IMG/VR virus record: IMGVR_UViG_3300031976_000853
Coordinates: 1-44,175 of that record
Strand: one strand, 5' to 3'
Origin: a virus
Length of the DNA stretch: 44,175 nucleotides
Under the pieces are notes generated by a model that saw nothing but the letters and a program-made list of their open reading frames with translations, was not told the origin of the DNA and did not search any database. The position numbers were made by a program, and so were the translations under genes. Position 1 is the stretch's first letter. Each line of letters starts with the position of its first letter. Shown in pieces: positions 1 through 44,175 of this stretch.

Positions 1-2
1 CC

Positions 3-32
3 TTCGTGCGCACCGCGAAATGGTTTGAATGA
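3..32 (+). CDS. Possible C-terminal end of an upstream gene (partial)
   Basis: An open frame from the window edge ends in TGA at 30-32 and overlaps the ATG of the next gene as ATGA, the junction style used throughout this genome. Only about nine residues are visible, so no function can be given. HNH nucleases often sit here in HK97-type phages, but nothing in the visible residues shows that. Confidence 0.25.
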   Translation, partial: FVRTAKWFE

Positions 33-436
33 GGGGTGTCCCCGTGAAGTATCGCTGCCCCGCCTACTCCAGGGTGTTCGCAGGCCACGACCAATCGGCT
101 GATCGGATCAAGTTTGCGGCGGCTCTTTGGAAGGAGCGCATGCAGGATTTGGAGGATCGCGGGCTGGTGACATCGGGCCGGGTTCGCATCGTTGATCGCT
201 ACGTTCGCGCGGTGACGGAATACGAGTTCCTCTATCCCGAGGCGATGGCGGAGGGGCCAACATTGCAGGCTGACAGCGGCGGGCAGTTCGCCAATCAGCG
301 TTGGCATGCGGTTGGCAAGCTGAACGAGCAGATCATGAAGTTTGAAACCGCTCTGGGCATTCCTGCCAAGCAGGACGATGCGGAGCCTCAGAAGCCAGCG
401 CAGAAACGGTCCAAGGCTGATGACTATCTCGAATGA
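29..436 (+). CDS. terS: Terminase small subunit (P27-like)
   Basis: This 135-aa protein lies directly before the large terminase. It has the size and helical, charged character of P27-family small subunits, which recognise phage DNA and hand it to the large subunit for packaging. The final 17 nt overlap the likely start of the large subunit, indicating translational coupling. GTG at 44 is an alternative start. The assignment rests on position, length and general composition; no single catalytic motif is expected in this family. Confidence 0.8.
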   Translation: MRGVPVKYRCPAYSRVFAGHDQSADRIKFAAALWKERMQDLEDRGLVTSGRVRIVDRYVRAVTEYEFLYPEAMAEGPTLQADSGGQFANQRWHAVGKLNEQIMKFETALGIPAKQDDAEPQKPAQKRSKADDYLE

Positions 437-2201
437 TCGCACGACCGAATGGGCCAGGAAGGCCATATCGGGCGAGATCATTGTGGGGGAGCTGGTTCGG
501 CTTGCGGCGCAGCGTCACCTGACGGACCTGAAGACCGGCAAGACGCGCGGGTTGAAGTGGGATGCCGCATCGGCAGAGCGGGCGATTGATTTCTTTCCGT
601 CCGTTCTCAGCATCACCGAGGGCGCAAAGGTCGGGCTGCCGTTTCATCTGCTGCCGTGGCATCTGTTCGTGGTCGGGTCGATCTATGGCTGGAAGGATGC
701 GAACGGCTTGCGCCGGTTCCGCTTCATCTGGCTGGAAACGGGCAAGGGGCAGGCCAAATCGCCGCTGATGGCTGGCTTGGGTCTGTATGAGATCCTCGGG
801 CGCAAGAACCAGCGGGCCGAGGTCTACTGCATCGGGGAAGACAAGAACACGGCCAAGGTCATGTTTCGGGATGCGGTTGCGATGTGCCGTGCCGATATCC
901 CCGAGAAGGAAGGCGAGACGCTAGAGAACTCGCAGCGTGTCATCATCCGGGGGACCGGGGACAACGCCTGGAAGATCGAGCATCCGAAATCGTCCAGCAG
1001 CTTTCAGCCTGTCGCGAACACGGATGCGATTTCGGGGCCGAAGCCGAAGCTGGTTCTCGGTGACGAGATCCACGAGATGAAATCGAACAAGGCCATCCAG
1101 ATCTGGCGTGCGGCCATCGCGAAGATGAGCGGCGACCCGATGATGGTCCTGGGGACGAACACGCCGTCGATCGATCAGCAGGTGGGGACGGACTACAGCG
1201 AGTATTTCCAGAAGGTTCTGCGCGGTGACTACACCGACGACAGCGCCTTCGGGTTCATTGCTCGGACGGACAAGGGCGACGACCCGTTTCATGATGAAAG
1301 CTGCTGGGTCAAGTCTCTGCCAGCTCTGGGGATTACCTACCCGATCGATAACGTGCGCAAGGAAGTTCAGACTTCTCGCAACATGATTTCGACTGCCCTG
1401 ACGACGAAGCGTCTGTATTTCGGCATCCCTGTCGGGACGGCGGGCTTCTGGATCGCTGAAGATGCCTGGGAAGGTACGCAGGGCGAAGTAGACGAGGCGG
1501 CGATGGTGGGGCGCAAGCTGCACTTGTCGCTGGACTTGTCGGAGAAGAACGACCTGACCGCGCTTTCGGGCTGCTGGGAAGGTGACAGGCTTGACGTGAA
1601 GACGTGGTATTTCACCACGGACGCACGGCTGGCAGAGCGCAGCACGGCTGACCAGATCCCCTATCGGGAGATTGAGGCATCCGGGCAGCTGACGATTACG
1701 AAGAGCGCGACCATCGACTATTCGTTCGTCGTGGCTCAGGTACAACGGCTTTGCGCCGACCATGAGGTCGAGCAGATGGTGGTGGATAGCACCTTCATCC
1801 AGAACTTTATGCGCGCGGCTGAGGAAGCCGGGTTCGCCTGCTACCGTTACGGCGGGGCGGACGAGCCGGAAGGCGCAGGGCTTCGTATTGTCCCGCACGC
1901 CCAAGGCGGCAAGGTGGTCTTCGAGGACAAGATGCTCTGCATGCCCCTGTCGATCCGCCATCTGGAAGATCGGATCTTGAAGGGCGAGCTGACCATCGAC
2001 CGAAACCGGATGACGACCATCTGCGCATCGAACGCAGTTGTGAACTCTGACGCCTACAAGAACAAATGGTTCGATAAGAACCGTTCGCGCGGTCGAATTG
2101 ACGGGATGGTCACGATTGCAATGGCTGTTGGCTCAGCTGCCAGCCAGATGGATGCGCGGTCGCGGTCCTATCTCGAAGATGAGGATTTGATCGTCCTATG
2201 A
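420..2201 (+). CDS. terL: Terminase large subunit
   Basis: ATP-driven packaging motor and nuclease that cuts concatemers and fills proheads. An ATPase P-loop variant lies near residues 104-116 (ETGKGQAKSPL), Walker B near 211-218 (LVLGDEIHE), and nuclease acidic residues follow in LSLDLSEKNDL (about 372) and close to the C-terminus (GRIDGMV). The frame stays open upstream to 342, but ATG 420 is preferred because it gives a normal N-terminus, an AAGG sequence upstream and a short overlap with terS. At 593 aa it has the normal length for the Terminase_1 family. The stop overlaps the portal start (ATGA). Confidence 0.95.
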   Translation: MTISNDRTTEWARKAISGEIIVGELVRLAAQRHLTDLKTGKTRGLKWDAASAERAIDFFPSVLSITEGAKVGLPFHLLPWHLFVVGSIYGWKDANGLRRFRFIWLETGKGQAKSPLMAGLGLYEILGRKNQRAEVYCIGEDKNTAKVMFRDAVAMCRADIPEKEGETLENSQRVIIRGTGDNAWKIEHPKSSSSFQPVANTDAISGPKPKLVLGDEIHEMKSNKAIQIWRAAIAKMSGDPMMVLGTNTPSIDQQVGTDYSEYFQKVLRGDYTDDSAFGFIARTDKGDDPFHDESCWVKSLPALGITYPIDNVRKEVQTSRNMISTALTTKRLYFGIPVGTAGFWIAEDAWEGTQGEVDEAAMVGRKLHLSLDLSEKNDLTALSGCWEGDRLDVKTWYFTTDARLAERSTADQIPYREIEASGQLTITKSATIDYSFVVAQVQRLCADHEVEQMVVDSTFIQNFMRAAEEAGFACYRYGGADEPEGAGLRIVPHAQGGKVVFEDKMLCMPLSIRHLEDRILKGELTIDRNRMTTICASNAVVNSDAYKNKWFDKNRSRGRIDGMVTIAMAVGSAASQMDARSRSYLEDEDLIVL

Positions 2202-3379
2202 CCCTAATTCAGCGACTTTTCAGGCCGAAAGAGGTCAAGCAGGCAAATCCCGCCAACAAAGAGGACCGCGTGTTCTTTCATGGCGTCGGGGAGTTCGGTT
2301 CCAGCCAGTTCTCCGGTGTTTCTGCGGCTTTGCGGGCCGGAATGACCATTGCCAACAGCATGGGCATGATGCCTGTGGTGGCCGAAGGGCGCGGCGGCGA
2401 TGATCTGGCCTATCTGCTCAACGATGAGCCGAATGACTTGCTGACGGGCGTCGAGTTCAAGGAGATGATGACCCTTCACGCTGTATTCTCGGGGGCGGGT
2501 CGGGCGTATATCCGGCGTGACGCGCTTGGCAAGCCTGTCGAGCTGATCCCGCTGCATCCTTCGTGGTGCGGCCCCTGGGTCTACAAGGACGGCGAATATG
2601 TGCTGCCGGTCAGCATCGAGAACGAAGGCATCTACGGCGACTTTACGCGGTCTGACATCCTGGAGATCACGTCGCCGCGTTGGGATATGCACTGCGGCCT
2701 GGATGTCACCAAGGCATGCGCCAAAGTGCTGGGCCTGTCGATCCGGCTGCAAGCAAAGCAAGCGCAGTTCGCTGATGGATCTGCACCCTACGGGGTTCTT
2801 TTCGTCAAGGAAGGCGAAGGCAAGGGCAGCGTGGCCCGCCTCAAGGAAAGCTGGCAGAAGCAATTCGGCAAGACCGGCATCGCGGTCGTGGATATGGACG
2901 GCAAATTCCAGCAGCTCGTCCAGACATCTGCCGATCAGCAGATGAACGACACGTTGAAGTATCAGATCGAAGAGGTTGGCCGCATCTACGGCGTGCATCC
3001 ATACTTCCTGATGCAGACCGCAGGCAGCGGCGCGCAGGGGGCGGTTTCGGATGCCATGCTGTTCCACCAGGTGCAGACCATGGCCCCTTGGATCGGGCGG
3101 TGGGAGGCGGCGTTGCGGCGTTCGCTGTTCCGCAACTCGCAGGCCAGGCCGAACTTCGATGAGAATGCTCTGATGCGGACAACCCCGCAGGTCAGGGCTG
3201 AGATTTATTCTCGCGCACTCGGCGGCGGCGGAAATGCTGCCTGGATGACGCCCGACGAGGTTCGTCAAGGGCTTTCGCCGTTCAACCTGCCTGCGAAGGG
3301 CGACAATTACTGGCAACCGAAACCAACCCCAGGAGGGGCAAATGAAGCTCCAAACCAAATTCGCCCCGCTGGAGGCTGA
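2198..3379 (+). CDS. Portal protein, HK97 family
   Basis: Dodecameric ring at one capsid vertex through which DNA passes and to which the tail attaches. The 393-aa length, position after the terminase, and blocks such as LLNDEPNDLLTG, the GRAYIRRD strand and the IYGVHPYFL region are typical of HK97-family portals. The start overlaps the terL stop by 4 nt. The last 38 nt overlap the protease gene, whose ribosome binding site lies inside the portal gene. Confidence 0.93.
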   Translation: MTLIQRLFRPKEVKQANPANKEDRVFFHGVGEFGSSQFSGVSAALRAGMTIANSMGMMPVVAEGRGGDDLAYLLNDEPNDLLTGVEFKEMMTLHAVFSGAGRAYIRRDALGKPVELIPLHPSWCGPWVYKDGEYVLPVSIENEGIYGDFTRSDILEITSPRWDMHCGLDVTKACAKVLGLSIRLQAKQAQFADGSAPYGVLFVKEGEGKGSVARLKESWQKQFGKTGIAVVDMDGKFQQLVQTSADQQMNDTLKYQIEEVGRIYGVHPYFLMQTAGSGAQGAVSDAMLFHQVQTMAPWIGRWEAALRRSLFRNSQARPNFDENALMRTTPQVRAEIYSRALGGGGNAAWMTPDEVRQGLSPFNLPAKGDNYWQPKPTPGGANEAPNQIRPAGG

Positions 3380-3971
3380 GGTTGACCAGCGCGGGAAAGT
3401 CACCGGCTATGCGTCGAAGTTCGGCATTCGCGACCAGGGCGGCGATATCGTCGTCAAGGGCGCTTTTGGCGATCTGCGACGCAAGCCCAAAATGCTGTTC
3501 CAACACGACCCCAGCCAGGTGGTCGGCGTGTGGGACAAGTTCGCAGAGGATGACAACGGCCTCCATGTCGAGGGCCGGATCAACCTGAACAGCACCCTGG
3601 GCAAGGACGTCCATTCAAACTTGGAATTCGGTGCGATCGACGGCATGTCCATCGGTTATCGCGCCATCGATGCGATCAAGGCGTCTGGCGGGCGGGAACT
3701 GCGCAAGGTTGATTTGTGGGAGGTGTCTTTCGTGACCTTCCCGATGCTTCCTGATGCGCTGGTTCAGTCGGTGAAATCGCTGACCGACCCTGATCCCATC
3801 GAGATCAAGAGATTTGTCGAGGGAATTCTGCGTGAGGCAGACTTCTCGGCTGATGAGGCCAAGGCAGCGGCGGCTGCTGTGGCCCGTGTCCGTGCGGAAC
3901 GTGAGGTGAGCACAGGGCAAGAAGAACGTCTGAGCATCTTGGACATTCGGAACGCACTTCGCGGCCTTTGA
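3342..3971 (+). CDS. Prohead maturation protease, HK97 (S63/U35) family
   Basis: Serine protease that trims the capsid protein during prohead maturation. It shows the family start (GYASKFGIRDQGGDIV), a candidate histidine in LFQHDP (near residue 52), and a candidate catalytic serine in the GMSIGY block (near residue 106), followed by the WEVSFVTFPM strand. At 209 aa it has normal length. AGGAGGGG lies 6-10 nt before the ATG, making this one of the strongest start signals in the late operon. It lies between portal and capsid as in HK97 and gene transfer agents. Confidence 0.93.
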   Translation: MKLQTKFAPLEAEVDQRGKVTGYASKFGIRDQGGDIVVKGAFGDLRRKPKMLFQHDPSQVVGVWDKFAEDDNGLHVEGRINLNSTLGKDVHSNLEFGAIDGMSIGYRAIDAIKASGGRELRKVDLWEVSFVTFPMLPDALVQSVKSLTDPDPIEIKRFVEGILREADFSADEAKAAAAAVARVRAEREVSTGQEERLSILDIRNALRGL

Positions 3972-4002
3972 AGCTGCATCCCCACATCACAGGATCAATA
4001 CC

Positions 4003-5187
4003 ATGACGGACAATACCGAACTCCGCGAAGTGTTTCGCGGCGAACTGAAGAGCATGCTCGAAGAGCGTGACACCAAATCGACGCATCTGGCCGAGCAGAT
4101 CGAGCATCTGAAGACCAAATCGGACGCCGACGCGACCGACATCAAGGGCCGTCTGGAGCAGTCCAGCCAGGACATCGAGAAGCTGAACGCCTCGATCACC
4201 GCCCACGAAAAGAAAATGGCGTCGATGTTTGCCGGTCGCGAGGTGAAGAGCCTCGGCCAGCAGTTCGTGGACAGCGAAGAGTTCAAGGCGAAAGCCACGA
4301 CCCAGCAGCCCACGACCATCATGCTGGAAATGAAGGACATCCTGAACAGCGGCCAGATCGCAACCGGCGTCTCGCGTTCGGTCCTGGTTCCCGAGCAGCA
4401 GTCCGGCATGGTGATGCCGCAGATGATCGACCTGCGCATCCGCAGCCTGATTCCTGCCGGTTCCACCTCGTCCAACTCGATCCGCTCGATCGTGGAAACG
4501 GGCTTCACCAATAACGCCGCCATCGTTGCGGAAGGTGGCCTGAAGCCCAAGTCCGAACTGACCTTTGGCGAGGAGATTGTGCCGGTCGAGAAGATCGCGC
4601 ACCGCTTCCGTGTTTCGATGGAAGTCCTGGACGATGCGCCCATGATGCGCAGCTATATCGACGGTCGCGGTCGCTACGGCCTGCTGCTGAAGGAAGAAGA
4701 CTACCTGCTGAACGGTAGCACGGCAGCCGACGGCCTGCTGGATGTCGCCACCGCGTATGCCGCAGCAACGGCCACCGGCTACACCCCCGCGACCCTGGTC
4801 GATGACATCCGCATCGCCAAGCTTCAGGTCCGCAAGGCGCTGTATCCGGCTTCTGGTGTGATCATGAACCCGGAAGACTGGGCCAAGATCGAGCTGCTGA
4901 AGGACACTCAGGGCGCTTACCTGTTCTCGTCCGTCACCAGCGGAGCGGTTCCCACCCTGTGGGGCATGCCGGTCGTGACCTCGGACAGCATGCTGCCTGG
5001 CACGTTCCTGGTCGGTGCCTTCTCGCTCGGCGCGCAGATCTGGGATCGCATGGGCATGACCGTCCGCGCTTCGACCGAAGACGGCGACAACTTCTCGGAG
5101 AACATGGTCACGATCCTGTTCGAGAAGCGCCTGGCACTGGAAGTCACTCGCCCCGAAGCCTTCGTATACAACGACGGCGTGGCGTGA
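4003..5187 (+). CDS. Major capsid protein, HK97 fold
   Basis: Main shell protein, 394 aa. About the first 85 residues are charged and helical with coiled-coil character, as expected for the delta/scaffold domain the protease removes. The remainder carries typical HK97-family capsid blocks (VPEQQSGMVMPQMIDL, GGLKPKSELTFG, AFSLGAQIWDRMGMTV). A cleavage point near residues 95-110 is likely but cannot be fixed from sequence alone. A 31-nt gap separates it from the protease gene. Confidence 0.95.
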   Translation: MTDNTELREVFRGELKSMLEERDTKSTHLAEQIEHLKTKSDADATDIKGRLEQSSQDIEKLNASITAHEKKMASMFAGREVKSLGQQFVDSEEFKAKATTQQPTTIMLEMKDILNSGQIATGVSRSVLVPEQQSGMVMPQMIDLRIRSLIPAGSTSSNSIRSIVETGFTNNAAIVAEGGLKPKSELTFGEEIVPVEKIAHRFRVSMEVLDDAPMMRSYIDGRGRYGLLLKEEDYLLNGSTAADGLLDVATAYAAATATGYTPATLVDDIRIAKLQVRKALYPASGVIMNPEDWAKIELLKDTQGAYLFSSVTSGAVPTLWGMPVVTSDSMLPGTFLVGAFSLGAQIWDRMGMTVRASTEDGDNFSENMVTILFEKRLALEVTRPEAFVYNDGVA

Positions 5188-5202
5188 TCTGGAGGGTAGC
5201 TC

Positions 5203-5715
5203 ATGCCTGATTTTCTCCAATTGGCCGAACTGAAGCGGCGCTTGCACATCACCTTTGAAGACGATGACGCGGAGCTTCAGGGCTATCTGGACTCAGCGCA
5301 GAGCTACCTTGCCGATCCTGAAAACGGCATCCTGCGCCGCCCGGTTGTGGCGCAGGAGTTCACCGAGGAATTCGATAGCTTCGCGGACGTTGATCTGGGC
5401 TTCCCCGACGACGCCCGGAGCGTATCGGTGACCTACCTGGACGCCGACGGCGTGGAACAGGCTCTTGGCCCGATCTATGACGTCAAGAGCGGCCATTTGC
5501 GGCTGAGGCATGGCGAGACGTGGCCGTCTGCTGTGCGTCCCGTCACGGTTACATATACTGCGGGGTGGGAGGTCGATCAGGTCCCCCACGCCATCAAGGA
5601 GGCCGGTCACTTCATGGCGCGGTCATTCTATGAGCAGGGCGACGAGATCGACGTGGACAGGCTTCGCGCGATTGTGGCCCTCAAGGTTTCCGCATTCAGG
5701 AGGGCGACACTGTGA
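5203..5715 (+). CDS. Head-tail connector, gp6-like
   Basis: This 170-aa protein resembles HK97 gp6-like adaptors, which bind below the portal. It has an N-terminal helix pair with the pattern LKRRLHITFEDDDAELQGYLDSAQ, a central beta region, then VTYTAGW and helices (PHAIKEAGHFMARSFYE). GGAGGG precedes the ATG by about 8 nt. The stop overlaps the GTG of the next small gene. Confidence 0.85.
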   Translation: MPDFLQLAELKRRLHITFEDDDAELQGYLDSAQSYLADPENGILRRPVVAQEFTEEFDSFADVDLGFPDDARSVSVTYLDADGVEQALGPIYDVKSGHLRLRHGETWPSAVRPVTVTYTAGWEVDQVPHAIKEAGHFMARSFYEQGDEIDVDRLRAIVALKVSAFRRATL

Positions 5716-5858
5716 AAACGGTTGAGTTCAGCAAAGATCATCTCTACGGCGGCGTCCCCTTCAAGAAGGGTGACAAGCTGGAACTTCCCGACGACAGGGC
5801 CGAGCTTCTGGCCGGGGCGAAGGCCATCAAGGTCGCTAAGGCCAAGGCGGAAGACTGA
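5712..5858 (+). CDS. Small conserved-type phage protein, 48 aa
   Basis: A GTG-initiated 48-aa gene fits exactly between two coupled genes: its GTG overlaps the upstream TGA, and its own TGA overlaps the downstream ATG. The product begins MKTVEFSKDHLYGG and has the short beta, Lys-rich layout of small proteins found beside head-completion genes in many proteobacterial phages (DUF7210-like by appearance). The function is unknown. An AGGAGGG sequence near 5698-5704 supports initiation. Confidence 0.75.
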   Translation: MKTVEFSKDHLYGGVPFKKGDKLELPDDRAELLAGAKAIKVAKAKAED

Positions 5859-6187
5859 TGCGCAAGCTCGATTTTGCTGCCTTCGAGGAGCGCATCGAGC
5901 AACCGGACGGCTTCGGCAATTCTGTTGCGGATTGGGTGCCTCGCTTCGATGAACGGGTGTCGATCCGCTATCTGCGGGGGTCTGAGTCCGTCATAGCTGC
6001 CCGCCTTGAGGGGCGACAGCCAGTCATCATCACGGTCAGGTCGCACGAGGCGACGAGGGCTGTCAGCCCCGGCTGGCGGGTCAAGGTCAACGGCGTCACA
6101 TACAACATCCGCGAACCGCTGCGCCCGACGGATCAGCGCAAGCGGGATCTGGAGTTTCTGGCGGAGTCGGGGGTCGCAGATGGTTAA
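5858..6187 (+). CDS. Head closure (head-tail joining) protein
   Basis: This 109-aa protein matches the SPP1 gp16/Phage_H_T_join type that seals the connector after packaging. Typical features are an N-terminal stretch defining the template (FEERIEQPDGFGNSV), the RxSIRYLRGSE strand and the late block WRVKVNGVTYNIREP. It is translationally coupled on both sides. Confidence 0.85.
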   Translation: MRKLDFAAFEERIEQPDGFGNSVADWVPRFDERVSIRYLRGSESVIAARLEGRQPVIITVRSHEATRAVSPGWRVKVNGVTYNIREPLRPTDQRKRDLEFLAESGVADG

Positions 6188-6677
6188 CGGCATCCCGCAG
6201 GTGCAAGCCATGTTTCGGCGCAAGGCGGCGGCTGTCAGGGCTGCGGCCAAAAATGCGGCGCGGAATGGCGGTGAGCAGACCGCATCTGCAATGCGCTTCC
6301 TTGCCCCGCGCGATGAAGGCAAGCTGCTGAAGTCAATCCGGGTCGAGGACGTGGATAGCATCGCGCTGGCGGGCGGTCCAAAGGGCGCATATGCCAGCCG
6401 TGCAGGCAACGCTTCATCGGGCGTGAAGACGAACCGCAGGGCCGACTTCATCGGGGTCATGCTGAAGGCTGGCGACACCAGCACGCTTGTGACAGGCGAG
6501 GCGGCAGGCAAGAAGTCTGGCGTTCGCCGGGGCACGGTATTCCAGAACGCACGCTTGCAAGAGTTTGGCACCAAGAACATGCCCGCGAACCCGTTCTTTT
6601 ATCCCGCCTGGCGGGCCAACAAGACGCGGGTCCGGGGTGCAATCACCCGGGCCATCAGGAAGGCTTGGACATCATGA
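6180..6677 (+). CDS. HK97 gp10-like tail completion protein
   Basis: A 165-aa protein of the HK97 gp10 family, acting at the neck or tail terminator. Typical blocks are helical AAxNAARNGGEQTASAMRFLAPRDEG, then KLLKSIRVE, and a C-terminal FGTKNMPANPFFYPAW motif that is close to diagnostic. The frame opens upstream at 6006, but ATG 6180, overlapping the head-closure stop by 8 nt, gives the normal N-terminus. Confidence 0.88.
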   Translation: MVNGIPQVQAMFRRKAAAVRAAAKNAARNGGEQTASAMRFLAPRDEGKLLKSIRVEDVDSIALAGGPKGAYASRAGNASSGVKTNRRADFIGVMLKAGDTSTLVTGEAAGKKSGVRRGTVFQNARLQEFGTKNMPANPFFYPAWRANKTRVRGAITRAIRKAWTS

Positions 6678-7081
6678 GCAGCCCATCGGAAGAACTGCAA
6701 TCCGCCATCTACCAGGCCCTCACGGCAAATGCGGATCTGATGGCGCTGATCAGCGGCGTCTATGACCGGGTGCCTTCTTCGCCGTTTGGTGAGGCTGAGG
6801 GATACATCAGCTTCGGGCCGGAATTTACTATTTACGAGGACGTTGAGTGCATCGATCTGCAAGAGGTGAACATCCAGCTGGACGCATGGTCCCGCAAGGT
6901 TGGCCGGGTGCATTGCAAGCGGATCGTCGCGGAAGCGCGGCGGGTGTTGCTGGCGCTGCCTGAGCTGACGGACAACGCGCTAGTGCTGGCAGAAACGCCC
7001 CTGACGCGGATCGTCATGGACCCGGACGGGCTGACGGCCCACGGCATTATCAGCCTGCGGTATGAGGTTGAGGCGGCTTAG
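6674..7081 (+). CDS. Tail completion protein, DUF3168 (gp17-like)
   Basis: A 135-aa DUF3168-type protein that caps the tail tube at the neck. It shows the family pattern of an N-terminal helix (ELQSAIYQALTAN), YDRVP, a strand with the ISFGP motif, and a central VNIQLDAWSRKVGR segment. ATG 6674 is preferred to TTG 6665: it overlaps the previous stop (ATGA) and AGGAAGG lies about 10 nt upstream. The 3' end overlaps a convergent gene by 4 nt. Confidence 0.87.
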   Translation: MSSPSEELQSAIYQALTANADLMALISGVYDRVPSSPFGEAEGYISFGPEFTIYEDVECIDLQEVNIQLDAWSRKVGRVHCKRIVAEARRVLLALPELTDNALVLAETPLTRIVMDPDGLTAHGIISLRYEVEAA

Positions 7082-7413
7082 CCCGCCAGCAGGTCGCGGC
7101 AAGCCCGAACTTCGGCCATCATCGTGTCGCCTGTCAGTTCGCCTTTGGCGCTGGCTCGTTGCACGAATAGGAACGTCGCGCCGTTTTCGTCATAGGCTGC
7201 CAACGCCTGCCTGCATGTTTCAATGCGGCGGTCCATCTCGGCCTGTGCCTTCATGCGCAAGCTGTTAGTTTCCAGTTCCCGCAACCACCTAGCGGTTTCG
7301 CGCATCTCGGCTTTGGCCTTGGCTTCATCGGCTTGGATCTTCATCCACCAGCCGCCAACACCGATGATGACGATGCAAGCTATTGCGACAAGTGCCTGAA
7401 CTGATTTGTGCAT
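7078..7413 (-). CDS. Membrane-anchored moron protein of unknown function
   Basis: This is the only gene on the - strand inside the structural operon. It encodes 111 aa: one membrane segment (residues about 6-22, VQALVAIACIVIIGVGG) and then an acidic, helical, coiled-coil-like domain containing two cysteines. GGAGAG lies about 6 nt before ATG 7413, and a promoter lies just upstream. The frame extends to 7527 without a better start. Independent expression from a lysogen is typical of morons. A role in exclusion or envelope modification is possible but not shown by the sequence. Confidence 0.7.
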   Translation of the reverse strand: MHKSVQALVAIACIVIIGVGGWWMKIQADEAKAKAEMRETARWLRELETNSLRMKAQAEMDRRIETCRQALAAYDENGATFLFVQRASAKGELTGDTMMAEVRACRDLLAG

Positions 7414-7434
7414 GTTCTCTCCGTTCCTGGAAGA

Positions 7435-7462
7435 AACATAGGCGTTGCCGATGCCAATGCAA
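7435..7462 (-). promoter_or_regulatory. Candidate promoter for the moron gene
   Basis: Read on the - strand, TTGCAT (7462-7457) and TATGTT (7440-7435) are separated by 16 nt, a fair match to a housekeeping promoter. Transcription would start about 15 nt before the moron ATG. It overlaps the beginning of the small + strand gene at 7451. Confidence 0.5.
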
Positions 7463-7609
7463 AGAAAATGGCGGGTGCTGGCGTCCTTCGACTGGTCGCC
7501 GCGTCCCAATGTCATCATCGCATTCAAGGCCGGAGAGGTTCGCCTCGGCCTGACGCGGGCTTGCCTGGAAAGGGCAGGGGATCGCGTGCAAGAGATCAGG
7601 GACCGTTAG
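7451..7609 (+). CDS. Small phage protein, 52 aa
   Basis: A 52-aa frame between the moron and the tail tube gene. The product begins MPMQRKWRVLASFDWSPRPN and continues VIIAFKAGEVRLGLTRAC. This beta-strand pattern, with an F-x-W-x-PRP...AFKAGE...TRAC layout, recurs in small proteins beside tail genes of Rhodobacteraceae phages (recalled, not searched). TTG 7445 and ATG 7457 are alternative starts, and no strong ribosome binding site is visible. The function is unknown. Confidence 0.55.
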   Translation: MPMQRKWRVLASFDWSPRPNVIIAFKAGEVRLGLTRACLERAGDRVQEIRDR

Positions 7610-7663
7610 GCCCTGCGCCCATCTCGCCCTTGGGCAAGGCAAATCACATCAGGAGCCTAACAA

Positions 7664-8113
7664 ATGGCGAAGCCGATTACCTATGTGGGCAGCTCGGTCG
7701 CGATCTTCTTGGAAGACCCCGCGACCCCTGGCCAATACATCCGCCCCTGCGGGCTGACCAACCACACGCTGACCTTCTCGAAGAACACCCAAGATGTCAC
7801 TGTCCCGGACTGCGATGACCCCGAGATGGCCGCTTGGGTCGAGCGCGGCGTGGAAAGCCTTGATTTCAGCGGCAGCGGCAACGGCGTTCTGGCTGCCGAG
7901 GCCGTCGATCTTTGGTGGGACGCCTTCAATACGACCGAAAGCATCCCCGCGCGCATTGTGATCGGCAAGGCCGACGATACTGTGAACGGTCGTTTCTGGT
8001 CGGGCAACATCCACATCACCAGCCTGGAGATCTCCGGCGAGCGCGGGAACAAGGCCAATGCCTCCGTGTCGATCGTCTCCGATGGCGAACTGATCTTCAA
8101 CACCAACGCCTGA
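7664..8113 (+). CDS. Major tail (tube) protein
   Basis: A 149-aa protein with the composition of a siphovirus tube subunit: an N-terminal strand YVGSSVAIFLED, repeated Ser/Gly/Asp-rich strands, and the late block LEISGERGNKANASVSIVSDG typical of phage major tail proteins. It polymerises around the tape measure. AGGAG stands about 9 nt before the ATG. It precedes the chaperone pair and tape measure as in gene transfer agents. Confidence 0.88.
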   Translation: MAKPITYVGSSVAIFLEDPATPGQYIRPCGLTNHTLTFSKNTQDVTVPDCDDPEMAAWVERGVESLDFSGSGNGVLAAEAVDLWWDAFNTTESIPARIVIGKADDTVNGRFWSGNIHITSLEISGERGNKANASVSIVSDGELIFNTNA

Positions 8114-8487
8114 TGGAACCGATCAAGGCCAACTGGTGCTGCGGCGAAGATGAGTTCCTCCTTCGCATCGGCGAACTTGAGGCCCTTGATGATCAGACGG
8201 ACGCGGGGGTCATTGACCTTCGCTACCGTCTATCCCAGGGCGTCCAGCGTGGCAGCCTCTCCTATTCACCAGTCAAGATACGTGAGGTCATGGCGTGCAT
8301 CCGCCTCGGCCTGATCGGCGCGGGGATGGATCGCGGCAAGGCTGAGCTGAAAGCCAAGAATGCCATCATCGACGGCGACATCGGGGAACTGAACCTGCTG
8401 GCGTTTACTATCATCAGCAACTCGCTCAAGGGCAAGGAGCATGACGTAGTGGGGGAGCCGGAGGCGGCGGAGAACCCGCCCGAATAA
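8113..8487 (+). CDS. Tail assembly chaperone, gene-transfer-agent g10 type
   Basis: A 124-aa protein located where siphoviruses encode the gpG-like chaperone that coats the tape measure during tail assembly. The sequence (GEDEFLLRIGELEALDDQTDAG then VREVMACIRLGLIGAGM-type helices) fits the Phage_TAC_11/GTA family. ATG 8113 overlaps the tube gene stop (TGATG). Its last 14 codons overlap an open -1 frame that leads into the next chaperone segment. Confidence 0.85.
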   Translation: MEPIKANWCCGEDEFLLRIGELEALDDQTDAGVIDLRYRLSQGVQRGSLSYSPVKIREVMACIRLGLIGAGMDRGKAELKAKNAIIDGDIGELNLLAFTIISNSLKGKEHDVVGEPEAAENPPE

Positions 8488-8519
8488 AGTTCTCCAGCTT
8501 CTACGGCAGCGGAGCTGCG

Positions 8520-8693
8520 ATGGGTTTCGCGCCGCGCGAAGTCAAGCAGATGACCCTGTGGGAATACATGGCCTGCGTGTCTGGATGGAACCGGGCGCAG
8601 AGCGGCGGTCACGCCCATAACGGCGATCCGATGACAGACGAAGAATACGACAAGCTTTGCGAATTGGGAGATAAATGGAATGGCGGAAGGTGA
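8520..8693 (+). CDS. Second tail assembly chaperone segment (T-like), possibly made by -1 frameshift
   Basis: In the -1 frame relative to the previous gene, codons are open from 8445 to TGA 8693. From the first ATG (8520) this gives 57 aa beginning MGFAPREVKQMTLWEYMACV, the appearance of Phage_TAC-type proteins. Residues upstream of that ATG (FSSFYGSGAA) also look like the family, and no good start codon precedes them. Either a rare ATA start at 8484 or a -1 frameshift giving a G-T fusion is therefore likely. The 3' end overlaps the tape measure start by 14 nt. Confidence 0.7.
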   Translation: MGFAPREVKQMTLWEYMACVSGWNRAQSGGHAHNGDPMTDEEYDKLCELGDKWNGGR

Positions 8694-10746
8694 AGCCGGA
8701 CTTGAACTTCCGATTGGCCTGACCGAGCAGAAGTTCCTTCAGCAGTTGGCAAGGATCGAGGCGAGGGCAATCAAGGCCAGCAAAGGCATGCAGCAAGGCT
8801 TCGTTAAGGGCAATGCGGATGTCGCCAGGTCGTTCGGTCAAATGTCCAATTCGGCCCGTAGCAATCTCCAGAACGTTAGCTTCCAGCTTCAGGATATCTT
8901 CGTTCAGATCGCAGGGGGGCAGGGCGTTGTCCGGTCATTGGGCCAGCAGCTTCCGCAGCTGCTTGGCGGCTTTGGTGCGCTTGGCGCGGGCATCGGTATT
9001 GCAGTCTCTGCGATGCCCTTGCTGATCGGTCTCTTAAAAGATGCTGATGAGAAAACGGACGACTTCAAGGATACCGTCTCTGCACTTGAGGGTGCCCTGA
9101 AGTCTCTGACGTCTGCGCAACAGGATCTTTCGACACCAGTTGATGATCTGATTGAAAAATACCGCACTCTCTCAGGGGTTATGCGGGAAGCGTATGAAGA
9201 ACAGCTGAAAGGCGCGGAAAGGGCACTCAAGAAGGCCAGTGGGGATGTTCTTACCGGACTGACTGAGCAGATCAACGTCGGGTCCCAAGAGGCTTCTGTT
9301 GCAGGCTATCAGCAGACGATTGAGGCAGTTGGTCGCGCCCTGGAGCAGGGGATCATCACTCAGCAGGAATACAACGACCGCGTAGCAGAGTTGGGCGACC
9401 GCGCGGCTCCCACGGTATCGTTGCTGGACCAGCTAAAAACGACGCTAGAGACAGTCGCATCCGCTGAAAGCTTGGAGGATTATGCTCGGGCGTGGGCAGA
9501 TGTTCGTGACTTCATCGAAGCCAATAGAGCGGCTCTGGAAGAAAGCGGAATTGCCGTAGATGATCTGATCAATCAGGCCAACAGCCTGACCATTCAGTTT
9601 GCAGATGCTAATTCTGCGGCGTCCGAAATATCAGGTGCGCTGGAAGTCGCAAGTGGCGCTGCGGCTGGACTGCAAACCCAGATGGCTGGCGTTGCTGCCA
9701 GCGCCAGGGCTGCGGCGGCAGCGATCCAACTGGCAGCGGGAACCTCTTTCGCTGCGCCGTCACTTGACCGCTTCGGAAACGGTGAAGACATTACCACCCG
9801 CGCCGGGGGGCTAGATCGACAGGAACAGCAAAACTTCCGCTATGACTGGATCAAGCAGATGGAAGAGGCCGCTGCGGCCAGCACCAAGGCTGCGCGTTCC
9901 TCTGGCGGTGGCGGATCGCGCAAGAGAGGCGGGTCGGGTGGAGGTGGATCTCCCTCTTCGTCCCGTGCCGAGACGCCGTTCTTCGGTGACATCGAGAAAG
10001 ACCTGCTGAACCTCGAACGCCAGATCAGCCTTGTCGGCAAGTCCAACGAGGAAGTCGCCACGGCAAAAGCCCGATGGGAACTGCTGGACGAAGCCAAGAA
10101 GCGCGGCCTGCCGGTCAACGCCGAGCTGAACGCGCAGATTGACGCGCAGGCGGCGCAGGTCGGGCGGCTGACGGCTGAATTGGAGGCTGCCGAGACAAGC
10201 CAGCAGCAGTTTGACGACGCCATCCAAGGCGTGGCGGACAGTATGGCCGGGGCATTGCTTGCGGGCGAGAGCCTGCGGGACGGGCTTGCGCAGGTGTTCA
10301 AGCAGATCGCGGCGGACATCATCAACAGCGGCATCCAGAACGCGCTTTCATCGCAGTTCAGCGGCGGCGGGCTTAATATCGGCGGCTTGCTTGGCGGGCT
10401 GTTCGGCGGCGGTGACGCGCTGTCTTCAGCCCTCGGAGCGGCTGGTGCGCCTGTGCGTTCCTTCGACGGCGGCGGCTTTACCGGCATGGGCGGTCGCTCT
10501 GGTGGTATCGACGGCAAGGGCGGGTTCCCGGCGATCCTGCACCCCAACGAGACGGTCGTGGATCATTCGCGTGGGCAAGCTGCGGGCAGCAGCGCGGTGA
10601 ACATCAACATCAACGTCACCGGGGCGCGCGGCAACGCTGAGATCCAAGAGATGGTGTCGTCCGGCGTTCGCCAGGGCCTGTCGTCCTATGACAAGGCACT
10701 GCCAACCCGCGTGCAGAGCATCCAAGCCAACCCAAGGAAGCGATAA
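8680..10746 (+). CDS. Tape measure protein
   Basis: A 688-aa protein that sets tail length and is ejected into the envelope. It has long helical, Ala/Gln/Glu-rich segments, a hydrophobic stretch near residues 90-118 (LGGFGALGAGIGIAVSAMPL), a Gly/Ser-rich break near 405-430 and a C-terminal block GFPAILHPNETVVDHSRG seen in lambda-family tape measures. At this length the tail would be about 100 nm, using the general rule of 1.5 Angstrom per residue (inference). Confidence 0.92.
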   Translation: MAEGEAGLELPIGLTEQKFLQQLARIEARAIKASKGMQQGFVKGNADVARSFGQMSNSARSNLQNVSFQLQDIFVQIAGGQGVVRSLGQQLPQLLGGFGALGAGIGIAVSAMPLLIGLLKDADEKTDDFKDTVSALEGALKSLTSAQQDLSTPVDDLIEKYRTLSGVMREAYEEQLKGAERALKKASGDVLTGLTEQINVGSQEASVAGYQQTIEAVGRALEQGIITQQEYNDRVAELGDRAAPTVSLLDQLKTTLETVASAESLEDYARAWADVRDFIEANRAALEESGIAVDDLINQANSLTIQFADANSAASEISGALEVASGAAAGLQTQMAGVAASARAAAAAIQLAAGTSFAAPSLDRFGNGEDITTRAGGLDRQEQQNFRYDWIKQMEEAAAASTKAARSSGGGGSRKRGGSGGGGSPSSSRAETPFFGDIEKDLLNLERQISLVGKSNEEVATAKARWELLDEAKKRGLPVNAELNAQIDAQAAQVGRLTAELEAAETSQQQFDDAIQGVADSMAGALLAGESLRDGLAQVFKQIAADIINSGIQNALSSQFSGGGLNIGGLLGGLFGGGDALSSALGAAGAPVRSFDGGGFTGMGGRSGGIDGKGGFPAILHPNETVVDHSRGQAAGSSAVNININVTGARGNAEIQEMVSSGVRQGLSSYDKALPTRVQSIQANPRKR

Positions 10747-11378
10747 TGGCCCTCACCTATCCATATCCGCTATCCTTCCTGGCCGACTGCCTGACGGGCG
10801 ACAGGATCAATCTGGAGCTGCGGCGCAATGACGAGATGTCCGGGTCCGGCGATGGTCGGTTCTGGACATACTCCCTGGCAAAGCCGCTCTGGCATGTCAG
10901 CATCGACCTCTACAGCAAGTCAGCCGCCCATGCGCGCGAGATCAACGCCAAGATCTACGCGCTGGACGGTTCGACGCCGTTCCTGTGGGCTGACCCGTTC
11001 TACGAGGGGCCTGTGGGCGGCAACGCAGGCGGCGGGGTGACGGTTGGGGCAATATCGACCGACCGGGACACGATCAGCCTTGCGGGGCTTCCTGCGGGCT
11101 TTGAGATCACGGCGGGCGATTACTTCAGCGTCACGCATACCAGCGGTCGGGAATACTTCGCCACCTTCGCGGAAAGCGGGACGGCGGGGGCTGAGGGCAA
11201 CGTCAGCAATCTTACGGTTCGCCCGGTCGTGCCCTTCGGGGTGACGGTCGGTGCATCTGTTCGCCTGGCAACACCGCGCATGAAGGTGATGGTCCCGCCC
11301 GGGGGGTTCCAGCCGTTCAGCAACTTCAAGGGGCGGTGGGGCGACGGCGCATCCATCAGCTTGGTGCAGAAGCCATGA
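10746..11378 (+). CDS. Distal tail protein (gene transfer agent g12 position)
   Basis: A 210-aa protein directly after the tape measure. The N-terminus reads MALTYPYPLSFLADCL, followed by WHVSIDLYSK and TPFLWADPFYEG, consistent with a beta-rich baseplate protein. Length and position equal those of the DUF2460 gene of gene transfer agents, but the motifs do not clearly match DUF2460, so only the role class is proposed. ATG overlaps the tape measure stop (TAATG). Confidence 0.65.
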   Translation: MALTYPYPLSFLADCLTGDRINLELRRNDEMSGSGDGRFWTYSLAKPLWHVSIDLYSKSAAHAREINAKIYALDGSTPFLWADPFYEGPVGGNAGGGVTVGAISTDRDTISLAGLPAGFEITAGDYFSVTHTSGREYFATFAESGTAGAEGNVSNLTVRPVVPFGVTVGASVRLATPRMKVMVPPGGFQPFSNFKGRWGDGASISLVQKP

Positions 11379-11995
11379 AGCAGATCGACGCGGAGCTTTT
11401 CAACAGCCTCACGGCAGCGCGGGATGACGGCATCGAGCCGGTCTATTTCGTCTACGTCGTTGCAAAGGACCGGGACACCGGCGAGACGCGGCCCATGGGG
11501 CTGTGGACCGGCGACGAGGACATCACGATCAACGTCCGCGCAACGACGGGCGGGCTGGTCAGCCGGACGTTCCTCGGCAACACCAATCTGTCGGTCGAGG
11601 GCATCCAGTATGTCGTTGACCTGACGGACAACCCGATCACCGTCACGTTCTCGCAGATCGCAGATGCCACGCAGCAGCTTGTGCGCGGCTATGACGTGCG
11701 TCTCGCCTATTGCGAGGTCCATGCCACCACATGGACAAAGGGACGCCTCACGGGCACCCCTGAGCTTGTCTGGGTGGGCATCGTGGATGACGTGGACATC
11801 GCCACGCCGGACGTGAACGGCGAAGGCCAGATCGGCCTGTCGGTTCGGTCGGACGCCATGTCGCAGCTGACGGCTGTGAACCCGGCGAAGTCGTCGCACG
11901 CGCAGCAGCAGAAGCGGCAGGCGGGCGACACGTTCAGCAAGTATTCGGGCAGCATCAAGTCGCGCAATGTCCGTTGGTATTACAAGGAGGGGTGA
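11375..11995 (+). CDS. Minor tail protein (gene transfer agent g13 position)
   Basis: A 206-aa protein coupled to its neighbour by an ATGA overlap. It contains strands such as VYFVYVVAKDRDTGETRPMGL and ELVWVGIVDDVDI, and a C-terminal segment with SDAMSQLTAVNPAKSSHAQQ, resembling the DUF2163/lambda L-like proteins that join the distal tail to the hub. It is shorter than the roughly 290-aa gene transfer agent protein. The assignment is by synteny and general pattern. Confidence 0.6.
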   Translation: MKQIDAELFNSLTAARDDGIEPVYFVYVVAKDRDTGETRPMGLWTGDEDITINVRATTGGLVSRTFLGNTNLSVEGIQYVVDLTDNPITVTFSQIADATQQLVRGYDVRLAYCEVHATTWTKGRLTGTPELVWVGIVDDVDIATPDVNGEGQIGLSVRSDAMSQLTAVNPAKSSHAQQQKRQAGDTFSKYSGSIKSRNVRWYYKEG

Positions 11996-11999
11996 CGGC

Positions 12000-12422
12000 A
12001 TGAAGCGTCACGATTTTTGGCGCGAGAGGCTGTCCGACGTGATGGACCGCCAACGCCAAGACCCCTTCGTATGGGGAAAGCATGACTGCGCCATCGGCTT
12101 CGCTGCGGCGATTGTCGAGGCGATCATGGGCGAAGATCCGGCCCGCGAATATCGGGGCAAATACGCCAGCCCTCGCGGGGCTTTGAAGCTAATGAAAGAG
12201 GCCGGTGCTGAGACGCTTGGCGACTTCGTAGCGATGAAGCTGCCGGAGCATGAAAACATCGCAAAAGCCCGCGTTGGCGACATCGGCGTAGTCGCTGCGG
12301 ACGGCCCAATCACCGAAGCGCTTTGCATGGTGGACGTAACCGGGTTGGTCGTGATGACCGATGCAGGACACGGCCACAGGCCACGCAGCGACCTGAAGCG
12401 CGCGTTCAAAGTCGGGGACTGA
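12000..12422 (+). CDS. NlpC/P60-like tail peptidase (DUF6950 type)
   Basis: A 140-aa protein with the motif DPFVWGKHDCAIGFAAA, in which the cysteine of HDCA would be the catalytic nucleophile of an NlpC/P60-like cell-wall peptidase. The C-terminal GHGHRP region may supply the histidine. It lies between minor tail and hub genes, exactly as the gene transfer agent g14 peptidase does, and would help the tail tip cross peptidoglycan. ATG 12000 follows GAGGGG by about 7 nt. Enzyme activity is inferred. Confidence 0.72.
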   Translation: MKRHDFWRERLSDVMDRQRQDPFVWGKHDCAIGFAAAIVEAIMGEDPAREYRGKYASPRGALKLMKEAGAETLGDFVAMKLPEHENIAKARVGDIGVVAADGPITEALCMVDVTGLVVMTDAGHGHRPRSDLKRAFKVGD

Positions 12423-12425
12423 CCC

Positions 12426-15400
12426 TTGAATAAATTTGCTCTTGCCCTCGTCGCGCTGGTCGCGGCGGCTGCCCCCGCACATGCTGGCCCCGTCGCTGCT
12501 GTGGCGGCATGGGTCGGCAGCACAATCGCTGCGGGTGGCGTTGCTGGTTTCCTGGTGTCTACGGCCATCGGAACCGCGCTGAACGCGATCGGCACCTTCA
12601 TCATGGGCAAGCAGGTACAGGGCGGCGAAACCAAGGTCCAGTTCGACGTCCAGATGGGCGACGATCAGCCGCTGCGCTTCACCCTGGGCGATTACGTCAC
12701 CGCAGGGCAGCGCAAGTATATCGGCAGCTGGGGCAAGAACACGCGTTTCATCACCGAGGTCATCGAGATCAGCGCCGTTCCCGTGCGCGGTCTGGATGCA
12801 GTCTGGGTGAATGACGAGACGGGCGATTTCGTGCCGGATCGTCGGGCGCATATCACGCCGATCAACGGCAACATCGAACTGCCGCTTGGGCTGGTCTTCG
12901 ATCACGAGGGCTGGACCGAAAGCGCGACCGTCCCGGCTGGCGCGCTGGATATGGGCCGCATCCTGAGCAACATGTCGGATGACGGCAACCGGATCACCGT
13001 GAAGCTGGTGGACGGCACGCAGACGGCGGCTGACCCGTTCCTGCGCTATGTCTTCGGGTCGGATGAAGATTACCCGTGGACCACCAACGCCATCGGCAAG
13101 GGCAAGGCATACGTCATCGTCACCACGCGGTATGACGACGACACGCTGACCAGCTATCCGAAGTTCCTGTTCAAAGCGACCCCGCTGGCCGTCTATGACC
13201 TGCGCTTTGACAGCACGAACGGCGGATCGGGCGCGCAGCGGTGGGACAACCCCGCGACGTGGCAGCCTTCGACGAACCCGGCTGTGATCGCTTACAACAT
13301 CATTCGCGGCATTTACTTCGGCGGGGAATGGGTCTGGGGCGGCAAGAACATGCCCGCATGGCGTCTGCCGTCGGCGGAATGGATCGCTGCGGCCAACGAG
13401 TGCGATGCGACCGTCGCGCTGGCGGGGGGCGGCACTGAGCCTGCCTATCGCTGCGGACTGGAGGTGCTTGTCAGCCAGGTCCCGGCTGATGTGCTGGAGG
13501 AGATCGGACGCGCGGCCAACATGCGGTTCGCGGAAGTCGGCGGGGCTATCAAACCCATCGTCGGCATTGCGGGCACGTCGGCGCTGAGCTTCACGGATGA
13601 CAGCGTGCTGATCACCGAGGGGCAGAGCTTCAAGCCGTTCAACCCGGTCTCTGACACCTACAACGCCTTGTCGGCCACCTATCCCGAACCGGGCGAGGGC
13701 TGGACCAGCAAGGACGCGGTGCAATACATCGACGCCGATGCGCTGGAGGATGACGGCGGGCGCTACCTGCCCACGTCGATCAGCTACCCGGCTGCACCCT
13801 ATGGCAAGCAGGTTCAGCGCCTGATGCGGTCGCAGATGCGGGACTTCCGCCGCATGCGCCGGCATCAGTTCTTCCTGCCGCCCGAAGCCTATGCGCTGGA
13901 ACCCGGCATCGACACGGTGTCGTGGACCAGCCAGCGCAACGGCTATGTGAACAAGCGGTTCCTGGTGGAGAGCGTCAGCAAGACGCCGGGGATGAACGTG
14001 CTGGTCAGCCTGCGCGAGGTGGACCCGTCGGACTATGACTGGTCCTCGGACTTCGAGGCCCCGATTTCGATCGTGCCGCCGAAGCAGCAGACAGCTTTCG
14101 TGCAGCCCATCCGTGGCCTGCTGGTCGAGGGCGTGACCCTGACCGACGAGGCCAACCGGGCGCGCGCTGCGGCGATCAAGGTGTCCTGCGACGGCAACGA
14201 AACCGGCGTTACCAATATCCAGATCCAGGCGCGCGTGCTTGGCGAGTTGGATCAGGAGATCGACCGGCTGGCTGGCTTCGGCGAGCCGTTCGTGTGGTAT
14301 CTGCGCAACGTCCTTCCTGCGGTGACGTATGAAGTGCGGGCGCGGCTGATCTCGGACCTGACGCCCAAGTCGGCATGGTCGCTGTGGTATGTCGTGACCA
14401 CCCCGGACGTGCGCCTTGGCCCGCTGGACGTGAATGTCGAGCAGATCAAGGACGAGGTTCGCGAGGATCTGGCCTACTTCGATGAATGGATGGACGGGAC
14501 CGGGGACTATCTTCGGGACGTTCGCGACGAGATCAACGAAGTCATTGCCCAGACAGCCGAAGCCGATTTTGGCAACCTGCTGGCCCGTGACGAGCTGCGC
14601 CGCAGCCTGACCACGGAAATCGGCAACGCCAGAGCCAGCTTTGACGAGCGGATCGAAACGGTCATCACCGATCAGGTGGCATTCGCCCGCCAGCAGACTT
14701 CGCTGACGGCGCAGTTCAACAGCAGCGTTGCATCGTTCAATCAGGACATTCTCGTCCTGACTTCGGCGCAGGAAGCTGCCGCCATCCGCACCACGGAACT
14801 GGAAGCATCGCTTGATGTCGTGGGCGGCGATATAGCTTCCGTTGACGCGCGCGTAGCGACAGAGGAAATCGCCAGGGCGCAGCAGGATAGCGCGCTTGGG
14901 TCGCGGATCGATAGCGTAGAGGCGTCAATCGATGACTCGGTTGCCAGTGCCACGCAGGCGCTGGTGTCGCGCGTCGATGCGACTGAAGACGGGCTTTCGG
15001 CGCAGGCTGACGCGATCACGCAGGTGACTGCCAAGACCAATCGCGGCACGGCATCCGGTCAGCTTCGGGTGACGGGTGAAAGCAAGCCATCCGGTGTTGA
15101 GGCGCGGATCGGCCTGCGGGCGGAGGTCACGGCGGACGGGGAAACCCATTCGGCGGGGATGTATCTGGACGCGCGGTCTGATGGCACAACGCAAGCCGTC
15201 TTCGACGTGGACCGTTTCGCCATTGCATCATCCCCCGGCCCAACAGGTGAAAAAACGGTTCCGTTCATCGTGGACAACGGCGTCGTCTATATGGACGAGG
15301 CGCGGATCAGGGTCGGCAGCATTGACGAACTGTATATCGCGGGCAACGCGGTCACGGTTCCTGTTGGCGTGACTGGCTCGACGTTCCTTGGAAACAACGG

Positions 15401-15704
15401 AACGCTGCGCGAAATCCTGAGCCTCACGATGTCGGTTCCCGTGGGTGTCCCTGTGATTATCCTCTGGGGTATCGAACAGAGCTTCGGGAACAGCACCGAC
15501 TCGGCGTGGGACTTCAGCTTGCGGCGCGGTTCAACCGTGTTGCGTGAGAGGACCAACATGCGGGCGCGCACCGACTGGCCGAGCGGCATCTACTACGACA
15601 CGGGGTCTGGGTCAGCGACCAGAACATACAGCATCTACTGGAGTGCCGTGAATGACAGCATTTCCGGCAGGGCCAGCATGGTCGCCTTGGGGGTGAAGCG
15701 ATGA
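12426..15704 (+). CDS. Tail tip/hub protein, J-like, 1092 aa
   Basis: Large host-specificity protein at the tail tip. Residues 1-21 (MNKFALALVALVAAAAPAHAG) look like a signal peptide, and a second hydrophobic Ala/Gly segment follows to about 60. The central part holds J-like blocks (WVNDETGDFV, DPFLRYVFGSDEDYPW, NIIRGIYFGGEWVWGG), then FN3-like strands, a long helical stretch (about 660-860) and a DUF1983-like region that ends in a beta tip. The only possible start near the 5' end is TTG 12426; the next in-frame ATG is near residue 60. The weak start signal lowers confidence in the N-terminus only. Confidence 0.85.
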   Translation: MNKFALALVALVAAAAPAHAGPVAAVAAWVGSTIAAGGVAGFLVSTAIGTALNAIGTFIMGKQVQGGETKVQFDVQMGDDQPLRFTLGDYVTAGQRKYIGSWGKNTRFITEVIEISAVPVRGLDAVWVNDETGDFVPDRRAHITPINGNIELPLGLVFDHEGWTESATVPAGALDMGRILSNMSDDGNRITVKLVDGTQTAADPFLRYVFGSDEDYPWTTNAIGKGKAYVIVTTRYDDDTLTSYPKFLFKATPLAVYDLRFDSTNGGSGAQRWDNPATWQPSTNPAVIAYNIIRGIYFGGEWVWGGKNMPAWRLPSAEWIAAANECDATVALAGGGTEPAYRCGLEVLVSQVPADVLEEIGRAANMRFAEVGGAIKPIVGIAGTSALSFTDDSVLITEGQSFKPFNPVSDTYNALSATYPEPGEGWTSKDAVQYIDADALEDDGGRYLPTSISYPAAPYGKQVQRLMRSQMRDFRRMRRHQFFLPPEAYALEPGIDTVSWTSQRNGYVNKRFLVESVSKTPGMNVLVSLREVDPSDYDWSSDFEAPISIVPPKQQTAFVQPIRGLLVEGVTLTDEANRARAAAIKVSCDGNETGVTNIQIQARVLGELDQEIDRLAGFGEPFVWYLRNVLPAVTYEVRARLISDLTPKSAWSLWYVVTTPDVRLGPLDVNVEQIKDEVREDLAYFDEWMDGTGDYLRDVRDEINEVIAQTAEADFGNLLARDELRRSLTTEIGNARASFDERIETVITDQVAFARQQTSLTAQFNSSVASFNQDILVLTSAQEAAAIRTTELEASLDVVGGDIASVDARVATEEIARAQQDSALGSRIDSVEASIDDSVASATQALVSRVDATEDGLSAQADAITQVTAKTNRGTASGQLRVTGESKPSGVEARIGLRAEVTADGETHSAGMYLDARSDGTTQAVFDVDRFAIASSPGPTGEKTVPFIVDNGVVYMDEARIRVGSIDELYIAGNAVTVPVGVTGSTFLGNNGTLREILSLTMSVPVGVPVIILWGIEQSFGNSTDSAWDFSLRRGSTVLRERTNMRARTDWPSGIYYDTGSGSATRTYSIYWSAVNDSISGRASMVALGVKR

Positions 15705-16144
15705 AATACGCCATCTTTGACGAGATGTCTGGTGTCGTCGCCAAGGTTCTGGAAGCGCCCGATCTGGAACATCTGCTGCTGAATGTCGGGGCGGGGCAAG
15801 ACTACCACCCCGGCGACCCGGACCCGGACCTGCACTATTGGTCTGGCAGCGGTTTTAATGAATACCCGCCCCGCCCCGGACCTTGGGCGAGGTGGAACGG
15901 CACCGTATGGAACGATCCCCGCACGGCAGCAGACCATGCCGCCGCCGAGGCGATCCAATGGACGGCCCTGCGCGCCGAACGCGACCGGCTGCTGGCCGAA
16001 TGCGATTGGACCGACCTGCCCAACGCAAGGCTGACCACAGAGCAGCATGCCACATGGCAAGCCTATCGCGATCAACTGCGCGACATGCCTGAAACGACCG
16101 AAGACCCTGCCAACCCGGTCTGGCCCGAAAAACCAACAAGCTAG
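15701..16144 (+). CDS. Tail fibre assembly chaperone (Phage_tail_APC type)
   Basis: A 147-aa protein whose C-terminal half reads RAERDRLLAECDWTDLPNA... then WQAYRDQLRDMPE and NPVWPEKP, the signature layout of phage tail assembly chaperones placed beside fibre genes. The N-terminal half (MKYAIFDEMSGVVAKVLEAP) is beta-rich. It is coupled to the hub gene by an ATGA overlap and immediately precedes the tailspike it may help to fold. Confidence 0.8.
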   Translation: MKYAIFDEMSGVVAKVLEAPDLEHLLLNVGAGQDYHPGDPDPDLHYWSGSGFNEYPPRPGPWARWNGTVWNDPRTAADHAAAEAIQWTALRAERDRLLAECDWTDLPNARLTTEQHATWQAYRDQLRDMPETTEDPANPVWPEKPTS

Positions 16145-16153
16145 GATTAGAGC

Positions 16154-18085
16154 ATGGCCCTTCCGTCAAGCTACAAGGTCGGCACCGTCTCGGTGTCGGC
16201 CAACAGCGCCGTTGTGACTGGCGTTGGCACCAACTGGACCGCAGCGGGCATTCGCGCGGATGACCTGTTCGCCGCGCGGGGTCTGTCCGTCAGTATCGCA
16301 AGCATCGACAGTGCTACGCAGATCACCCTAGCGGAGCCGTGGCGGGGGACCAACATCACGGATCAGCCTTATGAGGTCCGCTTTGTCTCTGACACGTCCC
16401 GCGTCCTTGCTGCTGCCCGCACAGTGATTTCGTTGCTGGACAATTTCGAGTTTGAGGCTCTTTTCTCTGCGCCATCCTTTACCTTCGCCACGCGCGAAGA
16501 AGCGCAGGGTTCTTTCATTCCTGCGCCTGTGACGCGCATCCGGGTCGGCAGTCTGCGGTATGTCCGTGACGCATCTGGGACCGCGCTGACCACTGGCGCT
16601 AGTGCAAAATGGTCGCCGGATGGAACGGCTGTCCCTGATCACTTCGGAGCAGTCGGGAACGGGACTACAGATGACACTGCGCCAGTCCAGCTTTGGGTGA
16701 ACTGGCTGCGGTCCAAGAAAGACACCGGTGAGGTTCCCGCAAAAACCTACCTAGTCACGACTATTGATGCCCACCCTTCGTCTACTTTCGGCATGCGAGG
16801 GGCGGGGGACCGTCAATCAATCTTCAAGATCCGCAATCCAAGCCGTTCTGCGGTTGGGATAAAGTTCACTCACCCGACCACCCCAAGCACGAGGGGGCAA
16901 CCGTATTCATTCGAAGACGTTGGCGTCGAAGCAGAAGATGGAACCAAGGCTTGCTTGGTCGAGCATCGCTATTGCAGCGCTGCCAAATGGAGCCGCGTCC
17001 GTATCCGTGGCTATCATGGAGCAACCGGCCTGCGGATGGAAAAATGCTGGAACGTGGATCTTAATGAGGTCAGCGTTTGGGGATGCGGTCATAACGTCGT
17101 TGCTAAGCGGGTTCCTGACGGCACGACGTTCAGCATTGAAACCGGCGCATCGCCCATCGTGGCGAGCCAGAACGTTTTCAGCGCAGCAGATGTCGGTCGC
17201 CGCATCACTCTTGCCTCGTCGTCCAGCACAACGCCGCAAACGTTCCTAATTACCGGTTATACCAACGCCAAAACCGTTTCGGTCAGCCAGCCAAGAAAAG
17301 CTGTCTACGATAGCGTGCCTGGGTCATTCGGCGGCGTTCGTGGGAGCATGGAAGCCGGTTCAAGCACGCTGACCCTAGAGGCCAATGTTCTCACATCTGA
17401 TGACGTCGGTCGGAAGGTCTATGTCATGGGCGCTTACAAGCGCAGCTTTGAGAACAATAAGCTGCCGCTTCCTGCGCGGATCGTCGCGGTCAACGGAGCT
17501 TCGATCACCCTGGATGCAGCAGCAGTTCTGGCAGTTTCGAATGCACAGCTAGTGTTCGATCCTGCTGTCGATTTCGGGGATGCTGACTTCTCGGTCATCC
17601 AAAAAACGAACGACTTCAAGTGCGCTGATTTGCATGTCGAGCATCACCGGGGCTGCGGGCTTGTCGTTACTGGCGTCACACTGGGCTTCCGTCAAATGAA
17701 GCTGCATGCCGTAGGGCATGAGGCGATGAACGAAGAAGCGACGAACATCCAGATGGTCGCTTACAACGCCTATGGGCATTTCTCTGGGACGCTGGAGCAG
17801 GTTGTGGCGTCGAATGTTGGTCGCATTCTGGTCACCGGATCTGACGCGCCGCTATCGATTGGCGACATGGAGACGGTTCTGACCCATGACAGCCCGACGG
17901 TTCGTCTGGAAGGTTGCGAACCGGGCGCTGCGGTTTCCATTGGCGTCATCAAAGGGCTTGGCACGAACCAAACCCAAGCAGCCATGGACACGGCGCTATC
18001 AACCGACGGCAGCGGGATCATCCTGGCAAAGCTGATCGGTGCGCCGGGTCAATCGTATCGCCGCATCGATGTATCGCTGACCTGA
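16154..18085 (+). CDS. Tailspike with right-handed beta-helix (pectate-lyase-like)
   Basis: A 643-aa receptor-binding protein. The first roughly 130 residues form a head-binding region (VSVSANSAVVTGVGTNWT..., then NFEFEALFSAPSF). The motif DHFGAVGNGTTDDT near 160 is the entry signature of Pectate_lyase_3 beta-helix tailspikes, followed by many short strands with turn residues. Such proteins usually bind or cleave surface polysaccharide, but the catalytic residues cannot be picked out by eye. Codon use is slightly more AT-rich than in neighbours between about 16.7 and 17.6 kb, consistent with module exchange. Confidence 0.82.
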   Translation: MALPSSYKVGTVSVSANSAVVTGVGTNWTAAGIRADDLFAARGLSVSIASIDSATQITLAEPWRGTNITDQPYEVRFVSDTSRVLAAARTVISLLDNFEFEALFSAPSFTFATREEAQGSFIPAPVTRIRVGSLRYVRDASGTALTTGASAKWSPDGTAVPDHFGAVGNGTTDDTAPVQLWVNWLRSKKDTGEVPAKTYLVTTIDAHPSSTFGMRGAGDRQSIFKIRNPSRSAVGIKFTHPTTPSTRGQPYSFEDVGVEAEDGTKACLVEHRYCSAAKWSRVRIRGYHGATGLRMEKCWNVDLNEVSVWGCGHNVVAKRVPDGTTFSIETGASPIVASQNVFSAADVGRRITLASSSSTTPQTFLITGYTNAKTVSVSQPRKAVYDSVPGSFGGVRGSMEAGSSTLTLEANVLTSDDVGRKVYVMGAYKRSFENNKLPLPARIVAVNGASITLDAAAVLAVSNAQLVFDPAVDFGDADFSVIQKTNDFKCADLHVEHHRGCGLVVTGVTLGFRQMKLHAVGHEAMNEEATNIQMVAYNAYGHFSGTLEQVVASNVGRILVTGSDAPLSIGDMETVLTHDSPTVRLEGCEPGAAVSIGVIKGLGTNQTQAAMDTALSTDGSGIILAKLIGAPGQSYRRIDVSLT

Positions 18086-18096
18086 GAGGGCACCCC

Positions 18097-18378
18097 ATGA
18101 CAACCGTTACCTACAAGCCCGGCGCGTCCGGGCCTTTGGTCGTGAGCATCGCGGATGATGCGGGCGCTTCCATGGATGACCTGCCGCGCCAGCTCAGGAT
18201 CGGCACCGGCAGCGAATGCCGGATCATCGCAACAACTTGGGACGGCGAATACTGGGTCGCCGACCTGTCCACGCTCGACCTGCCGCCGCGCCTTTATCCC
18301 GTGTCCGTCTATTACCAGGACGGCGGGAATTGGCGGCTGGCTGACACTTTCAACATCCTGATCGAGGGGGGCTGCTGA
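18097..18378 (+). CDS. Small beta-rich fibre-associated protein
   Basis: A 93-aa protein with alternating strands ([41 protein letters not shown]) and no signal peptide. GAGAGGG precedes the ATG by about 6 nt, and the stop overlaps the collagen-like gene start. It resembles a single Ig-like adaptor domain of the kind found between tailspike and fibre genes. The function is unknown. Confidence 0.65.
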
Positions 18379-18896
18379 TGCCTACTGTAACCGTTGGTTT
18401 TCGTGGCCCCCGTGGCGTCGGCTTGCCTGAAGGCACCGAGGGTCAGTTCGTTTCGTTCGGCCCTGGCGGCGCGCCTGTGGCGGTCGCGCTGCCTGAAGGC
18501 AACCTGCCGGCCGGTTCTGAGGGACAGCTGGTCGGATACGGTCCGGGCGGCGTTCCTGTCGCGGTAGATGGCGGCGCTGGTTCCGAAGGCCCCCAAGGGC
18601 CCGCTGGTCCGCAGGGTCCCGCTGGACCGGAAGGACCTCAAGGTCCCCAGGGTGAACCCGGACCCGCAGGCGATCAAGGCATCCAAGGTCCTGCAGGTGC
18701 TGACGGCGCACAAGGTCTCCAAGGCGAGCAGGGCATTCAGGGTCCGGCAGGCGCAGATGGCGCACAGGGTCCCAAGGGAGACACTGGGGATACTGGGCCT
18801 GCGGGCCAGTCCGTCACCATCACCGAAGTGAATACCCAGACCGCATACGACGAAGCCACGCCCGGCCCCCTTGAGATTGTGGTGAGGATTGCCTGA
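18378..18896 (+). CDS. Collagen-like fibre protein
   Basis: A 172-aa protein in three parts. Residues 1-66 hold two similar beta segments ([16 protein letters not shown] and [16 protein letters not shown]). Residues 68-145 are 26 unbroken Gly-X-Y triplets, including a 13-residue unit ([13 protein letters not shown]) present twice. Residues 146-172 form a short beta tail. Gly-X-Y runs form trimeric collagen triple helices in phage fibres, so this is probably a stalk linking adhesion proteins. It is coupled to both neighbours. Confidence 0.85.
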
Positions 18897-21037
18897 TGCC
18901 CAAGCTGGACCTTGTGAATGCCGTGCAGATTAAATCTGCGGCTGGCGAATGGCTGCAAGCCAAGGGGCAGGGGTTCACATGGGCCAAGCCTGCGCCGGTC
19001 GCGCCCCTGTCACGCCTTGCCGTCCATGTTGACAGCGATATCGACACCGTCGGTGAACGCGATGACATCGCTGCGATGGCCCTCTGGTTGGGAAATCAGG
19101 ACGACTTCAACCTGCTTGGCTTCACCTGTTCGCCCCCTGATGGCAACCACCAAGAATACATCAACTGCATCAACGCATATGATTTGGACCGCCCGACCAT
19201 CGTTGCGAAGCCTGGCATCAATGCGGCTGACTTCAAGACCGGCACCGAACTTCTGGCCTTGGTGCAGGATGGCGCAAACGCTGATGCTCCTGCACGCGGT
19301 TATCGCCTGGTCGGTGAAAGCCAATACACGAACGCCCACGCAGCCGCGCAACTGCTGATCGCCAACGCCCGCGACCACGGCGACGCCATCAGCAGCGATC
19401 CGACGCGCAAGCTGTGGGTCGCTGTGCAGGGTGGCTACGTTACCCTGGCGCAGGCACTTTACGAGGCGATGGACCCCGCAGGCCCGATGGAACTGCCGGA
19501 CATCCTGGACCGCATCCGTGTCGTCGGCCAACCTAACTGGAACAGTTCGAAAGCCCCCAACGCCTGGAACTACATCTTCAGCAATGCTTGGCCTGCTGCT
19601 GGCACGCCGGGGATGTTTGGCGACCTGTGGATGATCTGCGGCTATCTCCAATGGCACGCGTTCAACCGCGACAACGGCACGACGGACACGACGTTCTGGA
19701 ACGACATCACGGCTAACAGCGAGTTCGGCCAGCATCTTCGCGACACCTTGACCCGTCCGAGCGGGGCGTTCCTGACCCCGCACTTCCGGGCAGGGGATGC
19801 GGGCATCTGGTTCTGGATGAAATCGGCAAAGGATCTGGGCAGCTTCGACCCGGAAAACCCGAACAACCTATGCGGCGTCTATCGCACGTATGAGGGCGTC
19901 AACCCCTGGCCGTCGCAGACTGTCGGTTATGGCGCGGGAAGCGGCATCAACACGAGCAACCCCAACCCCGAGGGTGTTACTTGGTCCCCGACGATTTGGG
20001 CACCGGAACTGACAGTCTCCAGCTATGAAGCTGCCGAGGCGGCTGTTGATCTTGGCGCATGGTACACCATGGTCGCTGGATACATGGAACGCTTCCAAGG
20101 GGCGCGCGCCCCGGCGCAGGTTGCCGAGCCTACCGTTACGGGTACGGGAACCAGCCGCACTGTGTCTTGGACGGCACCCGATGACCAAGGCAGCCCGATC
20201 ACGGATTACATCATCACGCTTGATGGCAACGTGGTCGCAGATGGCGTCGGAACCGCGACAGGCTACGAGCTCACGACACTTCCCGACGGCTCGTATTCAG
20301 TCACGGTCGCTGCCGTCAATGCTGTCGGCACTGGCCCTGCGTCTCCAGCCGCTTCGTTCAACGTGGGATCGCCGCCCGCAACAGGCTTCGCGTTTGATCT
20401 GAATGAGGGAACCGGAACCGTCCTGACTGGACAAAGCGGCGCGACCGCGACTTCTTCGGGTCTGAACTGGGAAGCCAACCCTACGCGCCTAGACTTTGAT
20501 GGTTCGAACGCGCGGATTGAAGTCCCGATCTCTGACGCAGCGAGTGGAGCGCAGAACTTTGTCCTCGGCGCGGTGGTGCAGTTTGATGACGTGTCCACTG
20601 ATCGTCAGGTTATGTCTCGGAACGGCACGAACGGCACCACGCAGCGGCAGTTCCAGTTCCGCGTCAAGGGCGGTGCGCTAGAGTTTGTGGCGCATCAAAA
20701 CCCAAGCGCAGCAACCACGCTGTCCAGCGCTTCGGGGCTTGTGACGACAGGCACATGGTATTTGCTGACCCTCCTGGCTGAGGGCGATCAATACACCCTG
20801 CGCATCAACGGCGCGAACGTCGCAACTGGCACTCTGCCGAACCTGAACCGCACTACCGCAATGCTTGGCGTCCCGGTGCTTGTCGGTGAGCGGTGGAACC
20901 CGTCACTCAACCAGTACGTGGACACCCTAAACGGCGACCTGCTGGGCTTTGCGGCGGAGTTCAACAGCAACGACTTGGCCGGAATGGAAGCCTCGCTGCG
21001 CGCTATCGCAACCGAAAAAGGCATTACGCTGCTTTAA
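18896..21037 (+). CDS. Nucleoside-hydrolase-like/FN3/LamG fusion tail protein
   Basis: A 713-aa modular protein. Residues about 40-400 look like the nucleoside-hydrolase-like domain of DUF1593/Sde182-type proteins: VHVDSDIDTVGERDDIAAM supplies the acidic D46, D48, D56, D57 cluster expected at a calcium/ligand site, followed by a LGFTCSPPDG strand. Residues about 402-490 form an FN3 domain (RTVSWTAPDDQGSPITDYI...). Residues about 498-713 look like a concanavalin/LamG domain (ARIEVPISDA..., DRQVMSRNG). It is placed among fibre genes and coupled to the collagen-like gene. Binding or hydrolysis of a surface glycan is inferred. Confidence 0.72.
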   Translation: MPKLDLVNAVQIKSAAGEWLQAKGQGFTWAKPAPVAPLSRLAVHVDSDIDTVGERDDIAAMALWLGNQDDFNLLGFTCSPPDGNHQEYINCINAYDLDRPTIVAKPGINAADFKTGTELLALVQDGANADAPARGYRLVGESQYTNAHAAAQLLIANARDHGDAISSDPTRKLWVAVQGGYVTLAQALYEAMDPAGPMELPDILDRIRVVGQPNWNSSKAPNAWNYIFSNAWPAAGTPGMFGDLWMICGYLQWHAFNRDNGTTDTTFWNDITANSEFGQHLRDTLTRPSGAFLTPHFRAGDAGIWFWMKSAKDLGSFDPENPNNLCGVYRTYEGVNPWPSQTVGYGAGSGINTSNPNPEGVTWSPTIWAPELTVSSYEAAEAAVDLGAWYTMVAGYMERFQGARAPAQVAEPTVTGTGTSRTVSWTAPDDQGSPITDYIITLDGNVVADGVGTATGYELTTLPDGSYSVTVAAVNAVGTGPASPAASFNVGSPPATGFAFDLNEGTGTVLTGQSGATATSSGLNWEANPTRLDFDGSNARIEVPISDAASGAQNFVLGAVVQFDDVSTDRQVMSRNGTNGTTQRQFQFRVKGGALEFVAHQNPSAATTLSSASGLVTTGTWYLLTLLAEGDQYTLRINGANVATGTLPNLNRTTAMLGVPVLVGERWNPSLNQYVDTLNGDLLGFAAEFNSNDLAGMEASLRAIATEKGITLL

Positions 21038-21057
21038 GTCCAGAAAGGACAGACCCA

Positions 21058-22467
21058 ATGGCCTATGATCCCGACCTCCAGCCTGTTTTGGATGACTTCG
21101 AGAAACGTATCTCGGCATTGGAGGGGCGTGAAAGCGCGCCTCCGGTTGAACCTGAACCCGAAGTCGTTTCCCCGATCTGGGAAGCTGCGCAGCTGCCCAC
21201 CGTTCACGCGGACGACGAGGTTTTCGCACCGTCCGGGCAGAATATTGTTTGGGTGCCTGTGTCTGTCGATCAAACCGACGCGGGCACCGTGCTGCTGCGT
21301 GTAAACCGCGCGCAGAATGCCAAACCCGCGACGATCAACGTGGGCCGCAACCAGGAGCCGTACCTGCCGAAAGAGATCTATCGCTGGTCGCCCGGCGATG
21401 ACCTGGTGCACTACGTTCGGCTTCAACTGCCGGGCACAAGCTACAGCGACGGCAAGCAGATCAAGTTTCATTTTGAGATCATCGGCGCGCGGAATTCCAG
21501 CCACGTGGTTCTTGTCACGTTCAAGGACGGGGCCAACCATCCCGAGATGCTGCCGCAGCGCCATCGTCCCGCGCGCAAGCTTGATCTGTCCAAGGCCGTC
21601 CGCAAGAACACGTTTGATCCCGCCGCGCTTCAGCACAGCGACAGCGGCTTCGATGCGGCCGGTAAGCCGTGCTGGCGGTCGCGCCTGTCGCATGGCTACT
21701 CGCAGGTCGGCAACGGCGAGACGGGCTTGTACATGAACGATGAGCGTTTTCCCGAAATGGCACAAAACCCGGTGACGTATGACGCCGCCGAGGGTGCCGT
21801 TCGCCTGCATACGTTCGCAGCCCCGGACGACAAGCCGTTGATCGCAGAAGGCCGCGTCTTTCAGCATCAAGCCGCCATCATCCAAGGGCAAACGCTGGAC
21901 GATGTTTGCGGGGTCGAAGGCGTCTGGCGGATGGTCGCCAAGACCACCAGCCGCAAATACTCCTGGCCGGCCTTCTGGCTGCTGGGTCGCGGCAGCAACG
22001 GCGCAAAGGGTGGTCACACCCAATGGCCGCCCGAGATTGACATTATGGAGCAGTTCAACGGTTCCTGGGGCGCCGCCTATACGCCCTTCAATACGTCATG
22101 CGGGCAGCACTTTGGCAATGCCGGGAGCAATTCCCGGAAGGGCTCGCGCGGTTTCATCATCGAGACGGATGAGATCATGGGCGCGACCGAAGCCAACAAC
22201 GAAGCCTATCACGAGTATTCGGGCGCTGTCGTTTGGGAAGGCGACAAGGGCGAGGTGACGTTCTTCTTCGATGGTGAGGAAGTCGCAACGCAGGTTTTGC
22301 TCGCGCGTCACCAGGACATGAAAACGCGCTTGCCGTTCTATCCGATCGCAAACGTCGCGGTGCGTGCCATCGGCGGGAACGCGGACAGCTATAACAACGA
22401 TCCGCGATCCGGCGACATGCTGGTCAGGGACATTGCCTATTATCCGACGGGATACGCTTTCGCATGA
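21058..22467 (+). CDS. GH16-family endoglucanase, tail-associated
   Basis: A 469-aa protein carrying the GH16 catalytic signature PPEIDIMEQFNG: nucleophile E326, helper D328 and acid/base E331. Flanking features also fit a laminarinase-like fold: WPAFWLLGRG before the motif and VTFFFDGEEV after it. The first 100 residues form a separate region with an acidic, Pro-rich linker. AAAGGAC precedes ATG 21058 by about 8 nt; the frame opens earlier but without a good start. No signal peptide is present, so delivery with the particle is likelier than secretion. It should cut beta-1,3/1,4-type glucans or galactans, but the substrate is not predictable. Confidence 0.85.
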   Translation: MAYDPDLQPVLDDFEKRISALEGRESAPPVEPEPEVVSPIWEAAQLPTVHADDEVFAPSGQNIVWVPVSVDQTDAGTVLLRVNRAQNAKPATINVGRNQEPYLPKEIYRWSPGDDLVHYVRLQLPGTSYSDGKQIKFHFEIIGARNSSHVVLVTFKDGANHPEMLPQRHRPARKLDLSKAVRKNTFDPAALQHSDSGFDAAGKPCWRSRLSHGYSQVGNGETGLYMNDERFPEMAQNPVTYDAAEGAVRLHTFAAPDDKPLIAEGRVFQHQAAIIQGQTLDDVCGVEGVWRMVAKTTSRKYSWPAFWLLGRGSNGAKGGHTQWPPEIDIMEQFNGSWGAAYTPFNTSCGQHFGNAGSNSRKGSRGFIIETDEIMGATEANNEAYHEYSGAVVWEGDKGEVTFFFDGEEVATQVLLARHQDMKTRLPFYPIANVAVRAIGGNADSYNNDPRSGDMLVRDIAYYPTGYAFA

Positions 22468-22835
22468 CCAATTTCCTCGCCTGGATGTTCGCCACCCCAG
22501 AAAGCCAAGATGACGGCTACTCATGGGCCGCAACCTTCGGGGGGCACGCATGGGTGGCCCTTGGCCCTTGGGGGCTGATGGCGATTGCAACCGACAAGCT
22601 GACGGCAACCTACGTGGTCCCTGTCCTCTATTTCCTGATCTGGGAGATGGGGCAGTTCTACTTCGCCCAGCAAAAAACCCGGGCGCTGTTCTGGGACTGT
22701 GTTCTGGATAGCATCGGCATCAGCTTCGCGTGCGTGGCGGCATACTACGTCGGCACGGACAATATGAACATGGCCATCTTCGCTTGGGGTGCGTCAGTCG
22801 GGGTCATGGGAACAGGCTGGAGGGTCCGCCGATGA
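22464..22835 (+). CDS. Multi-pass membrane protein, unknown function
   Basis: A 123-aa protein with three to four hydrophobic segments (around HAWVALGPWGLMAIA, YVVPVLYFLIW, DSIGISFACVAAYYVG and MAIFAWGASVGVMG). The acidic residues in WEMGQ and WDCVLD inside the membrane region faintly recall VanZ-like proteins, but this is not a firm match. It is coupled to the GH16 gene (ATGA) and to the next membrane gene (ATGATA overlap). Confidence 0.6.
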   Translation: MTNFLAWMFATPESQDDGYSWAATFGGHAWVALGPWGLMAIATDKLTATYVVPVLYFLIWEMGQFYFAQQKTRALFWDCVLDSIGISFACVAAYYVGTDNMNMAIFAWGASVGVMGTGWRVRR

Positions 22836-23281
22836 TAGTCGTCAGGCTCGCCAAAGGATCATGGGCGCACGCCGGGGTCAGGGCAACGGAGTGGATTGGG
22901 GCATGGCCGCTGTTCATGATGGGCTTCGTCCTTTGGCACGATTGGGACGTTTTCAACATCAGCCCATCGTTCTCCACGATCGCCCGATGGGGCACAGAGG
23001 CGCAATGGGCGGCGGGTCTGCTGTTCGTCGGCGTCCAGCGCCTCTTTGCATTGTTCGTCAACGGGTATTTCCGCTCCTTCCGCCATTCCCCGACAATCCG
23101 GTTCTTCGCCTCATGTTGCGCGGGCATGGCTTGGTCGATCTTCGCTTGGGGGTTCTTCCTGTCTTGGTATGAGCAGGGCGGCGCACCGACAGCTTGGGTT
23201 GCCTACAGCACACTTCTTTTCCTGGAGTTCAGGAATGCATGGATTGCCCGTGGGGACATGGGGAAAGTGAGGCTGGACTGA
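22832..23281 (+). CDS. Multi-pass membrane protein, unknown function
   Basis: A 149-aa, Trp/Phe-rich protein with about four membrane segments (WIGAWPLFMMGFVLW, AAGLLFVGVQRLFALFV, FASCCAGMAWSIFAWGFFLSW, AYSTLLFLEFRNAW). ATG 22832 overlaps the upstream stop, and its stop overlaps the next start. It is placed at the fibre/lysis boundary. It could be a holin-related or accessory lysis protein, but no specific family was recognised. Confidence 0.6.
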   Translation: MIVVRLAKGSWAHAGVRATEWIGAWPLFMMGFVLWHDWDVFNISPSFSTIARWGTEAQWAAGLLFVGVQRLFALFVNGYFRSFRHSPTIRFFASCCAGMAWSIFAWGFFLSWYEQGGAPTAWVAYSTLLFLEFRNAWIARGDMGKVRLD

Positions 23282-23628
23282 TGTTCGGAATGACTGCTGA
23301 AAGCATTGGGACGGTCCTGACGGGCCTGGGTTTTGCATTAATCGCCCTGCTGGGCGGAAAGAGCATTCGCAACAAGACGGCATCAGGTGCGCGCGAGGAC
23401 GGGCAGGTGCTGGAACTGGCCGGGGCGGTCATCGACCACAAGCAGGCCAAACAGATTGTAGAAGGACTGGCTGCACTGGAGGCGCGGGTCCATGCACACG
23501 AACGCGCCTTGGATCGCAACACGGAGGCTTGCGAAGACATGGGCGACATCATCAAGCGCAGCGGTGAGCATATGAGCGCCCTTGCCAACCGGCTAGAGGT
23601 CAACACTCTCATGGGGCGGATGAAATGA
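23281..23628 (+). CDS. Single-pass membrane protein with coiled coil
   Basis: A 115-aa protein with one N-terminal membrane segment (SIGTVLTGLGFALIALLGG, residues about 8-26), a short basic stretch (KSIRNK), then a helical coiled-coil-like cytoplasmic or periplasmic part (LEARVHAHERALDRNTEACED). The layout is compatible with an accessory lysis or spanin-like protein, but orientation and function cannot be decided. Confidence 0.6.
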   Translation: MFGMTAESIGTVLTGLGFALIALLGGKSIRNKTASGAREDGQVLELAGAVIDHKQAKQIVEGLAALEARVHAHERALDRNTEACEDMGDIIKRSGEHMSALANRLEVNTLMGRMK

Positions 23629-23828
23629 ACGATCCGCTCGAGATCCGCTGGTGGTGGCGCGCCTCGTGCCGCATCAATGCCGTAACGGCAGGTGATCCGT
23701 CCGAGCCGTTCTGCTCGAGAGCGTGGCGCAACCAATGGCTGCGCTTCGCTGATTGGATGCAGGTCGCTTTTCGGGACCCAACCCACTGCGAGAGCGTGCA
23801 TGAACGCTGGCAACGCCTGAACCGCTGA
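23625..23828 (+). CDS. Small lysis-cassette protein, 67 aa
   Basis: Coupled to the previous gene by ATGA. The pattern NAVTAGDPSEPFCSRAW...W...FRDPTHCESVHERW resembles a family of small proteins with a G-x-x-x-(E)-F/T-x-S-R core and a late H-C pair, often found next to endolysin genes in phages of proteobacteria (recalled resemblance). There is no membrane segment. The function is unknown. Confidence 0.6.
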   Translation: MNDPLEIRWWWRASCRINAVTAGDPSEPFCSRAWRNQWLRFADWMQVAFRDPTHCESVHERWQRLNR

Positions 23829-23855
23829 CCCCCCCCTCGAAAATCGAACATGACG

Positions 23856-23879
23856 CCCCGCCATCGCGCGGGGTTTTCT
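23856..23879 (+). terminator. Rho-independent terminator between fibre/membrane genes and endolysin
   Basis: A perfect 6-bp GC stem (CCCCGC at 23856-23861 with GCGGGG at 23868-23873), a 6-nt loop, then TTTTCTC. It could separate the tail genes from the endolysin or act as a partial attenuator that delays lysis. Confidence 0.65.
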
Positions 23880-23895
23880 CATATGGAGCAAGCCC

Positions 23896-24465
23896 ATGCC
23901 GCACTTCCCCATCAAGCATATCGTGCTTCACTATAGCGCGACCTATCCCGACCAGGATCTTGGCGTGGCTGACATCGACAAGATGCACCGCGCGCGCGGC
24001 TTCAACGGCGTCGGCTACCATTACGTCATTAAGCGCGATGGGACCGTACAGAAGGGCCGCCCGGATGATGTCGTCGGCGCGCACGTCAAAGGCCACAACA
24101 CCGGCAGCCTGGGCATCTGCTGCATTGGCGGCATCGAACGCTCCACTGGCCCGAATGTCGGAGTGGACAACCGCACCGAAGCGCAGAAGGCCGCTACCGT
24201 GCGCCTCGTCCGCGAACTGCTGGCGAAGCACCCCGGCGCAGATGTAGTCGGACACCGCGATCTAGGCCCGACGCAATGCCCCGGCTTTGACGCGCGGTCG
24301 TGGTGGGCTGCTGCCAACGCTCGACCCCCTGTGATTGATGCCGCTCCCCCAGTTGCCAGTGCGCGCCCGCCCGCCAAACCCAACGCCCCCTCCGGCCCCA
24401 CCGCAATCATCATTGGTGCCATCGTCGCCATCGTCGGCGCGGCCTTCGCATTCCTGAAAGGATAA
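23896..24465 (+). CDS. Endolysin: N-acetylmuramoyl-L-alanine amidase, T7-lysozyme type, with C-terminal membrane segment
   Basis: A 189-aa Amidase_2 protein that cuts the amide bond between MurNAc and the stem peptide. Zinc ligands are H12 (IVLHYSAT), H120 (GHRD) and C128 (QCPGF). GYHYVIKRDGT near 40-50 closely follows T7 lysozyme. The lysine found two residues before the last ligand in T7 is Thr here. After residue 140 come a Pro/Ala linker and a hydrophobic segment (about 168-188) ending in KG, so the enzyme is probably tail-anchored in the membrane. GGAG is 7 nt before the ATG. Confidence 0.92.
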   Translation: MPHFPIKHIVLHYSATYPDQDLGVADIDKMHRARGFNGVGYHYVIKRDGTVQKGRPDDVVGAHVKGHNTGSLGICCIGGIERSTGPNVGVDNRTEAQKAATVRLVRELLAKHPGADVVGHRDLGPTQCPGFDARSWWAAANARPPVIDAAPPVASARPPAKPNAPSGPTAIIIGAIVAIVGAAFAFLKG

Positions 24466-24468
24466 CCC

Positions 24469-24831
24469 ATGTTTCGCATCATCCGCGAAATCCGCCAGAC
24501 CATCGACATGGCCAACGCCATCGCTGCACAGGCAGGAGAGGGGCCGCGCTGGTCGCTCTTTATAACGAACCGGAGTTTCATCGCCCAAGTCGTTGCAACC
24601 TGCTTCGCTCTGATGGCGCTTTTCGGCGTATTCGTTCCAGTCGGGGCCGAGGACATCGTTGAGCTGATCTCGATCGTGGGCTTCATCGCCTCGCAGGGAT
24701 GGTCGCTGTATGAACGCTATTTCGGCAAAACTCGGACGATCTGGAATAAGGACCAGGCTGTCAAAGCCGTGCAGGAAGCCGACGCCTTGACGGTGGCTCT
24801 TAAGAACGCGGGCGCACCCGTCGCCCCTTGA
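24469..24831 (+). CDS. Holin-like membrane protein
   Basis: A 120-aa protein 3 nt after the endolysin, with an AAAGGA ribosome binding site inside the lysin gene. It has two hydrophobic segments (FIAQVVATCFALMALFGVFV and DIVELISIVGFIASQGW, residues about 38-57 and 62-80) and a charged, helical C-terminus. Size, topology and position fit a class II-type holin that permeabilises the inner membrane; sequence families of holins are too diverse to name one. Confidence 0.7.
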   Translation: MFRIIREIRQTIDMANAIAAQAGEGPRWSLFITNRSFIAQVVATCFALMALFGVFVPVGAEDIVELISIVGFIASQGWSLYERYFGKTRTIWNKDQAVKAVQEADALTVALKNAGAPVAP

Positions 24832-24847
24832 TTCATCAGCAGAAAAA

Positions 24848-24877
24848 GCCGGGTGTTCTACCGGCGTTCTTGTTTTT
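24848..24877 (+). terminator. Terminator after the lysis genes
   Basis: Stem GCCGG (24848-24852) with CCGGC (24861-24865), an 8-nt loop, followed by a T-rich run ending in TTTTT. It lies 17 nt after the holin stop and probably ends the main late transcript. Confidence 0.6.
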
Positions 24878-25334
24878 GCAATCGATGTGTGTTAACCAGA
24901 AAGAAGAATGGCCCGGCGACGCTTGCAACGTCCCGAGCCGTGGAGCAGGTTGATGGGTAATATCTCCTGCACAGGCCCTAGATACCACAGATGCGGGTAT
25001 CCACGCCAGTCAAAATATACCCCATCGTTTGCTGCATTCCGAGCCACCAAAATGCAGATAGTGCCGGGGGCTTTCCCCCGTCCCGTGGGGTAGCGGTGCA
25101 GACTGGCCCCCACAGAAGCGCGACTACGTAACCCACCGACAGGGACTTGGCCAATGCGGTCATAGATCTGATCGGGGACCGGGCAACCGGGGCAGGTGCA
25201 AAGCCTGCGGGAAGGCGGCTGGCCACCGATAAAAGGCATCGCGCAGATACCGGCACTGGAACGTCTGACCTAATCACCGCATACCCGCTACAGTCTGGCA
25301 ACAGTCTATGGGGGGAAGGAGCGGGGGATGGGCT
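24878..25334 (+). other. 457-nt stretch without a convincing gene; GC-rich hairpins
   Basis: Short open frames exist on both strands (for example 24908-25093 and 25147-25338 on +, 24892-25239 on -), but none has a recognisable motif. The 25147 frame begins with TTG, although its stop overlaps the next ATG. Two strong hairpins lie close together: CGGGGG/CCCCCG at 25065-25080 and GTGGGG/CCCCAC at 25085-25113. The region may hold an RNA, a decayed gene or small undetected genes. Confidence 0.35.
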
Positions 25335-25556
25335 ATGACTGTATGGACTAGACGCCGCACTGTCATCAATGGCAAGACCGAACCCGACGACTGGATGATC
25401 CTTAAACACGGCATCCCCGTAGGGCGGGTGTATGACGCGCGTATCAGCACAGGCGGCGGTCGATGGGTCTGGGCCGTGCAGGTCGGCAGGGTAGGCATGG
25501 GTCACGCAGAGACGTTCGACGCGGCCCTGGAGGCGGTCAGGGAGAGGGCGGGTTAG
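25335..25556 (+). CDS. Small phage protein, 73 aa
   Basis: Begins MTVWTRRRTVINGKTEPDDWM and continues with a GRVYDAR...RWVWAVQ pattern, a compact beta/alpha layout common among short accessory proteins of alphaproteobacterial phages. GGGAAGGAGCGGGGG lies upstream. A second ATG follows four codons later. Its 3' end overlaps the convergent 25553-25711 gene by 4 nt. The function is unknown. Confidence 0.6.
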   Translation: MTVWTRRRTVINGKTEPDDWMILKHGIPVGRVYDARISTGGGRWVWAVQVGRVGMGHAETFDAALEAVRERAG

Positions 25557-25711
25557 TACAGCTCAGCAATGCGTAGGAGTGTGGCGGTAAGCGAACCGCA
25601 AGTGAAAAGCGCGAAGACCGACGACCATGCATAGCGTTCGTCCCACAACGATGTAGCCAGCATGAAAACGCCAACCATGCTAATAACGATCAGAATTACC
25701 GTGACGCCCAT
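25553..25711 (-). CDS. Small membrane protein, 52 aa
   Basis: Begins MGVTVILIVISMVGVFMLAT and has a second hydrophobic segment (SSVFALFTCGSLTATLL), so a two-helix membrane protein is expected. Its ATG overlaps the upstream gene stop (TGATG), the same junction as in the rest of this cluster, which supports a real gene despite its size. The function is unknown. Confidence 0.6.
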   Translation of the reverse strand: MGVTVILIVISMVGVFMLATSLWDERYAWSSVFALFTCGSLTATLLRIAELY

Positions 25712-25983
25712 CACGCGCCCCCTTTCCGGTGCTTGGCGATCAGGGCGCGGGCGGCAATGACGTGATCGTCCTCCTCGGGGTTCCAGAAGCCGGCATCCCC
25801 GCTATTCGCTAGATCTATCCATTGCTTGGTCGCCGCTTTCAACGCCCCCACCAGTTCATCAACGACGCGCTGGTGGTGGTAGGGTTCGTCCGCAGTGACA
25901 GACGGCTCGACATAGGCGTTAAGGTCGCCGTAAGCCCATTCAGTGCTGTCGCGGTCAATCCAGATCTTATCAGGTGCGGTCAT
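25711..25983 (-). CDS. Hypothetical phage protein, 90 aa
   Basis: The N-terminus MTAPDKIWIDRDSTEWAYGD is a pattern often met in short accessory proteins of phages, followed by helices ending AARALIAKHRKGGA. GAAAGGATC precedes the ATG by about 5-8 nt. It overlaps the upstream gene by 14 nt and the downstream membrane gene by 1 nt. The function is unknown. Confidence 0.65.
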   Translation of the reverse strand: MTAPDKIWIDRDSTEWAYGDLNAYVEPSVTADEPYHHQRVVDELVGALKAATKQWIDLANSGDAGFWNPEEDDHVIAARALIAKHRKGGA

Positions 25984-26278
25984 CGGTCGATCCTTTCGTG
26001 AGAGCGGCGCGGGGGATGCGGCGCGCCATAAGCGTGGAGTAAGGCATCCGGCCCGCTTCGATTTGGGGCCGCATGGGATAGCGCCACCTTTTCCCGTCCC
26101 ATCTGGTTTTGACCCCGTCCCTGCGCTTAACCCACGCCAGCCATTCCGATGCGGTCATCCAGTGCGTGTCCATGTCCCATGCTACTCCTGGCATGGTGTC
26201 CTTGTGCCGCCAGTTGATGAAGGTAGGCGCAAGGTAATAATCAGGCTTGGCTATGTCGTGCCGGTTTGTTTTCCGCAT
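25970..26278 (-). CDS. Hypothetical phage protein, 102 aa
   Basis: Trp- and Arg-rich protein (MRKTNRHDIAKPDYYLAPTF...; WMTASEWLAWVKRRDGVKTRW). The frame opens upstream to 26482, but ATG 26278, immediately after the upstream gene stop, is the natural start. No family was recognised. It may bind nucleic acid given its basic charge, but no motif proves this. Confidence 0.55.
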   Translation of the reverse strand: MRKTNRHDIAKPDYYLAPTFINWRHKDTMPGVAWDMDTHWMTASEWLAWVKRRDGVKTRWDGKRWRYPMRPQIEAGRMPYSTLMARRIPRAALTKGSTDDRT

Positions 26279-26279
26279 A

Positions 26280-26555
26280 TTACTCACAGCCCCTCGCCAG
26301 CACGTCATCCTCCACCACCTCAATCGCAGACATGATGCGCGCCTCGTAATCGGCCTGCGCGGCTGCCTTGGCGGCTTCGGGGCTGTGCGAGTATCCGAAG
26401 CCGCCGCTGGTCGCCCACTTCCAGCCGTTTTCCTGCGCGCACCTGACGGTGTAACCGGTCGGAACCGTATGCCAGTCACCATTCCACGGAGTTATGTGCG
26501 ACTTATGCCACACCAGTTTCTTCACACGCACGGGCAGGGCTTTCGGGTCGGTCAT
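26280..26555 (-). CDS. Hypothetical phage protein, 91 aa
   Basis: Contains RVKKLVWHKS...GWKWATSGGFG and ends with a helix (EAAKAAAQADYEARIMSAIE) that recurs at the C-terminus of small accessory proteins in many temperate phages. AGGAGAG stands about 7 nt before ATG 26555, and the ATG overlaps the GIY-YIG gene stop. The function is unknown. Confidence 0.65.
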   Translation of the reverse strand: MTDPKALPVRVKKLVWHKSHITPWNGDWHTVPTGYTVRCAQENGWKWATSGGFGYSHSPEAAKAAAQADYEARIMSAIEVVEDDVLARGCE

Positions 26556-27010
26556 GCTGTCTCTCCTGTGGGGGTGGGGAAAACGACGGTCGGCATGTGC
26601 CAGCGTCGGGAATAGTTGGCCACCTCTGCCCATATCGTGCGTGAGCCTTCGGGGGCGGACGTTACATGGGCATCTGACGTGTCAGGCGGACGCCTCTGCC
26701 AATTACCAAGCGGGTTCTCCAGATGGATGGCCAGAAGCTCTGCGCGAGACGCAGCGCCTCGCTTGTCGAACAACTCCATCTTTAGGACGACAGCAGACCG
26801 CCGCCATTCCGCACGATTATACCAGTGCTGTTCGTCGCGGATTGCCGGATGCTTTGACATTCCGACGTAGAGCAAAGACCCTTCCATATCCAAGTAGCGA
26901 TAGAGCCATGCGTGGTCATCGCCGGCCTCGAAGCGATCGTCCATCGTAGCGAATGGGAAGCAAGAGGCGAACGTGTCCGGCACGGTTCCAAAGGTCTGGA
27001 AGTCATCCAT
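26552..27010 (-). CDS. GIY-YIG nuclease-like protein
   Basis: A 152-aa protein with the pattern WLYRYLD...GSLLYVGMS (residues about 35-52), then R58 and an E...P..N tail (AELLAIHLENPLGN), which matches the core of GIY-YIG nucleases, with YRY and YVG replacing GIY and YIG as in many phage members. ATG 27010 with GGAG 7 nt upstream is preferred to TTG 27022. It is the first gene of the short leftward cluster and diverges from the integrase. Activity as nicking or homing nuclease is inferred. Confidence 0.65.
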   Translation of the reverse strand: MDDFQTFGTVPDTFASCFPFATMDDRFEAGDDHAWLYRYLDMEGSLLYVGMSKHPAIRDEQHWYNRAEWRRSAVVLKMELFDKRGAASRAELLAIHLENPLGNWQRRPPDTSDAHVTSAPEGSRTIWAEVANYSRRWHMPTVVFPTPTGETA

Positions 27011-27022
27011 ATTCGGCTCCAA

Positions 27023-27230
27023 TCACGCAAAAATCACGCATTGTCTGTGCAGCAGGTTGTTTTCACACAATAGACGAGTCCCTCAGCCGGCACCAGTTCT
27101 CTTTTGCTAGATCAGCAAAATAAGCCAAACTGCCCCAAGTTGCGTTGCAATCGTTACGCAATTCACTTGCATTTGGCCGCAGAACCCAAAAGATACCACG
27201 CATAATTCACGCAATTGCGGGGTGTGCGTA
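27023..27230. repeat. Phased TCACGCA-type repeats upstream of the integrase
   Basis: TCACGCA occurs at 27023-27029 and 27034-27040 (11-nt spacing). CCACGCA at 27196-27202 and TCACGCA at 27207-27213 are again 11 nt apart. A TTGCGT/ACGCAA inverted pair lies at 27140-27161, and TGCGTA at 27225-27230. One-helical-turn phasing suggests a protein-binding array, such as integrase arm-type or excisionase sites, or a shared operator for the divergent genes. The attachment site may lie here; no core sequence could be identified. Confidence 0.55.
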
Positions 27231-27232
27231 AA

Positions 27233-28198
27233 ATGGCGAGTCTGCGAAAGATGGCCAACGGAAAGTGGCGGGCAGAGGTCGTTAAGCACGGAAAGCGCAG
27301 TTCTAAGGTGCTTGCGACCAAAACTGCTGCAAAAGATTGGGCGGCGGGCGAAGAATACGCAATCGCCAATTCAGACCGAATCGCTGCCGAAGGCGAGCTG
27401 CTTTCCCTGATCGAACGATACTCCCGCGAACGGTCGTCGCAAAAAAAGGGCGCAAGGTGGGAGCAGATCCGACTGAACGCACTGACCCGCGAAGCGATTG
27501 CCAAGATCCGGATTGCCGACATCAAGGCGTCTGACATTGCGACTTGGCGCGATGGCCGGCTGCGCGAGGTTTCACCCGCGACCGTGCTGCGCGACATGAA
27601 CTTGCTTTCGTCGGTGTTCTCTGTGGCGGTCAAGGAATGGGGCCTCATGTCAGCCAACCCCATGACGGACGTGAAGCGGCCCAAAGCACCGCCTGCTCGT
27701 GACAGGCTGGCAACGCCGACCGAGATGGAGATGCTGGCGCGATCAGCCGGCGACGATCTGTCCAAGGCGACGGCCCGCACATACCACGCATTCCTGTTCT
27801 CCATCGAGACGGCCATGCGGGCGGGCGAAATCTGCGCGCTACGATGGTCCGATCTGGATCTGGAAAGCCGCGTTGCCCATCTGCGCGAAACCAAGAACGG
27901 CACCCCGCGACAGGTGCCGCTTTCCTCTGAGGCTATCCGGTTGATCCAGGCGCTGCCGCATGCCGATCCCGTCTTCGGGCTAGAGACCGGCCAGCGGGAA
28001 GCCCTGTGGCGGAAGCTGCGTGACCGATCCGGCGTGAAGGGGCTAACCTTCCACGATGGCCGGCACATAGCCATCACCCGCCTGTCAAAGCGGGTGGACG
28101 TTCTTGCGCTGGCGCGGATGGTCGGGCACCGAAACATCAGTCAGCTTTTGACTTATTATAACGAGACCGCCGCTGACCTGGCAAAGCGGCTTGACTAG
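27233..28198 (+). CDS. int: Tyrosine-type site-specific integrase
   Basis: A 321-aa recombinase that inserts and excises the phage genome. The catalytic set is visible: R196 in MRAGEICALRW, K in the RETKNGTPRQ hairpin, H274-x-x-R277 (HDGRH), H299 (GHRN) and nucleophile Y308. The N-terminal domain (MASLRKMANGKWRAEV...) is an AP2-like arm-binding region, then a core-binding domain. ATG 27233 is chosen over TTG 27215. The last 62 nt overlap the convergent excisionase-like gene. Confidence 0.93.
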   Translation: MASLRKMANGKWRAEVVKHGKRSSKVLATKTAAKDWAAGEEYAIANSDRIAAEGELLSLIERYSRERSSQKKGARWEQIRLNALTREAIAKIRIADIKASDIATWRDGRLREVSPATVLRDMNLLSSVFSVAVKEWGLMSANPMTDVKRPKAPPARDRLATPTEMEMLARSAGDDLSKATARTYHAFLFSIETAMRAGEICALRWSDLDLESRVAHLRETKNGTPRQVPLSSEAIRLIQALPHADPVFGLETGQREALWRKLRDRSGVKGLTFHDGRHIAITRLSKRVDVLALARMVGHRNISQLLTYYNETAADLAKRLD

Positions 28199-28442
28199 CG
28201 CGAACCATCGTCACCTTGCCGTGTTTGTAGGTTTCCAGCGTCCCCTCCGTGATCCAGTTGCGGATGGTCTGCGGCGTTTTGCCAACAATCTCCGCATACG
28301 TCTTGGCCGTGACCCATTCCGGATGGGGCTGCATTTTGACCGTGCGCAGCTCCGCGCGAATTTCGGTCATCTCTCGGTTCATGCTTGCCAGCAGGTTGCG
28401 GATCTCGGCCAGTTCGTTGCTCTGTATCTGCTGTCCCATCAT
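28137..28442 (-). CDS. Excisionase-like HTH protein with N-terminal coiled coil
   Basis: A 101-aa protein. Residues 1-36 are a coiled-coil-like helix (ELAEIRNLLASMNREMTEIRAEL). Residues about 42-85 read EWVTAKTYAEIVGKTPQTIRNWI then LETYKHGKVTMV, the layout of HTH_17/MerR-like excisionases. It faces the integrase convergently and overlaps it. A recombination directionality role is likely from context; a transcription regulator is the alternative. AGGGGG lies directly upstream, favouring the second of two adjacent ATG codons. Confidence 0.65.
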   Translation of the reverse strand: MMGQQIQSNELAEIRNLLASMNREMTEIRAELRTVKMQPHPEWVTAKTYAEIVGKTPQTIRNWITEGTLETYKHGKVTMVRASQAALPGQRRSRYNKSKAD

Positions 28443-28741
28443 TCCCCCTTACGATCGCTTCGCCGCGCCATGATCCGGTCGGCCATCCATTGCCCCCACT
28501 GCTCGTCCGGGCACATCTCGCATTCGCGCGCACAGGCGTCGATCTCGGCGTCCAGGCGGGCTTGATGCGCCGAGCGGCGGTTCCATGCGGCGATGGCATC
28601 CTCCCGGTTTGGGTGGTTGCCCACGTTTCCGCCGCAATCAATGCAGGTAACTTCGCCGTCCACGAATTCGGCCAAGCCCACATCTACACGCAGGTTGCTT
28701 CCCGCACAAAACGGGCAGGGCAGAAGCGCCTCGTCAGTCAT
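28439..28741 (-). CDS. Lar-like restriction alleviation protein (zinc finger)
   Basis: A 100-aa protein starting MTDEALLPCPFCAG. The pair C9/C12, a second pair in TCIDCGG, and EDAIAAWNRRS are the signature of Lar-family proteins, which in Rac prophage modulate type I restriction. A helical C-terminal extension follows (residues about 55-100) with two further cysteines. GGGAGGG precedes ATG 28741. Family membership is good; the anti-restriction role is inferred. Confidence 0.7.
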   Translation of the reverse strand: MTDEALLPCPFCAGSNLRVDVGLAEFVDGEVTCIDCGGNVGNHPNREDAIAAWNRRSAHQARLDAEIDACARECEMCPDEQWGQWMADRIMARRSDRKGE

Positions 28742-28742
28742 G

Positions 28743-29012
28743 TCACAGCCCTCCCAGATGCTTGATCGTCGCGGGATATCGCGCCAACGAGCGGGCCAGC
28801 GCGGCATGGAACGTCAGCTTCATGCGCTCGTGATACCGGTCGATCTCTTTGCCGCCGATGATGGTGGACCGGCCAACGGTCAGCGTCGGGCGGGCCATGT
28901 CGTCGCCACGCTTGGCATACAGCGCGGCAAGGCGGGTGCGCAGGTCGGTCATGGGCGTCTCCTCCGTCAGGATGCGGATCATGGGGCGTTGGATCGGCGT
29001 CTGGTCGGTCAT
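28743..29012 (-). CDS. Hypothetical phage protein, 89 aa
   Basis: ATG 29012 overlaps the upstream stop (ATGA). An internal ATG at 28952 (MTDLRTRLAALYAKRGDD) has a stronger GGAGGAGA site, so both starts may be used. The core includes RPTLTVGRSTIIGGKEIDRYHERM and a helical end. No family was recognised. Confidence 0.6.
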   Translation of the reverse strand: MTDQTPIQRPMIRILTEETPMTDLRTRLAALYAKRGDDMARPTLTVGRSTIIGGKEIDRYHERMKLTFHAALARSLARYPATIKHLGGL

Positions 29013-29350
29013 TGGCTGGCGTCCTTCTGTGCGAGGGCGGCGGCATCGACCTCCATGCGAAGACGGGCAAAGCTCGGAGCGACATGGCCCATCCAATCCC
29101 TGTCACTGTCCACTTCATCATGATCGCAAAGGAAGCTGTCCAAGCGGTCGATAAAGAAGGCCGCTTCTGTTAGAAGGTCATCGGCATGGGTGGCGCGGCG
29201 GGCAAGGGCGTCGGCTATCTTGCGGGCATCGTCCACCCCGAACAGGACTAGCTTTTCGTCGCCGTCCATTGTCTCGGCTTCGTCTGCCAGCCTGCGGATC
29301 TCGGCTGCCATTGCATCGGCTAGCACTTCGTCGGTTAGTCGTTCGGTCAT
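29009..29350 (-). CDS. Hypothetical helical protein, 113 aa
   Basis: Acidic helical protein (MTERLTDEVLADAMAAEIRR..., ARKIADALARRATHADDLL). GGAGA precedes ATG 29350. The frame is open further upstream, but that part overlaps two other genes. ATGA junctions occur at both ends. The function is unknown. Confidence 0.6.
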   Translation of the reverse strand: MTERLTDEVLADAMAAEIRRLADEAETMDGDEKLVLFGVDDARKIADALARRATHADDLLTEAAFFIDRLDSFLCDHDEVDSDRDWMGHVAPSFARLRMEVDAAALAQKDASQ

Positions 29351-29412
29351 GCGTCTGTCTCCAGAATATGCACCAGGCGATCCTGCGTCTGCGCGATGTA
29401 AAGCGTGATCAT
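29347..29412 (-). CDS. Possible 21-aa mini-gene
   Basis: A 21-codon frame (MITLYIAQTQDRLVHILETDA) whose ATG overlaps the HNH gene stop and whose TGA overlaps the next ATG. GGAGG lies 7 nt before the ATG. The double ATGA coupling matches every neighbouring junction, suggesting it is translated either as a peptide or simply to carry ribosomes to the next gene. Confidence 0.45.
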   Translation of the reverse strand: MITLYIAQTQDRLVHILETDA

Positions 29413-30038
29413 TGGCTGCCTCCATCGGTCGCCCAACGTGCACCTGTGTTGATGCGGGAGACAACGCTTTGGGCGACAGAGAACTTCTTTGCGATGCTCG
29501 ACTGCGTTGCGCCATCAGCGATCATTTGGCGGATGATTTCAGCCTTTTCAGGGTCAAGTTTTCTAGGGAAGCGGTTGGGCTTAACGATGGTCTCTGGAGC
29601 GATGGTTCGGTAAACCCTTCCGCTCGCAACTTGCACTATCGAGCCTTGAGCCATGTTGTATTTGCTGGAAATCTCAGACAGGGGCATTCCCGCTGCATAG
29701 TCTTTCCGAATGCCCAAGACGGTTGGAAGTGACGTCGAACATTTGCTTTGGAACATCTCAGACATGTCGCGGGAATTGTCCGCTTGGGTCCCTGCCTTCA
29801 GGTGGCTAGGTCGGACGCATAGACGATTTCCGCACATATGGCGCACAATGTTTCCGGCGCTGAAGTCTCCACCCGCCTCAATGAAGGCGGCTCGATGAGC
29901 AAACTCCGCCCTGTCGATGTACCTCACTCGTCCGTAGCCGCCTCCGCCTTGAGCGGCGTTCCAGATCCAGCAGTCTATTCCGGCGACAAGTTCGATCTTG
30001 TCCGAATGCTTCTCATGCCAATCGGTCCACTCCGTCAT
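29409..30038 (-). CDS. HNH endonuclease with C-terminal HTH
   Basis: A 209-aa protein. The N-terminal half has the HNH_3 layout: CWIWNAAQ...YGRV, HRAAF (H48), RHMCGNRLCVRPSHL (H67, N71, H79) and GTQADNSRD. The C-terminal half has two HTH-like elements (MPLSEISSKYNMAQGSIVQV and GATQSSIAKKFSVAQSVVSRI). This is the arrangement of free-standing homing-type nucleases. GGGAGGG lies 5 nt before ATG 30038. Codon use between 29.5 and 29.9 kb is more AT-rich than in neighbours, consistent with acquisition as a mobile unit. Confidence 0.82.
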   Translation of the reverse strand: MTEWTDWHEKHSDKIELVAGIDCWIWNAAQGGGGYGRVRYIDRAEFAHRAAFIEAGGDFSAGNIVRHMCGNRLCVRPSHLKAGTQADNSRDMSEMFQSKCSTSLPTVLGIRKDYAAGMPLSEISSKYNMAQGSIVQVASGRVYRTIAPETIVKPNRFPRKLDPEKAEIIRQMIADGATQSSIAKKFSVAQSVVSRINTGARWATDGGSQ

Positions 30039-30424
30039 TCGGCCCTCCCAATGTTCAGCAGGCCCTTGGCCGCTAGTTTGTCTTGAGTGCGCCGTAGCGC
30101 TATAAGCAGGTCCTCGAAGCCATAGGCACCGCTGGTTATGTCTCTGGCTTCCTGAACTGCGTGGCACGCAGAGCATCCGTAGAAGCCAAAGTAGTCCGGT
30201 GGTTTAATCCCCATGCCATCGCCGGGCAGGCGGATATGACAGAACACCACTGTTTCCGGGTCGTGGTTGCAGACGGCAGACCTAAGGGTGCATTCTTCGC
30301 CCCGCGCGCTTTGGCGGATGGCCTGGCACTCGCCTGGCTTCGCCTTGCGCTTGGCCTTGACGGGTTCGCTGCCCTTAAGACCCATCGGGCCACGTCCAGC
30401 CAGATCCCCGAAGCGCGCGTTCAT
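30035..30424 (-). CDS. YbcO-like (DUF1364) putative nuclease
   Basis: A 129-aa protein with SARGEECTLRSAVCNHDPETVVFCH, then GMGIKPPDYFGFYGCSACHAVQE, the cysteine/histidine pattern of YbcO-type structure-specific nucleases in the recombination region of lambdoid phages. It probably processes branched DNA. Coupled to both neighbours by ATGA. Confidence 0.78.
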   Translation of the reverse strand: MNARFGDLAGRGPMGLKGSEPVKAKRKAKPGECQAIRQSARGEECTLRSAVCNHDPETVVFCHIRLPGDGMGIKPPDYFGFYGCSACHAVQEARDITSGAYGFEDLLIALRRTQDKLAAKGLLNIGRAE

Positions 30425-30606
30425 GAGCAGCCCCCGATGTGCCACGCGCCGCAATGAGGGCAGCGATATTTCTGCACCGGGTCCGGTTTGCGATAGTTGT
30501 GCCAGCCGTGCTGTGGTTTCACCTTCAGCTTGTCCAGCTGCCGTTGGGCGTGCTGCGGCGACGGATAGGCGAACTTGCCAGCGCATGCAGCTTGAGGATC
30601 GGCCAT
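30421..30606 (-). CDS. Small zinc-ribbon protein, 61 aa
   Basis: Basic N-terminal part (KFAYPSPQHAQRQLDKLKVK) and a C-terminal knuckle YRCPHCGAWHIGG offering Cys, Cys, His and a final Cys as metal ligands. GGAGGG precedes ATG 30606. This kind of small zinc protein is frequent in phage early operons, often with nucleic-acid contact. The exact function is unknown. Confidence 0.65.
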   Translation of the reverse strand: MADPQAACAGKFAYPSPQHAQRQLDKLKVKPQHGWHNYRKPDPVQKYRCPHCGAWHIGGCS

Positions 30607-31031
30607 TACCGTCCCTCCTCGAAAAGCCCCGCTTCGTGACGGGCTAGTATCTCGGAGGCAAGCCCGCGCGGATCGTTGTGGCCCGCTGCGATTTGGCGGA
30701 TGGCGGAAAGGGCGTCTTCGCGCAGTCGCTTTTCGGCCTCGGCTCGTGCATAGGATGCCTTCTTGGCGTCCCACTCGGCCCGCCACTTGCGGGCGCTTTC
30801 GTCCCTCTTGGCTTGCACCGCGACCGGGTCGTGCTGGCGGCAGTATCCCAACGCGCCATAATGGACCTTGGGCTTGCGGCTGCACTGGTGGAAGCCAACC
30901 GACCTGTCACCATCGTGAACCGACGCGCAGCAGTATTTGGGATTGTGCGACTCCTTAAAAAAGCGAGACACATATGGCTTTTGCTCCTGCCGCGCCCATT
31001 CTTCCGTCCCAACTTCGTGCGGATTGTTCAT
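30606..31031 (-). CDS. Hypothetical Cys/His-rich protein, 141 aa
   Basis: Residues about 32-70 carry CCASVHDG...HQCSRKPKVHYGALGYCRQHDP, a possible metal site. The rest is a charged helix (RKWRAEWDAKKASYARAEAEKRL). ATG 31031 overlaps the NinB-like gene stop. No family was recognised. Confidence 0.6.
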   Translation of the reverse strand: MNNPHEVGTEEWARQEQKPYVSRFFKESHNPKYCCASVHDGDRSVGFHQCSRKPKVHYGALGYCRQHDPVAVQAKRDESARKWRAEWDAKKASYARAEAEKRLREDALSAIRQIAAGHNDPRGLASEILARHEAGLFEEGR

Positions 31032-31408
31032 TCGCCATCACTCCACTTGATGCCGTGCCGATCTCCATATTCGGCCACGAACGTGATCAGATCGGCCATC
31101 TGCGACTTGCTCAGCCGGGATGACCGGAAGCCAGCCGGGAACGGCGGGCCGTTGTCGATGCCGGGTTGCCACAGGATCTCGTGGCCAAAGGCGGACATGA
31201 ACGCGCATTTCCAATTTTCTGCGGTCATGACGCGCCCTTCCGGCTTGGCGCGGGCGACGTCGGACAGCATGGCCCAGAGCTTGGCGTTCTGATCTGCTGT
31301 CCGGGTGCCTTCCTTGATCGTCACCACCGCATCGACGGGGGCGGCTTTGATCAGCCCGCAGGCCAACGCCCGCTGCTCCAGTCCACGCAGGATGACGGTC
31401 TGGGCCAT
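31028..31408 (-). CDS. ninB: NinB-like recombination protein
   Basis: A 126-aa protein with the NinB pattern: RTADQNAKLWAMLSDVA, then MTAENWKCAFMSAFG and FRSSRLSKSQMADLITFVAEYG...HGIKW. NinB (Orf) of lambda binds ssDNA and can replace RecFOR functions in phage recombination. The SSB and Erf genes in the same operon fit this role. It is separated by one base from the next gene. Confidence 0.88.
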   Translation of the reverse strand: MAQTVILRGLEQRALACGLIKAAPVDAVVTIKEGTRTADQNAKLWAMLSDVARAKPEGRVMTAENWKCAFMSAFGHEILWQPGIDNGPPFPAGFRSSRLSKSQMADLITFVAEYGDRHGIKWSDGE

Positions 31409-31409
31409 G

Positions 31410-31616
31410 CTACGCCTCCCCTACCGCTTGCCGGATCAGGGGCCGGTATTGCGCGACCTCTGCATCCGTCACCTGGCGGTCAAGCAGCGCGCTGACTGCG
31501 ACGTCCCAGAACAGTTCCACCGGGGCTGCCCACGGCTGCGCTGCCTGCCACGCGCGGCACAGCTGATCGCAGGTGAACGTGGTGTCGGGGTATTCGGGCA
31601 TGACGGAGCGGGTCAT
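31410..31616 (-). CDS. Hypothetical phage protein, 68 aa
   Basis: Helical protein (MTRSVMPEYPDTTFTCDQL..., VTDAEVAQYRPLIRQAVGEA) coupled to its upstream neighbour by ATGA at 31613-31616. No motif was recognised. Confidence 0.55.
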   Translation of the reverse strand: MTRSVMPEYPDTTFTCDQLCRAWQAAQPWAAPVELFWDVAVSALLDRQVTDAEVAQYRPLIRQAVGEA

Positions 31617-31792
31617 TGCTCAAGTTCCGCGTCAATGAACCCACCCCGATACGGTTCGGTATCAAGATCCCATTCATCGATTTCCCAAGACCCTTGTGCC
31701 TTGGCTTTCTCGATTGCCTCTGCCTCACTGTCAGCCTCGACACTGCAGAAAGCTTTCCCGGAAATTGCTGCGGTGATGTTGTAGGTTGCCAT
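31613..31792 (-). CDS. Hypothetical small protein, 59 aa
   Basis: Begins [21 protein letters not shown] and continues SEAEAIEKAKAQGSWEIDEW, the strand-helix pattern of small DpnD/PcfM-like or DUF-type phage proteins. ATG 31792 with GGAGAG 5 nt upstream is preferred to GTG 31804. The start overlaps the SSB stop. The function is unknown. Confidence 0.6.
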   Translation of the reverse strand: MATYNITAAISGKAFCSVEADSEAEAIEKAKAQGSWEIDEWDLDTEPYRGGFIDAELEQ

Positions 31793-32280
31793 TACGCTCT
31801 CCACTCACGGTTGAACGGGATCTCGTCGTCGTAGTCAGGCCGCGACGGCATCCCGCCGCCTGCGCTGCCAGCCGCCGCGCCGTTGCCGTAGCTGTCGTAT
31901 CCGCCGACCGACTGCTGCGATCCACCCGACGGGCCGTCCAGCATCTGCAACGTGCTGCCGAAGCCGCGCAGGACGATCTCAGTGCTGTATTTGTCAGCGC
32001 CTGACTGGTCCTGCCATTTACGGGTCTCCAGCTGGCCCTCGATGTAGACCTTGCTGCCTTTCTTCAGGAAGCGTTCGACCACGTTGACCAGTCCGTCATT
32101 CAGGATGGCGACGGTGTGCCACTCGGTGCGCTCCTTGCGCTCTCCGGTGTTCTTGTCCTTCCAGCTTTCCGAGGTGGCGATGCGCAGGTTTGCGACCTTT
32201 CCGCCGTTCTGGAAGCTGCGGATCTCCGGGTCACGGCCCAGATTGCCGATCAGGATGACCTTGTTGACGCTGCCGCTCAT
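31792..32280 (-). CDS. ssb: Single-stranded DNA-binding protein
   Basis: A 162-aa OB-fold protein: [62 protein letters not shown] Gly/Ser linker follows, then the acidic tip DDEIPF that recruits partner enzymes. Unusually the tip is not terminal: six more residues (NREWRA) follow, which may weaken partner binding. It lies next to Erf and NinB in the recombination operon. Confidence 0.95.
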
Positions 32281-32882
32281 GCTGCTGCTCCTTGCTTCTG
32301 TGTTTCAATTTCCGCCTCGACGCTTGCCGCGAGTTCGGCAGACAATTTTCGCAGGCGTTCCAGGTCGGCCTTGAACGGCGCGAAGTCGGCCAGACCTGCA
32401 CCCTTCTCGCGCAGCCCCGCCACCATCCGGTTGCGCAGTGCATCCGCCTCGTTTGGCTCTGGCTTGGCGATCTGGCGCGGCGCATCGGCCTGCTTCTGGA
32501 TCTGGCGCGGCTGTGCCTTGGTGGCTTCGCCGTCATCGTCTTCGGGGGCCAGACCTGCCATCCCTAGCAGCCCGTAACGGCGGGCGTAGGTGATCGCGCT
32601 GCCAACGCCCTGCATGTCGTTCTTTCCGACAACCAGATGCACGCGGCTAATGAAGACGTGTCCGCTCTCATGGGCCAGGTGGGTTTCGACGTATTGCCCC
32701 GCCTCGTCGCGACCGCAGGGCTGCATGACCGCAAAGCCGTTGGCGTGGAGAGCCGAGAAACAGGCGTCCATCACCGCGCCAAGGTCGGCATACTTGGACT
32801 TCAGGTGCGGGTTGTTCGCGTTCTTTAGCGCCTTGCCCATTTCGGTCTGCGCTTTGGCGAGTGCTTTGATTGCGTCCTGCAT
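32277..32882 (-). CDS. erf: Erf-family ssDNA annealing recombinase
   Basis: A 201-aa single-strand annealing protein. Typical Erf features: [29 protein letters not shown], then [13 protein letters not shown]-like strands and [21 protein letters not shown]. After an acidic linker ([10 protein letters not shown]) comes a helical tail. It promotes genome circularisation and recombination with SSB and NinB. GGAGGG stands 8 nt before ATG 32882. Confidence 0.92.
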
Positions 32883-33112
32883 CACATTGCCCTCCGCACG
32901 CTGCGCAGCTTCAGATACTGCCGGATCATCGCAGCCCGGTGGTGGCCCGCCATGATGCGCAGGCCCTTCGCCTTGCACTCCAGGTAGTGGCGGCGGTTGC
33001 GGTCAATCTCGATGGTGGCGCTGATCTTGAGGGACTCAAGCGCCGTGATCTCGCCAGCCAGCCATGCGGCGGTGTGGGCGGGAAGCGGATGGTTGAAACG
33101 CGGTTGTTCCAT
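32882..33112 (-). CDS. Hypothetical helical protein, 76 aa
   Basis: Basic protein of mostly helices (AGEITALESLKISATIEIDRNRRHYLECKAKG). AAGGA precedes ATG 33112 by about 9 nt. The stop overlaps the erf start (TGATG). No family was recognised. Confidence 0.6.
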   Translation of the reverse strand: MEQPRFNHPLPAHTAAWLAGEITALESLKISATIEIDRNRRHYLECKAKGLRIMAGHHRAAMIRQYLKLRSVRRAM

Positions 33113-33136
33113 GTCTCGTGTCCTTGTGAATGAGGG

Positions 33137-33194
33137 GCCGGGGGCAAGGGTCGAAGCTGCCCCCGGCTAGCCGCGCGCATGGGGGCACGCGCGG
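33137..33194. repeat. Two adjacent strong hairpins
   Basis: A perfect 10-bp stem (33137-33146 with 33158-33167, GCCGGGGGCA/TGCCCCCGGC) with an 11-nt loop, followed 3 nt later by a perfect 7-bp stem (CCGCGCG 33171-33177 with CGCGCGG 33188-33194). They fill the only sizeable gap inside the leftward operon. No T-run follows on the - strand, so a processing or attenuation site is as likely as a terminator. Confidence 0.6.
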
Positions 33195-33195
33195 A

Positions 33196-33573
33196 TCAGA
33201 GGCTGCCTGCACCGTTGCAGGTGGGGCAGTCGTAAACGGCAGGGCCTGCGGTAAAGCCCGTGTCGGTGGAATACTGGCCGGAGCCGTGGCAATGGCGGCA
33301 GACGCGATCGCCTGCGAAGAACCGTTCCCGATCCTGGGGGGCTTCCCACGAACTGCGGGACGTCGGCTTCACGCGATCGACTGGCTCGCCTATGTTGACG
33401 CGCGTCCCGCACGCCATCACGCCAACGAGCTGCAAGGTGTCGTCCGCGCTTCGGTCGATCTTGTAGCCAGAAAACCGTTCAGCGTTCATGCCCGTGAAGA
33501 TGTTGACCAAAGGCGGCAGCGGCGCGTCGGTGAACTTGCAGTATCCAGCATCGCCCGGCTGCCTGCGCATCAT
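33196..33573 (-). CDS. Protein with DnaJ-type zinc finger, 125 aa
   Basis: The C-terminal 35 residues carry VCRHCHGSGQ and YDCPTCNGAG, two CxxCxGxG units as in the DnaJ zinc finger, which could bind one metal. The upstream part has no recognised domain. Two adjacent ATG codons follow GGAGGGAGA; the second has better spacing. Perhaps a small chaperone-like or nucleic-acid-binding factor. Confidence 0.6.
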   Translation of the reverse strand: MMRRQPGDAGYCKFTDAPLPPLVNIFTGMNAERFSGYKIDRSADDTLQLVGVMACGTRVNIGEPVDRVKPTSRSSWEAPQDRERFFAGDRVCRHCHGSGQYSTDTGFTAGPAVYDCPTCNGAGSL

Positions 33574-33974
33574 TCTCCCTCCGGTATGCTGTCCCGTGCG
33601 GATAGGACGGCTGCGCTCGAGGCGTGGGTGTCGGTGTGCGGGGCGGCTGAGCTGGACAAGACAGCATCGGCTTCATCCAAGCGTTTGCGATAAAGACCGC
33701 CGTCAAATGAAGGCTTGTTCCGCAACAGGAACCGGACTTCATGGGCGATATTGGAGAGGGCCTCACGCAGCCTCGCATTCTCCAGCGCCAGGTCGTGCGC
33801 GCGGGCGGCGTCCTCTGCCAGTGCGGTGATCTGAGCTTGCTGCGTCAGGACGTGGCGGGCGAGGGTGGGGGCCAGTGGGGTTAGGCTGTCGCTTGCATCC
33901 CAAGCCTCGAAGCCGTCTTCACCATCCAAGCGCGCCAGCAATTCGGGCAGCCCTGCGATCTGTTCCGGCGTCAT
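33570..33974 (-). CDS. Hypothetical coiled-coil protein, 134 aa
   Basis: Begins MTPEQIAGLPELLARLDGED. Helical central part (TQQAQITALAEDAARAHDLALENARLREAL) with coiled-coil character. The C-terminus is Ser/Ala-rich and probably disordered. ATGA junctions occur at both ends. The function is unknown; similar proteins are common in phage early regions. Confidence 0.6.
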   Translation of the reverse strand: MTPEQIAGLPELLARLDGEDGFEAWDASDSLTPLAPTLARHVLTQQAQITALAEDAARAHDLALENARLREALSNIAHEVRFLLRNKPSFDGGLYRKRLDEADAVLSSSAAPHTDTHASSAAVLSARDSIPEGE

Positions 33975-34174
33975 CGTGCGGCCTCCGAGATGGGACGCCA
34001 GTGGGTCGGCGTCTTGATCAGCTTCATGTCGCTGCGGATGAACCACGAGGCGGGCGAGAACTTGCCGCCATCTAGCGTTGCCGTGGTGTCATAGCCGGGG
34101 CAGTCTTCACGGCGGATTTCAAAGCGCGTTCCGTCGCGCGGGGCGTTCTCAAAATCGGTGCGCCATTCGGTCAT
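33971..34174 (-). CDS. Small protein, DUF551-like, 67 aa
   Basis: The pattern MTEWRTDFENAPRDGTRFEI, ending in THWRPISEA, is reminiscent of the short W-x-x-x-x-APRDG proteins (DUF551-like) widespread in phage early operons. The function is unknown. Coupled to neighbours by ATGA. Confidence 0.6.
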   Translation of the reverse strand: MTEWRTDFENAPRDGTRFEIRREDCPGYDTTATLDGGKFSPASWFIRSDMKLIKTPTHWRPISEAAR

Positions 34175-34359
34175 CGTGCGGCCTCCTTCATCATGCGGTC
34201 GAAATTTGCGAAGGTCGCGGCCATGCGTTGTTCAGCGCGGCCTTCCAATTCGGCAGGGATGTTTTCGATGAGGTTGGATACCTCGAACGACAGTAAGCCG
34301 TTGTCGCGTGCGTCCTCGATGATCTCGCAGATCGCCGTCAGGGTGGCGTTGTAGGTCAT
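34171..34359 (-). CDS. Hypothetical helical protein, 62 aa
   Basis: Begins MTYNATLTAICEIIEDARDN and is wholly helical (RMAATFANFDRMMKEAAR). ATG 34359 overlaps the upstream stop; a longer frame exists but lies inside the neighbour. No family was recognised. Confidence 0.55.
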   Translation of the reverse strand: MTYNATLTAICEIIEDARDNGLLSFEVSNLIENIPAELEGRAEQRMAATFANFDRMMKEAAR

Positions 34360-34685
34360 GCTGCACCGCCGATCTTGACGAACGTTTGCCACTTCCATTC
34401 CTCCGAACCGATAGCGAATGGATCCAGACCGGCTTGTCTCGCCAGAGCGCCAAGGTGCGGCTCCATATCAACGCCCTGATAGTGTTCTCGGCCCGCGATC
34501 TGATCATCTGCCTTGGCCGTCTGGACACGACCCGCGCCCTTCAGTTCTTCAAGGGCCGCGCGGGCGCGATCAGTGATACGCATCGTCGCGCCCTCTCCGC
34601 CAAAAGACAGCTTGGATCTGCTGCCGTTCAAATAGCTTATGCCGAACACGATGGCGTCGGTGCTGAGGTCTTTCTGGTCGGTCAT
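34356..34685 (-). CDS. Hypothetical phage protein, 109 aa
   Basis: Contains SYLNGSRSKLSFGGEGATMRI then ITDRARAALEELKGAG, a beta hairpin followed by helices. The stop and start overlap both neighbours by ATGA. No motif gives a function. Confidence 0.55.
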   Translation of the reverse strand: MTDQKDLSTDAIVFGISYLNGSRSKLSFGGEGATMRITDRARAALEELKGAGRVQTAKADDQIAGREHYQGVDMEPHLGALARQAGLDPFAIGSEEWKWQTFVKIGGAA

Positions 34686-34849
34686 GCTGCCCTCCTGGCG
34701 ATGCGGCTTTCGAGGCGGTCCAGCATGTCGGCTGCTGCCTGTTCGGCGCCGGCTGCGAGGGCGCGTTCAACGAGGTAGCGGGACACGCTGCCCGGCAAAG
34801 CTGCGAGGCGGGCGTCAACGGTCAGCGCGTGGGGGGTGCGGTCAAGCAT
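34682..34849 (-). CDS. Small helical protein, 55 aa
   Basis: Starts MLDRTPHALTVDARLAALPG and ends RLESRIARRAA; Ala-rich helices. GGAGG lies about 8 nt before ATG 34849. The TGA overlaps the next ATG (ATGA) and the 5' end overlaps the preceding gene by 8 nt. The regular coupling supports a real gene. The function is unknown. Confidence 0.6.
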   Translation of the reverse strand: MLDRTPHALTVDARLAALPGSVSRYLVERALAAGAEQAAADMLDRLESRIARRAA

Positions 34850-35366
34850 TGCGGGCCTCCACGCGGTAGGAGGACAGGTCGATCACGCCGTCGATGCGGT
34901 TGAAGGTGACGCGGACGGGGGTGGCATGACAGTAATCGTAACCAATCAGCCTTCCGGTTTTGGTCATCCAGAGGTCTTCCGACACCGTCTCGGCCTTGGG
35001 GGCGGGCTTGACGCGGTAGGTGCACGTCTTAGACCATGCACATTCCATCGCCGTCTCAAACCCGCGCGGTGTAAACACCTCATACGGCCCACCATGCGCC
35101 CGCAGTGCTTCCTGCGTGGCGGCGTCCAAGAGGCCGAACGGCGTGGTGATCGCGGTCAGGTCGGTCTGAGGGGTGGCGCGGCTGATGATGCGGAAGGTGT
35201 GAGGCGGATAATCGATAGGAACCCTGTCGCCAGTGTCATCAACAATGGTTGGGCCATCGCCAATTTTGTAAGTCTTTTCCGCAGAGAAAAACGTGCTACC
35301 TTTTTCAACAGCCGTCACCACGTCACCCGGCTGCACGTTCAGTTCTTTCAGCGTTCCCGTTTCCAT
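34842..35366 (-). CDS. Hypothetical phage protein, 174 aa
   Basis: Begins METGTLKELNVQPGDVVTAV with a small beta domain (GSTFFSAEKTYKIGDGPTIVDD), then ITTPFGLLDAATQEALRAHGGPYEVF and TYRVKPAPK, blocks that recur in early-region proteins of temperate phages. ATG 35366 with GGAG 8 nt upstream is preferred to GTG 35369. The function is unknown. Confidence 0.6.
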   Translation of the reverse strand: METGTLKELNVQPGDVVTAVEKGSTFFSAEKTYKIGDGPTIVDDTGDRVPIDYPPHTFRIISRATPQTDLTAITTPFGLLDAATQEALRAHGGPYEVFTPRGFETAMECAWSKTCTYRVKPAPKAETVSEDLWMTKTGRLIGYDYCHATPVRVTFNRIDGVIDLSSYRVEARNA

Positions 35367-35632
35367 CACATCGCTCCTTCAGCTGCGGCCACACACTCGG
35401 CGGCGTATCCGTGGCAGACGTCCGGCAAGCGGGCGTCGAACATGTCAGAGATGGCAGGGGCCGCGAGGAACAGCGTCAGCGCCGCAACACCAGCGGCCAG
35501 CAGCACCCACGCAAGGGCACCAGCGGCCAGACCGAACACCAAGCCGCGCGGGCCTTTCAGCTGCTCGTCGCGCATGTCAGCCTGCCAGCCGCGTTCCTCG
35601 TCAAAGTCGGGGCGGGGGTCATGCAGGGCCAT
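35366..35632 (-). CDS. Small membrane protein, 88 aa
   Basis: A soluble acidic N-terminus (MALHDPRPDFDEERGWQADM), one long hydrophobic segment (residues about 29-60, GLVFGLAAGALAWVLLAAGV...), then a short tail with two cysteines (VCHGYAAEC). TGATG junctions occur at both ends. Early expression and membrane location would suit an exclusion or host-takeover protein, but this is speculation. Confidence 0.6.
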   Translation of the reverse strand: MALHDPRPDFDEERGWQADMRDEQLKGPRGLVFGLAAGALAWVLLAAGVAALTLFLAAPAISDMFDARLPDVCHGYAAECVAAAEGAM

Positions 35633-35865
35633 CACTGGGCACCTCCACGAGCGGCGATCATGGCGTCGGCGATGCGGTAAACAAGCACCGCATCTGAAGC
35701 CAAATCTCGATCCGAGACCTGAGACAGTGCGCGCGGGTGGCCGCACATTCCCGCCAGAGCCTGACCGGCGAACCAGTCGCGCAGGGTCATGCCACCATCG
35801 TTGCAGGAATGGTCATTGCAGAGAGCGGGGAACGCTTTACCGCCAGTGTTGATGCGCGCGTCCAT
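35632..35865 (-). CDS. Hypothetical phage protein, 77 aa
   Basis: Contains GMTLRDWFAGQALAGM and ends with VYRIADAMIAARGG, a helix pair that is very common in short early-operon proteins of proteobacterial phages. The function is unknown. Coupled to both neighbours. Confidence 0.65.
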   Translation of the reverse strand: MDARINTGGKAFPALCNDHSCNDGGMTLRDWFAGQALAGMCGHPRALSQVSDRDLASDAVLVYRIADAMIAARGGAQ

Positions 35866-36044
35866 CAGCGGCCACCCTTCGGCGAAAACGCACCGGTCTC
35901 GATGGCGGCGGTCAGCGGATCGACCACGGCATATTCGCTGCGGTCCAGATCGATGATGCGCGGATCAACGATGATCCAAGGCGGCGTCACCAGGCTGACC
36001 GGCTGGCGGCTCTCGTAGAAGGCAATGTCGGCGTGGATGTTCAT
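35865..36044 (-). CDS. First gene of the leftward early operon, 59 aa
   Basis: Begins MNIHADIAFYESRQPVSLVT and has strands WIIVDPRIIDLD. ATG 36044 is about 75 nt from the predicted leftward promoter. The frame extends upstream through the operator region, which cannot be coding. No family was recognised. Its promoter-proximal place is that of an antiterminator in lambda, but no Arg-rich motif is visible. Confidence 0.6.
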   Translation of the reverse strand: MNIHADIAFYESRQPVSLVTPPWIIVDPRIIDLDRSEYAVVDPLTAAIETGAFSPKGGR

Positions 36045-36126
36045 CTCGTCGTCTCCCAATCGGCAGCGGCTTCGACTCGCTGCGGTGATCCAGAGGCTCA
36101 TGTGTCGCTCTGGGTATGATTGAGAG

Positions 36127-36154
36127 ATTATGCCAAGATATTTGTCATGGCAAG
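36127..36154 (-). promoter_or_regulatory. Leftward early promoter (PL-like)
   Basis: On the - strand, TTGCCA (36153-36148) and CATAAT (36132-36127) are separated by 15 nt (16 if the -35 is read as CTTGCC). The operator 36133-36145 fills the spacer, so a bound repressor would block the promoter. It drives the 28.4-36.0 kb operon. Confidence 0.6.
36133..36145. promoter_or_regulatory. Operator OL1-like
   Basis: CCAAGATATTTGT, a 13-bp partial palindrome of the CCAA-N5-TTTG form shared by five sites around the repressor gene. It lies between the -35 and -10 of the leftward promoter. Confidence 0.65.
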
Positions 36155-36163
36155 AACTATTTG

Positions 36164-36176
36164 CCAAATAATTTGG
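36164..36176. promoter_or_regulatory. Operator OL2-like
   Basis: CCAAATAATTTGG is a perfect 13-bp palindrome, 31 nt (about three turns) from the first site, just upstream of the leftward promoter. It is the best-formed copy of the set. Confidence 0.7.
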
Positions 36177-36271
36177 ATTAAGGATTTGGCGCTTGACGCA
36201 TGACCAGCACGTCATGCAACTTTCACAGACGAAGCGTTATTTGTGAGTGCATATGGACTGGATAGACGAAT

Positions 36272-36299
36272 TGAAAAAGGCCGCCCATGAGAGCGGCCT
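36272..36299 (-). terminator. Terminator of the repressor transcript
   Basis: On the - strand a 7-bp stem AGGCCGC/GCGGCCT (36299-36293 with 36284-36278) with an 8-nt loop is followed directly by TTTTTCAATT. It lies 28 nt after the repressor stop and would keep repressor transcription from entering the leftward operon. Confidence 0.75.
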
Positions 36300-36326
36300 A
36301 AGCATCGACTTCTTGGATTGGATTAC

Positions 36327-36593
36327 TCAGGACTTGTCGCGCCAGGCGGCCCGGAGTGTCATTGGCAGAGCTTCGTCTATGCCTTCGTATAAGAAGTCTA
36401 GCGATAGCCCGTATGTTTTGCGGATCGCCCGCGCACCGTCTATGGATAGTCGGTAGTCGCCACTCTCCCAATTTGAAAGCTGGGAGCGTTTCAGCCCAGC
36501 TTTTGCTGCATAATCCCGCTGGTCCATGCCTTCCAGGGCACGGTGCCAGCGGAGCCGTTCTGCGATGTCGCCAAAGGGTTTGTCTGTTTCCAT
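36327..36593 (-). CDS. Short Xre-type (CI-like) repressor
   Basis: An 88-aa protein made almost only of an HTH_3 domain: RLRWHRALEGMDQRDYAAKAGLKRSQLSNWESG, then YGLSLDFLYEG. There is no LexA/CI-type peptidase domain, so RecA-stimulated self-cleavage is not expected. It is transcribed away from the Cro-like gene and flanked by operators, as lambda cI is. Starts at 36593 or 36602 are both possible; neither has a good ribosome binding site, so a leaderless message may be used. Confidence 0.82.
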   Translation of the reverse strand: METDKPFGDIAERLRWHRALEGMDQRDYAAKAGLKRSQLSNWESGDYRLSIDGARAIRKTYGLSLDFLYEGIDEALPMTLRAAWRDKS

Positions 36594-36611
36594 GACCGGC
36601 ATGGTTGCAAA

Positions 36612-36624
36612 CCAAGAATTTTGA
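36612..36624. promoter_or_regulatory. Operator OR3-like
   Basis: CCAAGAATTTTGA, CCAA-N5-TTTG form, 10-19 nt before the repressor start, well placed for repressor self-control. Confidence 0.55.
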
Positions 36625-36631
36625 CGCAATC

Positions 36632-36644
36632 CGCAAACGTTTGG
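36632..36644. promoter_or_regulatory. Operator OR2-like
   Basis: CGCAAACGTTTGG, nearly palindromic around AAACGTTT. Twenty nt from OR3-like and 24 nt from OR1-like, giving a regular three-site array. Confidence 0.55.
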
Positions 36645-36645
36645 C

Positions 36646-36674
36646 TTGCCTTGTGCCAAGGAATTTGGCATGGT
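36646..36674 (+). promoter_or_regulatory. Rightward early promoter (PR-like)
   Basis: TTGCCT (36646-36651) and CATGGT (36669-36674) are separated by 17 nt and enclose operator 36656-36668, mirroring the leftward promoter. Transcription would start at about 36681, the A of the Cro-like ATG, implying a leaderless mRNA. The -10 is weak. Confidence 0.45.
36656..36668. promoter_or_regulatory. Operator OR1-like
   Basis: CCAAGGAATTTGG, extended to TGCCAA-N5-TTGGCA with perfect 6-bp arms. It lies in the spacer of the rightward promoter. Confidence 0.7.
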
Positions 36675-36680
36675 GGCGAT

Positions 36681-36965
36681 ATGCAACAGACAGCCTCCTT
36701 CATCATTGACGCATTGGGAGAGGAAACTCTCACCCGCGAGCTGGGTATCACCGAACGATCCCTGCGACATGCCAAATCCGCTGGCCAGTTTTCTGGCCTT
36801 TGGTTCGATGAGATCGAAGAACTATGCAAGCAACATGGGGTCTTCTGTTCTCGGTCGGCTTTCTACTGGAAGCGTCCCGACAAAAATGTTGGCGTCATGT
36901 CGGAATTTCAAGACGCCCCCGCACGAAAGGCTGACGTTAAGGTTAACCGGGCAGGTGCAAATTGA
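36681..36965 (+). CDS. Cro/CII-like HTH regulator
   Basis: A 94-aa protein starting MQQTASFIIDALGEETLTRE. An HTH is suggested by TLTRELGITERSLRHAKSAG, then SGLWFDEIEELCKQHG, and a basic tail. It is divergent from the repressor, with three operators in between, and is the first gene of the rightward operon, as cro is in lambda. No clear ribosome binding site is visible. CII-like activation is the alternative. Confidence 0.68.
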   Translation: MQQTASFIIDALGEETLTRELGITERSLRHAKSAGQFSGLWFDEIEELCKQHGVFCSRSAFYWKRPDKNVGVMSEFQDAPARKADVKVNRAGAN

Positions 36966-36966
36966 C

Positions 36967-37236
36967 ATGCCTGAACCCGGATCGCGCCCAATTGCAGTGC
37001 CTCGATGCGGTCGCTGTAAGCATCCCGTCGCCCCTCACGGCTTCGGCCCCGGAGACGGCCAAGAAGGCGACACCATCCACGCCTGCGACCAGCACCGCGC
37101 CGACGCAGAACGCTGGCACGCTGAACGCTATGGTCGCCAGCCGCTGCAATCGCCTCGACCACAGCAACAACGAACAACGCAAGCGCTACCTGGACGTCCA
37201 TCGGACCCTGGCAACGGCGATCTGTTCGGGGGCTGA
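36967..37236 (+). CDS. Hypothetical protein with possible zinc knuckle, 89 aa
   Basis: Contains CGRCKHPVAPHGFG and HACDQHRADAERWHAERYG, offering Cys and His ligands for a metal. The C-terminus is Gln/Pro-rich and probably disordered. CAGGTG precedes the ATG. No family was recognised. Confidence 0.55.
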   Translation: MPEPGSRPIAVPRCGRCKHPVAPHGFGPGDGQEGDTIHACDQHRADAERWHAERYGRQPLQSPRPQQQRTTQALPGRPSDPGNGDLFGG

Positions 37237-37239
37237 CCA

Positions 37240-37587
37240 ATGAGCCGCCGCTACGCAGCCAAGGTTGACCGCAACCAATCCGAGATCGTCGGTGCGCTTC
37301 GTGCCGTCGGCGCGTCTGTCCAACCGCTTCACAGCGTCGGTGACGGATGCCCGGATCTGCTGGTCGGATGGAAGGGTCAGAACCTGCTGATCGAGGTGAA
37401 GGACCACCTGGCGTCCGTATCCGACCAGAAGCTGAACCCCCGGCAAGTCAGATGGCACGGCGACTGGCGCGGTCAATGCGCGAAGGCAACCACCATTGAC
37501 GAAGCCCTGCGCCTCTTGGGCGTCGGCACCTATGGCGATCTGCACCGCAAGATCGTCGGACCAATCACCGACGCGGAGATCGAATAA
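37240..37587 (+). CDS. PD-(D/E)XK nuclease-like protein
   Basis: A 115-aa protein with the nuclease core E15, then GDGCPDLLVG (D39) and LLIEVKD (E52, K54), the spacing of VRR-NUC/Holliday-junction-resolvase-like folds. It may process branched DNA during replication or recombination. It lies 3 nt after the previous gene, and the stop overlaps the next start. Confidence 0.75.
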   Translation: MSRRYAAKVDRNQSEIVGALRAVGASVQPLHSVGDGCPDLLVGWKGQNLLIEVKDHLASVSDQKLNPRQVRWHGDWRGQCAKATTIDEALRLLGVGTYGDLHRKIVGPITDAEIE

Positions 37588-37826
37588 TGCTGCACTGGAT
37601 GGACGAAACCCGCTGGCAGCCTCTGGGCGAAATCGTCCGTCGCCTGAAGCGTCGTGTGGAAGCGGCCATAGAGGCCGGTGACAGCTTCGAGGGCGCATTG
37701 GCCCATGACGAACTAACCGCCGCTGAGCATCGCCTGAGAATGGCGGAGCGCAGCAAAGAGAAAGCCCGACAGCGCGGGAACGCTTCGGGCCATGACCGCC
37801 AGGACAGGGAGTTTGGCGATGACTGA
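37587..37826 (+). CDS. Hypothetical helical protein, 79 aa
   Basis: Charged helical protein (MLHWMDETRWQPLGEIVRRL, EHRLRMAERSKEKARQRG). Coupled upstream; overlaps the initiator start by 8 nt. No family was recognised. Confidence 0.55.
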   Translation: MLHWMDETRWQPLGEIVRRLKRRVEAAIEAGDSFEGALAHDELTAAEHRLRMAERSKEKARQRGNASGHDRQDREFGDD

Positions 37827-38601
37827 GAATATGAAGTCGGGATGGTTCGCCGTCAAGAGGGGGATGCTAGATCACCCCATTTTTCACAAGCGGCATGATC
37901 GCGTCTACGTCTGGATGTGGATGCTGGAAAAAGCTGCCTATCAGGCTACGCGCCAGGATGCTGGGGGGCGACCAGTCACCGTTCAGCGCGGTCAACTCCT
38001 AACATCCTTCAGGCAAATTGAAGCGGCAACCGGCGTGTCGATCAAGGTCATTCGCGGCCTAATTGAAGGGCTTAAGTCCGAGCGTGCCATCGACACAGAT
38101 ACGGGCACAGGCAGAATGTTGGTAACTATCTGTAATTACGACAAGTATCAGGCCGCTGGAGAATCAAAGGGCACAGCCAAAGGCACACAAAGGGCACAGC
38201 AAGGGCACACAAAAGAAACAAGGGAACAAATAAACAATACCCCCATAGCCCCCAAGGGGGCGGATGAGTTTCAGGAATTCTGGGAAGCCTACCCTCACCG
38301 CCACGGTGCCAAGAAGAACCGCAAAGGCGCTGAGGCCAAGTATCTCTCGGCGGTCAAGAAGGGCGCATCCCACAGCGATATCATGGAAGGCGTTAGGGCG
38401 ATGGTCCGCTTCCCCGATGTTCAGCGTGGTTTTGCCCGTGATCCGTCAGCTTGGCTTCATCAGCAAGGATGGACGGACGTTCCCCCGACTAGCCTGTCGG
38501 TGATCAATGGCGGTGCAGGAAGCGGCAGACCGAACGTAAAGCCGCGCGCCCCAGGTATCAGCCCTGAGTTTGAGATGGTCCTTCGTGGATACGGGATGTG
38601 A
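37819..38601 (+). CDS. Replication initiator (O-like)
   Basis: A 260-aa protein. The N-terminal winged-helix domain (WFAVKRGMLDHPIFHKRHD..., VQRGQLLTSFRQIEAATGVS, LVTICNYDKYQ) is the type found in phage replication proteins. A low-complexity linker (about residues 115-143) is encoded by short DNA repeats, and a C-terminal domain follows (EFWEAYPHRHGAKKNRKGAE..., DPSAWLHQQGW), typical of helicase-loading regions. AGGGAG lies 7 nt before ATG 37819. The domain plan equals lambda O with its internal origin. Confidence 0.82.
   Translation: MTENMKSGWFAVKRGMLDHPIFHKRHDRVYVWMWMLEKAAYQATRQDAGGRPVTVQRGQLLTSFRQIEAATGVSIKVIRGLIEGLKSERAIDTDTGTGRMLVTICNYDKYQAAGESKGTAKGTQRAQQGHTKETREQINNTPIAPKGADEFQEFWEAYPHRHGAKKNRKGAEAKYLSAVKKGASHSDIMEGVRAMVRFPDVQRGFARDPSAWLHQQGWTDVPPTSLSVINGGAGSGRPNVKPRAPGISPEFEMVLRGYGM
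38166..38250 (+). other. Probable phage replication origin with four iterons
   Basis: GGCACA occurs at 38170, 38182, 38193 and 38204, each within an AA(A)GG(G)CACA unit, spaced 12, 11 and 11 nt, about one helical turn. Immediately downstream (38208-38250) the strand is A-rich and AT-rich (AAAAGAAACA, AACAAATAAACAATA), as expected for an unwinding element. Location inside the initiator gene copies the lambda arrangement. Confidence 0.7.
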
Positions 38602-38603
38602 CC

Positions 38604-38942
38604 ATGAGCGACATCCTCGACATCTGGCAGGAACGCGCTGCCATCATGGAGTTCGACGGCGGCATGAACCGCTTCGAAGCCGAAACCCGTGCCGCCGAAT
38701 GCTACGGCGTCACCCGATACGCGATGATCAAGGAGCTGCGCGATGCGGACGGACGCGGACTTGCTGGCGGAAATGGGCATCAGCCCCAAGCGGTGGACCG
38801 GGAACGAGATGCGAACCACCTGCCCGGAATGCAGCGCCAGCCGAAAGAAGAAAACGGATCCGTGTCTGAGCGTCAGCAGGAAGCCGGACGGGATCGTGGC
38901 ATTTTGCTGGCACTGCGAGTGGACGGCGGGGAGGCGGTATGA
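38604..38942 (+). CDS. Hypothetical small protein, at least its first 50 aa
   Basis: The first 50 residues (MSDILDIWQERAAIMEFDGG, then RFEAETRAAECYGVTRYAMI) look like a common short phage protein. The frame stays open to TGA 38942, but from 38743 it overlaps the zinc-finger gene in another frame, and the residues there look like out-of-frame translation. Either the genes truly overlap by 200 nt or the stop has been lost. Confidence 0.55.
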   Translation: MSDILDIWQERAAIMEFDGGMNRFEAETRAAECYGVTRYAMIKELRDADGRGLAGGNGHQPQAVDRERDANHLPGMQRQPKEENGSVSERQQEAGRDRGILLALRVDGGEAV

Positions 38943-39204
38943 TGACCGGCGATCCGATCAAGTGGCTGGAGACAGACCGGGGCCTAGACGGTGCCTTGCT
39001 GGCGGCTATGGGGATCCAGCGCGACCCCAAGGACAGGCTCGGACCGAACACCCTAGCCTTTCCATACGTCAAGAGCGGCAAGACCTACGCGGCCAAGATG
39101 CGGACCGTGGACAAGCGGTTCACCAGCACGCAAGGGGTCAGTCGCGGCCTCTACAACATCGACGCGCTTACCAAGGATTTGGACCGTCCGGTCGTCATCA
39201 CTGA
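38743..39204 (+). CDS. Primase zinc-binding domain protein
   Basis: The first 65 residues contain CPECSASRKKKTDPCLSVS and FCWHCEWTAG, a CxxC...CxxC zinc finger as in the T7 gp4 primase. AAGGAG lies 7 nt before ATG 38743, so it starts independently. From 38939 the frame runs antiparallel in style to the helicase gene and looks non-coding. The natural end is therefore unclear; a +1 shift near 38930 would join it to the TOPRIM/helicase as in T7 gp4A. Confidence 0.62.
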   Translation: MRTDADLLAEMGISPKRWTGNEMRTTCPECSASRKKKTDPCLSVSRKPDGIVAFCWHCEWTAGRRYDDRRSDQVAGDRPGPRRCLAGGYGDPARPQGQARTEHPSLSIRQERQDLRGQDADRGQAVHQHARGQSRPLQHRRAYQGFGPSGRHH

Positions 39205-40366
39205 GGGCGAGATTGATTGCCTTTCGGTGATCCAGGCGGGCTTCCTTCGGGCGGTATCCATCCCTGACGGCTGGACCGCGCAAGGCAACAAGACGCAAGC
39301 CCTGATCGACGCTGAAACCGAGCTGCGCCGGTCGCCCTATGTGATCGTGGCCGGTGATGCGGACGAAGCCGGGGAAAGTCTGCCCCGCGCGGTCGCTAAT
39401 CTGCTGCGCGGCCATGATGTGCGGTTCGTGACGTGGCCCGAAGGATGCAAGGACGCCAATGACGTTCTGGTCGCCTTCGGTGAAGGCAAGCTGAGCGATT
39501 GCCTGCAAGCGGCGCAACGGCTGGATCCGCCCGGTGGCTTCATCACCTCCTTGATCGACCTGCCCCCCATGTCGCGCCGTCGCGTCCTTCGGACTGGCAT
39601 TGAATGGCTGGACGGTCGGGTAGCGTTTGAGCTTGGGGCAATGTCTGTCGGCACCGGCACCCCCGGCGCGGGCAAGTCCACCATGACCACGTTCATCGCC
39701 CATCACGTCGCCAAGCATGAGCGGATCCGCGTCGGGATGATGAGCTTCGAGACGCACCCTCACCGCACCCGCGATCATCTGTGCCGCCTGTCCATCGGCA
39801 AGCCGTTCGATGAGATCGACAGCGTGCAGGCCGCGCGGTTCTTCGATGAGACGGGCGATCTGTTCCGCATCGTGCATCGGACCTTCGATGACGTGGCGGG
39901 CCATAACCTCGGCTGGCTGGAAAGCATGATCTACACCTTGGCCGTCCGTGACGAATGCAAGTGGATCATCATCGACCCTTGGAACGAGCTGGAACACATG
40001 CCGGACAAGGGCGAGAGCCTGACCAACTACATCAACTTCGCTTTGCAGCGGATCCGGCAGCTTGCCGAGTCGCTGGAGGTTCACATCACAGTCATCGCGC
40101 ATCCCAAGAAGATGGACTTCAGCCGCGATAACCGTCCGCCCTTTGGTTACGACATCGCAGACAGCGCGTCGTTCGCCAACAAGCCTTCGCTCGGATTTTC
40201 GGTCCACCAGAACGTGACCGAGGAAGGCATCGCCTACAGCCAGTTGTTCACGTGGAAGGTCCGCGACACCCAGCTTTACGGGATCGAGAAGGGCTTCACC
40301 GACTGCCGGTTCGACAAATTCACCATGAGCTATTCCCGCCTAGACCCAATGGAGGCCCGCGCATGA
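38939..40366 (+). CDS. TOPRIM primase/replicative helicase
   Basis: A 475-aa protein of the T7 gp4/Twinkle type. TOPRIM residues lie in VVITEGEIDCLSV (about 83-95) and VIVAGDADEAGE (about 135-146). The RecA/DnaB-like helicase follows: Walker A GTPGAGKST (about 240), MMSFETHPHRTRD, Walker B WIIIDPWNEL (about 341) and TVIAHPKK (about 385). GGGGAGG gives best spacing to the second of the two adjacent ATG codons. The zinc domain is encoded separately upstream. It unwinds DNA at the fork and makes primers. Confidence 0.9.
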   Translation: MMTGDPIKWLETDRGLDGALLAAMGIQRDPKDRLGPNTLAFPYVKSGKTYAAKMRTVDKRFTSTQGVSRGLYNIDALTKDLDRPVVITEGEIDCLSVIQAGFLRAVSIPDGWTAQGNKTQALIDAETELRRSPYVIVAGDADEAGESLPRAVANLLRGHDVRFVTWPEGCKDANDVLVAFGEGKLSDCLQAAQRLDPPGGFITSLIDLPPMSRRRVLRTGIEWLDGRVAFELGAMSVGTGTPGAGKSTMTTFIAHHVAKHERIRVGMMSFETHPHRTRDHLCRLSIGKPFDEIDSVQAARFFDETGDLFRIVHRTFDDVAGHNLGWLESMIYTLAVRDECKWIIIDPWNELEHMPDKGESLTNYINFALQRIRQLAESLEVHITVIAHPKKMDFSRDNRPPFGYDIADSASFANKPSLGFSVHQNVTEEGIAYSQLFTWKVRDTQLYGIEKGFTDCRFDKFTMSYSRLDPMEARA

Positions 40367-41214
40367 CCATCATCAAGGAAGAACGCATCGGCGGACAGAG
40401 GCTGATTTTGGGCGATTGCTTGGAGGTGATGCCGCTGCTGGGCCGGTTCGATGCGGTGGTGACGTCTCCGCCTTATGACAAAATGAGGGATTATGGAGAG
40501 GGCTTTTCCGGGGTTGATTGCCTTTCGGTAATTCGCACCATTGCTGCGCTGCTTTCTAACGGTGGGGTCTGCGTCTGGAATGTGGCCGACCAAACAGTTG
40601 AAGGATCAGAAACAGGTTCATCCTTTCGACAGGCGCTTGCCGCTATCGACGCAGGGCTTCGTTTGCACGACACGATGATTTATGAGCGCGCACAGGCATT
40701 TGGCGGAAGTTCTAAAGCGTATCTGCACGCCTTCGAATATATGTTCATATTCTCAAACGGGACGCCTCGAAAATTCAATCCATTACGCGACCGTAAAAAT
40801 GCAAGGCCGGGCGTGGAAAGCTCAACTAAAGGCGGAAGGCGGAGAGATGGGGCTATCCCGGATCGACACCGGAAGGAAACAGCAGAATTCGGAAAGAGGA
40901 CTAATATCTGGCGCTACGGCGTGGGTGGTTCAAACTTCGATCATCCGGCGGTTATGCCTTACCAGATGGCAGAAGACCACGTTTCGAGCTGGTCCGATGC
41001 CTCAGACACCATCCTCGACCCCTTCATGGGCAGCGGCACCACGTTGGTCGCCTGCCAGAAGCTAGGCCGTCAGGGCACGGGAATAGAGCTTGACCCCGAG
41101 TATTTCCAGATCGCCTGCCGTCGCGTGGATGAAGCCACCCGCCAGCCGGATTTATTCGTCGCCCCTGCCGCCCCCGCCCCCGTCCAGACTGCAATGTTCG
41201 GAGATCCCGCATGA
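40363..41214 (+). CDS. DNA methyltransferase, amino-methyl type (TSPPY)
   Basis: A 283-aa beta-class enzyme with catalytic TSPPY (34-38) near the N-terminus and the SAM loop DPFMGSGTT (219-227) near the C-terminus. TSPPY suggests N4-cytosine, though N6-adenine cannot be excluded. No restriction partner is adjacent, so self-protection is likely. The central 40.48-40.93 kb part, the target recognition region, uses AT-rich and rare codons (TTA, ATA, AGA, AGG) unlike its two ends. Confidence 0.88.
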   Translation: MTIIKEERIGGQRLILGDCLEVMPLLGRFDAVVTSPPYDKMRDYGEGFSGVDCLSVIRTIAALLSNGGVCVWNVADQTVEGSETGSSFRQALAAIDAGLRLHDTMIYERAQAFGGSSKAYLHAFEYMFIFSNGTPRKFNPLRDRKNARPGVESSTKGGRRRDGAIPDRHRKETAEFGKRTNIWRYGVGGSNFDHPAVMPYQMAEDHVSSWSDASDTILDPFMGSGTTLVACQKLGRQGTGIELDPEYFQIACRRVDEATRQPDLFVAPAAPAPVQTAMFGDPA

Positions 41215-41378
41215 TCACCCTAGCCCCCGTCCGTTTCCCCATCCCTCCCGCTGTCACCGACGACACGGCTCCTCGCGACATCCGTTGCGGAGCCAAGCGC
41301 GCCCCTCGTGAGCCGAAAGCCACGGTTGCCCAGGTCATCGCCATCATCCGGGCGGCACATGCGGAGGCGACGGCATGA
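41211..41378 (+). CDS. Small hypothetical protein, 55 aa
   Basis: Begins MITLAPVRFPIPPAVTDDTA, Pro-rich, and ends with a helix (TVAQVIAIIRAAHAEATA). ATGA overlaps at both ends support it as a real coupled gene. The function is unknown. Confidence 0.6.
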   Translation: MITLAPVRFPIPPAVTDDTAPRDIRCGAKRAPREPKATVAQVIAIIRAAHAEATA

Positions 41379-41866
41379 ACCACAACAGCGTCCCCGTGAT
41401 CGGCCCCGATGGCAAGGCATATCCTTCGATCACTGCCTGCGCCAAGGCGATGAAGGTGAGTTACTCGACGCTGTATTCGCGCTTGGAAACCACCGGATCG
41501 CTTGTCCCCACCAACAAGCACATGACCCCGGTTCGCTATGGTCGGAAGGTGTATCCCAGCATTCGCGCCTTGGCCCGTAAGCTGGGCTGCCCTGCCGTGA
41601 GCCTCGGATACCACCTGCAAACTCATGGCAATCTGGACCGCTTCGGCCTTGGCAAGGCTCACGGTCAGGTCCGCATCACAAAGGAAACGCGGATCGGCGG
41701 CGTTTCCTTCGAGAGCCGGAAGGCAGCCGCAGAGGCACTTGGTATTGCTTACAGCACCCTGCGGATCTGGATTTCCCCGGATGCCACGCCCGCTCAACGC
41801 GACCAGCTGGCCGAGCGCCTTTTGGCCTACAGAATGAACGACACCAGCAACCGGAGCGCGGCATGA
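41375..41866 (+). CDS. Protein of three tandem HTH modules
   Basis: A 163-aa protein composed of three similar units: GKAYPSITACAKAMKVSYST, RKVYPSIRALARKLGCPAVS and GVSFESRKAAAEALGIAYST, each a strand/turn followed by an HTH, as in NUMOD1-type DNA-binding modules. No nuclease domain is attached. It may be a regulator or DNA-structuring protein. It is coupled to the next gene, which ends in a fourth unit. Confidence 0.7.
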   Translation: MNHNSVPVIGPDGKAYPSITACAKAMKVSYSTLYSRLETTGSLVPTNKHMTPVRYGRKVYPSIRALARKLGCPAVSLGYHLQTHGNLDRFGLGKAHGQVRITKETRIGGVSFESRKAAAEALGIAYSTLRIWISPDATPAQRDQLAERLLAYRMNDTSNRSAA

Positions 41867-42315
41867 ACATCATCGCCCCCGTCTTTGCACCGCAGTTCCG
41901 CCAGCCCATGCCCGCCGATCTGCAAGACATCATCCGCGAGAAAATGATGGCGACCCTGCCGCCGCGCCCCAAGCATCACAAGGGCTACGACAAGGGTCTG
42001 AAGCGCCGCCAGGAACTGACCCCGCAGGCCGTGTCGCTTCGGTCGATGGGGATGCCCCTGAACGAGATCGCAGCCATCCTGAAGTGCAGCAAGACGCAGC
42101 TGGACCGGATCATGGCGGACTACCGCGCCAGCATGGAGGACAAGGGTGAGGCTCTGAGCTTCTCGCTTCGCAGCAACCCATGCTCCTGCGACGGGGTCAC
42201 GTATCCCAGCATGGCGAAAGCGGCGACTGCCTTCGGCGTCCATAAGTCCACGATCAAGCGATACATCGATGACCACGGCAGCCTTGAGGGCTTTTCACGG
42301 AGGGCCACCGCATGA
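41863..42315 (+). CDS. HTH protein with NUMOD1-like C-terminal module
   Basis: A 150-aa protein. The central part holds a resolvase/sigma-like HTH (GMPLNEIAAILKCSKTQLDRIM). The C-terminal part (CDGVTYPSMAKAATAFGVHK, then STIKRYIDDHGSLEGF) is a further copy of the module in the preceding gene. The N-terminus (MNIIAPVFAPQFRQP) is unstructured. A late-gene or replication regulator is plausible. Confidence 0.65.
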   Translation: MNIIAPVFAPQFRQPMPADLQDIIREKMMATLPPRPKHHKGYDKGLKRRQELTPQAVSLRSMGMPLNEIAAILKCSKTQLDRIMADYRASMEDKGEALSFSLRSNPCSCDGVTYPSMAKAATAFGVHKSTIKRYIDDHGSLEGFSRRATA

Positions 42316-43010
42316 AGGTGCTCGACCTGTTCAGCGGCATAGGCGGCATGAGCCTCGGCTTAGAACGCGCAGGCATGGAAACCGTCGCGTTCTGCGAGAT
42401 CGAAGAATTCCCGCGCCGTGTGCTGGCGCATCATTGGCCAGGAGTGCCCGTTCATGGCGATATTACCACCGCTCGATTTGATGGACCCGTGGACCTGGTT
42501 ACGGCGGGCTTTCCCTGTCAGGACATCTCACTCGCTGGAAAGGGTGCCGGACTTGCCGGAACCCGTTCGGGCCTGTTCTGGCATATCCTTCGAACCGTTC
42601 GCATGGTGGGACGCCCCCAACTGCTGCTGGAGAACGTGGCAGCGTTGCTTGATCGAGGGATGGGCGCGGTGGTCGGAGCCTTGGCCCAGGTCAGGTATGA
42701 CGCGGAATGGCATTGCATACCGGCGTCCGCCCTTGGTGCCCCGCACGGCAGGGACCGGCTCTGGATTGTTGCCCACCCCATCGGGGACGAGCAATCACGG
42801 GAAGAACCATGTGTCAGGGCGTTTGGACGAATGGGGCGGATCGAGCAATCGATGGCGTGGAACCGAGATTGGGAAGGTACACTCGCCGAGTTTCGAAGGC
42901 TGGATGATGGGCTTCCCCGCTCGGTGGCATCAACTGACGGATATCGAAACGCCGTAGTTCCGCAGATCCCCGAAATGATCGGACGTCAACTGATGGAGGC
43001 CGCAGCATGA
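42312..43010 (+). CDS. DNA cytosine-5 methyltransferase (Dcm-like)
   Basis: A 232-aa enzyme: DLFSGIGG (5-12, SAM), GFPCQD with catalytic C69, ENV (107-109), HGRDRLW (145-151) and a motif X variant DGYRNAVVPQ, where the usual G directly before NAVVPQ is R. The target recognition region is very short, as in phage solitary enzymes. It probably protects phage DNA from host restriction. ATGA junctions occur on both sides. Confidence 0.88.
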   Translation: MKVLDLFSGIGGMSLGLERAGMETVAFCEIEEFPRRVLAHHWPGVPVHGDITTARFDGPVDLVTAGFPCQDISLAGKGAGLAGTRSGLFWHILRTVRMVGRPQLLLENVAALLDRGMGAVVGALAQVRYDAEWHCIPASALGAPHGRDRLWIVAHPIGDEQSREEPCVRAFGRMGRIEQSMAWNRDWEGTLAEFRRLDDGLPRSVASTDGYRNAVVPQIPEMIGRQLMEAAA

Positions 43011-43201
43011 AGCCGCTCGACGCCAAGATCGCCCGCCGCAAGCAGCGCCAACGCGAACGCCGGGCACGGAAGGAGGTTGACCGCCTCCGCACAGGCTTCG
43101 TGAGTGCTGTGGGAGCCGAGGAAGCGTCTGTCTGGTGCGATGGCACCGCAGGATGGAGAAGGCCCCGCAACGGGCCGCACAGCGACGGAGAGAGCCAATG
43201 A
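43007..43201 (+). CDS. Small basic protein, 64 aa
   Basis: Very basic N-terminal helix (MKPLDAKIARRKQRQRERRA), then a weakly ordered tail. ATGA overlaps with both neighbours. It could contact nucleic acid; no family was recognised. Confidence 0.6.
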   Translation: MKPLDAKIARRKQRQRERRARKEVDRLRTGFVSAVGAEEASVWCDGTAGWRRPRNGPHSDGESQ

Positions 43202-44175
43202 ACGCGCGTCCCGAAATCCTGACAGGCACCGAAGTCAGCACTGGACGCCGCAAGCCGTCCGATCTGGTTGCCGAATATGAAGCCAAGCGCGAAGCCATCC
43301 CGGATCTGATCGAAGCTTTCAAGGCGGCAGGCGTCCAGGCCAAGTCTGGCATGACCATCGGCGGCACATGGGGGCATGTCACCATCAACACAGGCGACAT
43401 CTACCAACGGCAAGCGGAGGAGGCTCTTCTCGCTTCGGCATGGCGTCACACCTATTCGCTGTATGAGCTGGAAACCATCGTCAGCGCCGAGGACAAGCGC
43501 CGCATCGAACAGATGTTCGCATCGCCCCCGCCGTTCACCATCGACAACATCCGCGATCAGTTCGGGGCGTATGTCATGGACCCGTGGGGGTCGATCCTGC
43601 GCGGTTTGGCGGAGGTGTTCAGCCAGTTGGACCCGGCCTTCAAGTCGCACGAGAAAATGAAGGTCGGCGTCAAGGGACTGCCCAAGCGCGTCATCCTGTC
43701 GAACGTCAGCGGCTATGGGTCATGGGGGCGGGACAGGCTGCTGAACATCCTGAACGCCATCGCCGCCTATCAGGGCATTCCCCTGCCGTCCTACGGCGAC
43801 ATCGAGGGGTTTATGAAGGACGGAGACAGCCTGCGTGAAGAGCGCGGCGTCTGGCTCAAGCGGTTCAGCAACGGCAACGGGCATCTGTTCTTTGCCCCTG
43901 ACACGCTGGCCGACATCAACCGCGCCTTGGCCGAATATTACGGCGAGGTCTTGGCCGATTGCCCCGAGGAGCGCCCAAGCAAGCAGCGGACCGGCACCAA
44001 TGTCAGCAAGGATCTGCAATATTACCCGACGCCCGCCAAGGTGGTGCAAAAGATCGTCGCGGATCTCTATGGCATCAAGGGGAAGCGCGTCCTTGAGCCG
44101 TCATGTGGGTGCGGGCGCTTCATGGATGAACTGCGCAGGGCAGGGGCACAGGTCGTCGGGTGCGAGTATGACGCA
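43198..44175 (+). CDS. DUF4942-type methyltransferase (cut by window end)
   Basis: 326 codons are visible with no stop. The N-terminal region (TIGGTWGHVTINTGDIY, then WGSILRGLAEVFSQLDPAFKSHE and GLPKRVILSN) is typical of DUF4942. The C-terminal part begins a class I SAM domain: YYPTPAKVVQKIV, then VLEPSCGCGRFMDEL (298-312). The catalytic motif lies beyond the window. It is probably a DNA modification enzyme, the third methyltransferase in this operon. Confidence 0.82.
   Translation, partial: MNARPEILTGTEVSTGRRKPSDLVAEYEAKREAIPDLIEAFKAAGVQAKSGMTIGGTWGHVTINTGDIYQRQAEEALLASAWRHTYSLYELETIVSAEDKRRIEQMFASPPPFTIDNIRDQFGAYVMDPWGSILRGLAEVFSQLDPAFKSHEKMKVGVKGLPKRVILSNVSGYGSWGRDRLLNILNAIAAYQGIPLPSYGDIEGFMKDGDSLREERGVWLKRFSNGNGHLFFAPDTLADINRALAEYYGEVLADCPEERPSKQRTGTNVSKDLQYYPTPAKVVQKIVADLYGIKGKRVLEPSCGCGRFMDELRRAGAQVVGCEYDA

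Follow-up and report, generated by a model that had tools for sequence, protein, structure and literature searches.

The window analysed here, the whole 44,175-nucleotide stretch of IMG/VR virus record IMGVR_UViG_3300031976_000853, comes from a phage whose host group is Rhodobacter-type bacteria, and it carries a gene for an 88-aa HTH repressor on the minus strand with a small divergent gene on the plus strand, at the positions given for them in the initial annotation (Table 1). The repressor matches Pfam HTH_3 (E=9e-11), and both sequence and fold place it in the HTH_3/XRE family; its AF2 model has a pLDDT of 93, with helix 3 formed by residues 36-44. HTH_3 was the only Pfam domain found in the protein, with no peptidase S24 domain, and RecA-stimulated self-cleavage is therefore unlikely. 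Induction may need an antirepressor, by analogy with the Gifsy phages, where induction proceeds in that way (PMC3121763). A search of the DNA for LexA control of such an antirepressor returned 44 matches to GTTC-N7-GTTC at one mismatch or fewer, vs 32 expected, and no clear candidate promoter; no antirepressor was found.

The divergent gene codes for a protein that we describe as Cro-like. Neither the protein of the window nor its family profile had a sequence match in Pfam, PHROG or PDB, and its relatives gave weak, mostly unnamed sequence-family matches only. The core of its AF2 model has a pLDDT above 90, and the top Foldseek match of the model was Xfaso 1 Cro (3bd1), with a probability of 0.89 but a weak E-value of 0.6. 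Further along, the rightward arm of the window contains DNA methyltransferase genes at 40357-41214 and 42312-43010 (N6/N4-type, PF01555; PHROG 363-type).

Table 1. Features of the putative immunity region, in positions of the window; dyad mismatches are counted over 12 bases and matrix ranks over 44,159 positions.
Feature	Coordinates	Strand	Dyad mismatches	Matrix rank (bits)	Description
PL promoter (predicted)	36125..36153	-			TTGCCA (36153-36148), 17-bp OL1, TAATCT (36130-36125)
OL1	36131..36147		1	1 (24.7)	TGCCAAGATATTTGTCA; occupies the 17-bp PL spacer
OL2	36162..36178		2	3 (22.6)	TGCCAAATAATTTGGAT; 31 bp from OL1
Terminator-like hairpin and T-run	36270..36299	-			Just 3' of the repressor stop codon; consensus scan only
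Repressor	36327..36593	-			88 aa, single-domain HTH; upstream ATG at 36602 possible
OR3	36610..36626		4	5 (13.2)	Imperfect dyad AACCAAGAATTTTGACG
OR2 half-site	36641..36646				TTGGCT; one good half only
PR promoter (predicted)	36646..36674	+			TTGCCT (36646-36651), then OR1; possible -10 CATGGT (36669-36674)
OR1	36654..36670		0	2 (22.9)	Perfect 17-bp dyad TGCCAAGGAATTTGGCA
Cro-like regulator	36681..36965	+			94 aa; divergent from repressor; conserved family in relatives
Probable further operator	36878..36894			4 (18.2)	CGACAAAAATGTTGGCG; 3' part of Cro-like gene

Five copies of a 13-bp operator, CCAA-N5-TTTG, had been annotated around these genes. The five positions hold real DNA words, which read directly as CCAAGATATTTGT (36133), CCAAATAATTTGG (36164), CCAAGAATTTTGA (36612), CGCAAACGTTTGG (36632) and CCAAGGAATTTGG (36656), but the 13-bp spelling has no match on either strand of the whole window. 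A 12-bp form, CCAA-N4-TTTG, fits four of the five sites and matches elsewhere too. The operator unit is instead a 17-bp dyad, TGCCAA-N5-TTGGCA, centred on one base pair, from which OR1, OL1 and OL2 depart least, while the word at 36630-36646 departs at four of 12 bases, as does OR3. Allowing up to two mismatches, the dyad has six matches in the window against 2.3 expected, so that mismatch counting alone is only weakly significant.

A weight matrix was trained only on the operators of five other phages (L009, L014, L015, L050 and L032), with the window left out. Its five best positions all fall within 36131-36894, with no genome-wide spread of operator-like sites, and the best score in each of 20 first-order Markov copies of the genome had a mean of 12.1 and a maximum of 18.0 bits. 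The score of OR3 is within reach of the Markov copies and is thus unremarkable alone; its support is its conserved position. With a score of -1.5 and rank 155, the word at 36630 is not a full operator. Four of the five annotated copies are therefore among the top five matrix positions, the copy at 36632 is reduced to a half-site, and the site at 36878 had been missed. A third OL site at 36178 was ruled out by a matrix score of -23.

Relatives of the repressor were collected first as eight from viral contigs, and then as more from viral contigs and from genomes that are mostly of Rhodobacteraceae. A common anatomy was observed in 34 of 41 non-redundant core loci, consisting of an HTH-only repressor, mostly of 88-95 aa, a divergent Cro-like gene, OR1 and OR3, and an OL pair beyond the repressor gene, the two members being 31 bp apart in most relatives that have one. 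A search for OR1 plus an OL pair that relied on DNA symmetry and recurrence only, with protein information left out, gave 27/41 loci a score of at least 27, a value that none of 164 Markov controls reached, and the window scored 30. OR1 stands directly 3' of an invariant CTTG, part of a TTGAC-like -35, in 34/34 loci, and the divergent gene usually has its start codon 10-11 bp past OR1. The distance between OR1 and OR3 is 43-44 bp in 33/34 loci, which puts OR3 beside the repressor start; in the window OR3 is poor (8/12 dyad matches) and lies upstream of, and adjoins, the possible repressor ATG at 36602. Family-wide, the position 24 bp from OR1 matches the dyad at 4.5/6 bases in its left half and 1.2/6 in its right half. 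On the -35 side of PR, this OR2 half-site is conserved at that fixed offset, and its sequence changes with the operator class of the phage that carries it (0/5000 shuffles).

Four repressor homologues (L039, L049, L052 and L080) have no recognisable operators, so some members of the family act otherwise or sit in remnants, and these four are possibly cellular or remnant. In a distant repressor group (L059-L064), ATCCAC-N5-GTGGAT was seen in the same OL/OR places in several loci. The same divergent layout, with another repressor type, was also seen in the distant relatives L086, L087 and L088 (around 1900-2500 of each locus), and dyads such as ATACGAAAATTTCGTAT are present upstream of the Cro-like gene in L086 and L088, and also beyond the repressor in L086.

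A scan with the sigma70 consensus found no promoters, and they were placed by family alignment instead. Across the family, TTGnca and TAnnnT are separated by 17 bp, a spacer that OL1 occupies exactly, and the abutment of -35, operator and -10 at PL recurs in the OL-bearing relatives, with TTG in 25-28 of 29 followed by TA...T. The boxes of PL and PR abut the operators throughout the family. The annotated location of the sites at 36133 and 36656 (dyads starting at 36131 and 36654), inside the spacers of promoters, is confirmed. For PR, conservation of the -10 across the family is too low for a firm assignment; the Cro ATG lies about 7 nt past the possible -10, and the mRNA is possibly leaderless. 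Inside the Cro-like gene, the site at 36878 is a probable further operator, since sites are found at or near the equivalent position in L009, L029, L050 and L012, and intragenic Cro sites with at least 10/12 matches occur in 4/34 loci against a null mean of 0.17. The same gene contains a dyad-like word, TGCCAAATCCGCTGGCC, at 36770-36786 that has counterparts in L009 and L050; it may function as a weak operator or may be conserved as coding sequence.

The region thus has a repressor gene and a divergent Cro-like gene with shared candidate operators between them, and candidate operators that overlap the sequence-predicted PL and PR, as expected of a lambdoid immunity region, while three full operators at each of OR and OL were not found, OR2 being a half-site and OL having no third site. 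The annotated CI/Cro-type arrangement, with operators at the leftward promoter and between the repressor and the divergent Cro-like gene, is the same in more than 30 phages. The further statement that the layout equals OL/OR of lambda holds for the general arrangement, but not for the two OL sites, the OR2 half-site and a repressor that lacks a C-terminal domain for self-cleavage, dimerisation and cooperativity.

Taken together, our results make it highly probable that this is the immunity switch of a temperate phage, working like OL/OR of lambda, with its specificity in repressor residues 40, 41 and 47. During lysogeny the 88-aa repressor would bind as a dimer at OL1/OL2 and OR1 and would block RNA polymerase at PL and PR, whose spacers contain operators. 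At a high repressor level OR3, before the repressor's own gene, would also be occupied and its synthesis limited. After infection, the divergent Cro-like protein would act on the same sites and direct the phage to lytic growth. Residues 40 and 41, in the recognition helix, and residue 47, just after it, would read half-site bases 3, 4 and 6, and relatives in which these residues changed together with the operators would form a set of predicted heteroimmune phages.

The half-sites of the family fall into classes, TGCCAA (the window), TGACAA, TGCCAT, TGCTAA, TGCGAA, TGTCAA, TACCAA and TGCCAG, to which the distant relatives add ATCCAC (several of L059-L064) and a TACGAA type (L086, L088). Base 4 follows repressor residue 41 in 34 loci with no exception (N with C in 25/25, L with T in 8/8 and Q with G in 1/1). 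A at base 3 goes with N40 in 7/7, and T at base 6 with Q47 in 9/9; the exceptions to the residue-40 rule are L033, which has N40 with C at base 3, and L024. For this set the operator starts of L020, L042 and L030 were placed by hand, as was the half-site consensus of L025 and L030. The association is strongest between base 4 and residue 41 (z=18), followed by base 3 and residue 40 (z=12) and base 6 and residue 47 (z=9). By parsimony each base changed 5-7 times, so the base-residue pairs arose several times. Two loci outside the statistics, L031 (P. sulfuroxidans) and L046, have L41 and TGCTAA at OR1, as predicted.

Correlations of this kind could come from the shared ancestry of immunity cassettes and not from contacts, with specificity determined elsewhere, for example at the dimer interface. 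Other repressor columns do correlate with operator class (L68, I51, A32), and the specificity of Cluster A mycobacteriophage repressors is influenced by their C terminus too (PMC6550527). We consider this explanation unlikely, because residues 41, 40 and 47 each outrank all other variable columns (60 in total) for their own base, and because simulations that include ancestry, on a tree from which the recognition region was excluded, reached the observed association in 0/3000 runs for each pair. In addition, residues 40 and 41 are in helix 3 of the AF2 model, with residue 47 just past it, and a residue outside the recognition helix is also used for an inner base in the 933W repressor model (PMC3317979). 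Direct reading of the operator by these three residues is the explanation that we retain.

Paracoccus phage Shpa (KR072689), which shares an ssb/nuclease segment with the window (80.6%), has a gene (gp41) homologous to the one for the Cro-like protein. Its locus (L084, 3249-3480) keeps OL1, OL2, OR1 and the Cro gene, with TGCTAAGCCAGTTAGCA and AGCTAAGATATTTAGCT 31 bp apart, and TTGGCTTGACAGA, then TGCTAACTGAGTTAGCA; OL1 and OR1 are perfect. The Shpa record yielded no repressor homologue, an empty result that alone is little proof, and no OR3 is visible, with only about 100 bp between the OL pair and OR1. The phage forms clear plaques and no integrase was found by its authors, who suggested a lytic lifestyle from the absence of integrase and recombinase genes in a paper where the word "repressor" is not used (PMC5135824). 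Shpa probably derives from a temperate phage by natural deletion of the repressor, and the simplest reading of its operators is that they were kept after repressor loss because the Cro-like protein uses them. A single-protein scan for other relatives lacking a repressor returned Shpa itself and three distant relatives, all three with a repressor.

Residues T24, R26 and S33 of the Cro-like protein covary with operator bases as well (0-13/2000 with control for the tree), which suggests that both regulators probably read the same sites. Such covariation, together with operators kept in Shpa with no recognisable repressor, would also be expected if the sites belonged to the Cro-like protein (or to a host regulator) only and the 88-aa protein were an unrelated autoregulator. 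That reading seems very unlikely to us, since repressor residue 41 tracks base 4 over 34 loci above any Cro column, and a host regulator would not vary its site from phage to phage. Finally, that AT-rich intergenic DNA merely happened to contain CCAA and TTTG words, for which the unmatched literal consensus and the loose mismatch counts weakly above chance could be cited, has a negligible probability given genome ranks 1-5 for a matrix made from other phages, spacing and promoter abutment conserved in more than 30 phages, and the covariation. A repressor and a Cro-like protein acting on shared operators remains the reading that we adopt.

A broader proposal seems to us somewhat better than evenly supported, namely that this is a nearly digital natural code in which residues 40, 41 and 47 set bases 3, 4 and 6 and the Cro-like partner switches in step, that a few substitutions have repeatedly carried rhodobacterial phages from one immunity class to another, and that Shpa arose in nature from the TGCTAA class by deletion of the repressor and would be blocked only by lysogens of that class. 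With at least 34 natural loci of one geometry, in which the repressor and the Cro-like protein change along with the operator, heteroimmunity and HTH recognition become predictable and testable from sequence. For alphaproteobacteria the family also provides single-domain repressors that are compact and whose code can be read, and loss of the repressor would explain concretely why a sequenced phage, Shpa, forms clear plaques. Operators or a code for this repressor family are undescribed in the open-access literature that we found, and older subscription work was possibly missed.

In lambda, a repressor gene and a divergent Cro gene are accompanied by operators over PL and PR, which are 17-bp dyads centred on one base pair. 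The same divergent genes, operators over PL and PR and beside the repressor gene, and one-bp-centred dyads of 17 bp are present here. Unlike the 88-aa repressor, CI has a C-terminal domain, and lambda has three OL sites to the two found here; in our phage, moreover, OR2 is a half-site, operator sequence and spacing are other than in lambda, and a probable site lies inside the Cro gene. The repressor matches those of 434 (E=2e-4) and P22 (c2, E=8e-4) in sequence, aligned through the recognition helix, and its fold agrees with their domains (TMt about 0.85, rmsd 1.3). The half-site of the 434 repressor, ACAA, is contained in the TGACAA operator class of this family. Although the HTH fold is shared with 434 and P22 c2, here there is no C-terminal domain, 5 bp separate the half-sites and the recognition residues are others.

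In the 933W repressor model E51, which lies outside the recognition helix, specifies the near-centre base (position 6); this residue is comparable to residue 47 here, and neither system has an OL3 (PMC3317979), but 933W has another lambdoid repressor, host group and operator. The kind of switch described here is textbook. Divergent XRE-family regulators have been described in Paracoccus phages with an S24 domain in only one CI-like protein (Sci Rep 2019, PMC6536676), so that HTH-only CI-like repressors were already noted in Paracoccus hosts; operators of these CI/Cro-like regulators are unmentioned in the main text of that paper. In Cluster A mycobacteriophages, repressor and operator diverge together and give rise to heteroimmune groups (PMC6550527). 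This co-divergence is shared with the family described here, whereas the Cluster A repressors have a distinct C-terminal region and stoperators that are spread genome-wide, in contrast to the top matrix matches of our phage, which lie within 36131-36894.
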